DNA from: Jatrophihabitans cynanchi
GTDB taxonomy: Bacteria; Actinomycetota; Actinomycetes; Mycobacteriales; Jatrophihabitantaceae
DNA: 64,000 bases
Assembly: GCF_027247405.1 (NCBI RefSeq)
Contig: NZ_CP097463.1
Coordinates: forward strand, 2,976,001-3,040,000
Direction of reading: 5' to 3'
Shown: in pieces, positions 1-64,000 of the stretch
Layout: each line of letters starts with the position of its first letter
Position numbering within the stretch: position 1 is the first letter of the stretch
Translations under genes and position numbers: made by a program
Notes under the pieces: generated by a model
The model's input: the letters and a program-made list of their open reading frames with translations, nothing else
Told to the model about the DNA's origin: nothing
Databases searched by the model: none

Positions 1-367
1 CCGTCGTGGCAGCGGCTGCTTGCCCTGCCGTCGCGGCACAGTGGCGAGGCCGTTGCCGTCGGGCACCTTGCCGGATGAAACCGAGTTGATCACCGCACTC
101 GGAGTCAGTGGACCGATCGCTCGCACGCCGGTCCGCCTGCCCAGGCACCCACGCGCCTACTCGATCGAACTGGCCGCAACCATAGGGTCGGGATGCAGCA
201 CGTAGCGCGCGGCTACACGCTCGACCGCATCGTGCCAGCTCAACAGACTGCAGCCGTTCCCTCCCGGTCCGTCGTGCATCACGAGAGGCAGCGCGCACAA
301 GGCGGATCGCGACGCGGCTTTCGTCGGAAGAGGCAGAACTGTCAGACCCTGCGCTTATGGTGAACGC
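1..367. other. Non-coding or unassigned left edge
   Basis: No open frame here has convincing actinobacterial protein character. A 61-codon frame at 20-205 is arginine- and proline-rich and resembles a chance frame. The segment probably holds the promoter of the HNH gene starting at 368, but I see no clear -35/-10 pair. Confidence 0.4.
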
Positions 368-1852
368 ATGCTCGAATTGGCGGTGGATCGGGGGGACGGC
401 GATGCCGTCCTGGTCGGGCTGCGCCGGGCGTTGCGGGAGCTGACACCGGCTGCGGATGACGCGGCGCGGGTGGATCAGATCCGGGTACTGGAGGAAATCA
501 AGTCGGCCGCGGCAGCGGCGCAGGCGGCGGTGACGGCGGCGTTCTGCGCCTCGCAGCGGGCCGAGCAGCTCGCGGCCGGGGTGCCGGCGGAACGGGCCGA
601 TCGGGGAGTCGCGGCGCAGGTGGGGCTGGCGAAGCGGACATCGCCGTTCCGTGCGCGCCGCTACGTGGGCTGGGCCAAGATCCTCACCAGCGAACTGCCC
701 GGCACCTTCGCGGCACTGCGGCGCGGCGAGATCCCGGAGTGGAGAGCGATGCTGGTCGCGCGGGAGACCGCGTGGCTATCGCGCGCCGACCGGGCGCTGG
801 CGGACGCCGAGCTGGCGCCACGGCTGGAGCAGCTCGGGGACAAGCGGACCGTCGCGGAGGCGAAGAAGATCGGCTACCGGCTGGACCCGAGCGGCTTTGT
901 GGATCGGTTGCGTAACGCCGAGACCGAACGGCGGGTCACCCTGCGACCCGAGCCAGACGTCATGTGCCGTCTCAGCGCACTTTTGCCGGTAGCGCGGGGT
1001 GTTGCCGGGTACGCGGCGTTGTGTCGCGAGGCCGACGCACGCCGTGCCGCCGGCGATTCCCGCAGCCGTGGCCAGGTCATGGCCGACACGCTGGTCGAGC
1101 GGCTCACCGGCCAGTCCGTCGCCGACGGGGTGCCGATCGAGGTGAACCTGGTCATGCCGGCAGACAGCTTGCTACCCACAGCAGCGGCCCAACCTGCCGA
1201 CACCGGTGCCGCTGCGGCCGATCCCGCCGGTCCGAAGGCTGCCCATCGCGATGCGGGGGCGGATCCACATGAGACGGGACCGGAGACCCGCGCGGAGGAG
1301 ACCCGCGCGGCTGAACCGCCGGCCGGAGGACGTCCGGGGGATGAGCCGGCGCACCTGGACGGGTACGGGCCGGTCCCGGCGGCGATCGCGCGCGACTGGC
1401 TGCTCGACCCGGCCCGCACCGCTCCGACCTGGATCCGCCGCCTCTACGCCCACCCGCGTAGCGGCGATCTGATCGCGATGGACTCGCGCCGTCGCACTTT
1501 CACCGCCGGGCAGCGGCGGTTCCTGCGGCTACGCGACCAGCTGTGCCGCACTCCGTGGTGCGAGGCCCCGATCCGCCACTTCGACCACGTGACCCCCGCG
1601 GAGCAGGGCGGCCCGACCAATACCAGGAACGGTCAGGGCAGCTGCGAGGGCTGCAACTACGACAAGCAAGCCCCCGGCTGGTACGCCCGCTCCGACCCGG
1701 ACGGCAGCATCACGCGGACCACGCCGACCGGCCACGAGTACCGGAGCAGTCCACCCAGTCGCGGGACGAGTCCGGCCCGAGGCAGTCCGACTCGCCGGAC
1801 GCAGCCTGCTGGCTGGCCGGTGATCGTCGATTACGTGCACTTCGCCGCCTGA
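368..1852 (+). CDS. DUF222 / 13E12-type HNH endonuclease domain protein
   Basis: The 494-residue protein has the layout of the actinobacterial DUF222-HNH family, called the 13E12 repeat family in mycobacteria. An alanine-rich helical DUF222 region fills about residues 20-240. A variable Pro/Ala-rich linker follows, then an HNH nuclease motif near residues 385-440. The motif shows CRTPWCEAP, the metal-binding HFDHVTP, the asparagine stretch GGPTNTRNG and the second cysteine pair CEGC. The family is usually multicopy, and its physiological role is not established. Proposed roles are DNA cleavage linked to mobile elements or repair. The gene stands alone, with no obvious operon partner. The ATG at 368 is the first plausible start, and no strong Shine-Dalgarno sequence is visible. 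The family assignment is firm; the biological function is not known. Confidence 0.88.
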   Translation: MLELAVDRGDGDAVLVGLRRALRELTPAADDAARVDQIRVLEEIKSAAAAAQAAVTAAFCASQRAEQLAAGVPAERADRGVAAQVGLAKRTSPFRARRYVGWAKILTSELPGTFAALRRGEIPEWRAMLVARETAWLSRADRALADAELAPRLEQLGDKRTVAEAKKIGYRLDPSGFVDRLRNAETERRVTLRPEPDVMCRLSALLPVARGVAGYAALCREADARRAAGDSRSRGQVMADTLVERLTGQSVADGVPIEVNLVMPADSLLPTAAAQPADTGAAAADPAGPKAAHRDAGADPHETGPETRAEETRAAEPPAGGRPGDEPAHLDGYGPVPAAIARDWLLDPARTAPTWIRRLYAHPRSGDLIAMDSRRRTFTAGQRRFLRLRDQLCRTPWCEAPIRHFDHVTPAEQGGPTNTRNGQGSCEGCNYDKQAPGWYARSDPDGSITRTTPTGHEYRSSPPSRGTSPARGSPTRRTQPAGWPVIVDYVHFAA

Positions 1853-1874
1853 TCCGTGCGGTCGGAGGGTATCC

Positions 1875-1894
1875 CGCATCCGCCAGGGGATGCG
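1875..1894 (+). terminator. Candidate hairpin after the HNH gene
   Basis: CGCATCC and GGATGCG form a perfect 7-bp stem around a 6-nt loop, 22 nt after the HNH stop codon. No T-tract follows, as is common for high-GC actinobacterial terminators. Confidence 0.35.
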
Positions 1895-2002
1895 TTCGAT
1901 CGGGCGCGATCACGCGCGCGGACTGCTCCGACCCCACGCCCGCGGGCGCCACACCTGCCCTACACTTGCGCCACCGGACGATCCAGTGCCCTGGAGGCAT
2001 GC

Positions 2003-2482
2003 GTGAAGCTGACCAAGCTCGGCGAGAAGGCAGTAAAGCTCTCGGTGCAGGATCGCAAACTGGTCGGGGCGAAAGTGGTGAAGGGCGAGGACATCACCAA
2101 GTACACCCAGGGCGCGGTCTGCTACGACGCCGCGGCCTTCGTGCGCTTCCTGCTCGGCAACACCATCACCGCCGACGATGTCGTCAAGGTCAACGGCCAG
2201 AGCTGGGAGTCCAAGCTCGCGCTCAAGAGCGGCTCGGCGTGGAACGGCACGGCAGGGATCCCCACCGGGTACGCGCTCGGCTTCTTCCGCAAGCCGGACA
2301 AGAAGTTCTTCCACGCCGCGGTCTCGGTCGGCGGCACAACGATCAGAGCCGTCAACGGCGGCAAGCTGGGCGCGGGATGGAGCTCCCCGGTGGACCTGAA
2401 GAAGGTCCTCGGCGCGCCGGACAGCGAAGGCTGGTTCGCCTACGACGGCACCCAGATCAAGGTGTTCATGTCGAAGGTCTGA
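2003..2482 (+). CDS. Unknown protein, possibly papain/NlpC-like
   Basis: I place the start at the GTG at 2003, because GGAGG sits 6-7 nt upstream; the frame is open further upstream but reads as non-coding. The product is a 159-residue lysine-rich protein with no signal peptide or membrane segment. I do not recognise a family. Two stretches recall papain-like or NlpC-type folds: a cysteine at the start of a helix (CYDAAAFVRFLLG), and later a histidine opening a beta hairpin (FFHAAVSVGGTTIRAVNG). This is an impression from pattern only. It is convergent with the PaaX-type gene, 42 bp away. The coding call is good; the function is unknown. Confidence 0.7.
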   Translation: MKLTKLGEKAVKLSVQDRKLVGAKVVKGEDITKYTQGAVCYDAAAFVRFLLGNTITADDVVKVNGQSWESKLALKSGSAWNGTAGIPTGYALGFFRKPDKKFFHAAVSVGGTTIRAVNGGKLGAGWSSPVDLKKVLGAPDSEGWFAYDGTQIKVFMSKV

Positions 2483-2524
2483 CGGATCTGCTCGGCCCGT
2501 CCCGCTGCGACTACGGCCGAAGGA

Positions 2525-3364
2525 TCACCCGGCGTTGAGCCGCAGCCAGTCCTGCTGCGCCCGCGCGGACCAGGCCGCGTGCCGGCGGGCGAACAGCGCC
2601 GCGGCTCGCTGCCCGCTCCAGCGCGCGGGAAGCAGTTCGCGCGGCAGGCCCGGATCGCGCCAGGGGAACGCGCGCCAGGCGTGCACCAGGTCGACCAGCC
2701 GGGGCAGCGGGTCAGCGGCCGACGCGGCCGCGAACGAAGCCAGGAACTCGCGATAACTCTGCTCGATCGCCGGCAGGTCCCACGCCTGCGCCACGAAGGA
2801 CTCCAGGTCGCCGCCCCCGCGGTGCCGGGCCACGAACACGCGGGCGTCCTCGAACGCCGCGGACTGCGCCAAGACGGCTTCGGCCTCGGCCGCCCGCTCG
2901 GCGTGCGTGCTGATCCAGACCCCGGGCACCGGGTTGCCGAAGCCGGCCCAGCGCATCCTGGTGCGCAGCAGGTGCCGGGCCGCCCGATCGCTCTCGGCGA
3001 CCCGCGCGAGCACCAGCACCCACTGCCCGTCCCAATCCGGCGTGGCGCCGGTGAAGCCGTAGATGCGCCCGGCGCCCTCGGTGAGCAGCTGCTCAGCGCG
3101 CGCGGTGAGCCGCCACCGGCTGCGCCGCCCGATCCGTTCGGACGTCAGCCAGCCGTCGGCCCCGGTGCGCATCACTGCCTGCCGGCTCGCCTTCTCCTCG
3201 ACGCCGAGCCGGCCGAGGACGTCGATGAGGGCGGACGTCCAGGCAACCCCACCGTGCGGCAGGACCAGCTCGCCGAGCACGGTGAACAGCAGGCCGCGCG
3301 CGCTCTCGGCGCCCGCGGCATGCCGGCGGGACAGGCTCGGCGCCGAATCGGCTTCGACGGACAC
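2525..3364 (-). CDS. PaaX-family transcriptional repressor
   Basis: The protein of about 279 residues matches PaaX-type regulators, which control aryl-CoA catabolism. It has an N-terminal winged-helix region (ARGLLFTVLGELVLPHGG, then SRQAVMRTGADGWL), a central domain (DWDGQWVLVLARV) and a C-terminal helical PaaX-C domain (YREFLASFAAA, with HAWRAFPWRDPGLPRELLP). I chose the GTG at 3364 because GGGAGG lies 4 nt upstream of it. GTG codons at 3367 and 3388 are alternatives. The gene is divergent from boxC-boxB-benzoate CoA ligase, so it most likely represses that operon and is released by an aryl-CoA such as benzoyl-CoA (inference). Classical box operons use BoxR instead. Confidence 0.85.
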   Translation of the reverse strand: MSVEADSAPSLSRRHAAGAESARGLLFTVLGELVLPHGGVAWTSALIDVLGRLGVEEKASRQAVMRTGADGWLTSERIGRRSRWRLTARAEQLLTEGAGRIYGFTGATPDWDGQWVLVLARVAESDRAARHLLRTRMRWAGFGNPVPGVWISTHAERAAEAEAVLAQSAAFEDARVFVARHRGGGDLESFVAQAWDLPAIEQSYREFLASFAAASAADPLPRLVDLVHAWRAFPWRDPGLPRELLPARWSGQRAAALFARRHAAWSARAQQDWLRLNAG

Positions 3365-3391
3365 CACACCTCCCAGCGCTCGTTGCACAGC

Positions 3392-3439
3392 CTACAAACT
3401 ACTACAAACACTTGACGAAAGACCATTGCTATGTAGAAC
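3392..3439 (+). promoter_or_regulatory. boxC promoter with direct-repeat operator candidate
   Basis: TTGACG at 3412-3417 and TAGAAC at 3434-3439 are separated by 16 bp and lie 31 bp before the boxC start, a fair actinobacterial sigma-A-type promoter. Directly upstream, CTACAAAC occurs twice (3392-3399 and 3402-3409), exactly 10 bp apart. This is a plausible site for the divergently encoded PaaX-type repressor. The repeat is seen; its use as operator is inferred. Confidence 0.5.
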
Positions 3440-3469
3440 ATGGAGGAGTACCCGACCCGAGGAGCGAGC

Positions 3470-5146
3470 ATGACCGGTGTGGCCACGGCACAGCGCGTCG
3501 AGTTCCGCACATCGCCATCGGACTACCGGCACTGGCGCCTCGTGACCGACGGTCCGGTCGCGACGCTCACCATGGACGTCGCAGAGGACGCTGGCCTGGT
3601 CGAGGGCTACGAGCTCAAGCTCAACTCCTACGACCTCGGGGTGGACATCGAGCTCTACGACGCGGTGCAACGGCTGCGCTTCGAACACCCCGAGGTGCGC
3701 GCGGTCGTCGTCACCAGCGGCAAGGACAAGATCTTCTGCGCCGGCGCGAACATCGGCATGCTCGCGGCCTCCTCCCACTCGTGGAAGGTGAACTTCTGCA
3801 AGTTCACCAACGAGACCCGCAACGGCATCGAGGACGCCACGGCGCACTCCGGCCAGACGTACCTGGCGGCGCTCAGCGGCACCGCGTCCGGCGGCGGCTA
3901 CGAACTGGCGCTGGCCTGCGAGCACATCATGCTGGTCGACGACCGCTCGTCCACGGTGTCCCTTCCGGAGCTGCCGCTGCTCGGCGTGCTGCCCGGCACC
4001 GGCGGCCTCACCCGCGTCGTCGACAAGCGGCACGTGCGCCGCGACCTGGCCGACTATTTCGCCACCCGCGCGGAGGGTGTCAACGGCAAGAAGGCCGTCG
4101 CCTGGAAGCTCGTCGACGAACTCGTGCCCCGGCCGCAGTGGGACGCGACCGTGCAAGCTCGTGCCGCCGAACTGGCCGGGCGCTCCCCGCAGCGCGACGG
4201 GCCGGGCCTCGCGCTGACTCTGCTCGAGAAGTCCCGCACCGCCGACGAGGTCGGCTACCGCTACGTGACAGCGGCCCTGGACCACGTGGGGCGCTCGGTT
4301 GCGATCACCGTGCGCGGTCCGCAGCAGGACGCGCCCGCCGGCCCGGCCGGACTGCACGAGCAGGGCGCCGAGTTCTGGACGCTCGCACTCACCCGCGAGC
4401 TCGACGACCTGATCCTGGACCTGCGCACCAACGAACCCGAGCTCGGCACCTGGGTGTTCCGCACCGAAGGCGACGCGCACCGGGTGCTCGCCCACGACGC
4501 GCTGCTGCTCGCCCACCGCGACGACTGGTTGGCGAACGAGATCCTGCTGTACCTCAAGCGCACCCTCAAGCGGCTGGACGTCACCAGCCGCAGCCTGCTC
4601 GCACTCGTCGAGCCGGGCAGCTGCTTCGCCGGCAGCCTGCTCGAACTCGCCCTCGCCGCCGACCGCTCGTACCAGCTGGCCGGTGTCTTCGAAGATCTCG
4701 ACCCGGATGCCGAGCCCGCGGCGATCATCGCGGGTGGCCTGAACTTCGGTCCGCTGCCGATGGGCAACGGGCTGACCCGGCTGCAGACGCGGTTCCTCGA
4801 CGACGCGGCCGCGGTCGACGCCGTACGCGCCCGCGCCGGCGAGCCGCTGTCGGCCGAGGACGCCGCCGCGCTCGGGCTCGTCACCTTCACCCCGGACGAC
4901 ATCGACTGGGACGACGAGGTGCGCATCGCGATCGAGGAGCGGTCCAGCTTCAGCCCCGACGCGCTGACCGGCCTCGAGGCGAACTACCGCTTCGCCGGCC
5001 CGGAAACGATCGAGACCAAGATCTTCGGCCGGCTCTCCGCCTGGCAGAACTGGATCTTCTACCGCCCCAACGCGTCCGGACCGGACGGTGCGCTGCGCCA
5101 GTTCGGCACCGGCCGCCGCGCCGACTTCGACAGGAAGCGGGTCTAA
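3470..5146 (+). CDS. boxC: 2,3-epoxybenzoyl-CoA dihydrolase (BoxC)
   Basis: BoxC opens the ring of 2,3-epoxybenzoyl-CoA with two waters to give 3,4-dehydroadipyl-CoA semialdehyde and formate, in the aerobic CoA-dependent benzoate route. The 558-residue product has two crotonase-like halves. The first carries the enoyl-CoA-hydratase signature (GKDKIFCAGANIGML, then GTASGGGYELALACEHI) and the second is more divergent (LLALVEPGSCFAGSLLELAL). Length and sequence fit BoxC and exceed ordinary single-domain hydratases. The ATG at 3470 has AGGAG five bases upstream, better than the in-frame ATG at 3440. boxB follows after 3 bp, so the two are co-transcribed. The divergent PaaX-type gene is the likely regulator. 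Confidence 0.93.
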   Translation: MTGVATAQRVEFRTSPSDYRHWRLVTDGPVATLTMDVAEDAGLVEGYELKLNSYDLGVDIELYDAVQRLRFEHPEVRAVVVTSGKDKIFCAGANIGMLAASSHSWKVNFCKFTNETRNGIEDATAHSGQTYLAALSGTASGGGYELALACEHIMLVDDRSSTVSLPELPLLGVLPGTGGLTRVVDKRHVRRDLADYFATRAEGVNGKKAVAWKLVDELVPRPQWDATVQARAAELAGRSPQRDGPGLALTLLEKSRTADEVGYRYVTAALDHVGRSVAITVRGPQQDAPAGPAGLHEQGAEFWTLALTRELDDLILDLRTNEPELGTWVFRTEGDAHRVLAHDALLLAHRDDWLANEILLYLKRTLKRLDVTSRSLLALVEPGSCFAGSLLELALAADRSYQLAGVFEDLDPDAEPAAIIAGGLNFGPLPMGNGLTRLQTRFLDDAAAVDAVRARAGEPLSAEDAAALGLVTFTPDDIDWDDEVRIAIEERSSFSPDALTGLEANYRFAGPETIETKIFGRLSAWQNWIFYRPNASGPDGALRQFGTGRRADFDRKRV

Positions 5147-5149
5147 CAC

Positions 5150-6568
5150 ATGACCACCACCGCCGATTACTCGGTCAAGATCCCCAACAACGTCGACCTG
5201 CACGAGGACCGCCGCCTGCAGCGCGCGCTGGAGTCGTGGCAGCCGAACTTCCTGTCCTGGTGGGAGTCGATGGGTCCGACGCTGCCCACCGAGGACGTCT
5301 ACCTGCGCACCGCGGTGAACGTCGGCCGCGAGGGCTGGGCGCACTTCGGGCACGTGCCGATGAAGGACTACCGCTGGGGCATCTTCCTCGCCGAGCGTGA
5401 TCGCGAACGGCAGATCGGCTTCGGCCAGCACCAGGGCGAGCCGGCGTGGCAGAAGGTTCCCGGCGAGTACCGCGCCGAGCTGCAGCGGCTGATCGTCGTC
5501 CAGGGCGACACCGAGCCGGCGTCCGTCGAGCAGCAGCGCAACCTCGGCGCCACGGCGCCGAGCCTGTACGACCTGCGCAACCTGTTCCAGGTGAACGTCG
5601 AGGAGGGGCGGCACCTGTGGGCGATGGTGTACCTGCTGCACGCCTACTTCGGCCGCGAGGGCCGCGAGGAGGCCGAGGAGCTGCTGCACCGCAACTCCGG
5701 CAGCCAGGACAGCCCGCGCATCCTGGGCGCCTTCAACGAGGAGACGCCGGACTGGCTGAGCTTTTTCATGTTCACCTACTTCACCGACCGCGACGGCAAG
5801 TACCAGCTGGGCACCCTGAAGGAGTCGGCCTTCGACCCGCTGAGCCGCACCTGCGAGTTCATGCTCAAGGAGGAGGCGCACCACATGATGGTGGGCACCA
5901 CCGGCATCGACCGCGTCGTCGAGCGCACCGCGCAGGTGATGACCGAGCACGACACCGACGACGTCACCGCACACGGCGCGATCCCGCTGCCGGTGATCCA
6001 GAAGTACCTGAACTTCCACTACTCGGTCTCGCTCGACCTGTTCGGCTCGGAGACCTCGACGAACGTCGCGAACTACTTCACCGCCGGGCTCAAGGGCCGC
6101 TGGATGGAGGGCCGGCGCAAGGACGACCACCGGCTCACCGACGACGCGATCCTGGTCGATGCGCTCGACGACGGGCAGATCGCGCAGACCGAGGTGGCCG
6201 CGCTTGTCGGGCTGAACACCGACCTGCGCCGCGAGTACATCGCCGACTGCCAGAGCGGGGTCACCCGCTGGAACCGGATCCTTGACGGTGCCGGCATGCC
6301 GCAGCGGCTGTACCTGCCGCACGTCGCCTTCAACCGGCAGGTGGGCGCGTTCGCCGGCATCGAGACGAGCCCGACCGGCGAGCAGCTGTCGGCCGAGGAA
6401 TGGCAGCGCCGCAAGGGCGACTGGCTGCCGACCGAGGTGGACAAGACCTACGTGCGCTCGTTGATGCGCCCGGTGCACGAACGCGGCAAGATAGCGGCGT
6501 GGATCGCTCCACCGCGGCAGGGCATCAACGGGCAGCCGTTCGACTTCGACTACGTCCACCTGGCCTAG
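5150..6568 (+). CDS. boxB: Benzoyl-CoA 2,3-epoxidase oxygenase subunit (BoxB)
   Basis: BoxB is the di-iron oxygenase that converts benzoyl-CoA to 2,3-epoxybenzoyl-CoA, with electrons from the reductase BoxA. The 472-residue protein has the family's typical length and the class I di-iron ligands: an E-x-x-H pattern in VNVEEGRHLWAM, and a second in FMLKEEAHHMMVG. It lies 3 bp after boxC and 13 bp before the ligase, in the same operon. No boxA reductase gene is present in this window, so the electron donor must be encoded elsewhere or replaced by another ferredoxin reductase. The assignment is strong by sequence and context. Confidence 0.94.
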   Translation: MTTTADYSVKIPNNVDLHEDRRLQRALESWQPNFLSWWESMGPTLPTEDVYLRTAVNVGREGWAHFGHVPMKDYRWGIFLAERDRERQIGFGQHQGEPAWQKVPGEYRAELQRLIVVQGDTEPASVEQQRNLGATAPSLYDLRNLFQVNVEEGRHLWAMVYLLHAYFGREGREEAEELLHRNSGSQDSPRILGAFNEETPDWLSFFMFTYFTDRDGKYQLGTLKESAFDPLSRTCEFMLKEEAHHMMVGTTGIDRVVERTAQVMTEHDTDDVTAHGAIPLPVIQKYLNFHYSVSLDLFGSETSTNVANYFTAGLKGRWMEGRRKDDHRLTDDAILVDALDDGQIAQTEVAALVGLNTDLRREYIADCQSGVTRWNRILDGAGMPQRLYLPHVAFNRQVGAFAGIETSPTGEQLSAEEWQRRKGDWLPTEVDKTYVRSLMRPVHERGKIAAWIAPPRQGINGQPFDFDYVHLA

Positions 6569-6581
6569 GAGGCGGGGCCGG

Positions 6582-8141
6582 ATGAGCGAGGTGTTCAACG
6601 CGTGCGAGTACCTGCTGGACCGGCAGCTCGCCACGGGCGCGGGCGAGCGCATCGCACTGACCGGCCCGGCCGGCGAGCTGACCTACACCCAGCTGCACGA
6701 GGCGGTGCTGCGCGCCGCCGGCGCGTTGCGCGGGCTGGGCTTGCAGCCCGAGCAACGAGTGCTCATGTTCATGGCCGACGAGCCGCAGTTCGTCATCGTC
6801 TACCTGGCCGCGATGCGCATCGGCGCGGTGCCCGTCCCGGTCTCGACCATGTCGCACGCCGACGGGCTGGCCGACCTGCTGCGCGACTCGCGCGCCAGGC
6901 TGCTCACGGTGAGCGGCCCGTTCGCGGACACCGCGGCCGCTGCCCTCGCCGACGTACCGGACCTGACCGCGGTCCTCGGCCCCAAGCCGCAGATCGACCC
7001 CGCTGCGCCCCTGCCGTGGCACGACCTGGACGCGCTGATCGCCGCGAGCGAGCCGGACCCGGCCGGGTACCCGACCACCGAGGACTCCCCGGCGTTCTGG
7101 CTCTACACCTCGGGCACCACCGGCTTACCCAAGGGCGCGATGCACCGGCACGGGTCGATCAAGGTGGTGTGCGAGACGTACGGCGCGCAGGTGCTGGGCA
7201 TCCGTCCGGACGACCGGTGCCTGTCCGCGGCCAAGGCGTTCTTCGCCTACGGGCTCGGCAACTCGGTGCTGTTCCCGCTGGCCGTCGGCGCGGCGAGCGT
7301 GCTCGAGCCGGCGCCGTCCCGTCCCGAGCTGGTAGCACAACGGGTCAGCGAGTACGGCGTCACGCTGTTCTTCGGTGGCCCGACGTTCTTCGCGAACATG
7401 CTGCGCGCCGAGCTGCCGCGCGCAGCGATGGCAGGCGTACGCCTCGCCGCGTCGGCCGGCGAGCCGTTGCCCGCGGCGCTCTACGAGCGCTGGACGGCGC
7501 GCTTCGGCGTCGACATCATCGACGGCATCGGGATGACCGAGATGCTGCACATCTTCCTGTCCAACCGCGCCGGCGAGGTGCGCCCCGGCACCACCGGGCA
7601 GGCGGTGCCGGGCTACGAGTTGAAGATCGTCGACGACGCCGGTGCCGAGGTTCCGGTCGGGACGCCGGGCACGCTGCTGGTGCGTGGCCGCTCGACGGCG
7701 ACCGGGTACTGGTCGCGCTACGACGCGTCGCGGCAGGTGTTCCAGGGTGACTGGCTGCGCACCGGCGACACCTACGTCCAGGACGCCGACGGCTTCTACG
7801 CCTGCCTCGGCCGCACCGGCGACATGCTCAAGGCGAGCGGCATCTGGGTCTCGCCGGGAGAGGTGGAGAACCGGCTGCTCGCGCACGAGTCGGTGGCGCA
7901 GGCGGTCGTGGTCGCCGCGGTCGACGGCGACGGCCTGGAGAAGCCGGTCGCGTACGTGATCCTGCAGCCGGGCCGCTCCGCCACCGAGGAGGAGCTGATC
8001 GAGTTCTGCCGCGACGGGCTGCCGTCGTTCAAGCGGCCACGCAAGATCGTGTTCGTCGGCGCGTACCCGACCACCGCGACCGGCAAGGTGCGTCGCGTCG
8101 AGCTGCGCCAGCTGGCCGCGACGGTGCTGATCGATGCTTGA
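6582..8141 (+). CDS. Benzoate-CoA ligase family AMP-forming synthetase
   Basis: The product activates benzoate, or a related aryl acid, to the CoA thioester with ATP, the first step of the box route. The 519-residue protein is an ANL-superfamily synthetase with the P-loop-like motif YTSGTTGLPKGAMH (A3), the aryl-acid ligase type core GIGMTEMLHIFLSN (A5), the hinge region GRTGDMLKASGIWVSP (A8), and the catalytic lysine motif TATGKVRRVELR near the C-terminus (A10). A good ribosome site (AGGAGG) precedes the ATG. The gene overlaps the next one by 8 bp, so translation is coupled. Context favours benzoate over other aryl acids, but 2- or 4-substituted benzoates cannot be excluded. Confidence 0.88.
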   Translation: MSEVFNACEYLLDRQLATGAGERIALTGPAGELTYTQLHEAVLRAAGALRGLGLQPEQRVLMFMADEPQFVIVYLAAMRIGAVPVPVSTMSHADGLADLLRDSRARLLTVSGPFADTAAAALADVPDLTAVLGPKPQIDPAAPLPWHDLDALIAASEPDPAGYPTTEDSPAFWLYTSGTTGLPKGAMHRHGSIKVVCETYGAQVLGIRPDDRCLSAAKAFFAYGLGNSVLFPLAVGAASVLEPAPSRPELVAQRVSEYGVTLFFGGPTFFANMLRAELPRAAMAGVRLAASAGEPLPAALYERWTARFGVDIIDGIGMTEMLHIFLSNRAGEVRPGTTGQAVPGYELKIVDDAGAEVPVGTPGTLLVRGRSTATGYWSRYDASRQVFQGDWLRTGDTYVQDADGFYACLGRTGDMLKASGIWVSPGEVENRLLAHESVAQAVVVAAVDGDGLEKPVAYVILQPGRSATEEELIEFCRDGLPSFKRPRKIVFVGAYPTTATGKVRRVELRQLAATVLIDA

Positions 8142-9000
8142 CGGGCGGGCGCTGGTCGACGTGCACCTGCACCCGGCGCGGCTTCCGGGCCTGAAGCTGC
8201 CGTGGGACGTGTGGGTGCAGGACTTCGACAGCCCGCAGCTGCACGCCCTCTACGACGACGAGGGCGCCGTGCGTCCGGCCGCGTTCGACGAGCTGCTCGC
8301 CGCCGAGGGTGTCGACGTCGCCGTCGTGCTCGCCGAGTACAGCCCCAAGGTCACCGGCTGGCAGCGGGTCGAGGAGATGCTGCCGCTCGTGGCGCACAAC
8401 CCGGACCGGGTCAGGTTCGCCGCCAACGTCAATCCGCACCTGCACTTCCCGGTCGCCGACGAGCTGCAGCGCCAACTCGACCTCGGCGCGGTCGCGCTGA
8501 AGGTGCACCCCGTCCACGGCGGGTTCGCCGCGAACGACCGCGCGCTGTACCCGGCCTACGAGCTGTGCCAGGCCGCCGGCCTGCCGGTGGTGGTGCACTG
8601 CGGCACGTCGACCTTCCCGGGCGCGCTGAACCAGTTCGCCGACCCGGTCCTGCTCGATGACGTGCTGCGCGACTTCCGCTCGCTGCAACTCGTGCTCGCG
8701 CACGGCGGCCGCGGCTGGTGGTACGACGCCGCGGCGTTCCTGGCGCTGACCAACCCGAACGTCTGGATCGAACTGTCCGGGCTTCCGCCGTCGCGGCTGC
8801 AGACCTACTACGCGCGGCACAACTGGGCGCGGCTCACCCGGCGGATGATCTTCGGCACCGACTGGCCGGGCATCCCCGGGATCGCGAAGAACGCGCGTGC
8901 CGTCGCCGCGCAGTGCCCGGACGACGAGACGGCCGAGCTGGTGCTGGCCGGCAACGCGGCCCGCGTGTACAACCTCAAGCTGCCCGGCTCACCGGGCTAG
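8134..9000 (+). CDS. Amidohydrolase-2 family metal-dependent hydrolase
   Basis: The 288-residue TIM-barrel hydrolase has the amidohydrolase-2 pattern: DVHLHP metal ligands at the N-terminus, LKVHPVHGGFAAND mid-protein, a metal histidine in VVHCGTSTFPG, LAHGGRGWW, and the catalytic aspartate in MIFGTDWPG. Family members hydrolyse lactones and ring-cleavage products or decarboxylate aromatic acids. Its start overlaps the ligase stop by 8 bp, so it belongs to the box operon. It may process an early or late intermediate, for example by hydrolysing an aryl ester or amide to supply benzoate, or by acting on a lactone after BoxC (inference). The 3' end overlaps the convergent flavoprotein gene by 12 bp. 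Confidence 0.78.
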   Translation: MLDGRALVDVHLHPARLPGLKLPWDVWVQDFDSPQLHALYDDEGAVRPAAFDELLAAEGVDVAVVLAEYSPKVTGWQRVEEMLPLVAHNPDRVRFAANVNPHLHFPVADELQRQLDLGAVALKVHPVHGGFAANDRALYPAYELCQAAGLPVVVHCGTSTFPGALNQFADPVLLDDVLRDFRSLQLVLAHGGRGWWYDAAAFLALTNPNVWIELSGLPPSRLQTYYARHNWARLTRRMIFGTDWPGIPGIAKNARAVAAQCPDDETAELVLAGNAARVYNLKLPGSPG

Positions 9001-10023
9001 CTGCGCGACCGCGGCGCGGAACAGCCACGGCGCGCGCGTCGCCAGCGGGACGATCGCCCGGCGCGACGGTGCCGGTACCGTCGCGCGCACCAGGGCCACG
9101 GTGAGCAGCCGGTAGCGGCGGGTGATCCGCCGGTGCTCTGCGACGTACTGCTCCGGCGCGTCACGCGCGATCGCCTCGACGGCCGCCTCGGCGCAGCGGA
9201 AGCCCAACGAGAGCCCCTCACCGGTAAGCGCGTCGACGTACCCCGCGGCGTCGCCGATCAGCAGCACCCGGCCGGCGACCGGTCGCGACACGCGCTGGTG
9301 CAGTGGCCCGGCCGCGAGCACCGGGCCGGCGACCGCACCGGCGAGCCGCTCGCGCAGCGCGGGGAACGCGGCCAGCCGCTCGGCGAACGGTTCCCGGCCA
9401 CTGCCGAGGAACGCCACGCCGACACAGTCCGGGGCCACAGGAGTCACGTAGGCCTCGCCGTGCTCGCCCCAGTAGACCTCGACGTACTCACTCCACGGGG
9501 CGATCGCATGGTGCGCGCGGATGCCCCACCGCCGGCGGCCACGGGCGGCCCGCTCCAGCCCCAGGGCACGCCGGACGGGCGAGTGCAGCCCGTCCGCCGC
9601 GATCAGGTACCGTGCCCGCACGCCGGCCGCCTGCACGTACTCGCCGTCCTGCTGCACGTCGTGCACCCGCGCCGCGCCGAGCTCGGCGCCCGCGTCGACC
9701 ACGGCTTGGTGCAGCGCGCCGTGCAACGCGAGGCGGCGCAGACCGAGACCGCTACCGTCCGGGAAGTCGGCGGTCGCGCAGGCCCGTCGGCCGGCGCGAT
9801 CCCGTCCGTCGAGGTACCGGATGCCGCGAAAGGGCATGCCGGGCGGCCGGACGCCGAGCCGGTGCAGCGCCGCGACACCGCCGGGCATCAGCCCCTCGCC
9901 GCACGCCTTGTCGATCGGGGCGCCGCGCGGTTCGAGCACGGTGACATCGAGCCCGGCCCGCCTCGCGTGCAGGGCGGCGGCCAGACCGGCGGGGCCACCG
10001 CCGATGATGAGGACGTCCTTCAT
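8989..10023 (-). CDS. FAD-dependent oxidoreductase, SrsC-like hydroxylase
   Basis: The 344-residue flavoprotein opens with a dinucleotide-binding motif (VLIIGGGPAGLAAALHA), has the CGEGLMPGG segment of geranylgeranyl-reductase/hydroxylase-type enzymes, and a second FAD motif near the end (LLIGDAAGYVDALTGEG). It starts 4 bp inside the ICMT-like gene (ATGA overlap), so it is the third gene of a PKS-methyltransferase-flavoprotein operon. In Streptomyces griseus the same trio, srsA-srsB-srsC, makes methylated phenolic lipids, with SrsC hydroxylating and oxidising the alkylresorcinol ring to a quinone. I infer an analogous role; substrate details are unknown. Confidence 0.8.
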   Translation of the reverse strand: MKDVLIIGGGPAGLAAALHARRAGLDVTVLEPRGAPIDKACGEGLMPGGVAALHRLGVRPPGMPFRGIRYLDGRDRAGRRACATADFPDGSGLGLRRLALHGALHQAVVDAGAELGAARVHDVQQDGEYVQAAGVRARYLIAADGLHSPVRRALGLERAARGRRRWGIRAHHAIAPWSEYVEVYWGEHGEAYVTPVAPDCVGVAFLGSGREPFAERLAAFPALRERLAGAVAGPVLAAGPLHQRVSRPVAGRVLLIGDAAGYVDALTGEGLSLGFRCAEAAVEAIARDAPEQYVAEHRRITRRYRLLTVALVRATVPAPSRRAIVPLATRAPWLFRAAVAQLAR

Positions 10024-10532
10024 GCGGTGAGGGAGTTCAGCGCGCGGGCCTCGACCCGGATCCGCACGCTGAGCAGCCACGCGTTCAGCGCCGTGAACAC
10101 CAGCGCAGTGATCCAGGCGGTGTGCACGAGCGGCAGCGCGGCACCCTCGACCACCACGGCGACGTAGTTGGGGTGCGGCAGTAGCCGGTACGGTCCGCGG
10201 TCGATCCGGGCCATGCCGGGGATCACGAGCACCCTGGTGTTCCACTGCCGCCCCAGCGTGCCGATGCACCACCAGCGCAGCGCCTGCGAGGCGAGCACGA
10301 GCACGAGCATCGGCCAGCCGAGCGCGGGCAGGAAGGGCCGATCGCCCAGCCCAGCCTCGAGCAGCGCGCCGGCGAGCAGCCCGGTGTGCAGCACCACCAT
10401 CAGCGGATAGTGCCCCGCACCGGACTCGACCGCGCCGCGTTCGACGCTCCAGTGCTGGTTGCGGCGGGCGACGACGAGTTCGGCGAGGCGCTCCAGCGCG
10501 ACCGCGGCGATCAGCGCCGCGTACCAGTACAT
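10020..10532 (-). CDS. Isoprenylcysteine carboxyl methyltransferase-like membrane protein (SrsB-like)
   Basis: The 170-residue integral membrane protein has about four to five hydrophobic segments and the ICMT/PEMT C-terminal signature, including GPYRLLPHPNYVAVVVEG, with conserved HPNY and a downstream glutamate for S-adenosylmethionine binding. ICMT-family proteins beside type III polyketide synthases methylate the phenolic OH of alkylresorcinols (SrsB of Streptomyces griseus). The start lies 4 bp after the PKS stop and the stop overlaps the flavoprotein start, so all three are translated from one message. The family is firm; the acceptor is inferred from the neighbours. Confidence 0.85.
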   Translation of the reverse strand: MYWYAALIAAVALERLAELVVARRNQHWSVERGAVESGAGHYPLMVVLHTGLLAGALLEAGLGDRPFLPALGWPMLVLVLASQALRWWCIGTLGRQWNTRVLVIPGMARIDRGPYRLLPHPNYVAVVVEGAALPLVHTAWITALVFTALNAWLLSVRIRVEARALNSLTA

Positions 10533-10536
10533 CGCC

Positions 10537-11592
10537 TCACTGCCACTCGAGCAGGACGAGTTCGGAGCAGAAGCCCGGCCCCATCGCCATCAGCACGCCG
10601 GGCGTGCCGGCCGGCGGGTGCTTGTCGATCGTGTCGCGCAGCACGTGCAGCACCGAGGACGAGGACAGGTTGCCGACCTCGGCGAGCGAGCGCCAGGTGA
10701 GCTCGACCGCCTCGTCGGTCAGGCCGAGCGTGTCGCGTATCGCCTCGATCACCTTCGGCCCGCCCGGGTGGCAGACCCAGGTCGAGACGTCCTCGACGCG
10801 CAACCGGTGTGCGTCGAGGAACTGCTCGACGTCCGTGCCGAGGTAGCGGCGAACCAGGTCCGGCACGTTGGCGTCCAGCACGATCTGAAAGCCGCCGCCG
10901 GTGACGTCCCACCCCATGGTGCGTTGCGAGTCCGGGTACAGGTGGCTGCGTGAGTCGACGATGCGCGGCCCGACGTGACCGGCCGCCACGCCGTCGCCGA
11001 CCACGACGACCGCGGCGGCCCCGTCGCCGAAGATGCCGCTCGCGACCAGGTTCGCGGTGCTGTCGTCGCCACGCTGCATGGTGAGCGAACACAGCTCGAC
11101 CGACACGAGAACCGCGACGCCGCCGGGCGCGCCGGCCAGGAAGTCGTGCAGCCGGGCGATGCCCGCCGCGCCGGCCACGCAGCCGAGGCCGAACATGGGG
11201 ATGCGCCGCACGTCGGCCCGCATGCCGAGCCGGCTCGCGATGCGGGCGTCGATGGACGGGGCAGCGACGCCGGTCACCGTCGTGAACATGATCAGGTCGA
11301 CGTCGTGCGGCCGTAGGCCGGCCTCGTCCAGTGCCCCGGCGACCGCCGCCGCACCCAGTTCGACGGCGTGCTTGACGAAGGCGTCGTTGGCAGTGCCGAA
11401 GTCGCTCAGCTGCCGGTAGTCCTCCAGCGGCAGCGCCAGGTGCCGGTACTTGACACCCGCGCTCGCGTGCAGGCGGCGGGCCAGCGGCGCCCGGTCGGGG
11501 TCGCCGAGCACGTCCACGAACATATCGGTGATGACCCGCTGCGCATGCCGGGTCGGCGGCAGTACCCCGTACACGGCTGCGATGACGCTCAT
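10537..11592 (-). CDS. Type III polyketide synthase (SrsA-like, alkylresorcinol/alkylpyrone)
   Basis: The 351-residue chalcone-synthase-superfamily enzyme condenses a fatty acyl starter with malonyl-type extenders to build alkylresorcinols or alkylpyrones. The catalytic cysteine lies in [11 protein letters not shown], the histidine in [14 protein letters not shown], and the asparagine in [12 protein letters not shown], so the full Cys-His-Asn triad is present. The family motif [16 protein letters not shown] is at the C-terminus. It is the first gene of a three-gene operon with an ICMT-like methyltransferase and a flavoprotein, matching srsABC. The products would be membrane phenolic lipids, often produced under stress or in resting cells. 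The ATG at 11592 gives the usual family length. Confidence 0.9.
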
Positions 11593-11651
11593 GGTTCTCA
11601 GGTACCCGATCGGCCGATGACCCAAGCAAGCGGTGCGGCCGACAATACGCG

Positions 11652-12143
11652 CTACAGCTTGGCGAGCCCGATGCGCATTTCGTTGTAGTAGTGCGCGAAG
11701 TTCTTCAGCGAGGACATCGACACCTTGACGTCCACGTCGCTCATCTGCGGATACAGGTTGCCGCCGAGGATGGACAGCACGCCGTTCGTGAACTTTGCCG
11801 CCTTCTGCTCGAACGCCTTCGACGACGCCAGCCGCTTGGCGACGACCTTGTCGCGGAACTCCTTGCCGGTCGCGTGCCCGGCCAGCAGCGTCGCGTTGCT
11901 GGTGTCCTTGCCCAACGCGTTGAGGTCCTTGAGCACCACTTTGGCGTCCTTGACCAGTTCGGTCAGCCCCGCGGAGGCAGCCTTCAGTCCCTTCTTCACC
12001 TTCTCGTCCTGGGACTTGCTCGCAGTCTCGGCCCAGAGCTTCGCTGCGCGCGCCCCGCGGCCGCCGAGGTTGGTGAGCTGCGCCTCGAGGTTCACGATCG
12101 TGCTCACCGCGGCGTACAGCTTCTTCTTGTCGGTGTCGTTCAC
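11652..12143 (-). CDS. Unknown alpha-helical lysine-rich protein
   Basis: I place the start at the GTG at 12143, giving 163 residues; the open frame upstream looks non-coding. The protein is highly helical and charged, with repeated Ala/Lys/Leu heptad-like stretches ([35 protein letters not shown]) and no signal peptide or membrane helix. I do not recognise the family. It lies 59 bp upstream of the type III PKS on the same strand, so it could be the operon's first gene, though the spacing and its composition suggest an independent unit. The coding call rests on codon pattern and a plausible amphipathic protein. Confidence 0.6.
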
Positions 12144-12360
12144 CGGTTTCCCCGTTCCGACTCGACGATCCGGTCGCCGAGTCGATCGCAACGTACCGCA
12201 CCGCGTGGCGCAGCGGGCGGTGAGCGTCTCTTGGTGCCGTCCGGTCGCCGGTCGCGGTCTCGAACTGGACGCGGTGGTGGCTCGGGCAGCGGCTAACGGC
12301 CTTGCCGGCCAGGGACGATGTGCCCTGTTCGCCGCAGCGGAGCCGGCCGAGGCTGGGACC

Positions 12361-13671
12361 ATGAGGGGTACGGGTGCGGCACCGACAGGTCCGGCGCGCG
12401 TGGTGGTGCTCGGGGCCGGTACCGGCGGCACGATCGCGGCCAACCGGCTGCGCCGCACGCTCGGCGACACCGCGCTGATCACCGTCGTCGATCGCGACGC
12501 GCAGCACGTCTACCAGCCGGGCCTGCTGTTCGTGCCGTTCGGCCGCGTCGACCCGTCGGCGCTGCTGCGGCCGCGACGCCGCTTCCTGCACCCGGGCGTC
12601 GGTTTCGCCGAGGGCGACGTGGACCACGTCGATGTCCCCGGCCGGCGGGTCCACCTCACCGGCGCGGACGGGCGCGAGCAGGTGCTCGACTACGACGTGC
12701 TGGTGGTGGCCACCGGCGCGGTGCTCGTGCCGGAGGAGACGGACGGGCTGGCGGCCGCGCTCGCGAACGGGCAGGCGCACACGTTCTACACGCTCGAGGC
12801 GGCCGCGGAACTCGCCGGTGCACTGGCCGGCTTCACCGCCGGGCGGCTGGTGGTCAACGTCGTGGACCTGCCGATCAAGTGCCCGGTCGCGCCGCTGGAG
12901 TTCTGCTTCCTCGCCGACCACTACTTCCGCCGGCGCGGCATCCGCGACCGGGTGCAACTGACCTACGCGACGCCGCTGGACGCGGCGTTCACCAAACCCA
13001 TCGCGGCGCGCGCCCTCGCCGACCTCCTGAAGACCAAGGGCGTCGAGCTGGTGACCGAGTTCAACACCGGGTCGGTCGACGGGGCGGCCAGGCGGCTGAC
13101 GTCCTACGACGGCCGTGAACTGGCCTACGACCTGGCCGTCGTCGTCCCGCTGCACGCCGGCGCGGGCTACGTCGCCCGCTCCCCGGGGCTGGGCGATGCG
13201 CTCGGCTTCGTCCCCGTCGACGAACACACCTTGCAGTCGACCCAGGACCGGCACGTGTTCGCGCTCGGTGACAGCACCGACCTGCCCGCGTCGAAGGCCG
13301 GCTCGGTCGCGCACTTTGAGGGTGAGGTGCTCGCGGAGAACGTGCGCCGGCACCTCTGTGGACAGGCCCTGGCCGGGCGCTTCGACGGGCACACGAACTG
13401 CTTCATCGAGACCGGCGGCGGCAAGGCGCTGCTCATCGACTTCAACTACGACACCGAACCACTGCCGGGGCATTATCCGGCCAGGATCGGCCTGCCGTTG
13501 CTGCGCGAGTCCCGGTTGAACCACCTCGGCAAGCTCGCCTTCGAGCAGCTCTACTGGCACGCGCTCCTGCCCGGGCGCGACCTGCCGGGCATCGGATCGC
13601 CGATGCCGCTGCGAGGCAAGCACAACCGGCTCCCGGCCGCTGCGGCCGCCGGCACGACGAAGGAGAAGTGA
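12361..13671 (+). CDS. Sulfide:quinone oxidoreductase-like flavoprotein
   Basis: The 436-residue protein is a two-dinucleotide-binding flavoprotein of the SQR family, which oxidises sulfide at the membrane and passes electrons to quinone. FAD binding is shown by [17 protein letters not shown] near residue 15 and by [19 protein letters not shown] near residue 300. A redox cysteine lies in [15 protein letters not shown], where SQRs have Cys-x-x-Ala-Pro, and another in [16 protein letters not shown]. The C-terminal amphipathic end would anchor it to the membrane. The ATG at 12361 begins just before the Rossmann strand. The DsrC/TusE-like gene begins 1 bp after the stop, and a DsrE-like gene follows, so persulfide products are probably handed to those carriers. 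Confidence 0.85.
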
Positions 13672-13672
13672 C

Positions 13673-13990
13673 ATGCCCACCGCGACCTACGCCGGACGCC
13701 AGGTCACCGTCAACGACGAGGGATTCTTCGAGCACCCGCAGGACTGGACCGAAGCGATGGCTCCGGAGATCGCCGCGTCTGCCGGCATCGACCACCTCGG
13801 CGAGGACCACTGGCGGGTCATCAAGTTCATGCGGACCCAGTACGAGCAGACCGGGAGCGGCCCGACCGTTCGGCTGCTCGGCAAGTCCTCCGGCGTCTCG
13901 GTCAAGGAGCTCTACGCCCTGTTCCCCAAGGGGCCGGCCAAGCTCGCCGCCAAGATCGCGGGAATCCCCAAGCCCCGCGGCTGCATCTGA
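13673..13990 (+). CDS. DsrC/TusE-family sulfur carrier
   Basis: The 105-residue protein has the DsrC/TusE/DsvC fold signature: [19 protein letters not shown], the central helix [13 protein letters not shown], and a C-terminal arm ending KPRGCI with the penultimate cysteine that carries persulfide sulfur. Genuine DsrC has a second cysteine about ten residues before the last one. Here that position is not cysteine, so it resembles TusE or single-cysteine DsrC-like proteins. Preceded by AAGGAGAAG, it is translationally close to the SQR (1-bp gap) and followed by a DsrE-like gene. It likely accepts sulfur formed by SQR or delivers it for thiolation (inference). Confidence 0.88.
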
Positions 13991-14001
13991 AGGAGACCGT
14001 C

Positions 14002-14469
14002 ATGAACGACCGGATCGAGAAGGTGTCGATCATCGTGTCGAAGGGCTCGCTCGAAGGCGTGTACCCGGCATTGATCATGGCCAACGGCGCCCGCGCCGAG
14101 GGCATGGAGGCGAACCTGTTCTTCACCTTCTTCGGGCTGGACGCGATCAACAAGCGCCGCTACCAGGACGTGAAGGTCGCCACCGTCGGCAACCCCGGGC
14201 TGCACCTGTCCACCATGCTCGGCGGGTTGCCCGGCGCTTCCGCGGTGATGACCCACGTCCTGGAGAAGAAGATGGACAAGCTCGACATCCCGCCCATCCC
14301 GGAGTTCCTCGAGATGATCGCCGACACCGGTGCCGGGCTGTACGGCTGCAAGGCATCGTGCGACCTGTTCGACCTGGCCATGGAGGACCTCATCGACCAG
14401 GTCAAGGACATCATCACGGTGGGCGAGTTCTACGAGCTCGCTGCCGGCGGCCAGATCATCTTCACCTGA
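14002..14469 (+). CDS. DsrE/DsrF-family (DsrE2-like) sulfur transfer protein
   Basis: The 155-residue protein matches the DsrE/F/H-like superfamily of the DsrE2 type. A beta strand with a small-residue loop (VSIIVSKGSLEGVYPALIMAN) is followed by EANLFFTFFGLDAIN, and a cysteine motif (GLYGCKASCDLF) sits where the active cysteine of DsrE2 lies. Such proteins pass persulfide sulfur to TusA- or DsrC-type carriers. The gene has a strong AAGGAG site, follows the DsrC/TusE-like gene by 11 bp and precedes a universal stress protein. It completes a compact SQR / DsrC-like / DsrE2-like unit for sulfide detoxification or oxidation. Confidence 0.86.
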   Translation: MNDRIEKVSIIVSKGSLEGVYPALIMANGARAEGMEANLFFTFFGLDAINKRRYQDVKVATVGNPGLHLSTMLGGLPGASAVMTHVLEKKMDKLDIPPIPEFLEMIADTGAGLYGCKASCDLFDLAMEDLIDQVKDIITVGEFYELAAGGQIIFT

Positions 14470-14482
14470 TGGGCGGTTCACG

Positions 14483-15361
14483 GTGACTGGGAGTCAGGAC
14501 CAGCTGGTCGTCGGCGTCGACGGCTCGGGTGCCGCGGCCGCCGCCCTGGACTGGGCGGTTGCGGAGGCCCGCGCGCGGCGCTGCGGACTGCGGGCCGTGT
14601 ACGCGTACGGCGAGTTCACCGAGGGGCTGGCCATGGTGTACGGGCGCCTGCCGGAGCCCGATCGCGCCGAGGTCGTGGCGGCGAGCCAGCAGCTGCTCGA
14701 CGCGGCGCTGAGCCGGGTCGCCGAACTCGACGCGACGCTGCCGGTCACGGGGGCGATCATCGAGAAGGCGCCGCCCCGCGCCCTGCTGGACGAGGCGGCG
14801 CACGCGGGCCTGTTGGTGATCGGCTCGCGCGGGCTCAAGGCGTTCGGCGCCGCCGTGCTGGGGTCGGTCGGCGCGGCCGTGGCCGGGCGCGCCGCCTGCC
14901 CGGTCGTGGTCGTTCGCGGCGCGAAGGTGCGCCGGGGCAAGGATGCCGCGGTCGTGGTGGGTGTGGACGCCACGGACGCCACGCCCGCGGTGCTGCGCTT
15001 CGCCTTCGAGCACGCGTCGCGGCATGCTCTTGCGCTGCGCGTGGTGCTGTGCTGGCGCCGCGAGCCGCTCACCGAGCTGGCGTGGCGCCCGGCGTCGCCG
15101 CCGCCGCAGGCCGAACGGTGGCTCGCCGAGTCGCTCGCCGGCTGGCGCGAGCAGTACCCCGAGGTAGCGGTCCGCGGCGAGATCGTCCGCGACCAGGCGG
15201 CCGCGGGCCTGGTGGGCGCGGCACAGGACCAGCGGCTGCTGGTCGTGGGTGCGCGCGGGCGGCATTCGCTCGCCGGGACGCTGCTGGGTTCGGTCAGTCA
15301 GGCGGTGCTGCACCACGCCACCTGTCCGGTGGCCGTCGTCCCGGTCAGCGCACGCGATTGA
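14483..15361 (+). CDS. Tandem universal stress protein (UspA)
   Basis: Two Usp domains fill the 292-residue protein. The first begins LVVGVDGSGAAAAALDWAV and ends with the ATP-binding pattern GSRGLKAFGAAVLGSVGAAV; the second begins AVVVGVDATDATPAVLRFAF and ends GARGRHSLAGTLLGSVSQAV. Both keep the G-x2-G-x9-G(S/T) nucleotide motif of ATP-binding members. I chose the GTG at 14483, 13 bp after the DsrE-like stop, so it is probably the fourth gene of the sulfur operon. Tandem Usp proteins of this kind are typical of hypoxia and dormancy regulons in actinobacteria, which fits the DUF1918 and hemerythrin-tailed ATPase genes next door. Confidence 0.88.
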   Translation: MTGSQDQLVVGVDGSGAAAAALDWAVAEARARRCGLRAVYAYGEFTEGLAMVYGRLPEPDRAEVVAASQQLLDAALSRVAELDATLPVTGAIIEKAPPRALLDEAAHAGLLVIGSRGLKAFGAAVLGSVGAAVAGRAACPVVVVRGAKVRRGKDAAVVVGVDATDATPAVLRFAFEHASRHALALRVVLCWRREPLTELAWRPASPPPQAERWLAESLAGWREQYPEVAVRGEIVRDQAAAGLVGAAQDQRLLVVGARGRHSLAGTLLGSVSQAVLHHATCPVAVVPVSARD

Positions 15362-15403
15362 CGCGCAGCAGCGCCGACGCCTCGCGCCGCCGTCGCGGCG
15401 GCA

Positions 15404-15423
15404 AGAATCCCGACTTTGGTCCC
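15404..15423 (+). promoter_or_regulatory. DosR/DevR-like box candidate
   Basis: GACTTTGGTCCC at 15412-15423 agrees with the core and right arm of the DosR consensus (GGGACT-WW-AGTCCC); the left arm reads CCC instead of GGG. It lies about 137 bp upstream of the DUF1918 gene, between genes of types common in DosR-like regulons. The match is by eye only. Confidence 0.3.
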
Positions 15424-15559
15424 TGGTCCCGGAGCGGCTCGTGCAGTGTTGTGGGTGGGTGGCCGCCAGGCGCTCAGCCGAGCGCTCGACGGGCGGGTCA
15501 CTGGGGTGGCCGGGGGCGTCGGGGGAGCGGCTCCGGCCGCTTCGAGAAGGGAGCACGCG

Positions 15560-15826
15560 ATGCAGGCACAAGCAGGCGACTGGCTCGTCATCCACAGTCA
15601 CCTCGAAGCGCGGCCGATCCGCCGCGCTCTCATCCTCGCCGTCGGCGCAGGTGGTGAGCCGCCCTTCACGGTGCGCTGGACCGACACCGATCGCGAGGCG
15701 ATCCTGTTCCCGGGCCCGGACGCGACCGTCGTCACCGCGGCTGAGGAGTCCGACCGCGAGCACGCGGAGTCCGCGCGGGTCAGCGGGATGCAACGGGACA
15801 TCCGCGCCGGCGGTCCGGTTCGCTGA
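15560..15826 (+). CDS. DUF1918 domain protein
   Basis: This 88-residue protein is a clear DUF1918 member: QAGDWLVIHSHLE at the start, a small beta-barrel-like core with PPFTVRWTDTDREAILFPGPDA, and a charged tail. The SH3-like fold has no established biochemical role. Genes of this family are common and often multicopy in actinobacteria, and many sit in stress or hypoxia clusters, as here between a Usp gene and a P1B-type ATPase. AAGGGAG precedes the ATG at 15560. It converges with the ATPase gene, 33 bp away. Confidence 0.87.
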   Translation: MQAQAGDWLVIHSHLEARPIRRALILAVGAGGEPPFTVRWTDTDREAILFPGPDATVVTAAEESDREHAESARVSGMQRDIRAGGPVR

Positions 15827-15859
15827 CCGGCCGCGCCGCCGGCTGCTCCGCAACGCCGG

Positions 15860-18175
15860 CTACTCCGCGACGAGCGTGAAGTAGTTCTCCTCCTCCTGCA
15901 GGTAATGCAACTGCAGCAGCGCGTGCAGCCCGTACAGGCTGGCGAGGATGTCCTGCTGGCGTTCCGGCGAGATCTGGCCGCTGTCCTCGATCGTCGCGAG
16001 GTGTGCTTGCAGCCGCCGGGCCAGCCGCCCGATCTCGGCGTGCGCGCGGCTCATCGGGGCGAGTGCCTCACCGTCGCCCATCGTCCGTGCAAGTGCCGGG
16101 TAGAGCTCGGCCTCTTCTGCCTGTTCGTGCGGAATCAACTGCTCGACGAGCGCGGCCCGGGCCCGGCGCAGCGCGGCCAGGGCCCCGGGGGTCGGCCCGG
16201 CCGACAGCTCGTCCGCGGCGGCGCGCAGTTGCGGGAGCACCTCGCGGAGCGCGCCGTGTTCCGCGGCGAAGCGGCGCAGCAGGGCCTGAACCGCGGGCTG
16301 GACCGGCCGGCCGCCGACCTGCCCGCCGCGAAGCGCCCGAAGCGCGTTCAGGATGACCGCGACGTCGATGCCCTCCTGCAGCAGCGCGCCGGGGGCGGGC
16401 GGGAGGAATCCGAGCGCGGCGGCGGCCATCGCGGCCAGCGACAGGGCCATGCCGACGGCCGCGCTCTGCAACGCGATGCGGCGCGCCCGACGGGCAATCT
16501 CCATGGCATCGGCGAGATAGTGCAGCCGGTCGGTGGTCAGCACCACGTCGGCCGCCTCCGAGGCCGCGCTCGCGCCGCGGGCGCCCAGGGCGACACCGAC
16601 CGTTGCGGCTGCCAGGGCCGGCGCGTCGTTGAGACCGTCGCCCACCATCACGGTGACCGCCCGCTGCTGCTCGTCGCGGACCGCGGCGACCTTGCTGGCC
16701 GGTGTCTGTTCGGCGCGGATCTCGTCCAGGCCGAGAACCTCACCGACCTCGTGGGCCGGCGCCCAACGATCCCCGGTCAGCAGCACCAGCCGCTCGATGC
16801 CCGCGCTGCGCAGCCGCCGCAGTGTGCGGCCCGCTTCGGGACGCAGCGGATCCTTCAGCAGCACGGCGCCCACCGGCGTGCCGTCGGCCTCGACCCAGAC
16901 CAGCGCGCTGCCGTCCAGCACCGCCCGGTTCACCGCGGTTCGCGCCCACGCCGCGTCCGGCACCGGATCGAGCTTGCCCACCCGCACCCGCGCCCGGCCG
17001 ACCAGCGCGCTGACCCCGCGGCCCGGCTCGTCCTCGACAGCCTCGGGCAGCACCAGCGACACCCCGCGCCGCCGGGCCTCGGCGACCACCGCCGCGGCCA
17101 GCACGTGCTGCGAGAGGCTGTCGGCCGACGCCGCGAGCCGTAGGACGTCGGTCCCGTCCCAGCCGGGCGCCGTAAGCAGTTCGGTGACAGTGGGCCGCCC
17201 CGCCGTCAGCGTCCCGGTCTTGTCGATCACCATCGTGCGGGCCCGCCCGAGGTTCTCCAGCGCGCCACCGCCACGTACGACCACCCCGAGGCGGGACGCG
17301 CGGGAGAGCCCGGAGACGATCGCCACCGGCGCCGCGAGCAGGAGCGGGCAGGGGGTGGCCACCACGAGCACTGCGACCGCGCGCTCGGCCGTTCCCGCAA
17401 GCCACCAGGCCAGGGCGGCAAGCGCGAGCGACAGCGGCAGGAACCAGGCGGCGAAACGGTCGGCGAGCCGGATCACCGGTGCGCTCTCGGCACCCGCCTG
17501 CCGCACCAGCTCGACGATCCCGGCGTAGGTGCTCTGCGCCGCGGGCACCGTGCACCGCAGCTCGAAGGCGGCGCCCGCGTTGAGGGTGCCGCTGCGCACC
17601 GGATCGCCTGCAGACCGCTCGACCAGTTCGGGTTCGCCGGTCAGTGCCGATTCGTCGAGTACGGCCGGGCCCTCGCTCACCCCGTCCACGCCGAGCACCT
17701 CGCCCGGGCGCACGATGACCAGGTCGCCCACCTGGACCTCGTCCACCGGCACCTCGCAGACGGAGTCGCCGACCCGCCGGTGGGCGGTGCGCGGCGCGCG
17801 GTCCAGCAGTTGGCGCAGGTCGCGGGTCGCGCGGCGCTGCGCGGCCGCGTCCAGGGCCCGCCCGGTCGCCAGCATCACCGCGATCAGCGCGCCGGCCAGG
17901 TACTCGCCGACGGCCAGCGTCCCCAGCAGCGCGAGCACCGCGATCAGGTCGACGCCCAGGGTCCTTCGCGCGAGCGCGTGGATCACCCAGCCGACCGCGG
18001 GCGGCAACGCGATCACCGTCGCCGCGCCCCAGAGCACGTCCGCCCAGCCACCGGCGCCGGCCAGCCAGGTCGCGGCACCGGCAGCCAGCAGGCCCACGGT
18101 GCTCGCCAGCAGCGCCGGCTCCAGCCACCGCGTGAGCGCAGCTCGTAGTGCCTGTTCCGGTCCGCGCTGCGTCAT
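15860..18175 (-). CDS. P1B-5-like heavy-metal P-type ATPase with C-terminal hemerythrin domain
   Basis: The 771-residue pump has membrane helices in about residues 18-110 and 240-290, the actuator motif TGEP (179-182), a metal-site motif TPCP in helix four (274-277), the phosphorylation motif DKTGT (318-322), DSLSQHVLAAA in the nucleotide domain and the hinge GDGLNDAPA. After the last helices, about residue 640 onward, comes a four-helix hemerythrin domain with histidine and carboxylate ligands: AAEHGAL, IPHEQAEEAEL, RAHAEIGRL and LHALLQLHYLQEEENYF. That fusion defines P1B-5 transporters such as the Acidothermus protein and rhizobial Nia, linked to Fe/Ni efflux and O2 or redox sensing. I saw no N-terminal heavy-metal domain. 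The ATG at 18175 excludes a long non-coding upstream frame. Confidence 0.9.
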   Translation of the reverse strand: MTQRGPEQALRAALTRWLEPALLASTVGLLAAGAATWLAGAGGWADVLWGAATVIALPPAVGWVIHALARRTLGVDLIAVLALLGTLAVGEYLAGALIAVMLATGRALDAAAQRRATRDLRQLLDRAPRTAHRRVGDSVCEVPVDEVQVGDLVIVRPGEVLGVDGVSEGPAVLDESALTGEPELVERSAGDPVRSGTLNAGAAFELRCTVPAAQSTYAGIVELVRQAGAESAPVIRLADRFAAWFLPLSLALAALAWWLAGTAERAVAVLVVATPCPLLLAAPVAIVSGLSRASRLGVVVRGGGALENLGRARTMVIDKTGTLTAGRPTVTELLTAPGWDGTDVLRLAASADSLSQHVLAAAVVAEARRRGVSLVLPEAVEDEPGRGVSALVGRARVRVGKLDPVPDAAWARTAVNRAVLDGSALVWVEADGTPVGAVLLKDPLRPEAGRTLRRLRSAGIERLVLLTGDRWAPAHEVGEVLGLDEIRAEQTPASKVAAVRDEQQRAVTVMVGDGLNDAPALAAATVGVALGARGASAASEAADVVLTTDRLHYLADAMEIARRARRIALQSAAVGMALSLAAMAAAALGFLPPAPGALLQEGIDVAVILNALRALRGGQVGGRPVQPAVQALLRRFAAEHGALREVLPQLRAAADELSAGPTPGALAALRRARAALVEQLIPHEQAEEAELYPALARTMGDGEALAPMSRAHAEIGRLARRLQAHLATIEDSGQISPERQQDILASLYGLHALLQLHYLQEEENYFTLVAE

Positions 18176-18282
18176 TGAGACCTCACCCTCGCCTCGACAC
18201 TGGCCGGTGTCCGAGGCGCGGGCAATCGGCGTTGGACCCGGATCTACCGGCCCTTCGCCCCTGGCGCGGCGGGTGCACTCGT

Positions 18283-19272
18283 TCAGGCGAGCAGCGCGTC
18301 GAGGGTGAGGAAGCGGTAGCCGGCCTGGCGCATCCGCTCGATCATGGCGTGCAGCGCGTCGGCGTCGAACGTCGTGCCGTCGTCGGGGTTGGAGCCGACG
18401 TGCATGAGCACGATCTCGCCCGGCTGCAGCCCGGCCATCGCCCGATCGACGACTTTCGCGGCGCTCATCCCGCCGCCGGTGCCCTCCCAGCCGAGGGTGT
18501 CGACGGTCCAGCGCACGGCCACGTAGCCGAGGTCGTTCACCGCAGCGATGGTCCGGGCATCCCGGTCGCCGTAGGGGAATCTGAACAGCGGCCGGGGGTC
18601 GGCACCGGCGGCCCGGATGATCCGCTGCGCGCCCAGCACCTCGGTGCCGATCGCGGCGCTGCTCAGCGCGGGCAGGTGCGGGTGGGTGATCGTGTGATTG
18701 CCGATCCGGTGACCGCCCGCGTGAATCGCCGCGACGCCGGCCTGATTGGCCTCGACCCACCTGCCGGTGAGGAAGAAGGTCGCGGCGATGTGTTCGTCGG
18801 CGAGGGTGTGCAGGATGCTGGCGAGCCCTGCGGAGTTCGCCCCGGCGTCGAACGTCAGCGCGACTGCTCGCCGGCTCGTCGGCAGCACGGTGACGTCCTG
18901 ACCGCGCAGCGCGGGCGGGAAGGGGGTGGCCGCCGGTCGAGTGCCGGTCGGCGACGTGCTCGCCGTCGTGGGCGGGGCCGTCGTGGGTGGACTCGTCGTC
19001 GGCCGGGGCGTCGTCGGCCGGACGGTCGTGGGGAGGGTCTTCGTCGGCCGGACGGTCGTCGGTCGGGGCGCCGTCGGCCGGGCGGTCGTGGGCTGTGCGG
19101 AGGACGTCGCGCTCGCCGGAGGGTGCCCGGACGCGGTGGCTGTCGGCGCCCGCGCGGCAGGACCGCCACCCGTGCCACGAACGGCGATCACGACACCCAC
19201 CGTCGCAACAGCCACGGCGACGGCGGACGCGCCGATGACCCACGCGATGCTCGTGCGGCTGCGCCTGGCCAT
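18283..19272 (-). CDS. Membrane-anchored polysaccharide deacetylase (NodB domain)
   Basis: The 329-residue protein has a single N-terminal hydrophobic helix (about 10-31), a long Thr/Pro/Arg-rich linker (about 38-118) that would span the cell wall, and a carbohydrate esterase 4 NodB domain. Visible motifs are LTFDAGANSAG (the usual TFDDG has the second Asp changed to Ala), GNHTITHPHL with the two metal histidines, FRFPYGDRD, and LMHVGSNPDDG with the C-terminal histidine. The TFDAG variant occurs in many actinobacterial members, so activity on peptidoglycan or another N-acetylated glycan remains likely. The gene lies upstream of the P1B ATPase on the same strand, but the 107-bp gap suggests separate expression. 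Confidence 0.88.
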   Translation of the reverse strand: MARRSRTSIAWVIGASAVAVAVATVGVVIAVRGTGGGPAARAPTATASGHPPASATSSAQPTTARPTAPRPTTVRPTKTLPTTVRPTTPRPTTSPPTTAPPTTASTSPTGTRPAATPFPPALRGQDVTVLPTSRRAVALTFDAGANSAGLASILHTLADEHIAATFFLTGRWVEANQAGVAAIHAGGHRIGNHTITHPHLPALSSAAIGTEVLGAQRIIRAAGADPRPLFRFPYGDRDARTIAAVNDLGYVAVRWTVDTLGWEGTGGGMSAAKVVDRAMAGLQPGEIVLMHVGSNPDDGTTFDADALHAMIERMRQAGYRFLTLDALLA

Positions 19273-19415
19273 CTCGCCCCCCGGGGGTACGTCCCCATTG
19301 CAGGTCGCTGACGCCCGGATCGCTACGGTCGGCCGGCACCCGGTGGCGGGACCAAGGGCACGCGCGCCGCGACTGCCCCGCGGAGCCGGCGCCGGTGCGC
19401 TCGTATCGTGGGCCG

Positions 19416-20213
19416 ATGAGCGAGGACCCCTGGGCGAGTTCGCAGCTGGCGAGCCGGTTCGTCGACGGCGCGTACGCGACCGTCAAGGGCTACGTGCGCA
19501 CCTACGTCATGCACCACCAGTTGCTGGATCACCTGCCTGCGCCGCCTGCGTCAGTGCTGGACGTCGGCGGCGGCGCGGGCAATCAGTCGTTCCCGCTGGC
19601 ACAGGCCGGGTACGACGTCACGCTGCTCGATTCCTCCCCCGCGATGCTGGACAAGGCGCGCGGGCGGCTGCAGCAGTTGCCGGGCGAGGCGCAGCAACGG
19701 GTGACGCTCGTCGAGGCCGACGGCCTGGACGCGGCTGCCGCTGTAGGCGGTCGGCGGTTCGCCGCCGTGCTGTGTCACGGCGTGCTCGGCTACCTCGACG
19801 ACCCGCAGCCCATGGTCGACCAGCTGTGCCGGTGTGCGGCTCCCGGCGGCGTCGTCTCGATCATGACCGGCAACGCGAACACGACCGCGATCCAGCCGGC
19901 GTTGGAACGGCGGTGGGCGGACGCATTGGCCGCGTTCGACGTCCGGACGGGGACCGGCGTGCTGGGCGTGCGTGCCCGGGCCGACACCGTCGAGGAACTG
20001 AGCCAGCTGCTGCTGGATCGCGGCGTCGAGCCGGAACGCTGGTACGGCGTATGGCTGTTCGTCGACTGGCTCGAGTTCAGCGGCGTCGAGCTGGACGCCG
20101 GCGATGCCGAGCAGGTGGCGGCCACGGCAGCCGTCGAACTCGAAGCCAGTCGGCGCGACCCGTATCGGCAGCTCAGTCGCGTCTTCCATCTCGTCGGACG
20201 CACGCCGGGCTGA
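19416..20213 (+). CDS. SAM-dependent methyltransferase (SmtA/CmoM-like)
   Basis: The 265-residue class I methyltransferase has motif I VLDVGGGAGNQSFPLA near residue 50, motif II LLDSSPAMLDKARGRL, and the motif III/IV region FAAVLCHGVLGYLDDPQP. Overall it recalls SmtA/CmoM-type tRNA or small-molecule methyltransferases, but the substrate cannot be read from sequence. I took the ATG at 19416; a GTG at 19395 is an alternative and neither has a strong ribosome site. The gene is divergent from the deacetylase and convergent with the tautomerase, 6 bp away, so it appears monocistronic. Confidence 0.82.
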   Translation: MSEDPWASSQLASRFVDGAYATVKGYVRTYVMHHQLLDHLPAPPASVLDVGGGAGNQSFPLAQAGYDVTLLDSSPAMLDKARGRLQQLPGEAQQRVTLVEADGLDAAAAVGGRRFAAVLCHGVLGYLDDPQPMVDQLCRCAAPGGVVSIMTGNANTTAIQPALERRWADALAAFDVRTGTGVLGVRARADTVEELSQLLLDRGVEPERWYGVWLFVDWLEFSGVELDAGDAEQVAATAAVELEASRRDPYRQLSRVFHLVGRTPG

Positions 20214-20219
20214 CGGCCT

Positions 20220-20402
20220 CTACTTGTCAGCTGTCAGGACGCCGCCCTGGCCCCAGCTGTCGGCCGGCGTCTCCTGGATCCAGATCTGGACGCTTGCGGC
20301 GGGTACGCCGAGGGTGTCGACGAATGCGTCGGTGATGCCGTTCACCAGCGCGCGCTTGAGTTCGACGCTGCGCGGGCCTTGCAGGACGGTGACGGTGGGC
20401 AT
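20220..20402 (-). CDS. 4-oxalocrotonate tautomerase family protein
   Basis: The 60-residue protein is the classical small tautomerase. After removal of the start methionine, Pro-1 (MPTVTVLQG) becomes the catalytic base, and PAASVQIWIQETPADSW matches the conserved second half. These enzymes ketonise 2-hydroxymuconate-type enols, though many actinobacterial paralogs act on unknown enols. GGAGG lies upstream of the ATG at 20402. A LysR-type regulator is encoded 100 bp upstream on the same strand. It might act in aromatic degradation along with the box cluster, but no other meta-cleavage gene is nearby. Confidence 0.88.
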   Translation of the reverse strand: MPTVTVLQGPRSVELKRALVNGITDAFVDTLGVPAASVQIWIQETPADSWGQGGVLTADK

Positions 20403-20502
20403 GGCAACCTCCGTGGTTGAGGATCTCGACAGCGATCTGCCGTCCCACCCATTCGACCCGGCCGTGTGCCCGCGATCGAGACGCAATGGCAACTCGCCGC
20501 GA

Positions 20503-21402
20503 TCACGATTCCTGATCGCCGGATGCAGCCATCGCGCACGCGCGGAGCAGCGGCGCGACTTGCCGCGAGGTGGCGTCCGCCCGCACGGCGAGCGCGGTCG
20601 GCATGGTCAGCGCCGGCTCGGTCGGCAGGAACCGCACCTGTGGCGAATGCAGCGCCCGCGCCTGCGGCTCGTAGAGCACTGTCCAGCTCGGGGACCCGGA
20701 ACCGATCGCGGCGATCAGGTCCTGCAGCGTGCCGGGATGGTTCCCGAGGATCGGTGTGAATCCCGCGGCGGCGCAGGCATTCAGCACCAGGTCGACCAAG
20801 GGCGGGTTCAGCCGCCGCGCCACGATCCGCAGCGGCAGGGTGGCCAACTCGGCCAGCCGGATCGGCGTGTCCGCGGCTCGATCCGCTGACGACGGCAGCA
20901 CCACCAGCAGCCGGTCACGCCACACCTCGACCAGCTCGACGCCCGGCGCGGAGCTCACGCCGCGCACGAAGGCGGCGTCCAACTGCCCGCCGGCGACCCG
21001 CTCCAACCGCGCCCGCGTCGGCGCGCTCACCAGCTCGGCCGCCGTCCCGGGCAGCAGCTCACCGAGCGCGCGCAACACCCGGCCCAGCCGGTCACCGAGA
21101 CCGGCGCTGCTGCCGAGCCGCACGGTGCGCGACGCGCCGGTCGCCGTCGGGTCGGCGACTGCGCCGCGGGCGCGCTCGGCTGCCGCCAACACCTCGCGGG
21201 CCGCGGGCAGAAACCGGCTGCCGGCCACGGTCAGGCGCACCGTCCGCCCCGAGCGGTCGAACAGGACGACACCGAGTTCGCGCTCCAGCCGGGCCACCTG
21301 CTGACTCACGGCGGGCTGCCCGATCGACAGCGTGGCTGCGGCCCGGCCGAAGTGCAACTGCTCGGCCACCGCGACGAAGTACTCAAGCTGCCGCAGCTCC
21401 AC
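20503..21402 (-). CDS. LysR-family transcriptional regulator
   Basis: This 299-residue LysR protein has an N-terminal helix-turn-helix (LRQLEYFVAVAEQLHFGRAA, then LSIGQPAVSQQVARLERELG) and a periplasmic-binding-like effector domain (for example RLGSSAGLGDRLGRVLRALG and FIPI-type turns). I set the start at the GTG at 21402, just before the conserved LRQLEYF; the longer frame from 21483 adds a non-conserved Ser/Arg-rich leader. It is on the same strand as the tautomerase gene, which it may control. No divergent catabolic gene indicates an effector. Confidence 0.85.
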   Translation of the reverse strand: MELRQLEYFVAVAEQLHFGRAAATLSIGQPAVSQQVARLERELGVVLFDRSGRTVRLTVAGSRFLPAAREVLAAAERARGAVADPTATGASRTVRLGSSAGLGDRLGRVLRALGELLPGTAAELVSAPTRARLERVAGGQLDAAFVRGVSSAPGVELVEVWRDRLLVVLPSSADRAADTPIRLAELATLPLRIVARRLNPPLVDLVLNACAAAGFTPILGNHPGTLQDLIAAIGSGSPSWTVLYEPQARALHSPQVRFLPTEPALTMPTALAVRADATSRQVAPLLRACAMAASGDQES

Positions 21403-21541
21403 GCGCTCATCCTGCCAGCCACCCAGACCCACAGGGCGCGTCGGCAGCTCGGAATGCGAGTGCCGGTTTGCGTTTGTAGCCATCTGCCGAAGCAGCTCGC
21501 AGAGGGGGGCAAGGACCCTTCGCGGGTGTCTTTCGATTGGA

Positions 21542-21573
21542 CCCCGGCCTCAAGCCAGGAGGCGAGGCCGGGG
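21542..21573 (-). terminator. Strong hairpin, candidate terminator
   Basis: CCCCGGCCTC and GAGGCCGGGG form a perfect 10-bp GC stem with a 12-nt loop, 116 bp beyond the stop of the HIRAN gene and upstream of lysR. No T-run follows on either strand. Confidence 0.4.
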
Positions 21574-21688
21574 CCCGTACGACTAGAGCGCAGACCCAGA
21601 GGTCATCCCCAACGCTGGTCCCGAAGCCGTTTGTTTCACCGGCCGCATCGGAGCGCACTGCCTCGAAGTCTAGGCGAGAGCCGCACTC

Positions 21689-22454
21689 TCAATGCACCGG
21701 CGGCCACTGACCGGCGGTGAAAACGGCAGTACCCGCCGGGACGTGCCCAGCAACCCGCACGAGTAACCGCATATGCCACGGTGCGCCAGGCCCGTTGTTC
21801 TGAAGGACGGTTGCCTGGCCACCCGCAGCGCGCACTAGGCGCGCGTAGTCGATCAAGAGGTCGGGCACCCACCCGACTGGCACGCCGTCCGGGGTTGTCA
21901 GCAGGAGCGCGTCGGCATTCGCCTCGTTGGCGCTGTCGTCGTCGATCGAGAGCTCACTACCTGCTCGGAGTTGGTCGACGGCCGTTGAGGTCCGGCTCTC
22001 GGGTCCTGCGTAGCGAGATCCACGAACTAGGAAGATCGATTCTGTGGCTCCGTCATCAGCGACAACGGGTGCCTCGACCAGCAGGACGCTGTCGCCCTTC
22101 TGCTCCCCCCCCGCTGCGACTCAGAATGTCCAGTCGGGATGCGTCAGGCGGAAGGCCGAGTTGGCGTAGGTATTCAGGAAAGTCGGGACGCTTCCGGTCC
22201 ATGATCCGTAGGTCGAAAAACGGCCACAACCGCATCGATTCATAGACTCGCTTGAGGTCGGGGAACCCGATGAATGGCCTGAAGCCGTCGACCTTGTCCT
22301 GGACGCCTGCCAGGTACTGGAAGCGATAGCCTGTCGCGCTGTGATCGAGTACAGCGACGGGGGCGATGAGCCGTAGCGGTCGGTTCCGCCACGCCACGGC
22401 GAATCGACGCACGGCACGATCAACGTCTGGTGAGAGCAGCTCAGCGGACGACAT
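21689..22454 (-). pseudogene. HIRAN-domain-like protein, frameshifted in a G8 run
   Basis: The frame from ATG 22454 (PDLKRVYESMRLWPFFDLRI) breaks at a run of eight C (eight G on the coding strand) at 22105-22112. With seven G, the reading continues as an intact 254-residue protein through VRGSRYAGPESRTS, a HIRAN-like core (SANEANADALLL, then GVPVGWVPDLLIDYARL) to the stop at 21689. Either this is a homopolymer sequencing error, a phase-variable switch or a true pseudogene. It overlaps the HipA-like kinase end by 14 bp, so the two form a coupled pair, perhaps a toxin-antitoxin or defence module. The function is not known; the HIRAN resemblance is by eye. Confidence 0.6.
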
Positions 22455-23348
22455 CGATCAACCTCCCTCGGTTGATCAACACGAGCTCAGTGATGAACCG
22501 CCGGGTCGCAGCGGACAGGCCCGGCGCGGACTCGACCAGCCCCTCGATGGAACCAGCATCCACCGACAGGATCCTCTCGTGCCAGTAGGTGCCAGTGTCC
22601 GATGGGCAGTGTGCGACTGCCGACGCGGCGAGATCGACCAGCGTCTGTCGTTGAACTCCCCGTTGGTGCTCGAATCGTCTTGCCCGGCCGCTGTGCGCCC
22701 ACTCTGCGACCGTGCCGCTATCCACGTGGTGGGCGCGGGCTTCCTCGGTCAATAGGAAACCCAGACTGGCGGCGTGGTCGAACGATGCGCACAGCGCTTC
22801 CGGTGCGCTCGATCCGGGCGGCGGAACTAGCACCGCCCAGTTTCGGTCGTGACGATCGCCATGCGCGATGAGCGCATCGAACAGGAGGTAGCCGTGAACA
22901 CGTCGAAGGCGCCGAACTCCGGTGGCAGATCCGATTCCGGAGGTGGCGCGAAGCGCTGAAGTGCTTCACGTATCGCCAGGACGTTGTACCCGCGCTGTTC
23001 AGGATCATCAGGGTCGTAATCCGGCACGACCTCGGGCATCAGGGTACGCCCGGCCTGCAATTCCCAGTTCGGCGGGCGCACATCCTCCACGAGCGCACCG
23101 CGAACACCGTCCCTCCGTGCCAGGTCGACAGGTGCTGCCGGCACCCCGAGAAGGCGCGCGATTTCGCAGGCGAGCTTCTCGGCGACGTCCTCACCTGCGG
23201 AGCGCTCGCGCTCCAAGCGAGCTGGCTTGAACAGCCAGGTTCGCTTCTGGGCCGGGTGCCGGAGCCAGCGATGGGGATGGCGGCCCTGCTTCTCCACGCC
23301 GGCAACCGTCCAGTCATCGATGGTGAGGACCGGCCAAGGCTCACCCAT
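22441..23348 (-). pseudogene. HipA-like/PI-kinase-fold protein, frameshifted
   Basis: The N-terminal frame (from ATG 23348) reads KRTWLFKPARLERERSAG, a nucleotide-lysine strand, and LACEIARLLGVPAAPVDLA, typical of HipA-type kinases. At about 22893-22897 one base appears missing. The continuation in another frame reads YLLFDALIAHGDRHDRNWAV, which holds the catalytic-loop pattern H-x-D-x-H-x-x-N, then FDHAASLGFLL, the metal-binding aspartate region. Corrected length would be about 302 residues. Fic/HipA-type partners are absent; instead a HIRAN-like gene follows with a 14-bp overlap and a restriction-subunit remnant precedes it. As sequenced, the kinase cannot be made in one piece. Confidence 0.65.
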
Positions 23349-23556
23349 CTGATGGGCCAGTCACTCGGCGGCTGCCTCGAGCGTCGTCGCGCACGACCTC
23401 CAGGTCATGGCGCGATTCCCGCCCAACAGCACCGATCATTGTCACCGAGGACTTGCGCCCGAAGGGTGGATCGGCCACGTGCCAGCCCGCGGCGGTCAGT
23501 TGAGCGTCGATCAGCACGCGAGCGCGCTGCTCCGCGTACAGACCGTCGGCGCTCAC
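23341..23556 (-). pseudogene. Remnant resembling the N-terminus of a type I restriction HsdR subunit
   Basis: The first 27 residues (YAEQRARVLIDAQLTAAGWHV) resemble the start of HsdR and related restriction helicases, which open with an acidic helix ending in AAGW. After that the sequence loses similarity and stops at 71 codons, so this would be a fragment. It overlaps the kinase start by 8 bp. The call rests on a short motif and is tentative; a genuine small protein coupled to the kinase is the alternative. Confidence 0.35.
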
Positions 23557-23643
23557 GGGCAGACGATACTGCGAAGATCACGCTCGCCGGTCGCCCTGGG
23601 GCGCGAGCAGGTGCCACACGGAGCCGCAGCCCCTGCTAACCGC

Positions 23644-24000
23644 TCACAGTGGGCCGCGATGCCAGCGGACGGGTCCGGCCACGATCGGCGGCGTCGGCAC
23701 GCTGCTGCCTCGTGGCGGCCGGGGATGTTGCGGCTGCCGGCGCACGATCACGGGCTGTGATCGCGCGGCCACACCTCGGTCGTAGGCGGCGCGCCGGACG
23801 GGGTCGCCGAGCACCGAGTAGGCGGCAAGCACCTGCTGAAGAGCATTGTCGGAGGCAGTGGCGTGGGCTTGGTCGCCGATCCCGCGAGTGTCCGGGTGGT
23901 GATGCCGCAGCAGGCTCCGGTACGCGTGGCTGATCTCCGCCGGGGTTGCCTGCGCGGTGATCCCCAGAACGGCGTAGAGGTCAGGTGTTTCGTCGCTCAT
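23644..24000 (-). CDS. Short J-domain (DnaJ-like) protein
   Basis: The 118-residue protein begins with a J-domain: DLYAVLGITAQATPAEISHA, YRSLLRHHHPDTRG with the HPD tripeptide needed to stimulate Hsp70, and ALQQVLAAYSVLGDPVRRAAYD. A short Arg/Pro-rich tail follows, without zinc-finger or C-terminal DnaJ domains, so it is a class III-type J-protein. ATG 24000 removes a long non-conserved Arg-rich leader. It lies downstream of hsp20 and a small protein on the same strand. The grouping suggests heat-shock control, but no dnaK or grpE is present here. Confidence 0.85.
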   Translation of the reverse strand: MSDETPDLYAVLGITAQATPAEISHAYRSLLRHHHPDTRGIGDQAHATASDNALQQVLAAYSVLGDPVRRAAYDRGVAARSQPVIVRRQPQHPRPPRGSSVPTPPIVAGPVRWHRGPL

Positions 24001-24196
24001 GATCGCAAGGTGTGGGGTCCGCCGGCGAGTCCCGGCCGGTCGGCCGGGACTCGCCGGGCCGATGACCGTGCCCGGTCCGCGTGGTGCTGTGCGCCGTGGG
24101 CGCGGACGCCGCGCGGTATGCGTCGGGCGCTCGAAGGAATCGGGTGCGGACGGAGCCATCGGTCACCGACTGATGGTGGATCGGTATTCGGGTCTG

Positions 24197-24541
24197 TCAC
24201 CTGCCTCTCGGTCTCGAGACACCTCTGTCGACATCGGGACGTCCGCAACATCGGGACGTCTGCAAGGCCGGAGGAGAACGTTGCCGGCGCCGTGCTCCGA
24301 TGCAGCCGTGGCCGCACGTACCCGGTGGGGTGGTGAACGGCGCCGGACGCCGGGTGGGTGGGCGGTGGGACCGCTCGCGGTCGCAGCGGCCTCCCGGTGC
24401 GTCCGGCGGCGGTCCGGGCCACTCCGCCGCGACGATCGCGTCGAATTCGGCCCGCAGCAACTGTTCGTCCGCGCACACGAGGGCGACGAACTCTTCGTCC
24501 TCGACAGCGCGCGTGCGGCCGGGTCCGGTCAGGGCGACCAT
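24197..24541 (-). CDS. Small conserved-looking actinobacterial protein
   Basis: This reading frame starts at ATG 24541, 17 bp after the hsp20 stop, and encodes 114 residues. The N-terminal half (AVEDEEFVALVCADEQLLRA, then EFDAIVAAEWP) resembles short acidic proteins often seen in actinobacterial genomes. The C-terminal half is Arg/Pro/Cys-rich and could be non-functional or a late readthrough. I cannot assign a function. The position suggests co-transcription with hsp20. Confidence 0.5.
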   Translation of the reverse strand: MVALTGPGRTRAVEDEEFVALVCADEQLLRAEFDAIVAAEWPGPPPDAPGGRCDRERSHRPPTRRPAPFTTPPGTCGHGCIGARRRQRSPPALQTSRCCGRPDVDRGVSRPRGR

Positions 24542-24558
24542 GACGTCACCTGCCCGGG

Positions 24559-24990
24559 TCAGGCGTTGATCGCCTGCCGGTCCTCGCCCTTGCTGCTGAT
24601 GACGATCTTGCGCGGCTTGGCCTGCTCGGCAACCGGGATCAGCAGGGTGAGCACACCGGCGTCGTAGCTGGCCTCGATGTGCTGGGTGTCGAGGTTGTCG
24701 CCGAGGATCAACTGCCGGCTGAACACCCCGCGCGGGCGCTCCGCTGCGATCATCTCCGCGTTGCCGTCGCGGGTCGGGCGTTCGGCCTTGACGGTCACCA
24801 CGTTGCGTTCCACGTCCAAGTCGATCGACTCCGGGTTCACGCCGGGAAGGTCGAACTCGACGTGGAACGTGTCGCCCTCGCGCCACGCGTCCATCGGCAT
24901 CACGGCCGGACGCGCCAGCGTGCCGTTGGCGCCGAGGACCTGCTGGGTGAGCCGGTCCAGCTCACGGAACGGATCGGTGCGCATCAGCAT
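24559..24990 (-). CDS. Hsp20/alpha-crystallin small heat-shock protein
   Basis: The 143-residue protein is a typical bacterial Hsp20 (Hsp18 type). It has an N-terminal arm ([18 protein letters not shown]), the alpha-crystallin domain (about 40-130) with [20 protein letters not shown] and [14 protein letters not shown], the conserved A-x-x-x-G-V-L motif in [14 protein letters not shown], and a C-terminal I-x-I/V motif (PRKIVISSK) for oligomer assembly. It is an ATP-independent holdase in the cytoplasm. Divergent from it is a MerR/HspR-like regulator with inverted repeats between them, so heat- or stress-dependent repression is likely. Confidence 0.93.
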
Positions 24991-25029
24991 CGGTGTCCAC
25001 CTCCATCGCGTCGTTCTGTTGATGCTCGG

Positions 25030-25101
25030 CCATAGCTCGCTGGGTACGATCTATGGCATGCGCTGTAGATTTCTTTTAGCACATGCGGAATGCTGTCGCA
25101 A
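25030..25101. promoter_or_regulatory. hsp20/merR divergent promoter with nested inverted repeats
   Basis: CCATAG (25030-25035) and CTATGG (25051-25056) form an inverted repeat with a 15-bp spacer. Overlapping it, ATCTA (25049-25053) and TAGAT (25066-25070) flank a GC/GC core. On the minus strand TTGCGA (25096-25101) and TAAAAG (25073-25078), 17 bp apart, could be the hsp20 -35/-10, placing the repeats at and downstream of its transcription start. No canonical HAIR element is seen. Operator function is inferred. Confidence 0.4.
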
Positions 25102-25140
25102 GAGGGCAGCAGCCCGATCCGCTGAGAAGGAGAGCCGTTG

Positions 25141-25482
25141 ATGGGGGCACCCCGGCCTGACGATGCACGCGGCGTGTTCGGCATCTCGGTGGCCGCCGAG
25201 CTGGCCGGCCTGGGCGCGCAGACGCTGCGGCTCTACGAGGCTCGCGGCCTGCTCGAACCGGCCCGCACCGAGGGCGGTACCCGCCGTTACAGCGTGAACG
25301 ACCTCGACCGGTTGCGGCGCATCAGCGACCTGCTCGCCGCCGGGCTGAACCTGGCCGGCATCCGCATGGTGCTCGACCTGCAGGACGAGAACAGCGAACT
25401 GCGGGCGGGTGACCCGCCCACGCGCCAGAGCGCGCAAGCGCCGCAACCGAGACGGCGGTCGCGGCGTCCGGAGCAAGGCTGA
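25141..25482 (+). CDS. MerR-family regulator, HspR-like
   Basis: The 113-residue protein has an N-terminal MerR winged helix: FGISVAAELAGLGAQTLRLY, EARGLLEPARTEGGTRRYS, then NDLDRLRRISDLLAAGLNLA with a short coiled-coil helix. The tail is Arg/Gln-rich and carries no effector cysteines. This layout matches HspR, which represses hsp20, dnaK and clpB operons. GAAGGAGAG precedes the ATG at 25141. It is divergent from hsp20, the classical HspR/Hsp20 pairing, and probably represses both directions through the inverted repeats at 25030-25070. Confidence 0.82.
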   Translation: MGAPRPDDARGVFGISVAAELAGLGAQTLRLYEARGLLEPARTEGGTRRYSVNDLDRLRRISDLLAAGLNLAGIRMVLDLQDENSELRAGDPPTRQSAQAPQPRRRSRRPEQG

Positions 25483-25517
25483 CCGCGAGTTGCCACGCCG
25501 GCGCCGAGCACCGGAAC

Positions 25518-26516
25518 TCAGCGCTGCGTCGCGTCCGCGGGGCCCGGCTTCTCGGCCGGCGCGCCGGTCAGGTCCACGCACAGCCGCCAGAGCTGTCGGC
25601 GCTGCTCGCACGTTTCGCGGGTGCGGCGCAGGTAATGCAGCGGCCGCGGGGCGCGGTCGTGCCACAGCCGGCCTGTGCCCAGGCCCGGGACGTCGGTGGC
25701 GGCCAGCCAGGTGACGGTGTCCGCGCCCTGATCGGCCCCGCGCAGCAGCGGCCGGGTCAGGGCGGCGAACCGGGGCAGCGACGTCGCGACCCCACCGGTG
25801 GCGACCCAGCCCGGGTGAGCCGCGTGCACGCCGACGCCCGTCCCGGCCAGGTGCTCGGCCCACAGCGTGGCCATTACGGCCTGCATCCGCTTGGTCCGCG
25901 CGTAGGCCGCGGCACCTCGGTAGTCCCCGCGCTCGTACTGCGGGTCGGACAGCTCCAACCCCTGCGTGTACATGCCGCCGGAGGTCAGCCAGATGACCCG
26001 GGCGTCCGCCGCGAGCGAGGGTGCCAGCAGCGCGGTCAGCAGGTGGGGACCGAGTACGTGCGTGGCGAGGGTCAGCTCGTTGCCGTCGACACTGACCTGC
26101 CGCGTAGCAGGCAGCACCCCGGCGTTGTGGACCAGCACCCGCACGCCGGGCGCGACGGTCGCGGCGTACTCGCGCACCGCAGCCAGTGAGCTGATGTCGC
26201 ACCCGTCGACCCGGACGTCGGCGCCCGGGACGGCCTCGAGCAGGTCGGCGCGGGCCCGCTGGCCGGCGGCGGTGTCGCGCACCACCAGGTGCACCTCGGC
26301 GCCGAGCCGGGCCAGCCCCTCGGCGATCGCCTTGCCGATTCCGCGGTTGGCGCCGGTCACGAGGGCCGGCCGCCCGGCCAGCGCTCCGGGTGGCGGGTCG
26401 GCCGGCCAGCGCCGCCGCCGTAGCATCGGGCCGAGGCGGGTGTAGCCGAGCAGGCTGCGGTCCAGGAGACGGTCCCAGGTGGCTTCGCGGGTCACCTGCT
26501 CGCGGTGCCCGGTCAC
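25518..26516 (-). CDS. Short-chain dehydrogenase/reductase
   Basis: The 332-residue SDR has a leader of about 50 residues, the NAD(P) motif ALVTGANRGIGKAIAEGLAR, the NAG strand (VRVLVHNAGVLP), and the catalytic Y-x-x-x-K in AAAYARTKRMQ with an upstream serine in WLTSGGMYTQ. It resembles retinol-dehydrogenase/DHRS12-like reductases acting on hydrophobic alcohols or ketones. The GTG start at 26516 overlaps the epimerase stop by 4 bp. It is the last gene of a four-gene operon divergent from the LitR-type photoreceptor, so light-induced expression is probable. Substrate unknown. Confidence 0.86.
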   Translation of the reverse strand: MTGHREQVTREATWDRLLDRSLLGYTRLGPMLRRRRWPADPPPGALAGRPALVTGANRGIGKAIAEGLARLGAEVHLVVRDTAAGQRARADLLEAVPGADVRVDGCDISSLAAVREYAATVAPGVRVLVHNAGVLPATRQVSVDGNELTLATHVLGPHLLTALLAPSLAADARVIWLTSGGMYTQGLELSDPQYERGDYRGAAAYARTKRMQAVMATLWAEHLAGTGVGVHAAHPGWVATGGVATSLPRFAALTRPLLRGADQGADTVTWLAATDVPGLGTGRLWHDRAPRPLHYLRRTRETCEQRRQLWRLCVDLTGAPAEKPGPADATQR

Positions 26517-27853
26517 GACGGCTGCTCCGCCGCGCCGGGGAGCCCGGCCCGGCCGAGCTGGTGGGCGAGGGCGTCGGCCAGCCGCGGATGCCGGAACCGG
26601 TGGCCGGTTGCCGCGAGTCGAGCCGGCGTCACGTGCTGGCTGGCCAGCGCGATCTCCTGCGCACCCTCGCTGCCCAGCAGCAGCCGGGGCCCGATCGCGG
26701 GCACCGGCAGCAGCGCCGGGCGGTGCATGACCCGCGCCAGCGTGCGGGCGTAGTCGCCGGCGCGGACGGCGTGCGGCGCGACGGCGTTGACCGGTCCGCG
26801 CAAGCTCTCGTCGCGCAGCGCGTGCAGGTAGACGTCGAGCAGGTCGTCCAGCCCGATCCAGGACAGCCACGCATCGGCGTCCCCGACCGGGCCGCCCAAC
26901 CCGGCGCCGAACAGCGGGCGCTGCACGCGCAGCGCACCCCCCAGCGGCGACTGCACGACGCCGGTGCGTACTTGCACCACCCGCACCCCCGCGTCGGTGG
27001 CCGGCATGGTGGCCTGCTCCCATTCGGCGACGACATCGGCGAGGAAGCCGTCGCCGCGCTCGGCCTGCTCGTCGAGCACCTCCTCCCCGCGCCGTGGCCC
27101 GTAGTAGCCGATGGCGGAGGCGCAGACGAACACCCGCGGGCCGCCGGACGCGCGGGCGGCGACCTCGGCCAGGCGCCGGGTGGGCCCCACCCGGCTCTCT
27201 CGCACGGCCCGCTTGTGCCCGTCGGTGAACCGGCCGGCGACGGACGTTCCGGCGAGGTGGATGACGGCGTCCACTCCGTCGAGCAGGTCGGCGGCGGGCG
27301 CGGCCGGATCCCAGTGCCGCGCGTCCCGGCCGGCCGGCGTGCCCCGAACCAGCCGGATCACCCGGTGCCCGCCGGTGGACAGGAACGCGCACAGCGCCGT
27401 CCCGATCAATCCGGAGGAGCCGCTCACCGCGACGGTCAGCGGGGCACCCGACCAGTAGCCGTGTGCCGCGAGGTCACCGGCGAGTTGCCGGTGCCGATAG
27501 GCCAGCATCGGCGCCAGCAGTCGCGCCGGAACCGGGGTGTCGATGCGGTCACGGACCTCGGTGTGGGCGTCGTCCACGGCCGCGAACGTGTGCTCGTGCC
27601 GCCAGCGCAGCGGCAACGACACCAGCTCGTCGACGAACCGGTACGGCGCCTCGAGGTCGCGGTGCTGCGCCACCCAGCGCAGCCCACCGGGCAGCGACAG
27701 TTCGGCGCGGCCGTCGCGCAGGTCGTCCGCCTCGCGCCGCACCCGGACCGGCTGCCACGGCGGGAGCAGCCGGGTCAACGCGCCGGGGCGCTCGTGCCAG
27801 GCGAACACCTGCCGCAGCGGTGCCGCGACGACGCTGCGTGCCTCGGCGCTCAT
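26513..27853 (-). CDS. SRPBCC domain fused to a TIGR01777-family epimerase
   Basis: The 446-residue protein has two parts. Residues 1-150 form a START/SRPBCC-like hydrophobic-ligand domain (VVAAPLRQVFAWHERPGALT, EAPYRFVDELVSLPLRWRHE). Residues 153-446 form a TIGR01777-type NAD-binding epimerase: VAVSGSSGLIGTALCAFLS, VIHLAGTSVAGRF, VCASAIGYYGPR, with a DUF1731-like end. Homologs with this fusion occur in actinobacteria and proteobacteria near DUF1365 and amine-oxidase genes. The start overlaps the DUF1365 stop by 4 bp. The reaction is unknown; modification of a lipid or pigment is a reasonable guess in this context. Confidence 0.88.
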   Translation of the reverse strand: MSAEARSVVAAPLRQVFAWHERPGALTRLLPPWQPVRVRREADDLRDGRAELSLPGGLRWVAQHRDLEAPYRFVDELVSLPLRWRHEHTFAAVDDAHTEVRDRIDTPVPARLLAPMLAYRHRQLAGDLAAHGYWSGAPLTVAVSGSSGLIGTALCAFLSTGGHRVIRLVRGTPAGRDARHWDPAAPAADLLDGVDAVIHLAGTSVAGRFTDGHKRAVRESRVGPTRRLAEVAARASGGPRVFVCASAIGYYGPRRGEEVLDEQAERGDGFLADVVAEWEQATMPATDAGVRVVQVRTGVVQSPLGGALRVQRPLFGAGLGGPVGDADAWLSWIGLDDLLDVYLHALRDESLRGPVNAVAPHAVRAGDYARTLARVMHRPALLPVPAIGPRLLLGSEGAQEIALASQHVTPARLAATGHRFRHPRLADALAHQLGRAGLPGAAEQPS

Positions 27854-28620
27854 GCTCGCTCCAATACCGAAGACACCTGCACCGGGCAACCCGCTCGTGC
27901 TTCCGGGCGCGGCTGAATCGCCAACCCCCGGCGCCACAGGCCGATGCCGTGCAGCCGGATCAGCACAGCTTCGCGCAACGGCATCGGCAAATGCCACAGC
28001 GCGGTGCGCACCACCTGCCGCCGAGTCGCCGGTACGAGCCGGGCGCGAGTGCTGGCGGTCAGCACCCGCTCGGAGTCGACGTCGAGGCCGACGACCACGC
28101 CGAGCTCGTCAGCAGACAACTGCAGCCGGACCGCGTACTCGCCCTCGACGCCGTTGAACGGCGAGACGTACAGGGCTTTCGCGGTGCGTGCCCGGCCGCG
28201 ATCGTCCAGGTCCAGCAGGTATGCCTGACGCGAGCCGTAGGTGTTGTGCACCTCCAGGACTGCGGTCCGCGACCTGGCGTCCTGGCCAAGGACCCAGTAG
28301 ACGGTCAGCGAGTTGAACACGTGTCCGAGCACCCGCGCATGGGTGAGCATCAGCAGCCGGTCGCCAGGGCGCACGGGCCGGTCGTGGCGGGCCAGCAACC
28401 GGCGCAGGTCGCCACCGATGCCGCCTGCCTGCCCGCCGTCGAGGTGGTCGCGCGCGTCGAAGCGTGCCAGGGGTCTCAGCGGGCCGAGATCCGGCAACGC
28501 GTCGAGATCCACGAGCCATTGGTAGTGGCGGTGGGTGAAGGTGTTGTGCAGCGGCGTGCGGCGGATGTGTCGCACGGTGCCGACGGCAAGCGCGGGCAGC
28601 GGCGGCAGCGCGGCGGTCAC
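27850..28620 (-). CDS. DUF1365 domain protein
   Basis: The 256-residue protein is a full-length DUF1365 member: VGTVRHIRRTPLHNTFTHRH, RLLMLTHARVLGHVFNSLT, VLEVHNTYGSRQAYLLDL, KALYVSPFNGVEGEYAVRL. No catalytic residues are established for the family. It is nearly always found beside the FAD-dependent amine-oxidase-like gene, as here, and often with a cyclopropane-fatty-acid synthase, which is absent in this window. Related loci elsewhere have been tied to membrane fatty-acid modification and to light or singlet-oxygen responses. The GTG start at 28620 overlaps the preceding gene by 4 bp. Confidence 0.88.
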   Translation of the reverse strand: MTAALPPLPALAVGTVRHIRRTPLHNTFTHRHYQWLVDLDALPDLGPLRPLARFDARDHLDGGQAGGIGGDLRRLLARHDRPVRPGDRLLMLTHARVLGHVFNSLTVYWVLGQDARSRTAVLEVHNTYGSRQAYLLDLDDRGRARTAKALYVSPFNGVEGEYAVRLQLSADELGVVVGLDVDSERVLTASTRARLVPATRRQVVRTALWHLPMPLREAVLIRLHGIGLWRRGLAIQPRPEARAGCPVQVSSVLERA

Positions 28621-29921
28621 CAGCGGCCCCCGAACCGTCCGGCGGCCTCGACGCCGGAGCGGCAGCCGTCCTCGTGGAACCCCCACCCCAGATGGGCACC
28701 GGCGAAGGCGAGCCGCGGCCCGCCCGCCTCGCGCAGCCGCGCGCCGGCGGCTACCGCAGCGTGGGTGAAGACCGGGTGCTCGTAGCGCATCCGCGCGGTC
28801 ACCAGGTGCGGTGCCACCCGGCCGGGCGCGTTCAGGGTGACGAGGTGATCCGCCGAGTCGTCCAGGCCCTGGAGGCGGTTCATCCAGTAGCTGACGCACA
28901 CCCTGTCCGCCGGGGTGCTGCAGGAGGCCATCCGGTAGTTCCACGACGAGCGCGCGCGGCGCGCAGGCAGCAGCGACGCGTCGCGGTGCAGCCAGGTCTC
29001 GTTGACCGAGTAGCCGATGGCGCCCAGGTCCTCCTTCTCCGCCGGCGTGGCGTCGGCGAGCAGGTCCAGCGCCTGGTCGGCGTGCGTGGCCACCACGGCC
29101 ACGTCGAACTGGTGCAGCCCGCCGTCGGCGGTGCGCACGTCGACACCGTCCTCGTGCCGGGTCAGGGAACGTACCGGCACCCGGGCGCGGCTGTCGCGGA
29201 GCCGGGCGACGATCGCGTCCACGTACGCGGCGGACCCGCCGACGACCGTGCGCCAGGTGGGCGAGCCGGTGATCGCGAGCATCCCGTGATGGTCGAGGAA
29301 CTGGAACAGGTGGCGCGCCGGGTAGGCCGTGGCGTCCAGATCGCCGGCCGACCAGACGCACGAGACGAGCGGGATCGCGAAGTGCCGCACGAAGTACTCG
29401 CCGAAGCCGCCGGCCGCAAGGACGTCGCCGAGGGAAGCGTCCTGCAGGTGAGCCGCGCGGCCGTCCAGCACCCGGCGGGCGAGGCGGTGGAAACGCGGCA
29501 CATCGGCCAGCATGCCCAGGAACCGTGGTTCTACCGCCCGGCGCGGCTGTGCCAGCAGGCCGGGCAGGCCGCGCCCACCGGCGTAGGACAGTCCGCACCC
29601 GTCGCAGGTGATCGACATGCTCATCTCGGTCTGGCGGGTGCGGACACCCAGTTCGGCGAACAGCCTCAGCAGGTGCGGATAGGTGCGCTCGTTGTGGACG
29701 ATGAAGCCGCTGTCGATGCGTAGCTCCCCGCCGTCGGAGCCGGGCACGCGGTGCGTGTGCGCGTGGCCGCCGAAACGGGAGTCGGCCTCCAGCAGCGTCA
29801 CGTTGTGAGTGCGGGAGAGCAGGTGGGCTGCGGTGAGGCCGGAGATGCCCGCGCCCACCACCACGGCGCTCCGCCGCGTCGCGCCTGCGCCGCTGCGTAC
29901 GTCGGTCCTTGTCGAATCCAT
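28617..29921 (-). CDS. FAD-dependent amine-oxidase-like oxidoreductase (DUF1365 partner)
   Basis: The 434-residue flavoprotein starts with AVVVGAGISGLTAAHLLS and LLEADSRFGGHAHTHRV, the FAD-binding fingerprint of NAD(P)-binding Rossmann/amine-oxidase-type proteins, and ends with RLAFAGAHLGWGFHEDG, typical of the DUF1365-associated subgroup. It is the first gene of the operon that continues with DUF1365, epimerase and SDR. The ATG at 29921 lies only about 7 nt after the -10 element, so the transcript could be nearly leaderless; an in-frame TTG at 29957 coincides with the -35 box and is rejected. Substrate unknown, probably a membrane lipid. Confidence 0.87.
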   Translation of the reverse strand: MDSTRTDVRSGAGATRRSAVVVGAGISGLTAAHLLSRTHNVTLLEADSRFGGHAHTHRVPGSDGGELRIDSGFIVHNERTYPHLLRLFAELGVRTRQTEMSMSITCDGCGLSYAGGRGLPGLLAQPRRAVEPRFLGMLADVPRFHRLARRVLDGRAAHLQDASLGDVLAAGGFGEYFVRHFAIPLVSCVWSAGDLDATAYPARHLFQFLDHHGMLAITGSPTWRTVVGGSAAYVDAIVARLRDSRARVPVRSLTRHEDGVDVRTADGGLHQFDVAVVATHADQALDLLADATPAEKEDLGAIGYSVNETWLHRDASLLPARRARSSWNYRMASCSTPADRVCVSYWMNRLQGLDDSADHLVTLNAPGRVAPHLVTARMRYEHPVFTHAAVAAGARLREAGGPRLAFAGAHLGWGFHEDGCRSGVEAAGRFGGRW

Positions 29922-29927
29922 TCCTGA

Positions 29928-29968
29928 AATGTAGAGTCTTTGTATAAGGTTTGTCAAAAGATTGGACA
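29928..29968 (-). promoter_or_regulatory. LitR/CarH-type operator: four 11-bp-spaced repeats over a -35/-10
   Basis: On the plus strand TGTAGA (29930), TGTATA (29941), TGTCAA (29952) and TGGACA (29963) recur at exactly 11-bp steps. Read on the minus strand they are TCTACA, TATACA, TTGACA and TGTCCA, close to the T-n-T-A-C-A repeats described for CarH operators. TTGACA (29952-29957) doubles as the -35 and TACATT (29928-29933) as the -10 of the FAD-oxidoreductase operon, with an 18-bp spacer. Bound regulator would block RNA polymerase. The spacing is seen directly; the binding is inferred from the adjacent litR gene. Confidence 0.7.
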
Positions 29969-29974
29969 GAGACT

Positions 29975-30406
29975 ATGCGGCTTGACCGGAGCGTGACCGT
30001 GCGCCAGCCCCTGGATCGGGTTTTCGGCTACCTGGCGGACTTCACCACCACCGAGCAGTGGGACCCCGGCACGGTGCGCACCGAGCGCCTGTCCGGGGAC
30101 GGCGGTGTCGGCACCCGGTATCGCAACGTCTCGCGGTTCCTCGGCCGACGCACCGAGCTGGATTACGTCGTGGTCGACCTGCTGTCCCCGCGGCTGATCC
30201 GGCTGCGCGGTCGGAACGCCACCGTCACTGCGACCGACACCATGCAGCTCGCCGCCGCCGACGACGGGACGACCCAGGTGCGCTATCGGGCCGAGTTCGA
30301 GTTCCACGGGCCGGCCCGCCTGGCCGCGCCGCTGCTCCGGCCCGCTCTGAAGCGTTTCGGCGACCGCGCGGCGGCGCAGCTGCGCGCGACGCTCGACGCG
30401 CTCTGA
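29975..30406 (+). CDS. SRPBCC (polyketide cyclase/dehydrase-like) protein
   Basis: The 143-residue protein has the SRPBCC hydrophobic-pocket fold pattern: VTVRQPLDRVFGYLADFTTT, a mid segment of beta strands (TELDYVVVDLLSPRLIRLRG) and a long C-terminal helix (LLRPALKRFGDRAAAQLRAT). Such proteins bind or cyclise lipids and small hydrophobic ligands. I start at the ATG at 29975; an upstream TTG at 29951 would overlap the operator. The photoreceptor gene follows after 15 bp, so the two are likely co-transcribed from the same operator-controlled intergenic region. Specific ligand unknown. Confidence 0.82.
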   Translation: MRLDRSVTVRQPLDRVFGYLADFTTTEQWDPGTVRTERLSGDGGVGTRYRNVSRFLGRRTELDYVVVDLLSPRLIRLRGRNATVTATDTMQLAAADDGTTQVRYRAEFEFHGPARLAAPLLRPALKRFGDRAAAQLRATLDAL

Positions 30407-30421
30407 GCCAGACTGCTCACC

Positions 30422-31300
30422 GTGTACACGATCCGGATGGCGGCGCGGGCGACCGGCGTCAGCGAGGCGACGCTGCGGGCCTGGGAACGCCGCTACGGCG
30501 TGATCACCCCCCAGCGCACCGAGTCCGGGTACCGGCTCTACGACGACGCCGCGATCGAGACGGTGCTCGCCATGCGCGACCTGGTGGCGCGCGGTGTCGC
30601 ACCCAGTCAGGCGGCGGTGCAGCTGAGTGCGACGGTCACGGCGGACTCGGACACCGCGCGTGACGTGCCGCACGACACCGCGGCGTTCCTCGCTGCCGCG
30701 CGTGACCTCGACGCGGCGGCGCTCACCCGCTGCCTGGACGAGGAGTTCAGTCGCGCCTCGTTCGAGCGCGTGGCGGACGGCTGGCTGATGCCCGCACTCG
30801 CGGCTCTCGGCACCGCGTGGGCCGACGGCACCGTGAGCGTCGCGGGGGAACATCTCGCCGCACAGTGCGTGATGCGCCGCCTGGCCATGGCGTACGAGGG
30901 CGTCGGGGAGCGGCCGGGCGGCCCCCGCGTCGTGATCGGACTGCCGCCGGGAGCACGCCACGAACTGGGCGTGCTCGCGTTCGCGGTGGCCGCCCGCCGC
31001 GCCGGGCTGCGGACCGTCTTCCTCGGAGCCGACGTCCCGGAAGAGGACTGGTTGACGGCGGCGGACGCGCTGCGGCCGTGGCCGAGCCGCGCGGTCGTGG
31101 TCGGGGTTGCCGCACGTCGCGATGCCCGAGCGGGGGCCGGCGTGCTGACGCGCCTGCACGAGCACGATCCGGACCTGCTGATCGCCGGTGGCGGCCGCGC
31201 TCAGGACCTGCTGCCGGAGCCGTGCCTGCGGCTGGGCCACGACCTGGGCGCTGCGGCCGCGACGCTGTCCGCGGCGTTGGCTCGCAGCGGCCGAAGGTGA
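30422..31300 (+). CDS. litR: B12-dependent LitR/CarH-type photoreceptor, MerR family
   Basis: The 292-residue protein has an N-terminal MerR winged helix (MAARATGVSEATLRAWERRY, then GVITPQRTESGYRLY), a four-helix cap region and a C-terminal cobalamin-binding domain. Diagnostic residues of CarH photoreceptors are present. W133 is followed after nine residues by E143-H144 (W-x9-E-H). H180 lies in ARHELG, the lower axial ligand position, though the usual acidic residue two before it is Ala here. SxL/GG-type B12 contacts follow (VGVAARRDARAG, LIAGGGRAQ). With adenosylcobalamin the tetramer represses DNA in the dark and releases it in light. It lies beside a matching 11-bp repeat operator, so it very likely controls both divergent transcripts. 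Confidence 0.9.
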   Translation: MYTIRMAARATGVSEATLRAWERRYGVITPQRTESGYRLYDDAAIETVLAMRDLVARGVAPSQAAVQLSATVTADSDTARDVPHDTAAFLAAARDLDAAALTRCLDEEFSRASFERVADGWLMPALAALGTAWADGTVSVAGEHLAAQCVMRRLAMAYEGVGERPGGPRVVIGLPPGARHELGVLAFAVAARRAGLRTVFLGADVPEEDWLTAADALRPWPSRAVVVGVAARRDARAGAGVLTRLHEHDPDLLIAGGGRAQDLLPEPCLRLGHDLGAAAATLSAALARSGRR

Positions 31301-31332
31301 TGTACGCGCCGAGGATCTCGGGCCTGTGACGG

Positions 31333-31405
31333 TGCCCCCGGCAGGATTCGAACCTGCGACGCCCGGCTTAGGAGTCCGGCGCTCTATCCCCTGAGCTACG
31401 AGGGC
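31333..31405 (-). tRNA. tRNA-Arg(CCT)
   Basis: The minus strand folds as a complete cloverleaf. The acceptor pairs GCCCTCG with CGGGGGC, the D-arm contains TAGCTCAG, the anticodon loop reads CTCCTAA with anticodon CCT, and the T-arm contains GGTTCGAATCC. The discriminator is A and the CCA is not encoded. Codon read: AGG. Confidence 0.95.
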
Positions 31406-31743
31406 GGGGACCGAAACCAACAGTGGCGGCAACTCCGTGCTCCCGAAAGCCCGGGTGCAACGCTCCGGCTGACAGGTGCTCGGACCGCTCCGTGAGGTGC
31501 CGAGCCGCCGTGCCCAGTGTCCCACGAGCGGTCGATCGCCGAATTCCCGGTGGTGACCGGGCAGAGCAGGCAGAGCGGACGAGCGGTGATCGGTACCCAT
31601 AGAGCCCTCGTGATCGGGGTCTGCTGGCAAGAACGCCTGCAGACCCCGATGTCCGGTGCAACACCACCACCGAACCCGGAAAGCCGGCCGAAGCAGTGCC
31701 GGCGTGGCCCTGGGCGGGAACGTCAACCTAGTCGAAAAGTCGT
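31406..31743. other. Intergenic stretch upstream of tRNA-Arg
   Basis: No convincing gene. The stretch should hold the tRNA-Arg promoter on the minus strand and the 3' end of the next minus-strand gene. No repeat of the tRNA 3' end was noticed, so I see no sign of an integrated element here. Confidence 0.4.
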
Positions 31744-32586
31744 CTAGTCGAAGGCTGTCTGGTCCAAGATTGTCCGATCGAGGACGCCCGGATCGGTGCG
31801 CAGCAGGTCGGGCGGCAGCAGTTCGAGCACGGCGGCGACCGCATCGGGCAGCGCGGTGTCGGCGTAGCGGGCGGCGAGCGCGCCGGCGAGGTCGGCGTAC
31901 GACACCGCGTCCCAGCGGCTGCGCACTTGCGGCTCGCGCTCCTTCAGCGGCCGGTCGGACGCGCTGAGCACCAGCCAGCGGACGTCCGTCACCGACGGGA
32001 CGACCAGCTCGCCGGGCAGCCAAGTGCGGCTCATCACCCACGCGTCGTGCTGCGGGATCGCGGTGACCAGGTGCCCCTGCGCATTGGGGCGCGGCAGGTG
32101 GTTGTGGCCGTCGCATCCGGCGGACCACTCGTGCGGCGCGTGATCGCTGAGCTCGATCGCCCAGTGCCGCCACAGTTCGACGCTGCCGGGTAACCGCGTG
32201 CCGTGACTGATCGACGCCGCTGACACCCACTTCGGCCGCGGTGTCTGCCCGTCGATCGCGCTCGCTACCTCGACGACGACGTGCACCTGGTGCCGGACGT
32301 CGGCGAGCACCAACACGGCAGCCCCGTGCGGGCGGACCAGCACCGGCCACAGCCGGACGCCGATCAGCGACGCGGGCGGGAAGCCGCCGAACACGGCGGT
32401 GAGGCCGGGCTGCGCCTCGCCAGGACGCGGCGCGTCCCACAGCAGGTCGGCCTGCGCCAGCGCCGCGCCGAGCGTTGGACCGTCGACGCGCTGTTCCGGC
32501 GGCGAATCGGCATCGCTGAGCAGCTCGTCTCCCTCGGCCGCCGGTGGCTCGACGGGGACGCGCTGCTGGGCACGTCGACCGAACAC
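31744..32586 (-). CDS. Unknown protein
   Basis: The 280-residue protein from the GTG at 32586 is soluble, with no signal peptide or membrane segment. Recognisable texture includes GVRLWPVLVRPHGAAVLVLA, VELWRHWAIELSDHAPHEWS and LPGELVVPSVTDVRWLVLSA, consistent with a real mixed alpha/beta protein, but I do not recognise a family. It stands alone upstream of tRNA-Arg and divergent from a small membrane protein. The start is uncertain because the first 25 residues are low in structure. Confidence 0.65.
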   Translation of the reverse strand: MFGRRAQQRVPVEPPAAEGDELLSDADSPPEQRVDGPTLGAALAQADLLWDAPRPGEAQPGLTAVFGGFPPASLIGVRLWPVLVRPHGAAVLVLADVRHQVHVVVEVASAIDGQTPRPKWVSAASISHGTRLPGSVELWRHWAIELSDHAPHEWSAGCDGHNHLPRPNAQGHLVTAIPQHDAWVMSRTWLPGELVVPSVTDVRWLVLSASDRPLKEREPQVRSRWDAVSYADLAGALAARYADTALPDAVAAVLELLPPDLLRTDPGVLDRTILDQTAFD

Positions 32587-32748
32587 CTGGGACCAATCGG
32601 CCCACGCCGCGCGAAGCTGAGGCGGGCTCGCTCGATACCGGGCTCGCCGCTACATCCCGCGGCCGGAGCGGATTGTTCCTCAAGTTCGCCTCCGGCCGGC
32701 CGATGTAAGGGCATCTGACCTACGTTCGGCGACGACGGGGAGCGCGAA

Positions 32749-33024
32749 GTGACGTATCTGCTGGTGATGCTCGGGTCCGTCGGCGGAGCCGTCGCGCTCG
32801 TCGCCGTGCTGTGCGCGCTGAGCGCCTCGTGGCACGCGACCGACCCGCAACTGCTGGGTCTGATCGCCCTCGGCGACGAGTCGCTGACCCCGCTCGCCGC
32901 CGAACGCGCCGTGACCGACGACCTGCTCGCCGGCATGATCACCGGCACCGAGTACCGCGAGGTCGCCGGTGCCCTGGCCGCGCGCGAGCCGCAGCCGGCC
33001 GCGCTGCTCAAGCTGACCAGCTGA
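32749..33024 (+). CDS. Small single-span membrane protein, unknown
   Basis: The 91-residue product has one N-terminal hydrophobic helix (about 3-27, LLVMLGSVGGAVALVAVLCA) and an acidic cytoplasmic or external tail (TDPQLLGLIALGDESLTPL, AERAVTDDLLAGMITGTEYR). It is probably a membrane-anchored small protein of unknown role. The GTG at 32749 has GGGGAG upstream. The 3' end carries a tandem repeat of AGCTGACC (33017-33040), and the stop codon lies inside it, so the C-terminus may vary between strains. Confidence 0.65.
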   Translation: MTYLLVMLGSVGGAVALVAVLCALSASWHATDPQLLGLIALGDESLTPLAAERAVTDDLLAGMITGTEYREVAGALAAREPQPAALLKLTS

Positions 33025-33047
33025 CCAGCTGACCGGCGGACGGCAGG

Positions 33048-34658
33048 CTAGCCGACCGGGACGGTGAGGGTCGCCGGCGACGCCAGTGTCACCGTGCTGC
33101 CCGGCACGCTCTGCCCGAAGTAGCGCGCATCGACCGTGTCCACCACGAGCGCGAGCTGGTGTCCAGGAGCGAGCGTCCACGAGATCGGCTGCAGCGCGAT
33201 GGTCGCGGCCCGCGCGGTGCCGGCGACGGTGATCGCACCATGCGTCATCAACCGCCCCGACCCGCCGGTGCCGACGTCGTAGAGGTAGCCGAACAGCGAG
33301 ACAGCCGACGCGCTCGTGCGAAGCGCCAACCGCACCTGCGCGATCCCGTTCACCGTGACCGAAGCGGTCGCCGCCGGCGCCGACCAGATCGCGGCTCCGT
33401 CCGGCGCGGACACCGGTAGCGACAGCGTCGGCTGCCGGTAGGCGGTACCGGTGGAGTACTGCTCCGGTCCGGCATCGGCCGCGGTCGCGACTCCCGCGGC
33501 AACCGGGTACGTCCACGCCGCCGCCGACGTGCCCACCGTGCCGCCGTATGCCGGATTGCCCCGCGCCGGATTGCCCCGCGCCGGATCGCCCAGTGAGAAC
33601 GCGGTGTCCTTGCCCGCTGCCTGCCAGCTGCGGTAGCCGTGCACCTGCCCGGTCGCGACGTCCTGCAACTGCACCGGGTCGGCGCCGGTGATCGAGTTGT
33701 GGTCACCGCGCAGGTAGTGCCCCATCCACCGTCCGGCGTTCTGCCACAGGGCGCTCTTGTGGCCCTGCAGCCCGGCGAGGGCCGAACCCGAGTGGTCGCC
33801 TGCCGCGAGCTCGAGCCGCTTCGGGGCGGTGAGCGCGTCGAAGAACGGCACCACCGCGGCGGGCGGCAGCAGCGAGTCCTCGTAGGTGTCGCCGAGCATC
33901 ACCGCGGTGCCGTGCCTGCCGAGGGCAGCCACCTCCGCGATGGCCGAGCGCGTTGCCGACAGGGCGCGGTACGAACCGTCGGCCGCTGCCGCCTTTCCCG
34001 CCGCGAGGTCGGCGACGAGCGCGCGCACCTCAGGGCTGAACGCACTCGCCGGCAGCGGGCGGAACAGCGACGCGTACGACTGCTTGCTGGGCGTGTTGCC
34101 CGGCGCGAGGGCCTGCGCCAGGTCTGTCCAGCCGCTGAAGGAGACCACCGCCTTCACCCGCGCGTCGTGTTCGGCCGCGAGCAGCGAGACGCCGCCGCCG
34201 TACGAGGCACCGAGCAGGCCGACCGCGCCCTCGTCCGCCGGCAGGTGCGCCAGCGCCCAGTCGATCACCCGGCTCACGTCCGATACCGTCGCCGGGCCGG
34301 CCAGGTCGATCAGCCCGCCCGAGCCGCCGAAGCCGCGCTGGGCGTAGCTGACCACCGCGAAGCCGAGCGCCTGGAAGCCGGCCGCGACGTACTGGTACTC
34401 GCTCGCGTGCGAGCCCCAGCTGCCCGGCATCACGATCAGCGGAAACCGCCCCGTGCCCGAGGGCACGTAGCTGATGGCCGAGAGCTCGACGCCGCCGGTG
34501 CCCGCGATCGTCCTGGTCTCGACCCGGCCGGCCGCCGGTGAGCCGGACGAGCCGGAGCGGTGCAGCACGACCACCAGCACGCCGGTGAGTACGGCCGCCA
34601 CGGCGACAACGGCGAGCGCGAGCCACCGCGGGGATCGGATTCGCATCAGGCGGTCCAT
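33048..34658 (-). CDS. Secreted X-Pro dipeptidyl-peptidase (S15)/CocE-like hydrolase
   Basis: The 536-residue protein has an N-terminal signal anchor (about 12-35). An alpha/beta-hydrolase domain follows, with FPLIVMPGSWGSHASEYQYV, the nucleophile elbow GLLGASYGGGVSLLA, an acidic residue near VMLGDTYEDSLLPPAAVVPF and a histidine in LAAGDHSGSALAG. The C-terminal beta-sandwich domain (GQVHGYRSWQ to the end) is that of S15/CocE peptidases and esterases. Substrates of the family include X-Pro peptides and acyl esters; the actual substrate is unknown. A 15-bp tandem repeat inside (33551-33595) gives a GNPAR duplication in the linker. ATG 34658 is chosen; ATG 34646 is an alternative. Confidence 0.8.
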   Translation of the reverse strand: MDRLMRIRSPRWLALAVVAVAAVLTGVLVVVLHRSGSSGSPAAGRVETRTIAGTGGVELSAISYVPSGTGRFPLIVMPGSWGSHASEYQYVAAGFQALGFAVVSYAQRGFGGSGGLIDLAGPATVSDVSRVIDWALAHLPADEGAVGLLGASYGGGVSLLAAEHDARVKAVVSFSGWTDLAQALAPGNTPSKQSYASLFRPLPASAFSPEVRALVADLAAGKAAAADGSYRALSATRSAIAEVAALGRHGTAVMLGDTYEDSLLPPAAVVPFFDALTAPKRLELAAGDHSGSALAGLQGHKSALWQNAGRWMGHYLRGDHNSITGADPVQLQDVATGQVHGYRSWQAAGKDTAFSLGDPARGNPARGNPAYGGTVGTSAAAWTYPVAAGVATAADAGPEQYSTGTAYRQPTLSLPVSAPDGAAIWSAPAATASVTVNGIAQVRLALRTSASAVSLFGYLYDVGTGGSGRLMTHGAITVAGTARAATIALQPISWTLAPGHQLALVVDTVDARYFGQSVPGSTVTLASPATLTVPVG

Positions 34659-34671
34659 TGTGCCGGGACAA

Positions 34672-34705
34672 GTGGGCGGGCCGCCTCTCGAGGCGGCCCG
34701 CCCAC
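34672..34705 (-). terminator. Long perfect hairpin after the sedolisin gene
   Basis: GTGGGCGGGCCGCCTC and GAGGCGGCCCGCCCAC form a perfect 16-bp stem with a minimal loop, 52 bp beyond the stop of the S53 peptidase gene on the minus strand and just before the hydrolase gene. This is the strongest terminator-like hairpin in the window. Confidence 0.6.
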
Positions 34706-34756
34706 CGATCGTCCGATGCCAGGCTGTGAACGGGCTGTCCCGGCGTGAGGAATCGG

Positions 34757-36733
34757 CTATCCCAGCGTCAGCGCCGTGTCGTCGATCAGGAAGGACGTGG
34801 CGAGCGAGGAGTCCTCGGTGCCGGTCCACTTGATCGTGACGGTCGTGCCGGCGTACGCGGACAGGCTCACCGTGCGCCTGACGTAACCCGAACCCTGGTT
34901 GACGTTCGAGAACGACTGCACGCGCGTCCCGTTCGCCGTCACCGTCAGCTTGTCGTACGCGGTGCCGGTGCCCTCGTTGCTGTCGATCCACAGGTAGTAC
35001 GACAGCGACGCCGTGCAGCCCGCGGGAATGGTGACCGCCTGCGAGAGCGTGTCGGTGTGGCTGCTGCCGTACCCGTCCAGCCACGCGTAGCCGCTCCCGG
35101 CGTGCGAGTAGGCGCCGTCGGTGTTGATCACACCGCTGGTCTGCGTCCAGTTCGCCGTACCGGACTCGAAGCCCGGGTTCTTCAGCACCTGCCCGGAACA
35201 CCCGCCACCGCCGGAGGACGAGATCGTCCAGGTGAACGTCGCGCTGCCGGATGCGTTCGTGCTGTCCTTCGCGGTGACGGTCGTGCTGAACGTGCCGGCC
35301 GCCGACGGCGTGCCCGAGATCAGCCCGGACGAGGCGTTGATCGACAAGCCGCCCGGCAGACCGCTCGCCGAGTAGGTCAGCGCCAGGCCGCCGGAGTCGG
35401 ACGCGCTGACCTGCAGGCTGGTCGCGGTGCCGACGGTGCCGGTGTGCGAACCGGGGTTGGTGACGGTGACCGTGTTGCCGGTACCGCCACCGCCGGCGCC
35501 GCCGAAGGCGACCAGCCCGTTCGGCGTACCCAGCCCGGTCGGGCCGTCCCAGCCGGCTGCCGCGGTGCACAGCAGCGACGGCGAGCACGTGCCGTTGTTG
35601 CCGCTGGTGACGTCGTTCAGGTTGCCGGTGTGCGCGTAGGGCAGCGAGCCAGGCTGCGTGGACGCGGACGGCGTGCCGGCGAGCGCGTACACCGACGCGA
35701 TGATCGGCGCCGACGCGCTCGTCCCGCCGTACACGGCCCAACCGCTGCCGCCGTAGGTCTGGTACACCGCGACGCCGGTCGCCGGGTCAGCCACTGCCGA
35801 GACGTCCGAGTCGGCACGACGGCTGCACACCGAGCTCGACACCACGCTCTGCCACGAGGGCTTGGCCTCATCGCTCGAGCAGCCCGAGCCGGTTCCTTCG
35901 GTGCTGTTCGTCTTCCACACCGACTCGCTCCAGCCGCGGCTGTTGGACGCGGTGTGCAGCGCGGTACCACCGACGGCCACCACGCGCGGCGAGGTCGCCG
36001 GGTAGATCACGCCGGCGGAGTACGCGCCGTCACCGGTCGAGGCCGTGTAGACGACGCCGGAGGACTGGAAGTACTGCGAGTCGTAGCTCGCCTCACTGCC
36101 GGATTCGCCGCCGCCCCAGCTCATCGAGACGAACTTCGCGCCGAGGGTGGCGGCCTCCTTGACCGCGACGAACAGGTTGTCCGAGGCGTCGTTCGCCTCG
36201 ATCAGGGTGATGCCGCAGTCCGGGCAGATCGCCGACACCATGTCCAGGTCGAGCGAGATCTCCCCGGCCCAGCCGCTGTCGGCGGCCGGCATCGGGCTGC
36301 TCTGCCCGTTCTGGTTCAGCTTCCTGAAGCAGCCGTTGGACGTCGTGCAGGCGGGCAGGCCGTACTGCGAACGGTAGGCGGCCAGGTCGGACTCGGCGTT
36401 CGGGTCGTCGTAGGCGTCGACGACGTAGACGCGCTGCCCGCTGCCACCGCTCGCCGGCAGGTTGTAGGCACTCAGCAGGCTGCTCGGCCCGTAGCCGCTC
36501 GGGGTGGCGTCCGGGTTGGCGCTGAAGTGGGCCCGCGGCGTGAAGCCGAGGTCGCCGCGGCGCTCGGCGAAGCAGGTGTAGTGGCCGGGCCCGACGTCCT
36601 GGTTGCAGCTGTCCACGATCTTCATGCCCGTTGATCCGGACGACACCGGTTGTGCCGACGCCGGGATCGACAGGGCCATCGCGAGTGCGGTGCCGCCGAC
36701 GAGGACGGTCAGCCCCCGTTGAGCAACGTTCAC
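34757..36733 (-). CDS. Secreted S53 sedolisin-family peptidase with Ig-like and carbohydrate-binding-like C-terminal domains
   Basis: The 658-residue protein starts at GTG 36733 with AAGGAGG upstream and has a signal peptide ending near ASAQP. The catalytic domain spans about 25-430. The Glu/Asp pair of sedolisins lies in GEISLDLDMVSAICPDCG, the oxyanion aspartate in YTASTGDGAYSAG, and the nucleophile in YGGTSASAPIIA near residue 337. The usual long inhibitory prodomain is not evident, so activation may differ. After it come a putative Ig/He_PIG-type beta domain (SGLPGGLSINASSGLISGTP) and a C-terminal beta-sandwich like a carbohydrate-binding module (NPGFESGTANW). Sedolisins usually work at low pH, suggesting an acidic habitat. 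Confidence 0.88.
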   Translation of the reverse strand: MNVAQRGLTVLVGGTALAMALSIPASAQPVSSGSTGMKIVDSCNQDVGPGHYTCFAERRGDLGFTPRAHFSANPDATPSGYGPSSLLSAYNLPASGGSGQRVYVVDAYDDPNAESDLAAYRSQYGLPACTTSNGCFRKLNQNGQSSPMPAADSGWAGEISLDLDMVSAICPDCGITLIEANDASDNLFVAVKEAATLGAKFVSMSWGGGESGSEASYDSQYFQSSGVVYTASTGDGAYSAGVIYPATSPRVVAVGGTALHTASNSRGWSESVWKTNSTEGTGSGCSSDEAKPSWQSVVSSSVCSRRADSDVSAVADPATGVAVYQTYGGSGWAVYGGTSASAPIIASVYALAGTPSASTQPGSLPYAHTGNLNDVTSGNNGTCSPSLLCTAAAGWDGPTGLGTPNGLVAFGGAGGGGTGNTVTVTNPGSHTGTVGTATSLQVSASDSGGLALTYSASGLPGGLSINASSGLISGTPSAAGTFSTTVTAKDSTNASGSATFTWTISSSGGGGCSGQVLKNPGFESGTANWTQTSGVINTDGAYSHAGSGYAWLDGYGSSHTDTLSQAVTIPAGCTASLSYYLWIDSNEGTGTAYDKLTVTANGTRVQSFSNVNQGSGYVRRTVSLSAYAGTTVTIKWTGTEDSSLATSFLIDDTALTLG

Positions 36734-36926
36734 GGTGCCTCCTTGTAAGTGATGGCTCACGTCTGCGGGAGCCTGCGAGGAACGTAGGCCCGTGAACGGC
36801 CGGTAGGGCGCTGTCCGAAATGTCAGGTTGTGGCCGTGCAGGAACACGCCGCTTGACGGATTTCACGGCTCGTGCACAGGTACGCGGCCGCAACCGCCGT
36901 CGCTGCCGGTTGGCTAGGCTCGGCCT

Positions 36927-37390
<464 letters not shown>

Positions 37391-37394
<4 letters not shown>

Positions 37395-37876
37395 AGGTTG
37401 CCGTGATCACCTGCTCGAACCGGTCGGCGGCCGGCGAGCGCGCCGACGACTCGGGGCAGCTGCTGGTCGACCTCTTCGGCGCCGACGGCCACGACATCGT
37501 GCTGCGCACGGTGGTGCCGGACCAGGTGGACGCGATCCGCGTCGCGGTCGGCGAGGCGTGCGCCGTCGCCGACGTCGTCATCACCAACGGCGGGACCGGG
37601 CTGACCCCGACCGACGTCACGCCCGAGGCCGTGCGGCCACTGCTGGAGCGGGAGATCCCCGGCATCGCCGAGCAGATCCGGCTCGCGTCCGCGGCCAAGG
37701 TACCGACGTCGGTGCTCTCGCGCGGGGTGGCCGGGGCGATCGGCCGCACGCTGGTGGTGACGCTCCCGGGCTCGCCCGGCGGCGTGCGGGACGGGTACGC
37801 CGTGCTGGCGCCGCTGGCCGCGCACGCCGTCGACCAGCTCGGCGGCGGCGACCACCGACCCGGAGGCGGAGTATGA
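37391..37876 (+). CDS. MoaB/MogA-family molybdopterin adenylyltransferase
   Basis: The protein of about 161 residues adenylates molybdopterin before molybdenum insertion. It has the MoCF domain: VAVITCSNRSAAGERADDSG, the molybdopterin-binding loop VVITNGGTGLTPTDVTPEAV, and LVVTLPGSPGGVRDGYAVL at the end. I prefer the GTG at 37391, which overlaps the moaC stop by 4 bp; the ATG at 37379 is an alternative. It overlaps moaE by 4 bp as well. Whether it is MogA-type or MoaB-type by function cannot be told from sequence. Confidence 0.9.
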
Positions 37877-38304
37877 ACGAGACGACGACCACCCGGCTGG
37901 TCGAGATCAGCCAGGCGCCACTGGACGTGGCCGCACACGAGGCGGCCGCCGCGCGGCCGGGCGCGGGGGCGACCGTGGTGTTCTGCGGTGTCGTTCGCGA
38001 CACCGACCACGGCCGGGTGGTCACCGAGCTGGAGTATCAGGGCCACCCGAGCGCGCAGGACGTGCTGGAGGCGATCGTCGCCGAGATCGAGGCCGACGCC
38101 GGGGTGCTCGGCCTCGCGGTGAGCCACCGGCTGGGGACGCTGCAGATCGGCGATGCCGCGCTGGTGGCCGCGGTGTCGACGGCACACCGGCACGAGGCGT
38201 TCGCGATCTGCGGCCGGCTCGTCGAGGAGGTCAAGCACCGGTTGCCGATCTGGAAGCGGCAGACCTTCGCCGACGGCACCGACGAGTGGGTCAATTGCCC
38301 GTGA
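37873..38304 (+). CDS. moaE: Molybdopterin synthase large subunit MoaE
   Basis: MoaE, with thiocarboxylated MoaD, converts cyclic pyranopterin to molybdopterin. The 143-residue protein has the conserved stretches VVFCGVVRDTDHGRVVTELE, ALVAAVSTAHRHEAFAICG, and KHRLPIWKRQTFADGTDEWV, with the lysines and arginines that hold the substrate phosphate. No moaD gene is adjacent, so its partner lies elsewhere. The start overlaps the preceding gene (ATGA), and a small gene begins inside its stop (GTGA), so it is tightly coupled on both sides. Confidence 0.93.
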   Translation: MNETTTTRLVEISQAPLDVAAHEAAAARPGAGATVVFCGVVRDTDHGRVVTELEYQGHPSAQDVLEAIVAEIEADAGVLGLAVSHRLGTLQIGDAALVAAVSTAHRHEAFAICGRLVEEVKHRLPIWKRQTFADGTDEWVNCP

Positions 38305-38486
38305 CCGCAGGTGAGCACGGCACCGAAGCCCAGCAGCCGACCCGAAAGCCGCGCGGCCGCAATGACGATCCGGTGCTGCCGCGCGTAGCGGAGTCCGAGC
38401 GGGACGAGGCCTGGGGCGACCGGTCGCGCTCAGCTGAACGCGACGCCGAGTGGTACCGCGAGCAGCGTCCGCCGCATCACGGGTAG
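38301..38486 (+). CDS. Small charged actinobacterial protein of unknown function
   Basis: The 61-residue hydrophilic protein contains a motif like D-D-P-V-L-P-R-V-x-x-x-E-R-D-E-A-W-G-D (DDPVLPRVAESERDEAWGD), which recurs in short actinobacterial proteins downstream of molybdenum-cofactor or magnesium-related genes. No domain is known. The GTG at 38301 overlaps the moaE stop by 4 bp, a strong sign that it is the last gene of the operon. Disorder and high charge suggest an accessory or protein-binding role (inference). Confidence 0.65.
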   Translation: MTAGEHGTEAQQPTRKPRGRNDDPVLPRVAESERDEAWGDRSRSAERDAEWYREQRPPHHG

Positions 38487-38510
38487 CGCAGACGGCGCGT
38501 CTGCGCAGGC

Positions 38511-38966
38511 CTACAGGCCGGGTGTCGTCGCGCCTGTCTGCGGCGCGGTCGGCAGGTCGCTGGCGCAGTACTTGCACTTGGACGCGCCGATCGGCAGGTC
38601 GTCCGACAGGCACGCCGGGCAGGTCGCGGTCGGCGCCGGATCACCGAACACGGTCTTGCCCTGCCGCGCCATGATGCCCTTGTAGGGCAGCACGATCAGG
38701 AAGTACACGACCGCCATGAAGACGACGAAGTAGATGACGGCGGAGATGAACTGACCGAAGTCCATGAAGGTGGACTTGTTGCCCTTGTCGCCGAGCTGCA
38801 CGCCGAGGCCGATGGCCTGTCCCCCCTGCGCCGCGGCGATCAGCGGGTTGATGATGAAGTCGGTGAACGCCTTGATCAGGCCGCTGAATGCGAGGGCGAC
38901 GACCAGGCCGACCGCAATGACGATGACGTCCCCGCGCATCAGGAAGTTCTTGAACCCCTTCAGCAT
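38511..38966 (-). CDS. mscL: Large-conductance mechanosensitive channel MscL with zinc-ribbon tail
   Basis: The 151-residue protein starts with the classical MscL end: MLKGFKNFLMRGDVIVIAVG, a first helix with the glycine/alanine pore lining, a periplasmic loop (QLGDKGNKSTFMDFGQFISA), and a second helix (VIYFVVFMAVVYFLIVLPYK). MscL opens on membrane tension and releases osmolytes. Unusually, the C-terminal segment carries two Cys-x2-Cys pairs (TCPACLSDDLPIGASKCKYC), a zinc-ribbon-like extension found in some actinobacterial MscLs. The neighbouring molybdenum genes and cyclo-ligase/galU block match the mycobacterial arrangement. Confidence 0.93.
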   Translation of the reverse strand: MLKGFKNFLMRGDVIVIAVGLVVALAFSGLIKAFTDFIINPLIAAAQGGQAIGLGVQLGDKGNKSTFMDFGQFISAVIYFVVFMAVVYFLIVLPYKGIMARQGKTVFGDPAPTATCPACLSDDLPIGASKCKYCASDLPTAPQTGATTPGL

Positions 38967-39073
38967 GGTGCAACACCCCTGTTCCGCTTCGATCTCGCGG
39001 CACGATGCCGTGGTCGCGATGCTAGGGGCATCTGTCCCGAACGGCGAGCACCGGCGCGGCTCGGCTGCCGGGC

Positions 39074-39156
39074 GGGTGGCGGATCGGGTGGCGGATCGGG
39101 TGGCGGATCGGGTGGCGGATCGGGTGGCGGATCGGGTGGCGGATCGGGTGGCGGTC
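39074..39156. repeat. 12-bp tandem repeat (seven copies) abutting the FmdB stop codon
   Basis: GGGTGGCGGATC recurs six times perfectly, plus a seventh degenerate copy, and ends directly at the fmdB stop codon (39157-39159). In one reverse frame it would encode Pro-Pro-Asp repeats. It lies in the 190-bp gap between mscL and fmdB and is a likely length-variable minisatellite. Confidence 0.9.
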
Positions 39157-39567
39157 TCAGGCCGGGGCCGCGGCCTTGCCGGCCGAACTCGGCGCGCTCT
39201 TCGCCGCGCCGTTCGCGGAGCCACCCGAGCCGGAGTCCGACGAGGACGATGACGAGGATGAGGATGACGAGGATGAGGACGACGAGGACGACGCGGCCTT
39301 GGCGCTGGTCTTGGCCGCGGACGTGTCGCCGGACTTCTCGTCCGACTTCTCCGACCGGCCGCCACCGTCGCTGGACGCACCGGACTTGCGGCTGTCGGTG
39401 CGATAGAAGCCCGAGCCCTTGAACACCACGCCTACCGCGGAGAACACCTTGCGGACCGGTCCGCCGCAGCTGGGGCATTCGCTGGCGGCCGGGTCGGTGA
39501 ACGACTGCACGAGCTCGAACTCGTTGCGGCAGTCGGCGCTGGTGCAGGCGTACTGGTAGGTGGGCAT
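39157..39567 (-). CDS. FmdB-family zinc-ribbon protein with poly-serine tail
   Basis: Residues 1-45 form the FmdB/CxxC regulatory zinc ribbon: PTYQYACTSADCRNEFEL with one cysteine pair and ECPSCGGPVRKVFS with the second. The rest is low complexity: a charged Ser/Lys segment, a run of about 18 consecutive serines near residues 92-110 and an Ala-rich tail. The role of FmdB proteins is not settled. The poly-Ser tract is encoded with mixed codons, so it is not a simple DNA slippage product, but the 12-bp minisatellite begins at its stop codon. It stands alone between mscL and the fusion phosphatase gene. Confidence 0.85.
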   Translation of the reverse strand: MPTYQYACTSADCRNEFELVQSFTDPAASECPSCGGPVRKVFSAVGVVFKGSGFYRTDSRKSGASSDGGGRSEKSDEKSGDTSAAKTSAKAASSSSSSSSSSSSSSSSSSDSGSGGSANGAAKSAPSSAGKAAAPA

Positions 39568-39881
39568 TGCGGTGGTCCTCCGGAGCTGTCCTGTGCGTTG
39601 TGCCCACCCGGCCGAACGCCGGCATTGGCACTCGCACTCTACGACTGCTAACCATCGTCGCTGATGGGCCTATTCCCCGTCCAGTCGGCCGGCGGCGTCC
39701 CGCGAGCGAAATCCGGGCAAGATCCGCCAACCCGGCGAGGCAAATGCGGTGAACCTGCGCATTGACTGCCGCGGCCAGCCGGGTCCACGCTGAGGCACGG
39801 TCGACTCCCGGCACGCCGCTACCCGACCGCCGCCAGCCCGACCACCCATCAGCTGATCCGTCTCAGCCAGTGAGGTGCCGC
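39568..39881. other. Intergenic stretch, no gene seen
   Basis: This 314-bp segment lies between divergent fmdB and the secreted phosphodiesterase/nucleotidase gene and must contain both promoters. I see no hairpin, RNA gene or repeat and no convincing -35/-10 pair. An in-frame extension of the downstream gene to 39762 looks non-coding. Confidence 0.4.
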
Positions 39882-42800
39882 GTGCCACGTCGTCTGCTCG
39901 CCGTCCTGACCAGCATCACCACCGCCGCCGGCCTGACCCTGGCCGTCCCGGCCGCAGCATCGGCCCATCCCGCCCAGCACAGGGGGCACTCGTCCGGCAG
40001 CCATCCGGTGGTGCTCTACTCCTCCGACGGCATGCGGCCGGACCTCATGCAACTGTTCGCGGCCGGTGGCTCGATGCCCACCTACGCCGGCCTGATGCGG
40101 GCCGGCGTCACCGGCCAGAACGGGCTGACCCAGGGCTTCCCGCCGAACACCGGGCAGGGCTGGTACACGCTCGCCACCGGCGCGTGGCCGGGCGTGCACG
40201 GCAGCACCAACAACACCTTCTTCGACAACCGGCTGCCGTTCACCAGTTCGATCTCCTTCTCCTTCCACGGCAACGGCGCCAGCCCGGGCAGCGATCCGAC
40301 CAACGTGCTGGAGGCGCAGTCGGTCGCCTCGTCGGCCGAACTGGCCGGCAAGAAGGTCGCCCAGGTCGAGTGGACCGGCGGGCTGAACGCGAACATCGCC
40401 GGCCCGACCGTCGACTACGCGTCCTTCTACTCCAAGCGCGGCGTGCTCGACTACCCGCTGGACGCGACGAAGCAGTCCTCGGCCGCCTCGTTCGGGCTGT
40501 CCTACCAGGTCGCCGCGTTCACCCCGGCGGCCGGCTGGACGCACGTGCCGGCCAGTCACAATCCGGCGCAGCAGACCACCCTGCTCGTGCAGTCCACATC
40601 ACCCTCGCTCAACCCGGATCGCACCTTCGACCTGTACGTCTACGCATCCGGCTCGCACGGCTACGACCGGGTGCTCGTCGTGCCGTCGGGCGCGAGCAAG
40701 GACGGCGCGCACGCGGTCGCCACGCTCGTCCCAGGGCAGTACCAGGCGGTGAAGTTCCGTGGTGCGGACGGCCTGACCGGCACCGCCGCCGGCGAGAGCA
40801 CCGGCTTCTACCTCAAGGTCACCGAGCTGGCCGGCGACCTGTCGCACTTCGGCCTGTACTTCACCTCGCTGACCCGTCCCAACGCGCACTGCGCCATCGC
40901 CGCCTGCGACGCGCTGCCCGCGGGTGCGCCGGGCGAGGACCGGCTGGCGAAGTACCTCGCCGACAACCTGCCCCCGGCGGTCTTCGGTGACTTCGCTCCG
41001 GAGGAGGCCGGGATCATCGACGAGGACACCTGGTACCAGCAGACCGTCGGACTGAACCAGGCGTACGACTCGGCCGTGCTGCGCTACGTGCTCGGCACGC
41101 TGCAGCCGGACACCCAGGTGCTGCTCGCCGGCACCGACGAGACCGACGAGGTCAGCCACCAGATCCTCGGCCTGCTCACCCCGACCGCACCGGACGGCAC
41201 TCGCAACCCGTACTACGACCGGGTGGCCGGAACGGGCCCGCGCGATCACCGGGTGGCGCAACGGCTCGGCTACCTGATCGGGGCCTATCACAACGCCGAC
41301 TCGCGGCTCGGCCTGATCCGTTCGCTGGTCGGTTCGAACGCGGACATCCTGGCCAGCAGCGACCACGGCTTCGCGCCGCAGTGGTACGCCATCGACGCCG
41401 CGCTGCCGCTCAAGCAGCTCGGCCTGCAGGACGTCGAGCAGACCGGCAACTGCCGGCCCGCCGCGGCCAGCGCGCCGGGAGGCACGATCGCCAAGGAGTG
41501 CGAGGCCGGCGCTACCGCGCAGATCTACCTCGACGTCAAGGGCCGCAACCCGGACGGCGTCCTGGACCCGGCGCAGTACCAGGCGACGGTGAACCGGATC
41601 GTCGACGCCTACCGGAACCTGCGCGACCCGAACACCGGCAAGAAGATCATCGAGGCGGTGTTCACCAAGGCGCAGATGGCCGATGTCGACGGCAGTGACT
41701 CGCTGAACCCGACCCGCACGGGTGACGTCGTCGTCGTCGCGAAGGTGCCGTACCAGTTCGACGCGGCCACGGTCGGCACGCTGGTCGCACCGTCACGGTT
41801 CTTCGGCCAGCACGGCTACCTGCCCGACGACGTCGACCTGCGGCACAACGTGAACATGCACGCCACGTTCGTCGCCGGCGGCCCGGACATCGTGCACGAC
41901 CGAAGCCTGGCCGGCGTCCGCGCCGTCGACCTGGCGCCGACCCTCGCCGTGCTGGGCGGCTTCGACCCGCCGCTGCAGGCGCAGGGCCGGGTGCTGACGA
42001 GCATCATCCGCGGCGGGCACCGGTACGTGAGCGGCCAGTTGCTCGGCATCAACGACGTCCACGGCAACATCACCGGCAAGGGGCTCAGCTACACCGACCC
42101 GTACACCGGGGTGAAGGACGCGGCCGGCGGCATCGGCGTGCTCGCCACCTACCTCGAGCGGGCCCGGGCCGGTGCGCCCAACACGCTCACCGTCGAGGCG
42201 GGCGACATGGTCGGCGCCAGCCCGCCGGAGTCGGCGTTGTTGCGCGACAAGCCGACGCTGGACGCGCTGAACCTGATGGGCATCGACCTCGGGACGCTCG
42301 GCAACCATGAGTTCGACCGCGGTGTCACCGAGATGCTGCGCCAGGTCGACGGCGGCCAGTCCACGATCGACTCGTCGATCACGTTCAGCGGGCTGGACTA
42401 CCCGGTCGTCGACGCCAACGTGATCAGCGACGCGACCGGCAAGCCGCTGCTGCCGCCGTACCGGATCGAGAAGATCGGCGGTGTGCGGGTCGCCTTCATC
42501 GGCGCCACCACGATCACCACGCCGACGATCGTCACCACCGGCGGAACGAGCGGCGTGCACTTCGTGGACGAGGCGACCGCGATCAACGGCTACGTGCACA
42601 CGCTGCAGCACAAGGGCGTGCACGCGTTCGTCGTCGTGATCCATGAGGGCGGCAGCCAGTCCGGCTTCCCGGTGGGCACGGTGAACGGCCGCATCCACGA
42701 CATCGCGGCGGCGCTCGACCCGGCCGTGAAGGTCGTGGTCTCCGGGCACAGCCACACCGTGATCGACACGCGCGTCGGGCACGCCCTGGTGATCCAGGCG

Positions 42801-43607
42801 TCCTCGTTCACGCGCGCGTTCGACCAGGTGCAGTTGCTGCTCGACAGGCGCGCCGGCACGATCAGCGCCGCCTGGGGCCGCGTCGTCCCGGTCTGGACGT
42901 CGTTCCCGCCGGCGAGCACCGATCCGGCCGCGACGCCGGTGCCGCCCGACCCGCAGGTGCAGGCGGTCGTGGACGCCGCGGTGACCGCGACGAACCCGAT
43001 CACGCAGCAGGTGATCAACCACGCGTCGGCGGACATCCCGTCGCAACGCGAGGGCGGCTCGACGCCGGCGGGGGAGTCGCCGGCCGGTGACCTGGTGGCC
43101 GACGCGCAGCGCTCGTACACCGGCGCGCAACTGGCGTTCGTGAACACCGGCAGCATTCGTGCCGGGCTGCTTGCCGGACCGGTCACGTACGGCGACCTGT
43201 TCACCATGCAGCCGTTCCAGGACGACTACGTCGACACGTTCACGCTGACCGGCGCGCAGGTCTGGGCGCTGCTGAACCAGCAGCTGGCGGCGGGCACCGG
43301 CGGCATCATGCAGGTGTCCGGGCTGCACTTCAGCTACTCCGGCAGCCAGGGCAGCGGCGCGATCACCGGCGTGTGGCTCGGCCCGGTGGGCGACGACACG
43401 CAGCCGATCCCGAACGACACGTCGCAGACGTACACCGGCACCGCGAACTCGTTCATGGTCGGCGGTGGCGACGGGTTCACCGTGCTGGAGTCGGCGGGCA
43501 GCATCGTGCAGACCGCGGATTCGGAACTGCAGCCGCTGCTCAGCTACGTCGGCGGCCTGCCCGACCCGTTCAGCTACAGCACGGACGGGCGGATCACGCA
43601 GGGGTAG
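39882..43607 (+). CDS. Secreted fusion of a type I phosphodiesterase/nucleotide pyrophosphatase and a 5'-nucleotidase
   Basis: The 1241-residue protein has a signal peptide (LTLAVPAAASAHPAQ) and two hydrolase modules. About residues 40-710 are an alkaline-phosphatase-superfamily phosphodiesterase: metal aspartate in LYSSDGMRPDLMQLF, GTDETDEVSHQILG, and the DH of LASSDHGFAPQ. From about residue 720 comes a calcineurin-type 5'-nucleotidase: GINDVHGNITG, VEAGDMVGASPPESALL, LGTLGNHEFDRGV, VSGHSHTVIDTR, followed by the nucleotidase C-terminal domain (GDLFTMQPFQDDYVDTF). Together they could turn extracellular nucleotide diesters or pyrophosphates into nucleosides and phosphate. GTG 39882 has GAGGTG upstream. 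The gene converges with the cyclo-ligase, overlapping by 14 bp. Confidence 0.85.
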   Translation: MPRRLLAVLTSITTAAGLTLAVPAAASAHPAQHRGHSSGSHPVVLYSSDGMRPDLMQLFAAGGSMPTYAGLMRAGVTGQNGLTQGFPPNTGQGWYTLATGAWPGVHGSTNNTFFDNRLPFTSSISFSFHGNGASPGSDPTNVLEAQSVASSAELAGKKVAQVEWTGGLNANIAGPTVDYASFYSKRGVLDYPLDATKQSSAASFGLSYQVAAFTPAAGWTHVPASHNPAQQTTLLVQSTSPSLNPDRTFDLYVYASGSHGYDRVLVVPSGASKDGAHAVATLVPGQYQAVKFRGADGLTGTAAGESTGFYLKVTELAGDLSHFGLYFTSLTRPNAHCAIAACDALPAGAPGEDRLAKYLADNLPPAVFGDFAPEEAGIIDEDTWYQQTVGLNQAYDSAVLRYVLGTLQPDTQVLLAGTDETDEVSHQILGLLTPTAPDGTRNPYYDRVAGTGPRDHRVAQRLGYLIGAYHNADSRLGLIRSLVGSNADILASSDHGFAPQWYAIDAALPLKQLGLQDVEQTGNCRPAAASAPGGTIAKECEAGATAQIYLDVKGRNPDGVLDPAQYQATVNRIVDAYRNLRDPNTGKKIIEAVFTKAQMADVDGSDSLNPTRTGDVVVVAKVPYQFDAATVGTLVAPSRFFGQHGYLPDDVDLRHNVNMHATFVAGGPDIVHDRSLAGVRAVDLAPTLAVLGGFDPPLQAQGRVLTSIIRGGHRYVSGQLLGINDVHGNITGKGLSYTDPYTGVKDAAGGIGVLATYLERARAGAPNTLTVEAGDMVGASPPESALLRDKPTLDALNLMGIDLGTLGNHEFDRGVTEMLRQVDGGQSTIDSSITFSGLDYPVVDANVISDATGKPLLPPYRIEKIGGVRVAFIGATTITTPTIVTTGGTSGVHFVDEATAINGYVHTLQHKGVHAFVVVIHEGGSQSGFPVGTVNGRIHDIAAALDPAVKVVVSGHSHTVIDTRVGHALVIQASSFTRAFDQVQLLLDRRAGTISAAWGRVVPVWTSFPPASTDPAATPVPPDPQVQAVVDAAVTATNPITQQVINHASADIPSQREGGSTPAGESPAGDLVADAQRSYTGAQLAFVNTGSIRAGLLAGPVTYGDLFTMQPFQDDYVDTFTLTGAQVWALLNQQLAAGTGGIMQVSGLHFSYSGSQGSGAITGVWLGPVGDDTQPIPNDTSQTYTGTANSFMVGGGDGFTVLESAGSIVQTADSELQPLLSYVGGLPDPFSYSTDGRITQG

Positions 43608-44199
43608 GCAGGTTACGCAGGCCGGACGGGGTGATCACGGCCGTGACCGGTTCGTCCCACGGCTCGCGCGGCAGTTCGGCCACCAGCTCGCCGTCGAACA
43701 GCAGCGCGATCCGGGGCACCCCGGCCGGCACCCGGGCCAGCGCGCGGTCGTAGGAGCCGCCGCCGCGCCCGAGCCGGACGCCGTCGCGGGCGACGGCCAG
43801 CGCAGGCACCAGCACCGCGTCGGCCGTCGCGATCGCGGCCACGCCGAGCGGTGCGCCGGTGGCGCCGTCCCCATCCCGTTCGGCACCGTCCCGTTCGGCA
43901 CCGTCCCGTTCGGCACCGTCCCGTTCGGCACCGTCCCATTCGAGCCAGGTCAGGTCGCGGTCGGCGAGCAGGACCGGCACCAGCACCCGCACGCCGAGCG
44001 CCCGCAGGTCCCCGAGCGCGTCCAGCGACCCGGGTTCGGTGCGCAGCGGCAGGTAGCCGGCGACGCAGCGCCAGCCGGCCTGCTCGGCGTGCGCGCGGAT
44101 CGCGTTCCGCACGCCGGCGCGGGCGATCGCGAGCTCGTCCGAGCTACGGGACCGGCGCGCGGCCAGCAGCCTCTCGCGCAGCTGCTGCTTGGCCTCCAC
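43594..44199 (-). CDS. 5-formyltetrahydrofolate cyclo-ligase
   Basis: The enzyme converts 5-formyl-THF to 5,10-methenyl-THF with ATP. The 201-residue protein shows the N-terminal basic helix (KQQLRERLLAARRSRSSDEL), VAGYLPLRTEPGSLDALG and the nucleotide/folate motif VRLGRGGGSYDRALA. Between strands it carries an insertion of four DGAER repeats, encoded by a perfect 15-bp tandem repeat at 43876-43935, not seen in typical family members. It is divergent from galU, as in mycobacteria. The start is taken at GTG 44199; upstream in-frame ATG 44250 would lie over the galU start region. Confidence 0.87.
   Translation of the reverse strand: MEAKQQLRERLLAARRSRSSDELAIARAGVRNAIRAHAEQAGWRCVAGYLPLRTEPGSLDALGDLRALGVRVLVPVLLADRDLTWLEWDGAERDGAERDGAERDGAERDGDGATGAPLGVAAIATADAVLVPALAVARDGVRLGRGGGSYDRALARVPAGVPRIALLFDGELVAELPREPWDEPVTAVITPSGLRNLPTPA
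43876..43935. repeat. Perfect 15-bp tandem repeat inside the cyclo-ligase gene
   Basis: Four identical copies of CCGTTCGGCACCGTC keep the reading frame and encode DGAER repeats. Its perfect conservation implies recent expansion. Confidence 0.92.
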
Positions 44200-44248
44200 G
44201 GCGCCATTGTGCTCAACCTCGGCGCGAGCGATGCAATAGTCTCGAATC

Positions 44249-45145
44249 ATGGATGGCACCGAGCGCGTCACGAAGGCGGTGATTCCCGCCGCCGGGCGTG
44301 GGACGCGGTTCCTGCCGCTGACCAAGGTGGTGCCGAAAGAACTCGCCCCGATCGTCAGCACCCCGACGATCGAGTTCGTCGTCGCCGAGGCGGCCGGAAA
44401 CGGGCTGACCGACCTGCTGGTGGTGCTCGGCCCGGGCAAGGACGAGATCGCCGACTACTTCGCGCCGCACCCGGACCTGGAGGCGGCGCTCGAGGAGAGC
44501 GGCGACAAGGACGCGCTGGCGGCGATCCGGCGGGTCGGCGAGTTGGTGCGGTTCCACCAGGCCGTACAGCAGGTGCCGCGCGGGCTGGGCGACGCGATCG
44601 CGCACGCGGCGGACTTCGCGGCGGGCGAGCCGATCGCCGTGCTGCTGCCCGATGACCTGATCGACGAGCGTGACGACCTGCTGGGCGCCATGCTGGCCGT
44701 GCACGCCGAACATGGCGGAGCGGTCCTCGGCCTGCTCGACGTCCCGCGCCGCGACGTCGGGATGTACGGCTGCATCACGCCGGCGCCCGGCGCGGACATG
44801 ACCGGCGACGTGATCGCGGTGGCCGATCTGGTCGAGAAGCCCGCACCGGACGAGGCGCCCAGCACGCTGGCGATCATCGGGCGGTACGTGCTGCCGCCGG
44901 AGATCTTCCCCGCGCTGGAGCGCACCGAGCCCGGGGCCAAGGGCGAGATCCAGGTGACCGACGCGGTGCGCCTGCTCGCCCAGGAGGGCGTCCCGGTGCA
45001 CGGCGTGGTGTTCCGCGGCCGCCGCTACGACACCGGCAACCGGCTGGACTACCTGAAGGCAGTCGTGCAGCTCGCGCAGCAACACCCGCAGATCGGCGAG
45101 GACTTCGGCGCCTGGCTGCGCGAGTATGTCTCGGGATCCCACTGA
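44249..45145 (+). CDS. galU: UTP-glucose-1-phosphate uridylyltransferase GalU
   Basis: GalU makes UDP-glucose for glycogen-like polymers, glycolipids and cell-wall sugars. The 298-residue protein has the nucleotidyltransferase signature AVIPAAGRGTRFLPLTKVVP, KELAPIVSTPTIEFVVAEA, the loop GLGDAIAHAADFAAGEPIAV, LLPDDLIDERDDLL, and VEKPAPDEAPSTLAIIGRYV. It is divergent from the cyclo-ligase gene and followed 21 bp later by the MoeA-like gene. This order (cyclo-ligase, galU, moeA-like, rimJ, membrane protein) is the same as in mycobacteria and corynebacteria. Confidence 0.94.
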   Translation: MDGTERVTKAVIPAAGRGTRFLPLTKVVPKELAPIVSTPTIEFVVAEAAGNGLTDLLVVLGPGKDEIADYFAPHPDLEAALEESGDKDALAAIRRVGELVRFHQAVQQVPRGLGDAIAHAADFAAGEPIAVLLPDDLIDERDDLLGAMLAVHAEHGGAVLGLLDVPRRDVGMYGCITPAPGADMTGDVIAVADLVEKPAPDEAPSTLAIIGRYVLPPEIFPALERTEPGAKGEIQVTDAVRLLAQEGVPVHGVVFRGRRYDTGNRLDYLKAVVQLAQQHPQIGEDFGAWLREYVSGSH

Positions 45146-45166
45146 CGCACGTCCGGGAGGACATTC

Positions 45167-46408
45167 GTGGCTGCAGATGCCCGCCTGCGCACGGTCGACG
45201 AGCAGCTCGAGATCGTGCTCGCCGGCCTGGGGTCGATCGACCCCATCGAGCTGACCCTGCTCGACGCGCAGGGGCTGCTGCTCGCCGAGAACGTCAGCAC
45301 CGAGGTGCCGCTGCCCGGGTTCGACAACTCGGCGATGGACGGGTACGCGGTGCGCGCGGTGGACACCCGGGACGCCACCCCCGAGCATCCGGTGGTGCTG
45401 CCGGTCGTCGGTGACGTGGCCGCCGGGGCGACGTCCCGCTCCGGGATGGGCCCGGGACTGACGATGCGGATCATGACTGGCGCGCCGATCCCCGCGGGCG
45501 CCGACGGGGTCATCCCGCTGGAGGACACCGACCGCGGGGTGGCCAAGGTGGCGATCCGCCGGCCGGTGCAGTCCGGCGAGTGCGTCCGCCGCGCGGGGGA
45601 GGACCTGCCGGCCGGAGCACCCGCGCTGGGTGCCGGCGCCGCGCTCGGGCCGCAGCAACTCGCCCTGCTCGCCGCGATCGGCCGCGACCGCGTGATCGTC
45701 CGCCCGCGGCCGCGGGTGCTGGTGATCTCGACCGGCAGCGAGCTGATCGACGTCGGGCACAAGCCGAGCTTCGGCGAGGTGACCGACTCGAACTCCTACC
45801 TGGTGACGGCGGCCGCGCGCGATGCCGGTGCTGACGCGCGGCGCATCGGCATCGTCCCGGACGATCATTCCAAGCTGCTGGACGCGCTGGAGAGCCAGTT
45901 GCTGCGTGCCGACGTGCTGGTGACCACCGGCGGCGTCAGCATGGGGGCGTTCGACATCGTCAAACAGGCGCTGTCGGAGCTGGGCACCGTCGAGTTCACC
46001 CGGATCGCGATGCAGCCCGGCAAGCCGCAGGGCTTCGGGCACCTCGGTGATCGGGTACCGATCTTCTGCCTGCCCGGCAACCCGGTCAGCGCGCTGGTGT
46101 CCTTCGAGGCGTTCGTCCGGCCGGCGATCCGCAAGCTGCTGGGCAAGCGCAACCTGCAGCGTGCGACCGTGCAGGCCGTCGCGCTGGAGCGGGTCGACAG
46201 CCCGGCCGGTATCCGACAGTACCGCCGCGGCGTGTTGCACCGCGAGGCGACCGGCGGGTACAGCGTGTCGCTGGTCGGCGGGGCCGGCTCGCACCTGATC
46301 GCCTCGATGGCCTCGTCCAACTGCCTCGTCGTGATCGACGAGGAGGTGACCGAGGTGGTGGCCGGGTCGCGGGTGACGGTGATCCCGCTGCTGCTGGCGA
46401 ATCGCTGA
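45167..46408 (+). CDS. glp: MoeA/gephyrin-like protein (Glp-type)
   Basis: The 413-residue protein has the three-domain MoeA layout: VSTEVPLPGFDNSAMDGYAV, MTGAPIPAGADGVIPLEDTD, the MoCF domain with VLVISTGSELIDVGHKPSFG and VLVTTGGVSMGAFDIVKQAL, then IFCLPGNPVSALVSFEAFV. MoeA inserts molybdate into adenylated molybdopterin. In corynebacteria the moeA-like gene of this galU operon encodes Glp, which binds FtsZ and a membrane receptor encoded two genes downstream. The neighbouring rimJ and membrane-protein genes here match that operon, so a divisome role, alone or with cofactor synthesis, is likely. GTG 45167 has GGGAGGA upstream. Confidence 0.9.
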   Translation: MAADARLRTVDEQLEIVLAGLGSIDPIELTLLDAQGLLLAENVSTEVPLPGFDNSAMDGYAVRAVDTRDATPEHPVVLPVVGDVAAGATSRSGMGPGLTMRIMTGAPIPAGADGVIPLEDTDRGVAKVAIRRPVQSGECVRRAGEDLPAGAPALGAGAALGPQQLALLAAIGRDRVIVRPRPRVLVISTGSELIDVGHKPSFGEVTDSNSYLVTAAARDAGADARRIGIVPDDHSKLLDALESQLLRADVLVTTGGVSMGAFDIVKQALSELGTVEFTRIAMQPGKPQGFGHLGDRVPIFCLPGNPVSALVSFEAFVRPAIRKLLGKRNLQRATVQAVALERVDSPAGIRQYRRGVLHREATGGYSVSLVGGAGSHLIASMASSNCLVVIDEEVTEVVAGSRVTVIPLLLANR

Positions 46409-46411
46409 GCC

Positions 46412-47032
46412 GTGGCGCGCCATCCCGGCTGGCCGGCGACGTTGACCGCCGGGCCGGTGCAGCTGCGCGCGCCGCGACTGCGCGACGGGCGGGCGTGGAG
46501 CGAGGTGCGGCTGCGCAACGAGCGGTGGCTCGCGCCGTGGGAACCGAGTGCGCCGCAACCGTGGTCCGAACGTCACTCGCCGGGTGCCTGGGCCCCGCTG
46601 AACTCGGCGCTGCACAAGGCCGCCCGGCACGGGACGATGCTGCCGTTCGTGGTGCTGTACGGCGGCCGGCTGGTCGGTCAGGTGAATGCGTCCAACGTGG
46701 TGCACGGGGCGCAGCGTTCGTGCACGGTCGGCTACTGGGTCGACGCGGCGGTCGCCGGCCGGGGCATCACGCCCACCGCGCTGGCACTGCTGATCGACCA
46801 TTGCTTCGGCGCGGTCGGGCTGCACCGGGTCGAGGTGGACATCCGGCCGGAGAACGCCGCGAGCCTGCGCGTGGTCGAGAAGCTGCGGCTGCGGCGCGAG
46901 GGCTTCTACGAGCGGTACCTGGACATCGACGGCGGCTGGCGTGATCACGTCGCGTTCGCGGTCACGGCCGAGGAGACCGCGTCGGGCACCATGCTGTCCC
47001 GGCTGCCGGTGTTGCCGCCCCCGCCCGGCTGA
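46412..47032 (+). CDS. rimJ: RimJ/RimL-type GNAT N-acetyltransferase
   Basis: The 206-residue protein is a GNAT acetyltransferase of the RimJ/RimL group: LTAGPVQLRAPRLRDGRAWS, the acetyl-CoA loop SCTVGYWVDAAVAGRGITPT, ALALLIDHCFGAVGLHRVEV and RPENAASLRVVEKLRLRREG. Family members acetylate N-termini of ribosomal proteins or other amines; the target is unknown here. It starts 4 bp after the Glp-like stop (GTG) and is conserved in this operon across mycobacteria and corynebacteria. Its stop codon lies in the first unit of a 15-bp tandem repeat. Confidence 0.88.
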   Translation: MARHPGWPATLTAGPVQLRAPRLRDGRAWSEVRLRNERWLAPWEPSAPQPWSERHSPGAWAPLNSALHKAARHGTMLPFVVLYGGRLVGQVNASNVVHGAQRSCTVGYWVDAAVAGRGITPTALALLIDHCFGAVGLHRVEVDIRPENAASLRVVEKLRLRREGFYERYLDIDGGWRDHVAFAVTAEETASGTMLSRLPVLPPPPG

Positions 47033-47087
47033 TCTCGACGGAGCTGATCTCGACGGAGCTGATCTCGACGGAGCTGATCTCGACCAG
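47028..47087. repeat. 15-bp tandem repeat over the rimJ stop
   Basis: GCTGATCTCGACGGA is repeated about four times, the last copy degenerate. The TGA stop of rimJ is inside the first unit. In another frame the repeat reads ADLDG, a coincidental pentapeptide-repeat look. Confidence 0.9.
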
Positions 47088-47195
47088 GCTGACCCTCAAC
47101 CTTTGGTCGACACGCCGGGCGAGGTGCCGGGCCGGACGCCGTCGCCTGGCTAGCGTGTTCGCGAGGCGTGTTACTGGTGTGACTGGAGGTGCGAA

Positions 47196-47873
47196 GTGCT
47201 GTCTCCCATGATGACGGTGTTCGTGCTCGCCGTCCTCTGGCTGATCGTCGTCGTGCCGATGCTGGTGCGCCGCAACGACGAGCGGCGCCGGGAGCGCTCG
47301 GTCGCCGGTTTCGGCGCGATGATGCGCGCCCTCGGCCGCGGTGCACGCGACGACGCGCGCCCCGAGATCTTCGTCCCACGCGAGCGCCGCGTCGCCACCG
47401 CCGCACCCGCCCGCCGTCCCGTGCCCGCTGCCCAGGAGGCGCTGATGTACCCCGTCGATCGTTCGGAGCTGTCCGCCGCGCGCATGCAGATGATGGCTCG
47501 CCGGCGGCGCTCGCTGGGCATCCTGGGCGTGGGCACCGTGTTGTTCGCCGCCCTGGGCCTGCTCGCCGGCGGGCTGCTCTGGCTGCTCTTCGCCGCCTTC
47601 GCCGCCGGCCTGGGCGGTTACTTGATGTTCCTGCGCAACCAGGCGATGCGCGATCGCGACCGGCGCGAGAACCGGCTGCAGCACGCGGTGGTCCGCCGCG
47701 GCGCCGGCTACGACGCGACCGAGGAGCTGGACCGCTTCGAGGACGCCCCCGAGTCGCTCGTGCGCATCGACGACGACGACATCGAGTTGCACAACCTGGA
47801 CACCATCGACCTGACCGGTGTCTACAACGAGGAGGCCGCGTTGCATGCGGCCACCCAGCGGCGCGCCTCCTGA
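47196..47873 (+). CDS. glpR: Divisome membrane protein, GlpR-like (Glp receptor)
   Basis: The 225-residue protein has an N-terminal transmembrane helix (about 6-23, VFVLAVLWLIVVVPMLVR), a basic cytoplasmic region (RRNDERRRERSVAGFGAMM), a hydrophobic hairpin of two helices (about 104-148) and an acidic tail with DDIELHNLDTIDLTGVYNEE. This matches the conserved membrane protein downstream of the moeA-like gene in mycobacteria and corynebacteria, where it was named GlpR, the receptor of the gephyrin-like divisome protein. It is about 160 bp from rimJ and probably shares the operon. I infer a role in cell division or polar growth; the call rests on topology and synteny. Confidence 0.8.
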   Translation: MLSPMMTVFVLAVLWLIVVVPMLVRRNDERRRERSVAGFGAMMRALGRGARDDARPEIFVPRERRVATAAPARRPVPAAQEALMYPVDRSELSAARMQMMARRRRSLGILGVGTVLFAALGLLAGGLLWLLFAAFAAGLGGYLMFLRNQAMRDRDRRENRLQHAVVRRGAGYDATEELDRFEDAPESLVRIDDDDIELHNLDTIDLTGVYNEEAALHAATQRRAS

Positions 47874-47923
47874 GCCCTGTTATCCTTCACTCCGGCCCGC
47901 GTTGACGCGGGTTCCCGGTTTCC

Positions 47924-47997
47924 GGGGCTGTGGCGCAGTCCGGTAGCGCACCTCGTTCGCATCGAGGGGGTCAGGGGTTCGAATCCCCTCAGCTCCA
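47924..47997 (+). tRNA. tRNA-Ala(CGC)
   Basis: A complete cloverleaf is visible: acceptor GGGGCTG with CAGCTCC, D-arm, anticodon loop TTCGCAT with anticodon CGC, variable loop and T-arm GGTTCGAATCC. The G3-U70 pair in the acceptor is the alanine identity element. CCA is not encoded. The RIT element and accessory genes begin about 350 bp beyond its 3' end. Confidence 0.95.
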
Positions 47998-48343
47998 CTT
48001 ACGTAAGCCCTGGATCTCCGGGGCTGCACGAGCCTTGGCCCATGGCTATCGAAGATCATGTCAGCGAGATGTCAGCAGGGACTGCCCGACACTGCCCGGC
48101 GCGCCATGACATCGGGCGCCTCGCAGCGGCACCAACCGGGACGGCGACCGGTGACGACTGGGGGACTCTGCGCCAGTTCGGCACGGGGGCATGGCCCTTG
48201 GGACGGAGTCGTGCGATCGTCGACCACTGCGCACGTCGATGAGTGTTAGGTCCGGGCGCCCCCGGCGACGCAACGGACCCGCGTGTCGGGGAGCCACGGT
48301 CGATGCTGAGGATGAACGGGCACTACGTCCGCGCGAGATCGCC
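47998..48343. other. Spacer between tRNA-Ala and the RIT element
   Basis: No gene is supported. Reading frames on both strands are Arg/Ser-rich and look random. I looked for a direct copy of the tRNA 3' end further right as an attachment-site repeat and saw none, so there is no visible proof of integrase-mediated insertion at this tRNA. Confidence 0.4.
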
Positions 48344-48478
48344 GATCATGCCGACCTCGCCGTTATGCCGATGTTCCGCATGTTGTGCTGGCTGGAGCGG
48401 CTGACGCCGCCGGGGATGTCGGCATAACCATGGGTCTTGGGGTGATGCTCCTTCTACCCGTCTCGGGAGAAGGAGGCC

Positions 48479-49393
48479 ATGTCCAGATCGAGGACAGTCG
48501 AGAGCGAGAAGGTCGAGGTTCTGCTGGCGGATTTCGGTGACTACCTGCGCGAGCAGCGATGTGTCACGGCGCGCACGGTCGAGGCGTATACCGCCGACGT
48601 TGACCGGTTCCTGGATCGTCTCGGCCGGCAAGGACTTCGCGGGCTGACTGCTGGGGATGTGTCCCGAGCGATCCTGCGCGAGGCGGATGGCCGGCATGCA
48701 CCGGCGACGGTGCGCCGTCACGGCTGCTCACTGCGCGCGTTTCTCCGTTACGCCGTCGTCGTCGGACTGATCGACAGCGACTTGTCGTCGGCCGCGGTGC
48801 CGGTCTCGGGACGTCAACTCTCGTTGCTGCCGCAAGGACTGACCCGAGCCCAGGTTCGGGCGCTGCTGCACGGCTGCGACCGGCGCCGGGCGGTAGGACG
48901 GCGAGATTACGCGATGATCCTGTTGATGGTGCGCCTCGGGTTGCGGGCCGGCGAGGTCGCCGACCTCCAGCTCGAGGACATCGACTGGCGCGCCGGACAG
49001 ATCACGGTGCGCGGCAAGCGGGCCCGCACCGATCAGCTGCCGCTGCCCAGCGATGTCGGTGCGGCGATCGCCGGCTACCTGCAACGCGGCCGGCCGGTCA
49101 CGACGTCGCGCGCAGTCTTCATCGGAACAACGCCGCCACTGGTTGGCATGAGCCGCAGCGGGGTGTCTCGCGTCGTTCGTCGTGTGAGCGCGAAGGCTGG
49201 CCTGGGCGCCTTCGGTCCGCACCGACTGCGGCACACGACCGCCTGCACCATGCTGAGCTCGGGTAGTTCATTGGTCGAGATCGGTCAGGTGCTTCGGCAC
49301 GATTCGCTCGGGACGACCGCCCGCCACGCACGGGTGGAGGTCGACCGGCTGCGCCGGATCGCCAGCGCCTGGCCGACCGGATCGTCGTCATGA
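48479..49393 (+). CDS. RIT tyrosine recombinase A (Tyr replaced by His)
   Basis: The 304-residue protein has the SAM-like N-terminal core-binding domain (DFGDYLREQRCVTARTVEAY) and a catalytic domain with Arg in RLGLRAGEVADLQLEDIDW and His-x-x-Arg in GPHRLRHTTACTML. At the end, where other family members have I-Y-A-K-V-D, it reads ARHARVEVDRL. A His (CAC) replaces the nucleophilic tyrosine, a single T-to-C change from TAC. Unless another tyrosine substitutes, it cannot cleave DNA. ATGTCC at 48479 has AAGGAGG upstream. It overlaps recombinase B by 4 bp. Confidence 0.88.
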   Translation: MSRSRTVESEKVEVLLADFGDYLREQRCVTARTVEAYTADVDRFLDRLGRQGLRGLTAGDVSRAILREADGRHAPATVRRHGCSLRAFLRYAVVVGLIDSDLSSAAVPVSGRQLSLLPQGLTRAQVRALLHGCDRRRAVGRRDYAMILLMVRLGLRAGEVADLQLEDIDWRAGQITVRGKRARTDQLPLPSDVGAAIAGYLQRGRPVTTSRAVFIGTTPPLVGMSRSGVSRVVRRVSAKAGLGAFGPHRLRHTTACTMLSSGSSLVEIGQVLRHDSLGTTARHARVEVDRLRRIASAWPTGSSS

Positions 49394-50304
49394 CCACGCT
49401 GGCCGAGCACGTCGAGGACTACCTGCGGTTGCGGCGTGCGCTGGGGTTCACGCTCGGTGGCTATGACGACCCGCTGGCGAGCTTCGCCGCCTATATCGAG
49501 GCGGCCGGCACGGGCACGGTCACGGCCGAACTGGCCGAGGCCTGGGCGTGGCTGCCAGTGGGGATCAAGCCGATCACGGCCAGCTATCGGATCGGCTGGG
49601 TGCGCGGTTTCGCCCGCTACCTGCACGCGATCGACCCGGCGCATGAGATTCCGCCGCCCGGCCTGCTGTCCGTGCCACGGCGACGGCCGGCGCCCTACCT
49701 CTACTCGCATGAGCAGGTGCAGGACGTGCTGGCCAGGGCACGGCAACTGCAGCCGCCGCTGCGCGCGGCGACCTACGAGACGCTGTTCGGGCTGCTCGCC
49801 ACCACCGGTATGCGAGTCGGGGAAGCGCTCGCGCTGACCCGCCACGATGTTGCCCTCGTTGACGGCATCCTCACCATCCGGCACGCGAAGTTCAACCGGA
49901 TGCGGCTGGTGCCGCTGCACCCGAGTACCACTGACGCGCTGCGCCGCTACGCCCTGGTCCGTGACCACCTCTGCCGTGACCCGCGCACCGACCGGTTCTT
50001 CCACATCGGCGGCGTCGTCGAGCGGCGTGACGCCGAGCACGTGTTCCTCACGATCACGACCCAGCTCGGGCTGCGCACCGCGATCGTCCATCCGCGCATC
50101 CACGATCTCCGGCACACCTTCGCCGTCCGGACCCTGACAGACTGGCAACGCGACGGATCCGACGTCCACGCGATGCTGCCGGTGCTGTCGACCTATCTCG
50201 GCCACATCGAACCGAAGAACACCAACTGGTATCTATCCGCGACCCCGGAGCTGATGCAACTCGCGGCCGAGCGGCTCGAGCAGCACTTCGGCGGCCGGTT
50301 ATGA
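49390..50304 (+). CDS. RIT tyrosine recombinase B
   Basis: The 304-residue enzyme has the catalytic pattern of tyrosine recombinases: Arg in TTGMRVGEALALTRHDV, the beta-lysine region ILTIRHAKFNRMRLVPLHP, His-x-x-Arg in RIHDLRHTFAVRTL, histidine in LPVLSTYLGHIEPKNTNWYL and the tyrosine in NWYL. All active-site residues appear intact. It starts inside the stop of A (ATGA) and its own stop overlaps the start of C, so the three were translated together. It probably acts together with A and C. Confidence 0.88.
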   Translation: MTTLAEHVEDYLRLRRALGFTLGGYDDPLASFAAYIEAAGTGTVTAELAEAWAWLPVGIKPITASYRIGWVRGFARYLHAIDPAHEIPPPGLLSVPRRRPAPYLYSHEQVQDVLARARQLQPPLRAATYETLFGLLATTGMRVGEALALTRHDVALVDGILTIRHAKFNRMRLVPLHPSTTDALRRYALVRDHLCRDPRTDRFFHIGGVVERRDAEHVFLTITTQLGLRTAIVHPRIHDLRHTFAVRTLTDWQRDGSDVHAMLPVLSTYLGHIEPKNTNWYLSATPELMQLAAERLEQHFGGRL

Positions 50305-51286
50305 CCGCGCTCGCGCCGCTGCTGCAGGCCTTCTTCACCGACCGGCTCGCCAAGCAGCGCCACGCCTCCCCGCACACCGTCCTCAGCTATCGCGACGCAT
50401 TCCGGCTGCTGCTCGACTACGCCGCGACCAGGACCGGGAAGACGCCGTCCGCGCTGGACATCGCCGACCTAGACGCGCCGCTGATCACCGCGTTCCTCGA
50501 CCACCTCGAACACGACCGGCACAACAGCGTGCGCACCCGCAACAACCGCCTCGCCGCGATCCACTCGCTGTTCAGCTACGCCGCCTTGCATCACCCCGAG
50601 CACGCCGACACGCTTGCCCGCGTGCTCGCCATCCCAGTCAAGCGCTACGACCGCACGATGCTGACCTGGCTCACCGAGAGCGAGGTCGACGCGCTGCTCG
50701 CCGCCCCGAATCGGGCGCTGGACCGGGCGGCGCGACCACGCACTGCTCGTCCTCGCTGTCCAGACCGGGCTGCGGATCTCCGAACTGACCGGCCTGACCC
50801 ACGCCGACGTTCAGCTCGGCGCTGGCGCGCGTGCGCTGCATCGGCAAAGGCCGCAAGCAACGCGCGACCCCGCTCACCAAGCACACAGTCGCGATCCTGC
50901 GCGCTTGGATCAACGAGCAACACGGCGTGCCGACCGCCTCGCTGTTCCCGACAAGGACTGGTGTCCCGCTCAGCCGCGACGGCGTCGAACACCGCCTCGC
51001 CGGCTATCTCGCAATTGCCAGCCTCCATTGCCGATCGCTGCAGGGCAAACGCGTCACCATGCACACCCTGCGCCACACCGCCGCGATGCGACTGCTGCAG
51101 AGCGGAACCGACACCGCCGTCATCGCGCTCTGGCTCGGCCACGAACAACTTGCCACCGTCCAGATCTACCTGCATGCCGACATGGCACAGAAAGAGCAAG
51201 CGATCGCCAGGCTCACACCGCCAGGCACCCGGCCCGGCCGTTACCAGCCCCCGGACTCGCTGCTGGCCTTCCTGCAACAGCTCTGA
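50301..51286 (+). pseudogene. RIT tyrosine recombinase C, twice frameshifted
   Basis: The N-terminal part is intact (LLQAFFTDRLAKQRHASPHT, then VKRYDRTMLTWLTESEVDAL). Near 50735-50740 the frame shifts: the continuation RDHALLVLAVQTGLRISELT lies in a second frame. Near 50820-50830 it shifts again to a third frame, reading VRCIGKGRKQRATPLTKHTV, HTLRHTAAMRLLQSGTDTAV and the catalytic IYLHADMAQKEQ to the stop at 51284-51286. The active-site residues survive, so the decay is recent or the shifts are sequencing errors. The stop codon overlaps the start of the inner right-end repeat. Confidence 0.8.
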
Positions 51287-51370
51287 TCATGCCGACCTCG
51301 GCGGCGCCGAACCCCAGCACAGGCGGGCAACCCGCGAGCCTCGTCGGCATAACCGCCAAGTCGGCATGAT

Positions 51371-51400
51371 CGGCGTAATGCCGACGTCGGCATTACGCCG
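51371..51400. repeat. Perfect 30-bp palindrome at the right end of the RIT element
   Basis: CGGCGTAATGCCGAC is followed at once by its exact reverse complement, GTCGGCATTACGCCG. The arms share the TGCCGAC/GTCGGCA core with the RIT end repeats, so the palindrome is probably part of the element's end or the target it inserted into. Confidence 0.9.
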
Positions 51401-51640
51401 AATATGGCCTCCGTCACCGGCTTTTCGGCGTCGCCATTATGTGCGGCTTGACCTCGTCCGCGCTCGCGGACGAGCCGGCACGCGACGCTTTGGGTGGAAC
51501 AGCGGCCAAAATCGCGCGAGCGGAACGGAGTCTCGCTGCGTCAACTAGTGAACGAGGCGTTTTCCGTATGCGAACCGCCGCGGCCAGGAGATAGAGGGGC
51601 GAGTGACCCGCAGCGGGCCGTACACACTCCCTAACACCTG
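51401..51640. other. Spacer between the RIT element and the Roco gene
   Basis: Nothing supportable as a gene. A 93-codon reverse frame (51414-51695) overlaps the Roco stop and has no family resemblance. Counting from the last recombinase stop, the gene-free stretch is about 354 bp and is mostly the element's right end. Confidence 0.4.
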
Positions 51641-54472
51641 TCACAGAGTCGGTAGTCCAGGATCGTATGTGCGGTAGTGTTCGGCACACACCCATAGAAA
51701 GTCACCGGTCGATGCTTGCACTCGGCGCAATCCGCCGAACGCACGAGCGGGATCTACATCGAATAGGAAGGTTCTGAACGCGCGCAGCGCCTCCCCTTCC
51801 AAGCCGCTCATCGTAGAGCCGCGCCCGGTTAAGCCAGAATATTCGTCTTCATCTCCCATTCCGAGCTGCTGGAGCAGATCGAGCGTGCCGGCCGCGAGGT
51901 CCAACTCGTGCTGCGCGAGCTCATACGTGTCCTTACCCAAGTCGATGCCCGCCACCGCGCCCGCGAGGGGAATCGCGAGCTGAAGCGCCTTCATCACAAG
52001 TTTGACATAGGGCCAAGTCGATCTGATCCATGCCTTGGCCTCGGTGATCAAATATGGCTGAGCCCTTACGGGATGATACGAGCCTGGGTTCTCACACCAA
52101 AGCCGCAATCGGACCCTGTCCGAGGACAAACCGCGAATCCTACCGGCCTCCTTCGTTACAGTAAAGAGGCGCGGACAGTCGGTGACCTCCATCGCCACCG
52201 CTCTTGCTATGCGTCGCAATGACGCCTCGCTCGCCGCGGCTACCGTCTCCAGATGTAATACTCCGGACTGAACGTCGCGTACACGGTTGCTCAGGTTCGT
52301 AAGCTCCTCTTGGAAGGTGCCCGTTGGCGGGGCAAACCCGGTGAGCAACTCATCGACACTAAACTCACCGTCACAGTCCAGGCAGTTTTGCAACTGGCCG
52401 CCAGCCTCTCGCCGGCGAAGAAGCCCATCGAGCGGGAAAACGCCAGCGCAAGGGGTACCCTGGGAGCGTCCAGGACATGGGACGAGGAGTCGATAGCGGA
52501 GCCCGGGCCACCGTCGCCGCAGGAGCGTTTCGATGCTATCCCGAAGCACGTTGAAGAAAAAATCGGGAGACGGTGCAGATACCTCCAACCGGAGCAGCCG
52601 TTCATCTTCACTCAGCTCAATGAGAGCTGAAGAGTCGTACGCCAACTTTGGGTGTACGAGAAAAACGCCGTTACGCCAGTGCTTCCCCACCGAGTACTCG
52701 TGGTTGCGAACGGTAAGCCATGCGATCAAGCCAGGAGCCCCATCGCTCAGGGCGCAATTCAATCGTAAACGACGCAAAGTCGGGGGTCGTGGGCCGGGCC
52801 GGGGCCTCGGTGCACCAAAATTGATCTGAGGCCTCTCGAATGGAACTAGCTGAGCAACTAGACTACGTGTTTCGTCGTCACGCATTCGGTAGCATACATC
52901 GAACTTTTCCATCAGCCTGAGGAAGTACGGGTGATTTTCATCCGCATAGTTTGCAGCGCGCCAGATCTCCCGTAGATGCGAGTGAAGCAATACCCCATTC
53001 GCCGACCGGGTAACGTGGTCTTCCAGTACAATTCCAATCGCCTTACTAAGCCACTCAGGTTGCAAAATTACTAAATCACGGAGCCCTTCATCCTCACTGA
53101 AGTAAATCACTTGTCCCAGGTCGTGACAGAGATCAAGAAGAGCCGCCTGCTCCGCCTCAGGGACACCTGACCTGTTGCACATATCAAAGTATTCGCGAAC
53201 TGGCATGTACGGCCGCGAACACCCGGCTTCCACCAACCGTTCGCGGACGTCGGACCAGCGCAGGCTTATCGACTGGCCAACGTGTGGCAGAGAAGAAAGA
53301 TGCGCGCGAACTAACTCCTTCAATCGATCGATATTGGCGCCGCTGCTGTTGTCAACAGTGACGTGATCAACTATCATCCCGCCGAATTCGCGTTTCAGAG
53401 CAGGTAAATCTAGTTCCACCCGCCGCTCGTCACCATAAGTGGCTACAATCAGTATTCGTGCATTGGCGCCGACTCGAAGTCTAAGCCGGCGCAGCCAGCC
53501 CACAATGTCGCTCTGCTGGCGCCCTTCCCGTGGTCGCCAAACAAGCAGGAAAAGGGTCCCTGGGCTGTAGAAGAACTGGTGAGTGATCCGGTAGACCTCT
53601 TGGCCTCCGAAGTCCCATACACGGACCGGAAGTGCGGCCTTTTCGTGTGCGTGCTCCAGTTCCAGTTGCCCAATCTCGATTCCATGGGTCGTGGGGCGAT
53701 CCGCGACGAACGGCTGACCCTGCATGGCCGCCAAGAGCGAGCTTTTTCCGACGTTGCCCTCACCTACGAGCATCACCCTAGCCTCGAAGAGCCTGGTCGA
53801 CCCCGATAAACTTTCAAGGTAAGCCGCGATACTCGACTCGCCGCGCTCGAGCAAGCTGAGGAGTGGTTCAGGAAACCTATTACCGGAGGCCTTTAGTTGC
53901 AGGCCTCGGCGGAGAAGTGGGGCTAGCTCTTTTGGCAATGCGACGAGGCGATTATCTTGTACGTCGAGGTAGGTTAACTTCGGGGTCTCGCCAAGTTCCG
54001 GCGGCAGCTCAGTGAGCTCGTTTGAGCTGAGAATCAACTGCTCGAGCTGCGGCAAGCGCGAGACAGCGGCATTTACGCGACGCAGGCCGGCGTTCGCGAG
54101 GTTCAACACCTTCAACGATCTGAAAACTGAAACGTTAGGGCCAATGGCGCTCATTGAGCCGCTGTGCAGCTCGATTGTGACAACCTGGCCCCGATCGGGC
54201 ATATCGACGGGGAGTTGGGTAAGGCCGCGCCCGATCACCCAGATGCCGTTTCCACGACCGAGCCTGTGAGCAGGAAGCTTTAGGTAGCCGGTGCCGCCGT
54301 TCACTCCTTCGGCCTCAGCGAGGGCTTGATATAGGAGACGAACAGTATCGACACCGATAATGGAGCTGGCGCTTTTCGGCGGTTCCCCGAGCGCGGCCAG
54401 AATGGCCATCATCCTGCGGCTGTCGATGCCAAAATGCTTCGCGAGCGCGAATACACGAACCTCCTCGTTCAT
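51641..54472 (-). CDS. Roco-family GTPase (LRR-Roc-COR) with an IF2-N-like N-terminus
   Basis: The start is ATG 54472, with AAGGAG four bases upstream, giving 943 residues. Residues 2-30 (EEVRVFALAKHFGIDSRRMM) resemble the small IF2-N domain of initiation factor 2, an unusual cap for this family. Leucine-rich repeats fill about 95-205 (LEQLILSSNELTELPPELG). The Roc GTPase follows: P-loop GEGNVGKSS at 237-245, THGIEI near 262 and DFGGQE at 287-292, with ATYGDE at the G4 site. A COR-like region runs to about 570. The C-terminal 370 residues include a cysteine pattern (CLDC) and a hydrophobic stretch, with no family I can name. Base composition is clearly lower in GC than the neighbours, indicating transfer. 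Confidence 0.85.
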   Translation of the reverse strand: MNEEVRVFALAKHFGIDSRRMMAILAALGEPPKSASSIIGVDTVRLLYQALAEAEGVNGGTGYLKLPAHRLGRGNGIWVIGRGLTQLPVDMPDRGQVVTIELHSGSMSAIGPNVSVFRSLKVLNLANAGLRRVNAAVSRLPQLEQLILSSNELTELPPELGETPKLTYLDVQDNRLVALPKELAPLLRRGLQLKASGNRFPEPLLSLLERGESSIAAYLESLSGSTRLFEARVMLVGEGNVGKSSLLAAMQGQPFVADRPTTHGIEIGQLELEHAHEKAALPVRVWDFGGQEVYRITHQFFYSPGTLFLLVWRPREGRQQSDIVGWLRRLRLRVGANARILIVATYGDERRVELDLPALKREFGGMIVDHVTVDNSSGANIDRLKELVRAHLSSLPHVGQSISLRWSDVRERLVEAGCSRPYMPVREYFDMCNRSGVPEAEQAALLDLCHDLGQVIYFSEDEGLRDLVILQPEWLSKAIGIVLEDHVTRSANGVLLHSHLREIWRAANYADENHPYFLRLMEKFDVCYRMRDDETRSLVAQLVPFERPQINFGAPRPRPGPRPPTLRRLRLNCALSDGAPGLIAWLTVRNHEYSVGKHWRNGVFLVHPKLAYDSSALIELSEDERLLRLEVSAPSPDFFFNVLRDSIETLLRRRWPGLRYRLLVPCPGRSQGTPCAGVFPLDGLLRRREAGGQLQNCLDCDGEFSVDELLTGFAPPTGTFQEELTNLSNRVRDVQSGVLHLETVAAASEASLRRIARAVAMEVTDCPRLFTVTKEAGRIRGLSSDRVRLRLWCENPGSYHPVRAQPYLITEAKAWIRSTWPYVKLVMKALQLAIPLAGAVAGIDLGKDTYELAQHELDLAAGTLDLLQQLGMGDEDEYSGLTGRGSTMSGLEGEALRAFRTFLFDVDPARAFGGLRRVQASTGDFLWVCAEHYRTYDPGLPTL

Positions 54473-55267
54473 CAGGCTCCTTACTCCGTGAGCAGCTGCG
54501 CTTCTGAACTCATTCATTACCGATAGCGGTTTGATTTTAGGGCAGGCGGATGTGCGGCCCGCTCAATGATCGTAACGTGGCTGACGGGTGGGCGTTCGCG
54601 GCAGATGCTGCGTCCCGCGGACTAGGTGACTGGGCCGTTGGGCCTTCGTGGTGGTCGGGGCGACCGTCGGCATGGTCACAGCGGGCAAGAGCGTGATCGT
54701 GACGATGCCCAGTGCAGCAACGTCAGGACGGTGTCACGATGCGCGAGCGCCTCCGCGGTGAAGACGCCGACGAAGGTGCCCCAATGATGGCATAGCGCCT
54801 GCGGCGGCGATCGAACTCCTCGGGGCTGTCCGGAGGTCCGCGATTAGCGCCGGCTGTTCGACGCAATGTTGCGCATGCTCCGTCGGGCTTCGGACGCCAC
54901 CTCCTCGCCCGTCTCTTTCGGGCTCGGGAGGGCATGAAACGACATCGCACGAGGATCGACTATCGGCCCGGCTTGTCTGGCGGCCGATCGGACGAGGGAT
55001 TCCTCACTTGTTTCAACTGCGCTACCGTGTCGCCGCCACGCTAAGCGCAGCCTTCAACCCCCAAGCGCGACCAGAACGCCCCATCTGCGCTATAGATCAT
55101 CCAGATCGATGTGCGCGAGAACGACGGGTATCGAGCACAGCCAGTTCTGTCGCCTTGACGGGGCGCCGCGGCGGTAGCGGAGCCAGCAAGAGACCGGTTC
55201 GCCGGCGTGAAGTTTGCCAACGGCGCGTCCGCCGCCGCCGGCGCGCGGCTCGTTGAGCACGGGCCGG
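54473..55267. other. About 800 bp without a supported gene
   Basis: The stretch holds the Roco promoter region (AT-richer near 54520-54545) and then short frames on both strands that are Arg/Ser/Gly-rich and lack family resemblance. No RNA gene, repeat or attachment site was recognised. It may be degraded accessory DNA. Confidence 0.4.
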
Positions 55268-55693
55268 TTACGGGTGGTGCCAGCACTGGACCCAGTCGAC
55301 GACCCGCCAGCTGGATTGTCCCTCTGGCCCGACAGCGGTGGAGTAGCCGAACCGGATCCACGACTCCCCGGGGTGTTGCAGGCATGGCGGGATACCGCCG
55401 GAGTGGGAGCCGCCGTGCGCGTCGTACCAGTCCATCACGTTCGGGCCGATGAAGAACCCATACGCCCAACCGCCGACTTTGACGGTGCCCTGCGTGGAGC
55501 TGTGGTAGGCCTGCCCGACGAGCACGTGGTCGCTGCTCGTGTGCCGGCCCAGGCCGTACCCGATCAGCGCGGAAGCCGCGAGCGCTACCAGCACAGCCGC
55601 GGTCTTGGCCGGAAGCCGGACGAGCCGCCGGCTACCGTCGACCCGACCGTCCCCGTCGGGGCCGATTGTCGCCGGTGGCTGGGTCACGGCCAT
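55268..55693 (-). CDS. Unknown membrane-anchored or secreted protein
   Basis: The 141-residue protein has a short cytoplasmic N-terminus, one hydrophobic helix (about 30-48, TAAVLVALAASALIGYGLG) and an exported domain rich in Trp, Gly and His, with two cysteines (PPCLQHPGES, VQCWHHP) that could form a disulfide. A repeated W-x-Y-G-F-F/W-I-R-F-G-Y-S texture suggests a compact beta domain. I do not recognise the family. It lies alone in accessory DNA between the Roco gene and a small monooxygenase-like gene. Confidence 0.65.
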   Translation of the reverse strand: MAVTQPPATIGPDGDGRVDGSRRLVRLPAKTAAVLVALAASALIGYGLGRHTSSDHVLVGQAYHSSTQGTVKVGGWAYGFFIGPNVMDWYDAHGGSHSGGIPPCLQHPGESWIRFGYSTAVGPEGQSSWRVVDWVQCWHHP

Positions 55694-56067
55694 GTCGCCT
55701 CCCCCGTTTTGATCGTCTCGTCGGATTGTGTCGCCACCGTCGGACCAGCGCTACGGGCTAGGCCGTCGCACCTCGTCGACGCGATATGCAGATCCCCTAC
55801 GCGTCCGCTCGTCGCTAGGTAGACATCCGAGAACTCAGTCCGGGTTCATATGCGTAGGCCAGCAGTTGCAGTCGTGACCGCACCGAACGACGGCGGTGAG
55901 CGCCACGATGGCGGCGCGAGCGTGCGTTACGCCACGCCGTGACCGCAATGACTCTGTCGCACTCGTCGTAAGCGTGCCCATGCACCTGGCCAGGTGCCGC
56001 GTTTGGTGCAAACATCGGGCGACTGCGGGTACGCAGCAAGCACGCCGCTCATGTAGGGAGCAGCGCC
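55694..56067. other. Intergenic stretch, no gene seen
   Basis: This divergent spacer of 374 bp separates the anchored protein and the small alpha/beta-barrel gene. Short frames here are Arg-rich and unconvincing. GTAGGGAGCAG just before 56068 supplies the ribosome site for the next gene. Confidence 0.4.
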
Positions 56068-56376
56068 ATGACGATTCTGTTCACCCAGGTCATGCCCGTC
56101 GGAGTGCCGGTCGAGATGCTCGACGCGGTCTCCGACGAAATGGATGTGGACAACGACCCGCCCGAGGGTTTGATCGTCCACACCCATTTCGAGAAGGACG
56201 GCCGAGCGCACATCGTCGATGTCTGGGAATCGGCCGAAGCCCATCAGCGTTTCGCGGACTCCAGGCTGACTCCCGCGATGGGCAAGGTGGCCGCTGCCCG
56301 TGGCTTCGATCCTGGCCAGGCCGGCGAGCCCGAGACATCAATCACCGATGTACATCGGATAGTTCGCGGTCGCTGA
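56068..56376 (+). CDS. Dimeric alpha/beta-barrel (antibiotic monooxygenase-like) protein
   Basis: The 102-residue protein has the ferredoxin-like pattern of the dimeric alpha/beta barrel superfamily: a first strand (TILFTQVMPVGVPVEMLDAV), PEGLIVHTHFEKDGRAHIVD as the middle hairpin, and VWESAEAHQRFADSRLTPAM as the final helix. ABM-type proteins act as small monooxygenases or quinone/heme-binding proteins. No catalytic residue is universal, so the function is open. GGGAG precedes the ATG. It is monocistronic and flanked by non-coding DNA. Confidence 0.72.
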   Translation: MTILFTQVMPVGVPVEMLDAVSDEMDVDNDPPEGLIVHTHFEKDGRAHIVDVWESAEAHQRFADSRLTPAMGKVAAARGFDPGQAGEPETSITDVHRIVRGR

Positions 56377-56860
56377 CACGCCGTCGCCGTAGCTCGAACG
56401 GAGGCGGCGACTCCCGATCCGCTTCGTCGGTGTCGAGCCTAGACGGCCACCGACGGGTGGCAGGCACGAGTGCGGGCGCAATCGTCTCCAGCCTGGACGC
56501 AGGCTCATCAGGTGACCACTAGCCTCGAACGAATCGCGGCGATCGTCGAGAACAGGAAGACCGCGCGAGCGGCCTGACCAGAAACTCGCGCGCGGACCCC
56601 GCATCCGCATCCGTAGTTAGGGACGAGTTGGCAGAACCGTCGCACCCTACGGACTCATCTGAGCTGAGCCGATGTGAGCGGGCGGCGCGCAGATCGAGGC
56701 CTCCGTGCGTGTTACGCATGGTGCGCCGAGCGACGCGGCCGTGTCCGCGCCGCTCGGCGGCCCAGGGTTCTATCGGGCGACGCCTGCGAGGTTGGCGGCG
56801 CGCCGTGGGACCGGTCAGCTATGCCGACGTGGGCGGATCGGCGCGAACGGCACGGCCGAC
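56377..56860. other. About 480 bp without a supported gene
   Basis: Only low-complexity Arg/Ser/Pro frames occur on both strands. No tRNA, repeat or hairpin of note was recognised. Confidence 0.4.
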
Positions 56861-57073
56861 ATGATTGAGAGCGTGCGGTCGGCCGACGACGCCCGCGCCC
56901 GCGTGCAGCGGCACGACCTCGCTTTGCCACAGATCGATGCAGCAGCGTGGGATCACACGGTCGAAGCCGGTGTCGCGCTGGGGCCGATACCCGATGACGT
57001 ATTCATCGTCGAGGCGAAACAGGAAGGGAGGACGCTCAGCGACCCGCCGTCGCGAGATACCGTCACTCGGTAG
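56861..57073 (+). CDS. Small acidic hypothetical protein
   Basis: Starting at ATG 56861 the frame encodes 70 residues with a coherent acidic, partly amphipathic sequence (SVRSADDARARVQRHDLALP, VALGPIPDDVFIVEAKQEGR). The frame extends further upstream to 56705, but that part is Arg/Gly-rich and looks non-coding. No family is recognised and no clear ribosome site is seen, so this is a weak call. Confidence 0.4.
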   Translation: MIESVRSADDARARVQRHDLALPQIDAAAWDHTVEAGVALGPIPDDVFIVEAKQEGRTLSDPPSRDTVTR

Positions 57074-57096
57074 TTGATCACGGCTAGCCTGTCTAC

Positions 57097-57270
57097 ATGC
57101 CGAGCACGACCTGCGGATGGTGCGGATGTCTGTCGCACATGACTCGCGTCAGTACGCCCGCGGAGTTTGAAAGCAGCGGGTGGGCGAGGAACAGCGTCGT
57201 GACCTGTGCCTACAGGTGTGACCACTGCCGGCGGCTGTCCGTTGGCACGGTGGAGGCCCAGCGGGAGTAG
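57097..57270 (+). pseudogene. Zinc-ribbon fragment of a split DUF4145 protein
   Basis: The 57-codon frame contains two Cys-x2-Cys pairs (TTCGWCGCLSHMT and CAYRCDHCRRLSVG) with RNSVVTCAY between them. This matches the N-terminal zinc ribbon that normally precedes DUF4145 in a single protein. Here it stops at 57268-57270, and the DUF4145 part resumes in another frame 2 bp later. Compared with typical full-length members, a linker of some 40-50 residues is missing, pointing to a deletion that broke the gene. Confidence 0.6.
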
Positions 57271-57272
57271 AC

Positions 57273-57713
57273 GTGCCGGACGCCATCGCGGCTGCAGCGT
57301 CTGAGGGGTATGAGTGCCGCAGCATCGGCGCGCTTCGTGGCGCCGCACTGCTGGCGCGCGCGGTGATAGAGGCGACCGCGAAGGCGAAGGACATCAAGTC
57401 CGGCAACCTCCAGTCGAAGATCGACGCGCTTCACGAGCGTGGTCTCATCCGCGAGCACGTGAAGGAGGCGGCGCACGAAGCACGGTTCTTCGGCAACGAC
57501 ATGGCGCACGGAGACTTCGAGGTGGAGGTCGACGTGGACAGCGCGGATGAGGTGCTGGTGATCATGGATGAAGTTCTCAACGACGTGTTCCAGTCACCCG
57601 CACGGACGGAGCGGCTGAAGCAGTCGCGCGAGGCGCGGAAGATCATCGCCGAGATCGACGCCGCGGCAGAGATGCGGGCGATCGAGGGCGCGACGGATCA
57701 GCCCGGTGGTTGA
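57273..57713 (+). CDS. DUF4145 domain protein (truncated at its N-terminus)
   Basis: The 146-residue frame is a clear DUF4145 domain: GYECRSIGALRGAALLARAV, IEATAKAKDIKSGNLQSKID, LIREHVKEAAHEARFFGNDM, AHGDFEVEVDVDSADEVLVI. DUF4145 domains occur at the C-terminus of some restriction and defence proteins and alone in actinobacteria; the helical domain is not characterised. The GTG at 57273 follows the broken zinc ribbon by 2 bp. It may be translated independently by restart or be a pseudogene remnant. An HsdR-like fragment lies 34 kb to the left, with no proven link. Confidence 0.75.
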   Translation: MPDAIAAAASEGYECRSIGALRGAALLARAVIEATAKAKDIKSGNLQSKIDALHERGLIREHVKEAAHEARFFGNDMAHGDFEVEVDVDSADEVLVIMDEVLNDVFQSPARTERLKQSREARKIIAEIDAAAEMRAIEGATDQPGG

Positions 57714-57885
57714 CCCAGACATACGCTGGCTGGTATCACGGGTCGGGAGATCATTCCCACGCTGCACGAGGGTCGGTTTGCTCGATAGCGATCTACCTGC
57801 GCGGCGATCACTTCCTATCAGGGTGCGCGAGATCGACGGCTCGGCACGCGACTCAGAATGCGCGAGCCGTCTGTTCATGACTCGA

Positions 57886-58515
57886 TTACTGGGTCGGCTG
57901 CTGTCGAGCGAGCGCGTCAGCGGCGTCGATGAACGCCTTCGCGAGGTGGACCGCGCGTTGTTCGCGAATGGCCGGGTCAGGATGCCAGAACGCCTGCCGA
58001 CTGGTGTGGTAGGTCTCGATGACGGTCAGGTCCGCGATCGTCGACGGTGATCGTCGGGCGAGACGGCGCCATCCAGAGTGGGCAGAACCGCCGTGCAGCA
58101 TGACGACTCGCAGCCTTGGCATCAGTTCGATCAGCTCTAATAGCGGCCCGACGCCGCTGTCAAGCTGGGCCGCTGTAGGGGCCTTATTGATGTACCACGG
58201 GTATGCGTTCCACGGCACGACATCTGCGGCGCCGATCCCGACGTCGGCGAACAGTGTGCTGATGCGCTCTGCGGTTGCATCATCGTTCTCCATACAGAGG
58301 AAGCCGCTGCCACCGTGATCAACATTGGTCTTCGGGCCCGGGTCACGAAGGACACTGAGCAAGCAGGCGTTGACGCCGCCGTACATCGGCGCGACGTAAG
58401 GCGCCCAAATCTCGCCACTGGGATCGCAGAGTCTGTCTACGAGCGCGTTGATCGGCGCGATGTGAGCAGCGCGAAGCCCACGGATCTGTTCCTCACGAAA
58501 TGTCGCGTCTCGCAT
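57886..58515 (-). CDS. Uracil-DNA glycosylase superfamily protein
   Basis: The 209-residue protein has the UDG-fold pattern of a distinct actinobacterial group: VAPMYGGVNACLLSVLRDPG in place of the GQDPYH-type motif, a mid motif DVVPWNAYPWYINKAPTAAQ with Asn and Pro that flank the base pocket, and VVMLHGGSAHSGWRR as motif 3 with His. Glycosylases of this fold excise uracil or other damaged bases, but this subgroup has not been tested to my knowledge. I start at ATG 58515, which fits the conserved beginning; frames reach up to 58635. Isolated in accessory DNA. Confidence 0.78.
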   Translation of the reverse strand: MRDATFREEQIRGLRAAHIAPINALVDRLCDPSGEIWAPYVAPMYGGVNACLLSVLRDPGPKTNVDHGGSGFLCMENDDATAERISTLFADVGIGAADVVPWNAYPWYINKAPTAAQLDSGVGPLLELIELMPRLRVVMLHGGSAHSGWRRLARRSPSTIADLTVIETYHTSRQAFWHPDPAIREQRAVHLAKAFIDAADALARQQPTQ

Positions 58516-58727
58516 CCGCCGCGCCACGCACTCAGGGTAGGTCGACGGCGGATCGATGGCGTCGACAACGGTCGCCCTCTGACGGCACATAGGGATAAGT
58601 CTGCGCCTCGCCTGCACGACCAAAGGCTGCTTCAAATAACGACGGCTACGGCACGCCCGGGATCCTGTCGGTGCTGGACACTCCCGCGAGTTCGCGGCTT
58701 GCGCACCGGGCGCGAGGTGGTGGCGGG

Positions 58728-58934
58728 CTACGCAGCGCGCAGGAGTTCTAGCAAGGCCGCCTTCGGGACCTTGATGAGGCGGCCGATGTGGATGATCGGG
58801 GTTGGCCAGCGGCCTGTGCGGACGAGTTCGTAGGCGAGGGTGCGGCCGATTCCGAGCATGGTGGCTGCCGTCGGCAGGTCGACGACCGCCGGCACTGCGG
58901 CGGCGGTGTCGAGCCGGTCCTGGAGTTGGGGCAT
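58728..58934 (-). CDS. AlpA/excisionase-type helix-turn-helix protein
   Basis: The 68-residue protein is a MerR-like small winged-helix DNA-binding domain of the excisionase/AlpA family: VVDLPTAATMLGIGRTLAYE, LVRTGRWPTPIIHIGRLIKV, PKAALLELLRAA. Such proteins direct excision or transcription in integrated plasmids and prophages. No integrase other than the RIT set is in the window. It is divergent from an XRE regulator and the pilus cluster, so it may mark the border of a conjugative or integrated module. Confidence 0.83.
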   Translation of the reverse strand: MPQLQDRLDTAAAVPAVVDLPTAATMLGIGRTLAYELVRTGRWPTPIIHIGRLIKVPKAALLELLRAA

Positions 58935-59090
58935 TGTGGCGGCTCTCCGATCGTGTCGTCGGTTCACCTATGACAAGTGCATCCGGGGGACCGAACTGGA
59001 CACCGATCGCGGAAATTCTTGCGCCAGACCGAGCAGGACGGTCGGCGGATAGCCTGCGTACGGCAGGTCAGCTGTGGCGGAGGAGGCGGT

Positions 59091-59540
59091 GTGGCGCAGG
59101 CGCGATTCCGCGGCGACCGCCTGGCTGAGGCGCGCCGTCAGAACGGGATGAGCCAGTCGCAGCTTGCCGAGGCGATCGGCACGGCCGGCCGGGAGCGGAT
59201 CAGCCAGTGGGAGCGCGGTGTGGAGCAGCCGCAGCCGAAGCTGCTGCGTGCGGTGGCCGACGTCTTGGGCGTGGACCCGCTGCTGCTGATGGACGTCGAT
59301 ACCGGTGCCCGGACCCTGCGTGATCTTCGCTTGGCGGCCGGGATGAGCCTGCGCGACGCCCGGACGGCTGCCGGGTTGCCGTACACGACGTACTACCGGC
59401 TGGAGAACGGTGTCGGCACCGTGCCGCCGTCGCGCAAGCTGCTCTCGCAGGTGGCGCGCGCGCTCGGTGTCCCCGTGACGGTCGTCGGCCCCGCGATCGA
59501 GCGCTCACGTGCGGCCCGCGCGGGCGGCGCGCCGGAGTAG
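59091..59540 (+). CDS. Two-domain XRE-family transcriptional regulator
   Basis: The 149-residue protein has two helix-turn-helix domains: residues 5-68 (LAEARRQNGMSQSQLAEAIG, GRERISQWERGVEQPQPKLL) and 78-140 (TLRDLRLAAGMSLRDARTAA, GLPYTTYYRLENGVGTVPPS). Tandem XRE domains occur in regulators of mobile modules and development. GTG 59091 with GGAGGAGG upstream is a strong start. It is divergent from the AlpA-type gene and upstream of the lipoprotein/pilus genes, so it could control that cluster. Confidence 0.85.
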   Translation: MAQARFRGDRLAEARRQNGMSQSQLAEAIGTAGRERISQWERGVEQPQPKLLRAVADVLGVDPLLLMDVDTGARTLRDLRLAAGMSLRDARTAAGLPYTTYYRLENGVGTVPPSRKLLSQVARALGVPVTVVGPAIERSRAARAGGAPE

Positions 59541-59825
59541 ATCGAGGCTCGGGGCAGCAACAGTGGCTGACGTCGCGTGTTGTGGTTATGATCCACGCTT
59601 AAACATACGCTGTCCCGGACGGTGTGACCACGCGGCCGGTCCGAGGAGTGAGCAGCGGGAGGGGCGGTCACGCCGATGAGTCCGAAACCTGCTGTGTACA
59701 CCGCACCGACCTGCTTGCGCGCTCTGGCCGATTGGCATGGTTTCGGCCTATTCTGCGAGCGTCGCGTGTGGTGTGGGTCACGTTCGCTGCCCAGTGAGTG
59801 GGGCCCACGCTCGGGAGGACACCGT

Positions 59826-60455
59826 ATGGCTGCCAGGCGGCTGATCGAGCTGGCGCTGGTCGGCGCGCTGTCCATCACCGGTTGCAGCAGAGGCGCAGCC
59901 GATCCGACGCACTCGGCGAGCGCCCCTGCCTCGTCCCGCAGCGTCGCGCCGAGTTCCCCCGCGCCCTCCCCTGCGAGTTCCCCACCGGCCTCGCCGAGCT
60001 ACGACCCGCAGGTGAAGCCGGCGGTGGACGCCTATCTCGCGTTTTCGGCAGCGGCCTTCGTCGCCGAACAGAAGCCGCCCGCGCTGGGCGCACCGCTGCC
60101 CGCCGGCGGGGATTTCTCGACGTACTCGTTCGACCCGATCAAGGGTGATCTGCTCGGTTACGTCACCACGCTGAACCGCAATCACCAGGCGTGGCGGGGG
60201 ACGCCGCCCGCACCGCGGGTCTCGGTCCTCTCCGCCGATCTGGGTGCCGTGCCGCACCCGACGGTCACACTCGCCGACTGCCCGACGCCCGCGCCGACCT
60301 GGGAGCAGTACGACGTGACGACCGGGGCGGTCGCACAACCCCAGCCCGGGTCCGCGCCACCGCCGTACCTGATCACGGCCCAGCTCATCTACTACGAGCA
60401 CCACTGGGGCGTCTCCAAGACCACCCACGATTCGAGCCGGACATGTCACGTGTAG
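59826..60455 (+). CDS. Putative lipoprotein at the head of the pilus locus
   Basis: The 209-residue protein begins with a lipoprotein signal: RRLIELALVGALSITGC, with lipobox and Cys near residue 21. A Ser/Pro/Ala-rich spacer (about 25-62) and an exported domain (VKPAVDAYLAFSAAAFVAEQ, GDLLGYVTTLNRNHQAWRGT) follow, with two further cysteines. No family is recognised, but the YLAF..A...A..P pattern recalls actinobacterial lipoproteins beside Tad/SAF genes. GGGAGG lies 7 nt before ATG 59826. The next gene starts inside its end (13-bp overlap), so they are co-translated. Confidence 0.78.
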   Translation: MAARRLIELALVGALSITGCSRGAADPTHSASAPASSRSVAPSSPAPSPASSPPASPSYDPQVKPAVDAYLAFSAAAFVAEQKPPALGAPLPAGGDFSTYSFDPIKGDLLGYVTTLNRNHQAWRGTPPAPRVSVLSADLGAVPHPTVTLADCPTPAPTWEQYDVTTGAVAQPQPGSAPPPYLITAQLIYYEHHWGVSKTTHDSSRTCHV

Positions 60456-61390
60456 GACGACTGTTCGTCCTCGCCGCCGCGGTCGTGGCCACCGCGGCGG
60501 CGGCGGCCGTCGGCGCGGTCGCCGCGCACGCCGACACGCAGCAGTGCACGACCGATCCGTACACGGGGGTGGTCACGTGCATCGTCGTAAGGGATCCGAC
60601 GCCCCCACCTGGGTCGAGCGCCCCCAGCAGCGGCGGCGGCCCGACCGGGTGCACCTGGGCGGGCGCCGCCGTGCCGTGCAGCACCGACCTGGGCTGGTTC
60701 AGCAACGGTTGCTATTGGCAGGCGATGAGCCCGCAACCGGCGGCGGGCGACCCGGCGTGGCAGGGTCATTCTCCGGGCGAGGGGATGATCTACCGGAAGT
60801 ACTGCATGTACGACCCACCCGGCCCGTACTACATCTGGAGTGCGGACCCGCCGCCCGGGGCGCCTGCCACGCTCCCACCTGCCGCGACTGTCGCGCTGCG
60901 CGCCGAAGCGCAGCTGGCCCTTCCGACGCTGCGGGCGCAGTCCAACGCCAGCGCTGCAGCTGCCACATACGTGGCGGTACCGACCTGGCTGTGGGTCGAC
61001 CCCGCCGGGTGGCACCCGCTGTCCGCGTCGGCGTCGGTCGGCACCCGCGCGGTGACGGTCACCGCCACACCGGTAGCGACGCTCTGGAACACGGGGGACG
61101 GCTCGGCGCCGGTGAGATGCGCCGGTCCCGGTGCAGCGTTCGACCCGGCGCGGCCGTACGACCCGCCCTGCGGCCACACCTACCGGACCTCCTCGGCCCG
61201 ACAGCCGCAGACCGGCCCGGCACCGAACGACAGGTACTTCACGGTCCGCGGCTCGGTTGTGTTCGCCATCCATTGGGTGTGCAGCGGTGACTGCGACCAG
61301 GCCTCCGGCGACCTGGCGGACATGACTTGGGGCACGACGGCGATGCCATTGCGGGTGTTCGAGGTGCAGACGGTTGTGGTCAATCACTGA
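60443..61390 (+). CDS. Secreted Cys/Pro-rich protein of the pilus locus
   Basis: The 315-residue protein starts at ATG 60443 with a signal peptide (LFVLAAAVVATAAAAAVGAV, cleavage near AHAD). The mature part has many cysteines and Trp/Pro-rich stretches (GCTWAGAAVPCSTDLGWFSN, CYWQAMSPQP, YRKYCMYDPPGPYYIWSADP, PTWLWVDPAGWHPLSASASV), and a CG-H-TYRTSS motif. This resembles secreted actinobacterial proteins encoded just upstream of SAF/CpaE/CpaF genes. Disulfide-bonded surface or secretion-accessory function is likely; no biochemical role is known. Confidence 0.75.
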   Translation: MSRVGRLFVLAAAVVATAAAAAVGAVAAHADTQQCTTDPYTGVVTCIVVRDPTPPPGSSAPSSGGGPTGCTWAGAAVPCSTDLGWFSNGCYWQAMSPQPAAGDPAWQGHSPGEGMIYRKYCMYDPPGPYYIWSADPPPGAPATLPPAATVALRAEAQLALPTLRAQSNASAAAATYVAVPTWLWVDPAGWHPLSASASVGTRAVTVTATPVATLWNTGDGSAPVRCAGPGAAFDPARPYDPPCGHTYRTSSARQPQTGPAPNDRYFTVRGSVVFAIHWVCSGDCDQASGDLADMTWGTTAMPLRVFEVQTVVVNH

Positions 61391-61411
61391 TCGACGAAAG
61401 GGCGGTGCGGC

Positions 61412-62086
61412 GTGAGCGTGCAGACGTCACCCAGCCACGTCGTGGGCAACGGGCGCGCCGGACTCACGCCACCCCCCGGCCAGCCGCTGCCCACCCGGGC
61501 GCGCCGACGCGGGCTCATCGCCGTCGGGGTGCTGCTGGTCGCCGCGTCGGCATTAGCCGCCGCGGTGCTCTACAGCAGCGCTGGCGGGAAGGTCACCGTG
61601 ATCGTCACGGCGCGGCCCGTCGCCGTCGGCCACGTCATCACACGCGGCGACCTGAGCACCGCACAACTGTCGGCGAACAGCGTCCCCGCCTTCGCCGCCA
61701 CGCACATGAACCGTGTCGTCGGCAAGGTCGCCGCCGTCGGGCTGGTCGCGGGCCAGGTGCTGAACCCGGACATGATCACCGACCAGGCACCGCTGCCCAT
61801 GGACTCCGCGGTGGTCGGCGTCGCGCTCAAGCCCGGCCAGCTTCCCGCCGACGGCCTGCGAACCGGCGACCACGTCATGGTGGTCATCCTCGCGCCGGCG
61901 AGCGGAACGTCGGCGAGCGTTACGGCACCAACGGTGCTCGCCGCTTCGGCGCCCGTCGTCGGGTCCGTGGCTCTGCCCGCCGCGTCGGGGTACGTCGTCT
62001 CGGTCGCGGTACCCAGGTCGTCGGCGGCCCAACTGGCGTCCGCGTCCACCAGCGGCCTGGTCGCGCTCGTCAAGGTTGGGGGATAG
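61412..62086 (+). CDS. SAF-domain membrane protein (CpaB/RcpC-like)
   Basis: The 224-residue protein has an N-terminal transmembrane helix (about 34-54, LIAVGVLLVAASALAAAVLY) and a SAF domain: VIVTARPVAVGHVITRGDLS, VVGKVAAVGLVAGQVLNPDM. SAF-domain CpaB/RcpC proteins assemble the outer part of Tad/Flp pili. In actinobacteria, which lack an outer membrane, the domain would sit in the cell-wall zone. AAAGGGCGGTG lies before the GTG start. CpaE-like and CpaF-like genes follow immediately, so a Tad-type machine is encoded. Confidence 0.85.
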   Translation: MSVQTSPSHVVGNGRAGLTPPPGQPLPTRARRRGLIAVGVLLVAASALAAAVLYSSAGGKVTVIVTARPVAVGHVITRGDLSTAQLSANSVPAFAATHMNRVVGKVAAVGLVAGQVLNPDMITDQAPLPMDSAVVGVALKPGQLPADGLRTGDHVMVVILAPASGTSASVTAPTVLAASAPVVGSVALPAASGYVVSVAVPRSSAAQLASASTSGLVALVKVGG

Positions 62087-62088
62087 CG

Positions 62089-62901
62089 ATGCTCACGATC
62101 TTCGGTGTCAAGGGCTCACCCGGCGCGACTACCTGCGCGCTGCTGACCGCTGCGCTGTGGCCGACCCAGGCGCTGCTCGTCGAGGCCGACCCCGCCGGCG
62201 GCGACCTGGCGCTGCGCCTGTCCGGCCCCAGCGGTCAGGTGCTGCCGCGCAGCCCGAGTATCGCGGGGCTCGCCGTCGAACCGTCCGGGTCGCCGGGCTG
62301 GGAGCGCGCCTGGCACCACGCGCTGCAGACCCGGGTCGGCGTGTCTGTGGTGTGCGGTCTTGTGGAGGCCGAGCCGATGGGAATCGCCGTCCGACAGCAC
62401 GCCCAGGCGATGGCACGCAGGCTTGCCGGGACGGAGACGATCGTCGACGCCGGTCGCCTGCTGCCGCAGACGCCCACCTTCCCGTTCGCCGCCGCGGCCG
62501 AAGCGATCGTGCTGGTCGTCGGTGACGGCGCCGAGCAGTTCTTTCACGCCCGTGATTTGCTAGGCGGGCTGCTGCCGGAGGTCAGCGCCGAGACAGGCAC
62601 GCGGTCGTCGGTGCACGCGGTCGTGGTCGCCGGCCCTCGCCGTGGATCCGCAGCCGCGACCGAACTTGCGTCGGTGCTGGGGCAACGCGGACTGCCCGTC
62701 GCCGTTGCCGGATGGATCGCCCACGACCGCAGCGGGTTGCAACGGTGGACGGCTGCGGAACGCGGCACGGGCCGCTCGATCCTGCTGCGCTCGGCGAGGC
62801 CGGTCGTGACCGAGATCGCCGAGGCACACGCCCGGGCGATGCGCGCCCGCAGCGGCGACAGCGCTGAGGGTCAGGAACAGGTGAGCCTTCGTGCCAGGTA
62901 G
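62089..62901 (+). CDS. CpaE/ParA-like ATPase
   Basis: The 270-residue protein is a MinD/ParA-type P-loop ATPase of the CpaE class: a deviant Walker A GVKGSPGATTCALLTAALWP, and VEADPAGGDLALRLSG with the Walker A' aspartate pair. LLPQTPTFPFAAAAEAIVLV follows in the middle. CpaE-like proteins position Tad/Flp pilus machines at the pole. The start is 2 bp after the SAF-gene stop, and its end overlaps the CpaF-like start by 11 bp. The deviant P-loop lacks the second lysine of canonical ParA (GATT), so nucleotide use needs testing. Confidence 0.82.
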   Translation: MLTIFGVKGSPGATTCALLTAALWPTQALLVEADPAGGDLALRLSGPSGQVLPRSPSIAGLAVEPSGSPGWERAWHHALQTRVGVSVVCGLVEAEPMGIAVRQHAQAMARRLAGTETIVDAGRLLPQTPTFPFAAAAEAIVLVVGDGAEQFFHARDLLGGLLPEVSAETGTRSSVHAVVVAGPRRGSAAATELASVLGQRGLPVAVAGWIAHDRSGLQRWTAAERGTGRSILLRSARPVVTEIAEAHARAMRARSGDSAEGQEQVSLRAR

Positions 62902-64000
62902 CCCGGTAGCGACCGCACCCCCGGACCTCGTGGCCGAACTGCGCCGCGAGGTCGGTGCCGCACTCGTCGAGCAGCGACGCCGCTACGCCAGCGCGGGAAC
63001 GTTCCTGAGCGGGCAGGACGAACGCCAACTGGCGAGTTCCTTGATCACTGAAGCGGTCCGCGGCTACGCCGCGCGGCAGCTGTCCGACCGGTCGCACATC
63101 GTGCCCGAAGGGGTGCAGCTTGACCTGTCCCGGGCGGTGTGGGCCGCGATGTTCCAGGCCGACCGGCTGCAGGCACTGCTCGACGACGCGGATGTGGAGA
63201 ACGTCAACCTCGTCGGCTGCGACGCGACGTTCGTGAAGTACGCCGACGGCCGCAAGGAACGCGGACCTGCCACCGCCGCGAGCGACGAGGAGTTGATCGA
63301 GTTGGTGCGCCGCCTGGGCACCTGGGTCGGGCTGAGCAGCAGGCCGTGGGACATCACCAACCCGTTCCTGCGGCTGCGGCTTCCCGACGGCTCACGGCTG
63401 GCGGCGATCGGCTGGGTGTGCGACCGGCCGACCGTCTCCATCCGCCGCAACCGCCACCCACGCGTCAGCCTGGACGACATGGTCGCGCTCGGCACCTGCA
63501 GCCCTCAGGTGGCGGCGTTCCTGGGCGCGTCGGTCCGGGCAGGGCTGACCAGCGCGATCGCCGGTGACCAGGGCGTCGGCAAGACCACCCTGCTGCGCGC
63601 CATGATCCGCGAGATACCGGCCGACGAGCGGATCTTCACCATCGAGGCGTCACTCGAACTGGACGTCGCGGCGATGGGCACCCACGACGACGTCGTCGCG
63701 CTGGAGGCGCGCCGCTCCTACGGCGACAAGTACGGCGAGGTCACCCTGACCGACTTGGTGCGCGAGACCCTCATCCAGGACGCCAGCCGGGTGATCGTCG
63801 GCGAGTGCCGCGGCCCGGAGATCATCGCGCTGCTGAACGCCACGCTCGGCGGCAGCGGCGGCAGCCTCACCACGATCCACGCCAAGACGGCGACCGGGGT
63901 GTTCAACCGGATCGCCAGCTTCGCGGTGCAGTCCGAGGAACGGCTCTCGGCCGAGACCGCGCACATGCTCACCGCCGACGCGCTCGAACTCGTCGTGTTC
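62891..64000 (+). CDS. CpaF/TadA-type secretion ATPase (cut by the window edge)
   Basis: The GTG at 62891 opens a frame with no stop before the window ends, so at least 370 residues are encoded. It is a type II/IV secretion ATPase of the CpaF group: the N-domain includes DADVENVNLVGCDATFVKYA and RPWDITNPFLRLRLPDGSRL. The Walker A lies near residue 225 (TSAIAGDQGVGKTTLLRAMI). The Asp box follows (IFTIEASLELDVAAMG), then the Walker B region with RVIVGECRGPEIIALLNATL and the His box SLTTIHAKTA. CpaF powers pilus assembly with TadB/TadC, which should follow to the right. Overlap with cpaE is 11 bp. Confidence 0.9.
   Translation, partial: MPGSPVATAPPDLVAELRREVGAALVEQRRRYASAGTFLSGQDERQLASSLITEAVRGYAARQLSDRSHIVPEGVQLDLSRAVWAAMFQADRLQALLDDADVENVNLVGCDATFVKYADGRKERGPATAASDEELIELVRRLGTWVGLSSRPWDITNPFLRLRLPDGSRLAAIGWVCDRPTVSIRRNRHPRVSLDDMVALGTCSPQVAAFLGASVRAGLTSAIAGDQGVGKTTLLRAMIREIPADERIFTIEASLELDVAAMGTHDDVVALEARRSYGDKYGEVTLTDLVRETLIQDASRVIVGECRGPEIIALLNATLGGSGGSLTTIHAKTATGVFNRIASFAVQSEERLSAETAHMLTADALELVVF

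Follow-up and report, generated by a model that had tools for sequence, protein, structure and literature searches.

Four tandem 11-bp repeats form a predicted LitR/CarH operator between litR and a candidate lipid operon in Jatrophihabitans cynanchi

The 53-bp gap between two divergent operons of Jatrophihabitans cynanchi (29922-29974) carries four tandem 11-bp repeats that are very probably, from the sequence features described here, the operator of the neighbouring LitR, a coenzyme-B12 photoreceptor-repressor of the CarH type. The analysis directly establishes the repeats themselves, their rarity, their co-occurrence with litR, a conserved promoter geometry and the B12-binding signature of the regulator. 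Judged by the genes that the operator adjoins, its targets seem to be genes for protective membrane lipids rather than for pigments. What is new is this candidate lipid target and a promoter that tracks litR; the design of the operator is already known from other bacteria. The stretch of DNA analysed, referred to here as the window, is 64 kb long and is carried whole by the single contig (4,515,412 bases) that constitutes the genome. Its relevant features are as follows.

25518..26516, minus strand: short-chain dehydrogenase (SDR) gene, last of the presumed four-gene operon, 4-nt overlap (domain search)
26513..27853, minus strand: TIGR01777-family oxidoreductase gene, N-terminal part resembling a polyketide cyclase, overlapping the DUF1365 gene by 4 nt (domain search)
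27850..28620, minus strand: DUF1365 gene, candidate ufaO, 4-nt overlap with the FAD-gene stop (domain search)
28617..29921, minus strand: FAD-dependent amine-oxidase-family gene (the FAD gene), candidate ufaD, ATG at 29921 (domain and homology search)
29928..29933, minus strand: predicted -10 TACATT, overlapping DR4 (promoter scan)
29929..29972, minus strand: predicted LitR/CarH operator, four tandem 11-bp repeats (repeat scoring, genome rarity, spacing enrichment in related loci)
29929-29939, minus strand: DR4 AGACTCTACAT, perfect core TCTACA
29940-29950, minus strand: DR3 ACCTTATACAA, perfect core TATACA
29951-29961, minus strand: DR2 TCTTTTGACAA, perfect core TTGACA
29962-29972, minus strand: dr1 TCTCTGTCCAA, imperfect outermost copy, core TGTCCA
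29932..29948, plus strand: candidate -10 elements of the SRPBCC-litR promoter (by eye, absent from the promoter-scan output)
29952..29957, minus strand: predicted -35 TTGACA of the FAD-gene promoter, identical to the DR2 core (promoter scan)
29975..30406, plus strand: SRPBCC (Polyketide_cyc2) gene, first of the presumed litR operon, ATG at 29975 (domain search)
30422..31300, plus strand: litR, encoding MerR HTH, B12-binding_2 and B12-binding domains, GTG start; W133-x9-E143-H144, cobalt His H180

Read on the minus strand, the gap runs TCTCTGTCCAA-TCTTTTGACAA-ACCTTATACAA-AGACTCTACAT, in which three copies of the CarH repeat are perfect and one is imperfect; the repeat appears in print as 5'-nnnnTnnACAn-3' (accessible text of PMC9304148). 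The array thus has the make-up of a CarH operator, with three direct repeats (DRs) and one imperfect repeat (dr) in tandem at 11 bp. The original prediction had placed TGTAGA, TGTATA, TGTCAA and TGGACA at 29930, 29941, 29952 and 29963, precisely 11 bp apart, and had read them on the minus strand as TCTACA, TATACA, TTGACA and TGTCCA; both the positions and the reading were confirmed. Its description of CarH operators as direct repeats at 11-bp spacing also stands, the published core being TnnACA rather than the TnTACA that it had assumed. Scored against the four fixed letters of that core, the motifs reach 4, 4, 4 and 3 of 4 in order from 29930 to 29963: the fourth repeat is present at the 11-bp spacing, but as an imperfect pseudorepeat (TGTCCA, without the A).

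The array also overlaps both the -35 and the -10 of its predicted target promoter. The promoter scan returned a single match in 2 kb, TTGACA/18/TACATT on the minus strand, in which the -35 is the third motif and the -10 overlaps the first, as had been proposed, with an 18-bp spacer between them. The -10 ends 7 nt ahead of the FAD-gene ATG, which suggests that the transcript of the FAD operon is probably leaderless. For the opposite direction, inspection by eye picked out a candidate -10 TAGAGT (29932-29937) paired with TTGTCG (29909-29914) over a 17-bp spacer, and an alternative -10 TATAAG (29943-29948) without a clear -35; both of these weak candidates for a rightward promoter would fall inside the operator.

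A LitR/CarH-type gene bearing W-x9-E-H had been predicted some 0.5 kb from the repeats, and litR indeed starts at 30422, about 0.45 kb away, with the SRPBCC gene in between. The protein has the class I domain order, with MerR_1 and B12-binding_2 above their cut-offs and the C-terminal B12-binding Pfam domain at 25.4 bits, below its gathering score of 32.1. Residues 1-256 of 292 match solved Thermus CarH chains (5c8d, E 1.2e-24; 3whp, E 1.1e-24), H180 aligns with the cobalt-ligating His177 of Thermus CarH (CarHTt), and W133, E143, H144 and H180 are invariant in 15 aligned sequences. The NCBIfam CarH model was the best of 11 models for this LitR at 126.7 bits, far under its 400-bit equivalog cut-off. 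The nearest named homologues are actinobacterial (Nocardioides, Terrabacter, Knoellia, Janibacter and others), and the genome contains a gene for a cobalamin adenosyltransferase. Immediately downstream of litR lies a tRNA-Arg (CCT) gene (31331-31405, minus strand).

From this anatomy and from homology with characterised CarH proteins, we infer DNA binding, oligomer formation, light response, direction of regulation and product as follows. In the dark, LitR loaded with adenosylcobalamin (AdoCbl) would form an oligomer whose DNA-binding domains would line up on the 11-bp repeats along a single face of the helix, covering both promoter hexamers (-35 and -10) of the FAD-DUF1365-TIGR01777-SDR operon. 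Because the gap is just 53 bp, the oligomer would also cover the start region of the SRPBCC-litR operon, and LitR would thereby repress itself. Light would break the Co-C bond, upon which the oligomer would fall apart and both operons would be switched on; the FAD and DUF1365 products would probably then make a lipid that protects against photo-oxidation, by analogy with UfaD and UfaO.

It is unlikely that the site is a LitR operator at which LitR mainly senses AdoCbl level or redox, or acts as a light-dependent activator in the manner of Streptomyces LitR and litS. Activated LitR does promote the litS promoter in Streptomyces (available portion of PMC12705666), and the window's LitR has Ala (A134) at the position of His132 of Thermus CarH, a residue that takes cobalt after light and is reported, in the text available, as critical for tetramer disassembly (PMC10442372). 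An earlier report, as cited in the accessible part of that paper, has the H132A CarH protein still disassembling, and the available text of PMC9304148 records His132 in "many" myxobacterial CarH proteins. Among the window and 95 loci, however, His stands at this position in only 6 of 90 motif instances (two instances being counted twice, and 8 loci having no motif by the pattern used), and Priestia has Glu. Since His132 is missing from most relatives examined, its absence is common in the family and was not counted as defining; its loss was accordingly dropped as a special feature of this LitR. Coverage of both the -35 and the -10 fits a repressor.

The predicted operator of this putative repressor is rare in its surroundings. 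It is the sole four-repeat set scoring at least 14/16 at spacing 11 within the 64-kb window, in which the other spacings from 7 to 15 yielded no such set. When the 53-bp gap was shuffled by mononucleotides 200,000 times, four repeats at 15/16 were reached twice and three repeats at 12/12 three times. Across the 4.5-Mb genome, three perfect tandem 11-bp copies occur at one place (none for a reversed-pattern control); with one mismatch allowed, triples occur at 3 places, 2 of which are registers of the predicted operator, against 2 for the reversed control.

The 11-bp spacing is likewise favoured around litR in other genomes. In 94 related loci (80 named, 13 further and L015; 1,086,838 bases), there were 58 hits of at least 11/12 at spacing 11, distributed over 37 loci, compared with 1-9 for any single spacing among 7-10 and 12-15, and the remaining 57 of the 94 loci had no 11-bp array at that score. 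Perfect triples numbered 15 in 12 loci at spacing 11, and 0-1 at other spacings. The 80 named loci account for 47 spacing-11 hits, of which 32, spread over 20 loci, fall in the 300 bp preceding litR, a region comprising less than 3% of the bases and holding 0-2 hits at spacings 8-10 and 12-14. This enrichment spans loci of several phyla.

Upstream of litR in Raineyella antarctica (L046:5921-5986), six consecutive 11-bp repeats, five with a perfect TnnACA and one with a single mismatch, make an array longer than that of the window. In two Knoellia loci (L040:5991-6007 and L041:5991-6007), two perfect repeats, read on the same strand as litR, extend into the litR start codon (6001), which suggests a site inside the litR start region and partly reflects the codons of a conserved N-terminus. 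Two genomes with two litR copies each carry a four-repeat array (15/16) away from the nearest litR, by about 4 kb at L029:13004 and about 3 kb at L031:4621; these distant arrays may stand at other target genes.

The repeats can be tied to the regulator by comparing FAD-gene loci that carry litR with those that do not. Of 393 genomes of the class, 94, counting that of the window, have a FAD-gene match at E <= 1e-100, and the best 29 of the 94 matches, the window apart, were compared. litR lay in the flank of four of them (L141, L142, L148, L159) and in none of the other 25; these are called "without litR" on the basis of the flank retrieved, and their genomes may carry a weak or distant copy at another place. 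Arrays of at least 11/12 at 11 bp stood upstream of the FAD gene in all four litR-linked loci among these best 29 of 94, of which L142, L148 and L159 are alike upstream of the FAD gene and so not independent, while neither an array reaching 10/12 nor a perfect pair occurred in any of the 25 loci without a flanking litR. The genomes of the three similar loci are absent from the list produced by the genome-level litR search (E <= 1e-45). The gap upstream of the FAD gene in these three loci also holds another pair, TAGACA/TAGACG, degenerate and again spaced 11 bp, which lies downstream of both the first array and the predicted promoter.

An enlarged set added the window and L023, L030, L037 and L042, the linkage and partly the arrays of these last four loci being known beforehand. 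In this set, arrays were present in 8 of 9 litR-linked loci versus 0 of 25 others (Fisher 5e-7, uncorrected for relatedness), a count that excludes L027, where 2.7 kb separates the FAD gene from litR, and more distant FAD-match loci. None of the nine had hits at any other spacing from 8 to 14, and one locus without litR had a hit at the control spacing of 10. The sole miss, L030, has perfect pairs in a longer gap, more than 300 bp from the FAD gene, and L023 has, by eye, just two perfect repeats. The promoter followed the same distribution: a TTGACA-like -35 (at least 5/6), a spacer of 16-19 and TAnnnT were found together in 7 of the 9 litR-linked loci (the window and six more, with no match in L023 and L030) versus 0 of the 25 others, and all seven matches had an 18-bp spacer and a -35 coinciding with a repeat core. 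Being present with litR and absent without it, both arrays and promoter track litR and not the FAD gene. W-x9-E-H and the cobalt-His region (the latter by a short pattern) occur in all nine litR-linked loci. Taken together, the distribution of array and promoter and these residues support the predicted CarH/LitR operator, and the outcome named beforehand as counting against it, orthologous loci in which the spacing is not conserved, did not occur: the 11-bp spacing is conserved in the litR-linked orthologues.

These comparisons, with the shuffles and the genome-wide counts, bear on the notion that the gap is simply an AT-rich promoter with chance repeats, to which no protein binds at 11-bp spacing. 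The -35 and -10 hexamers, themselves TnnACA-like, do overlap two of the four cores, and the gap is 64% AT, but chance is a very improbable source of a score seen in so few shuffles, of a triple found once in the genome and of arrays that follow litR rather than the FAD gene. It is scarcely credible that the site serves a different MerR-family regulator encoded in this genome, candidates for which are two weaker LitR-query matches (E 5.7e-5 and 6.6e-4) and a MerR-type gene at 25138-25482, given that the site heads the litR operon, holds the only exact triple in the genome and is of a repeat type enriched just upstream of litR in several phyla.

As for what the predicted LitR operator would control, the FAD, DUF1365, TIGR01777 and SDR genes overlap by 4 nt each and so presumably form one operon. 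Its first two genes place a FAD-type desaturase beside a DUF1365 gene, as in the UfaD-UfaO module at family level. In R. sphaeroides the genes for UfaO and UfaD are adjacent, UfaO contains DUF1365, and UfaD is a desaturase that has been likened to phytoene dehydrogenases (accessible text of PMC7380195); the FAD-DUF1365 pair is therefore a candidate ufaD-ufaO, resembling at family level the module for furan fatty acids. The likeness to R. sphaeroides is one of family only. There the product is raised in chrR mutants, in the text available. In the window, none of the four FAD-operon genes was recognised as a methylase or ufaM-like gene. Two strong CMAS-family genes lie elsewhere in the genome, as matches that do not distinguish UfaM from cyclopropane synthase. 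Of 93 litR loci, 16 have a FAD-gene match within reach and 13 a DUF1365 match. The SRPBCC gene occupies the same place in L023, L037 and L042 and stands behind litR in L026. In two litR-less loci, nine ORFs were scanned, and the related genes recognised were CMAS and DUF1295 (L177) and DUF1295 (L174). The mycobacterial sigK cluster prompted the idea that SigK controls FAD-DUF1365 clusters without litR, which we do not claim. A search of the accessible literature found no publication joining CarH with furan fatty acid; among the matches listed, LitR and ufaM co-occur in a Pseudomonas study (PMC9758184) and in a blue-light review, as far as the accessible text of each goes.

Further sites were sought across the genome. 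The two-repeat pattern occurred at 13 places, 2 of them the predicted operator, against 10 for the reversed control, and hence in no clear excess. Neither perfect pairs nor triples of at least 10/12 were found at three SQS_PSY and five CMAS-hit loci (about 1.5 kb each side), and no two-repeat place lay within 30 kb of the single photolyase gene found (1.897 Mb). With no sites at the SQS_PSY loci and no excess of pairs, these pattern searches, which could miss weaker sites, leave a carotenoid-control role unsupported, and we dropped it. A more specific proposal, which we consider evenly balanced, is that LitR is a private single-site regulator of itself and of a UfaD-UfaO-like membrane-lipid operon, not of carotenoid genes or photolyase, and that FAD-DUF1365 modules without litR lost or gained operator and promoter together with it. 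In the wider class the FAD-DUF1365 module often has no litR next to it and is then devoid of both the 11-bp arrays and the TTGACA/18/TAnnnT promoter, hence the suggestion that these were gained and lost jointly with litR. Elsewhere in the window, a perfect 12-bp tandem repeat of 6.8 copies (39073-39154) adjoins a zinc-ribbon (Zn_ribbon_8) gene (39157-39567), and an Hsp20 gene is divergent from a small MerR-type regulator gene (24559-25482).

Among known systems, the array is closest in form to those of B. megaterium CarH (CarHBm), whose operators comprise tandem 11-bp nnnnTnnACAn repeats, either four DRs or three DRs and one pseudorepeat, over a -35 or a -10 (PMC9304148, in the part available). 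The original prediction had regarded a fourth repeat as a possible novelty, a claim that we withdrew on finding this arrangement already in print. Unlike in CarHBm, one array here spans within 53 bp the -35 and -10 of one promoter together with the divergent start region, and the genes presumed to be regulated are not known carotenoid genes. CarHTt is similar, in the accessible sources, in domain order, W-x9-E-H, the cobalt His and one repeat containing the -35, and differs in having three repeats and His132 in place of Ala. CarH and CarA of myxobacteria (M. xanthus, Cystobacter, Sorangium) share DR/dr arrays but have five-repeat or mixed arrays and carotenogenic targets; in Cystobacterineae the TTGACA -35 lies within a DR, as here, and in other myxobacterial suborders the operators are expected to serve divergent promoters (both from the available text of PMC9304148). 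The class II LitR proteins of Pseudomonas (PplR, PmlR2) belong to the same family and neighbour a cluster with FAD oxidoreductase, SDR and ufaM, within which light-inducible genes lie, but they are thought not to bind B12 and their site is TGTACA-N12-TGTACA, not 11-bp direct repeats (PMC9758184, accessible portion).

The array is a predicted addition, from a high-GC bacterium, to the CarH-type 11-bp direct-repeat operators. FAD loci that have a litR, set against those that lack one, supply a comparative control linking the repeats to their regulator. As a 44-bp element over a two-way promoter, the array is a candidate for a compact optogenetic part in high-GC hosts. Should the lipid reading hold, light would, through vitamin B12, directly control furan fatty acid synthesis; if the single-site reading is true, the locus would be a clean natural example of the regulatory rewiring of a photo-protection module.
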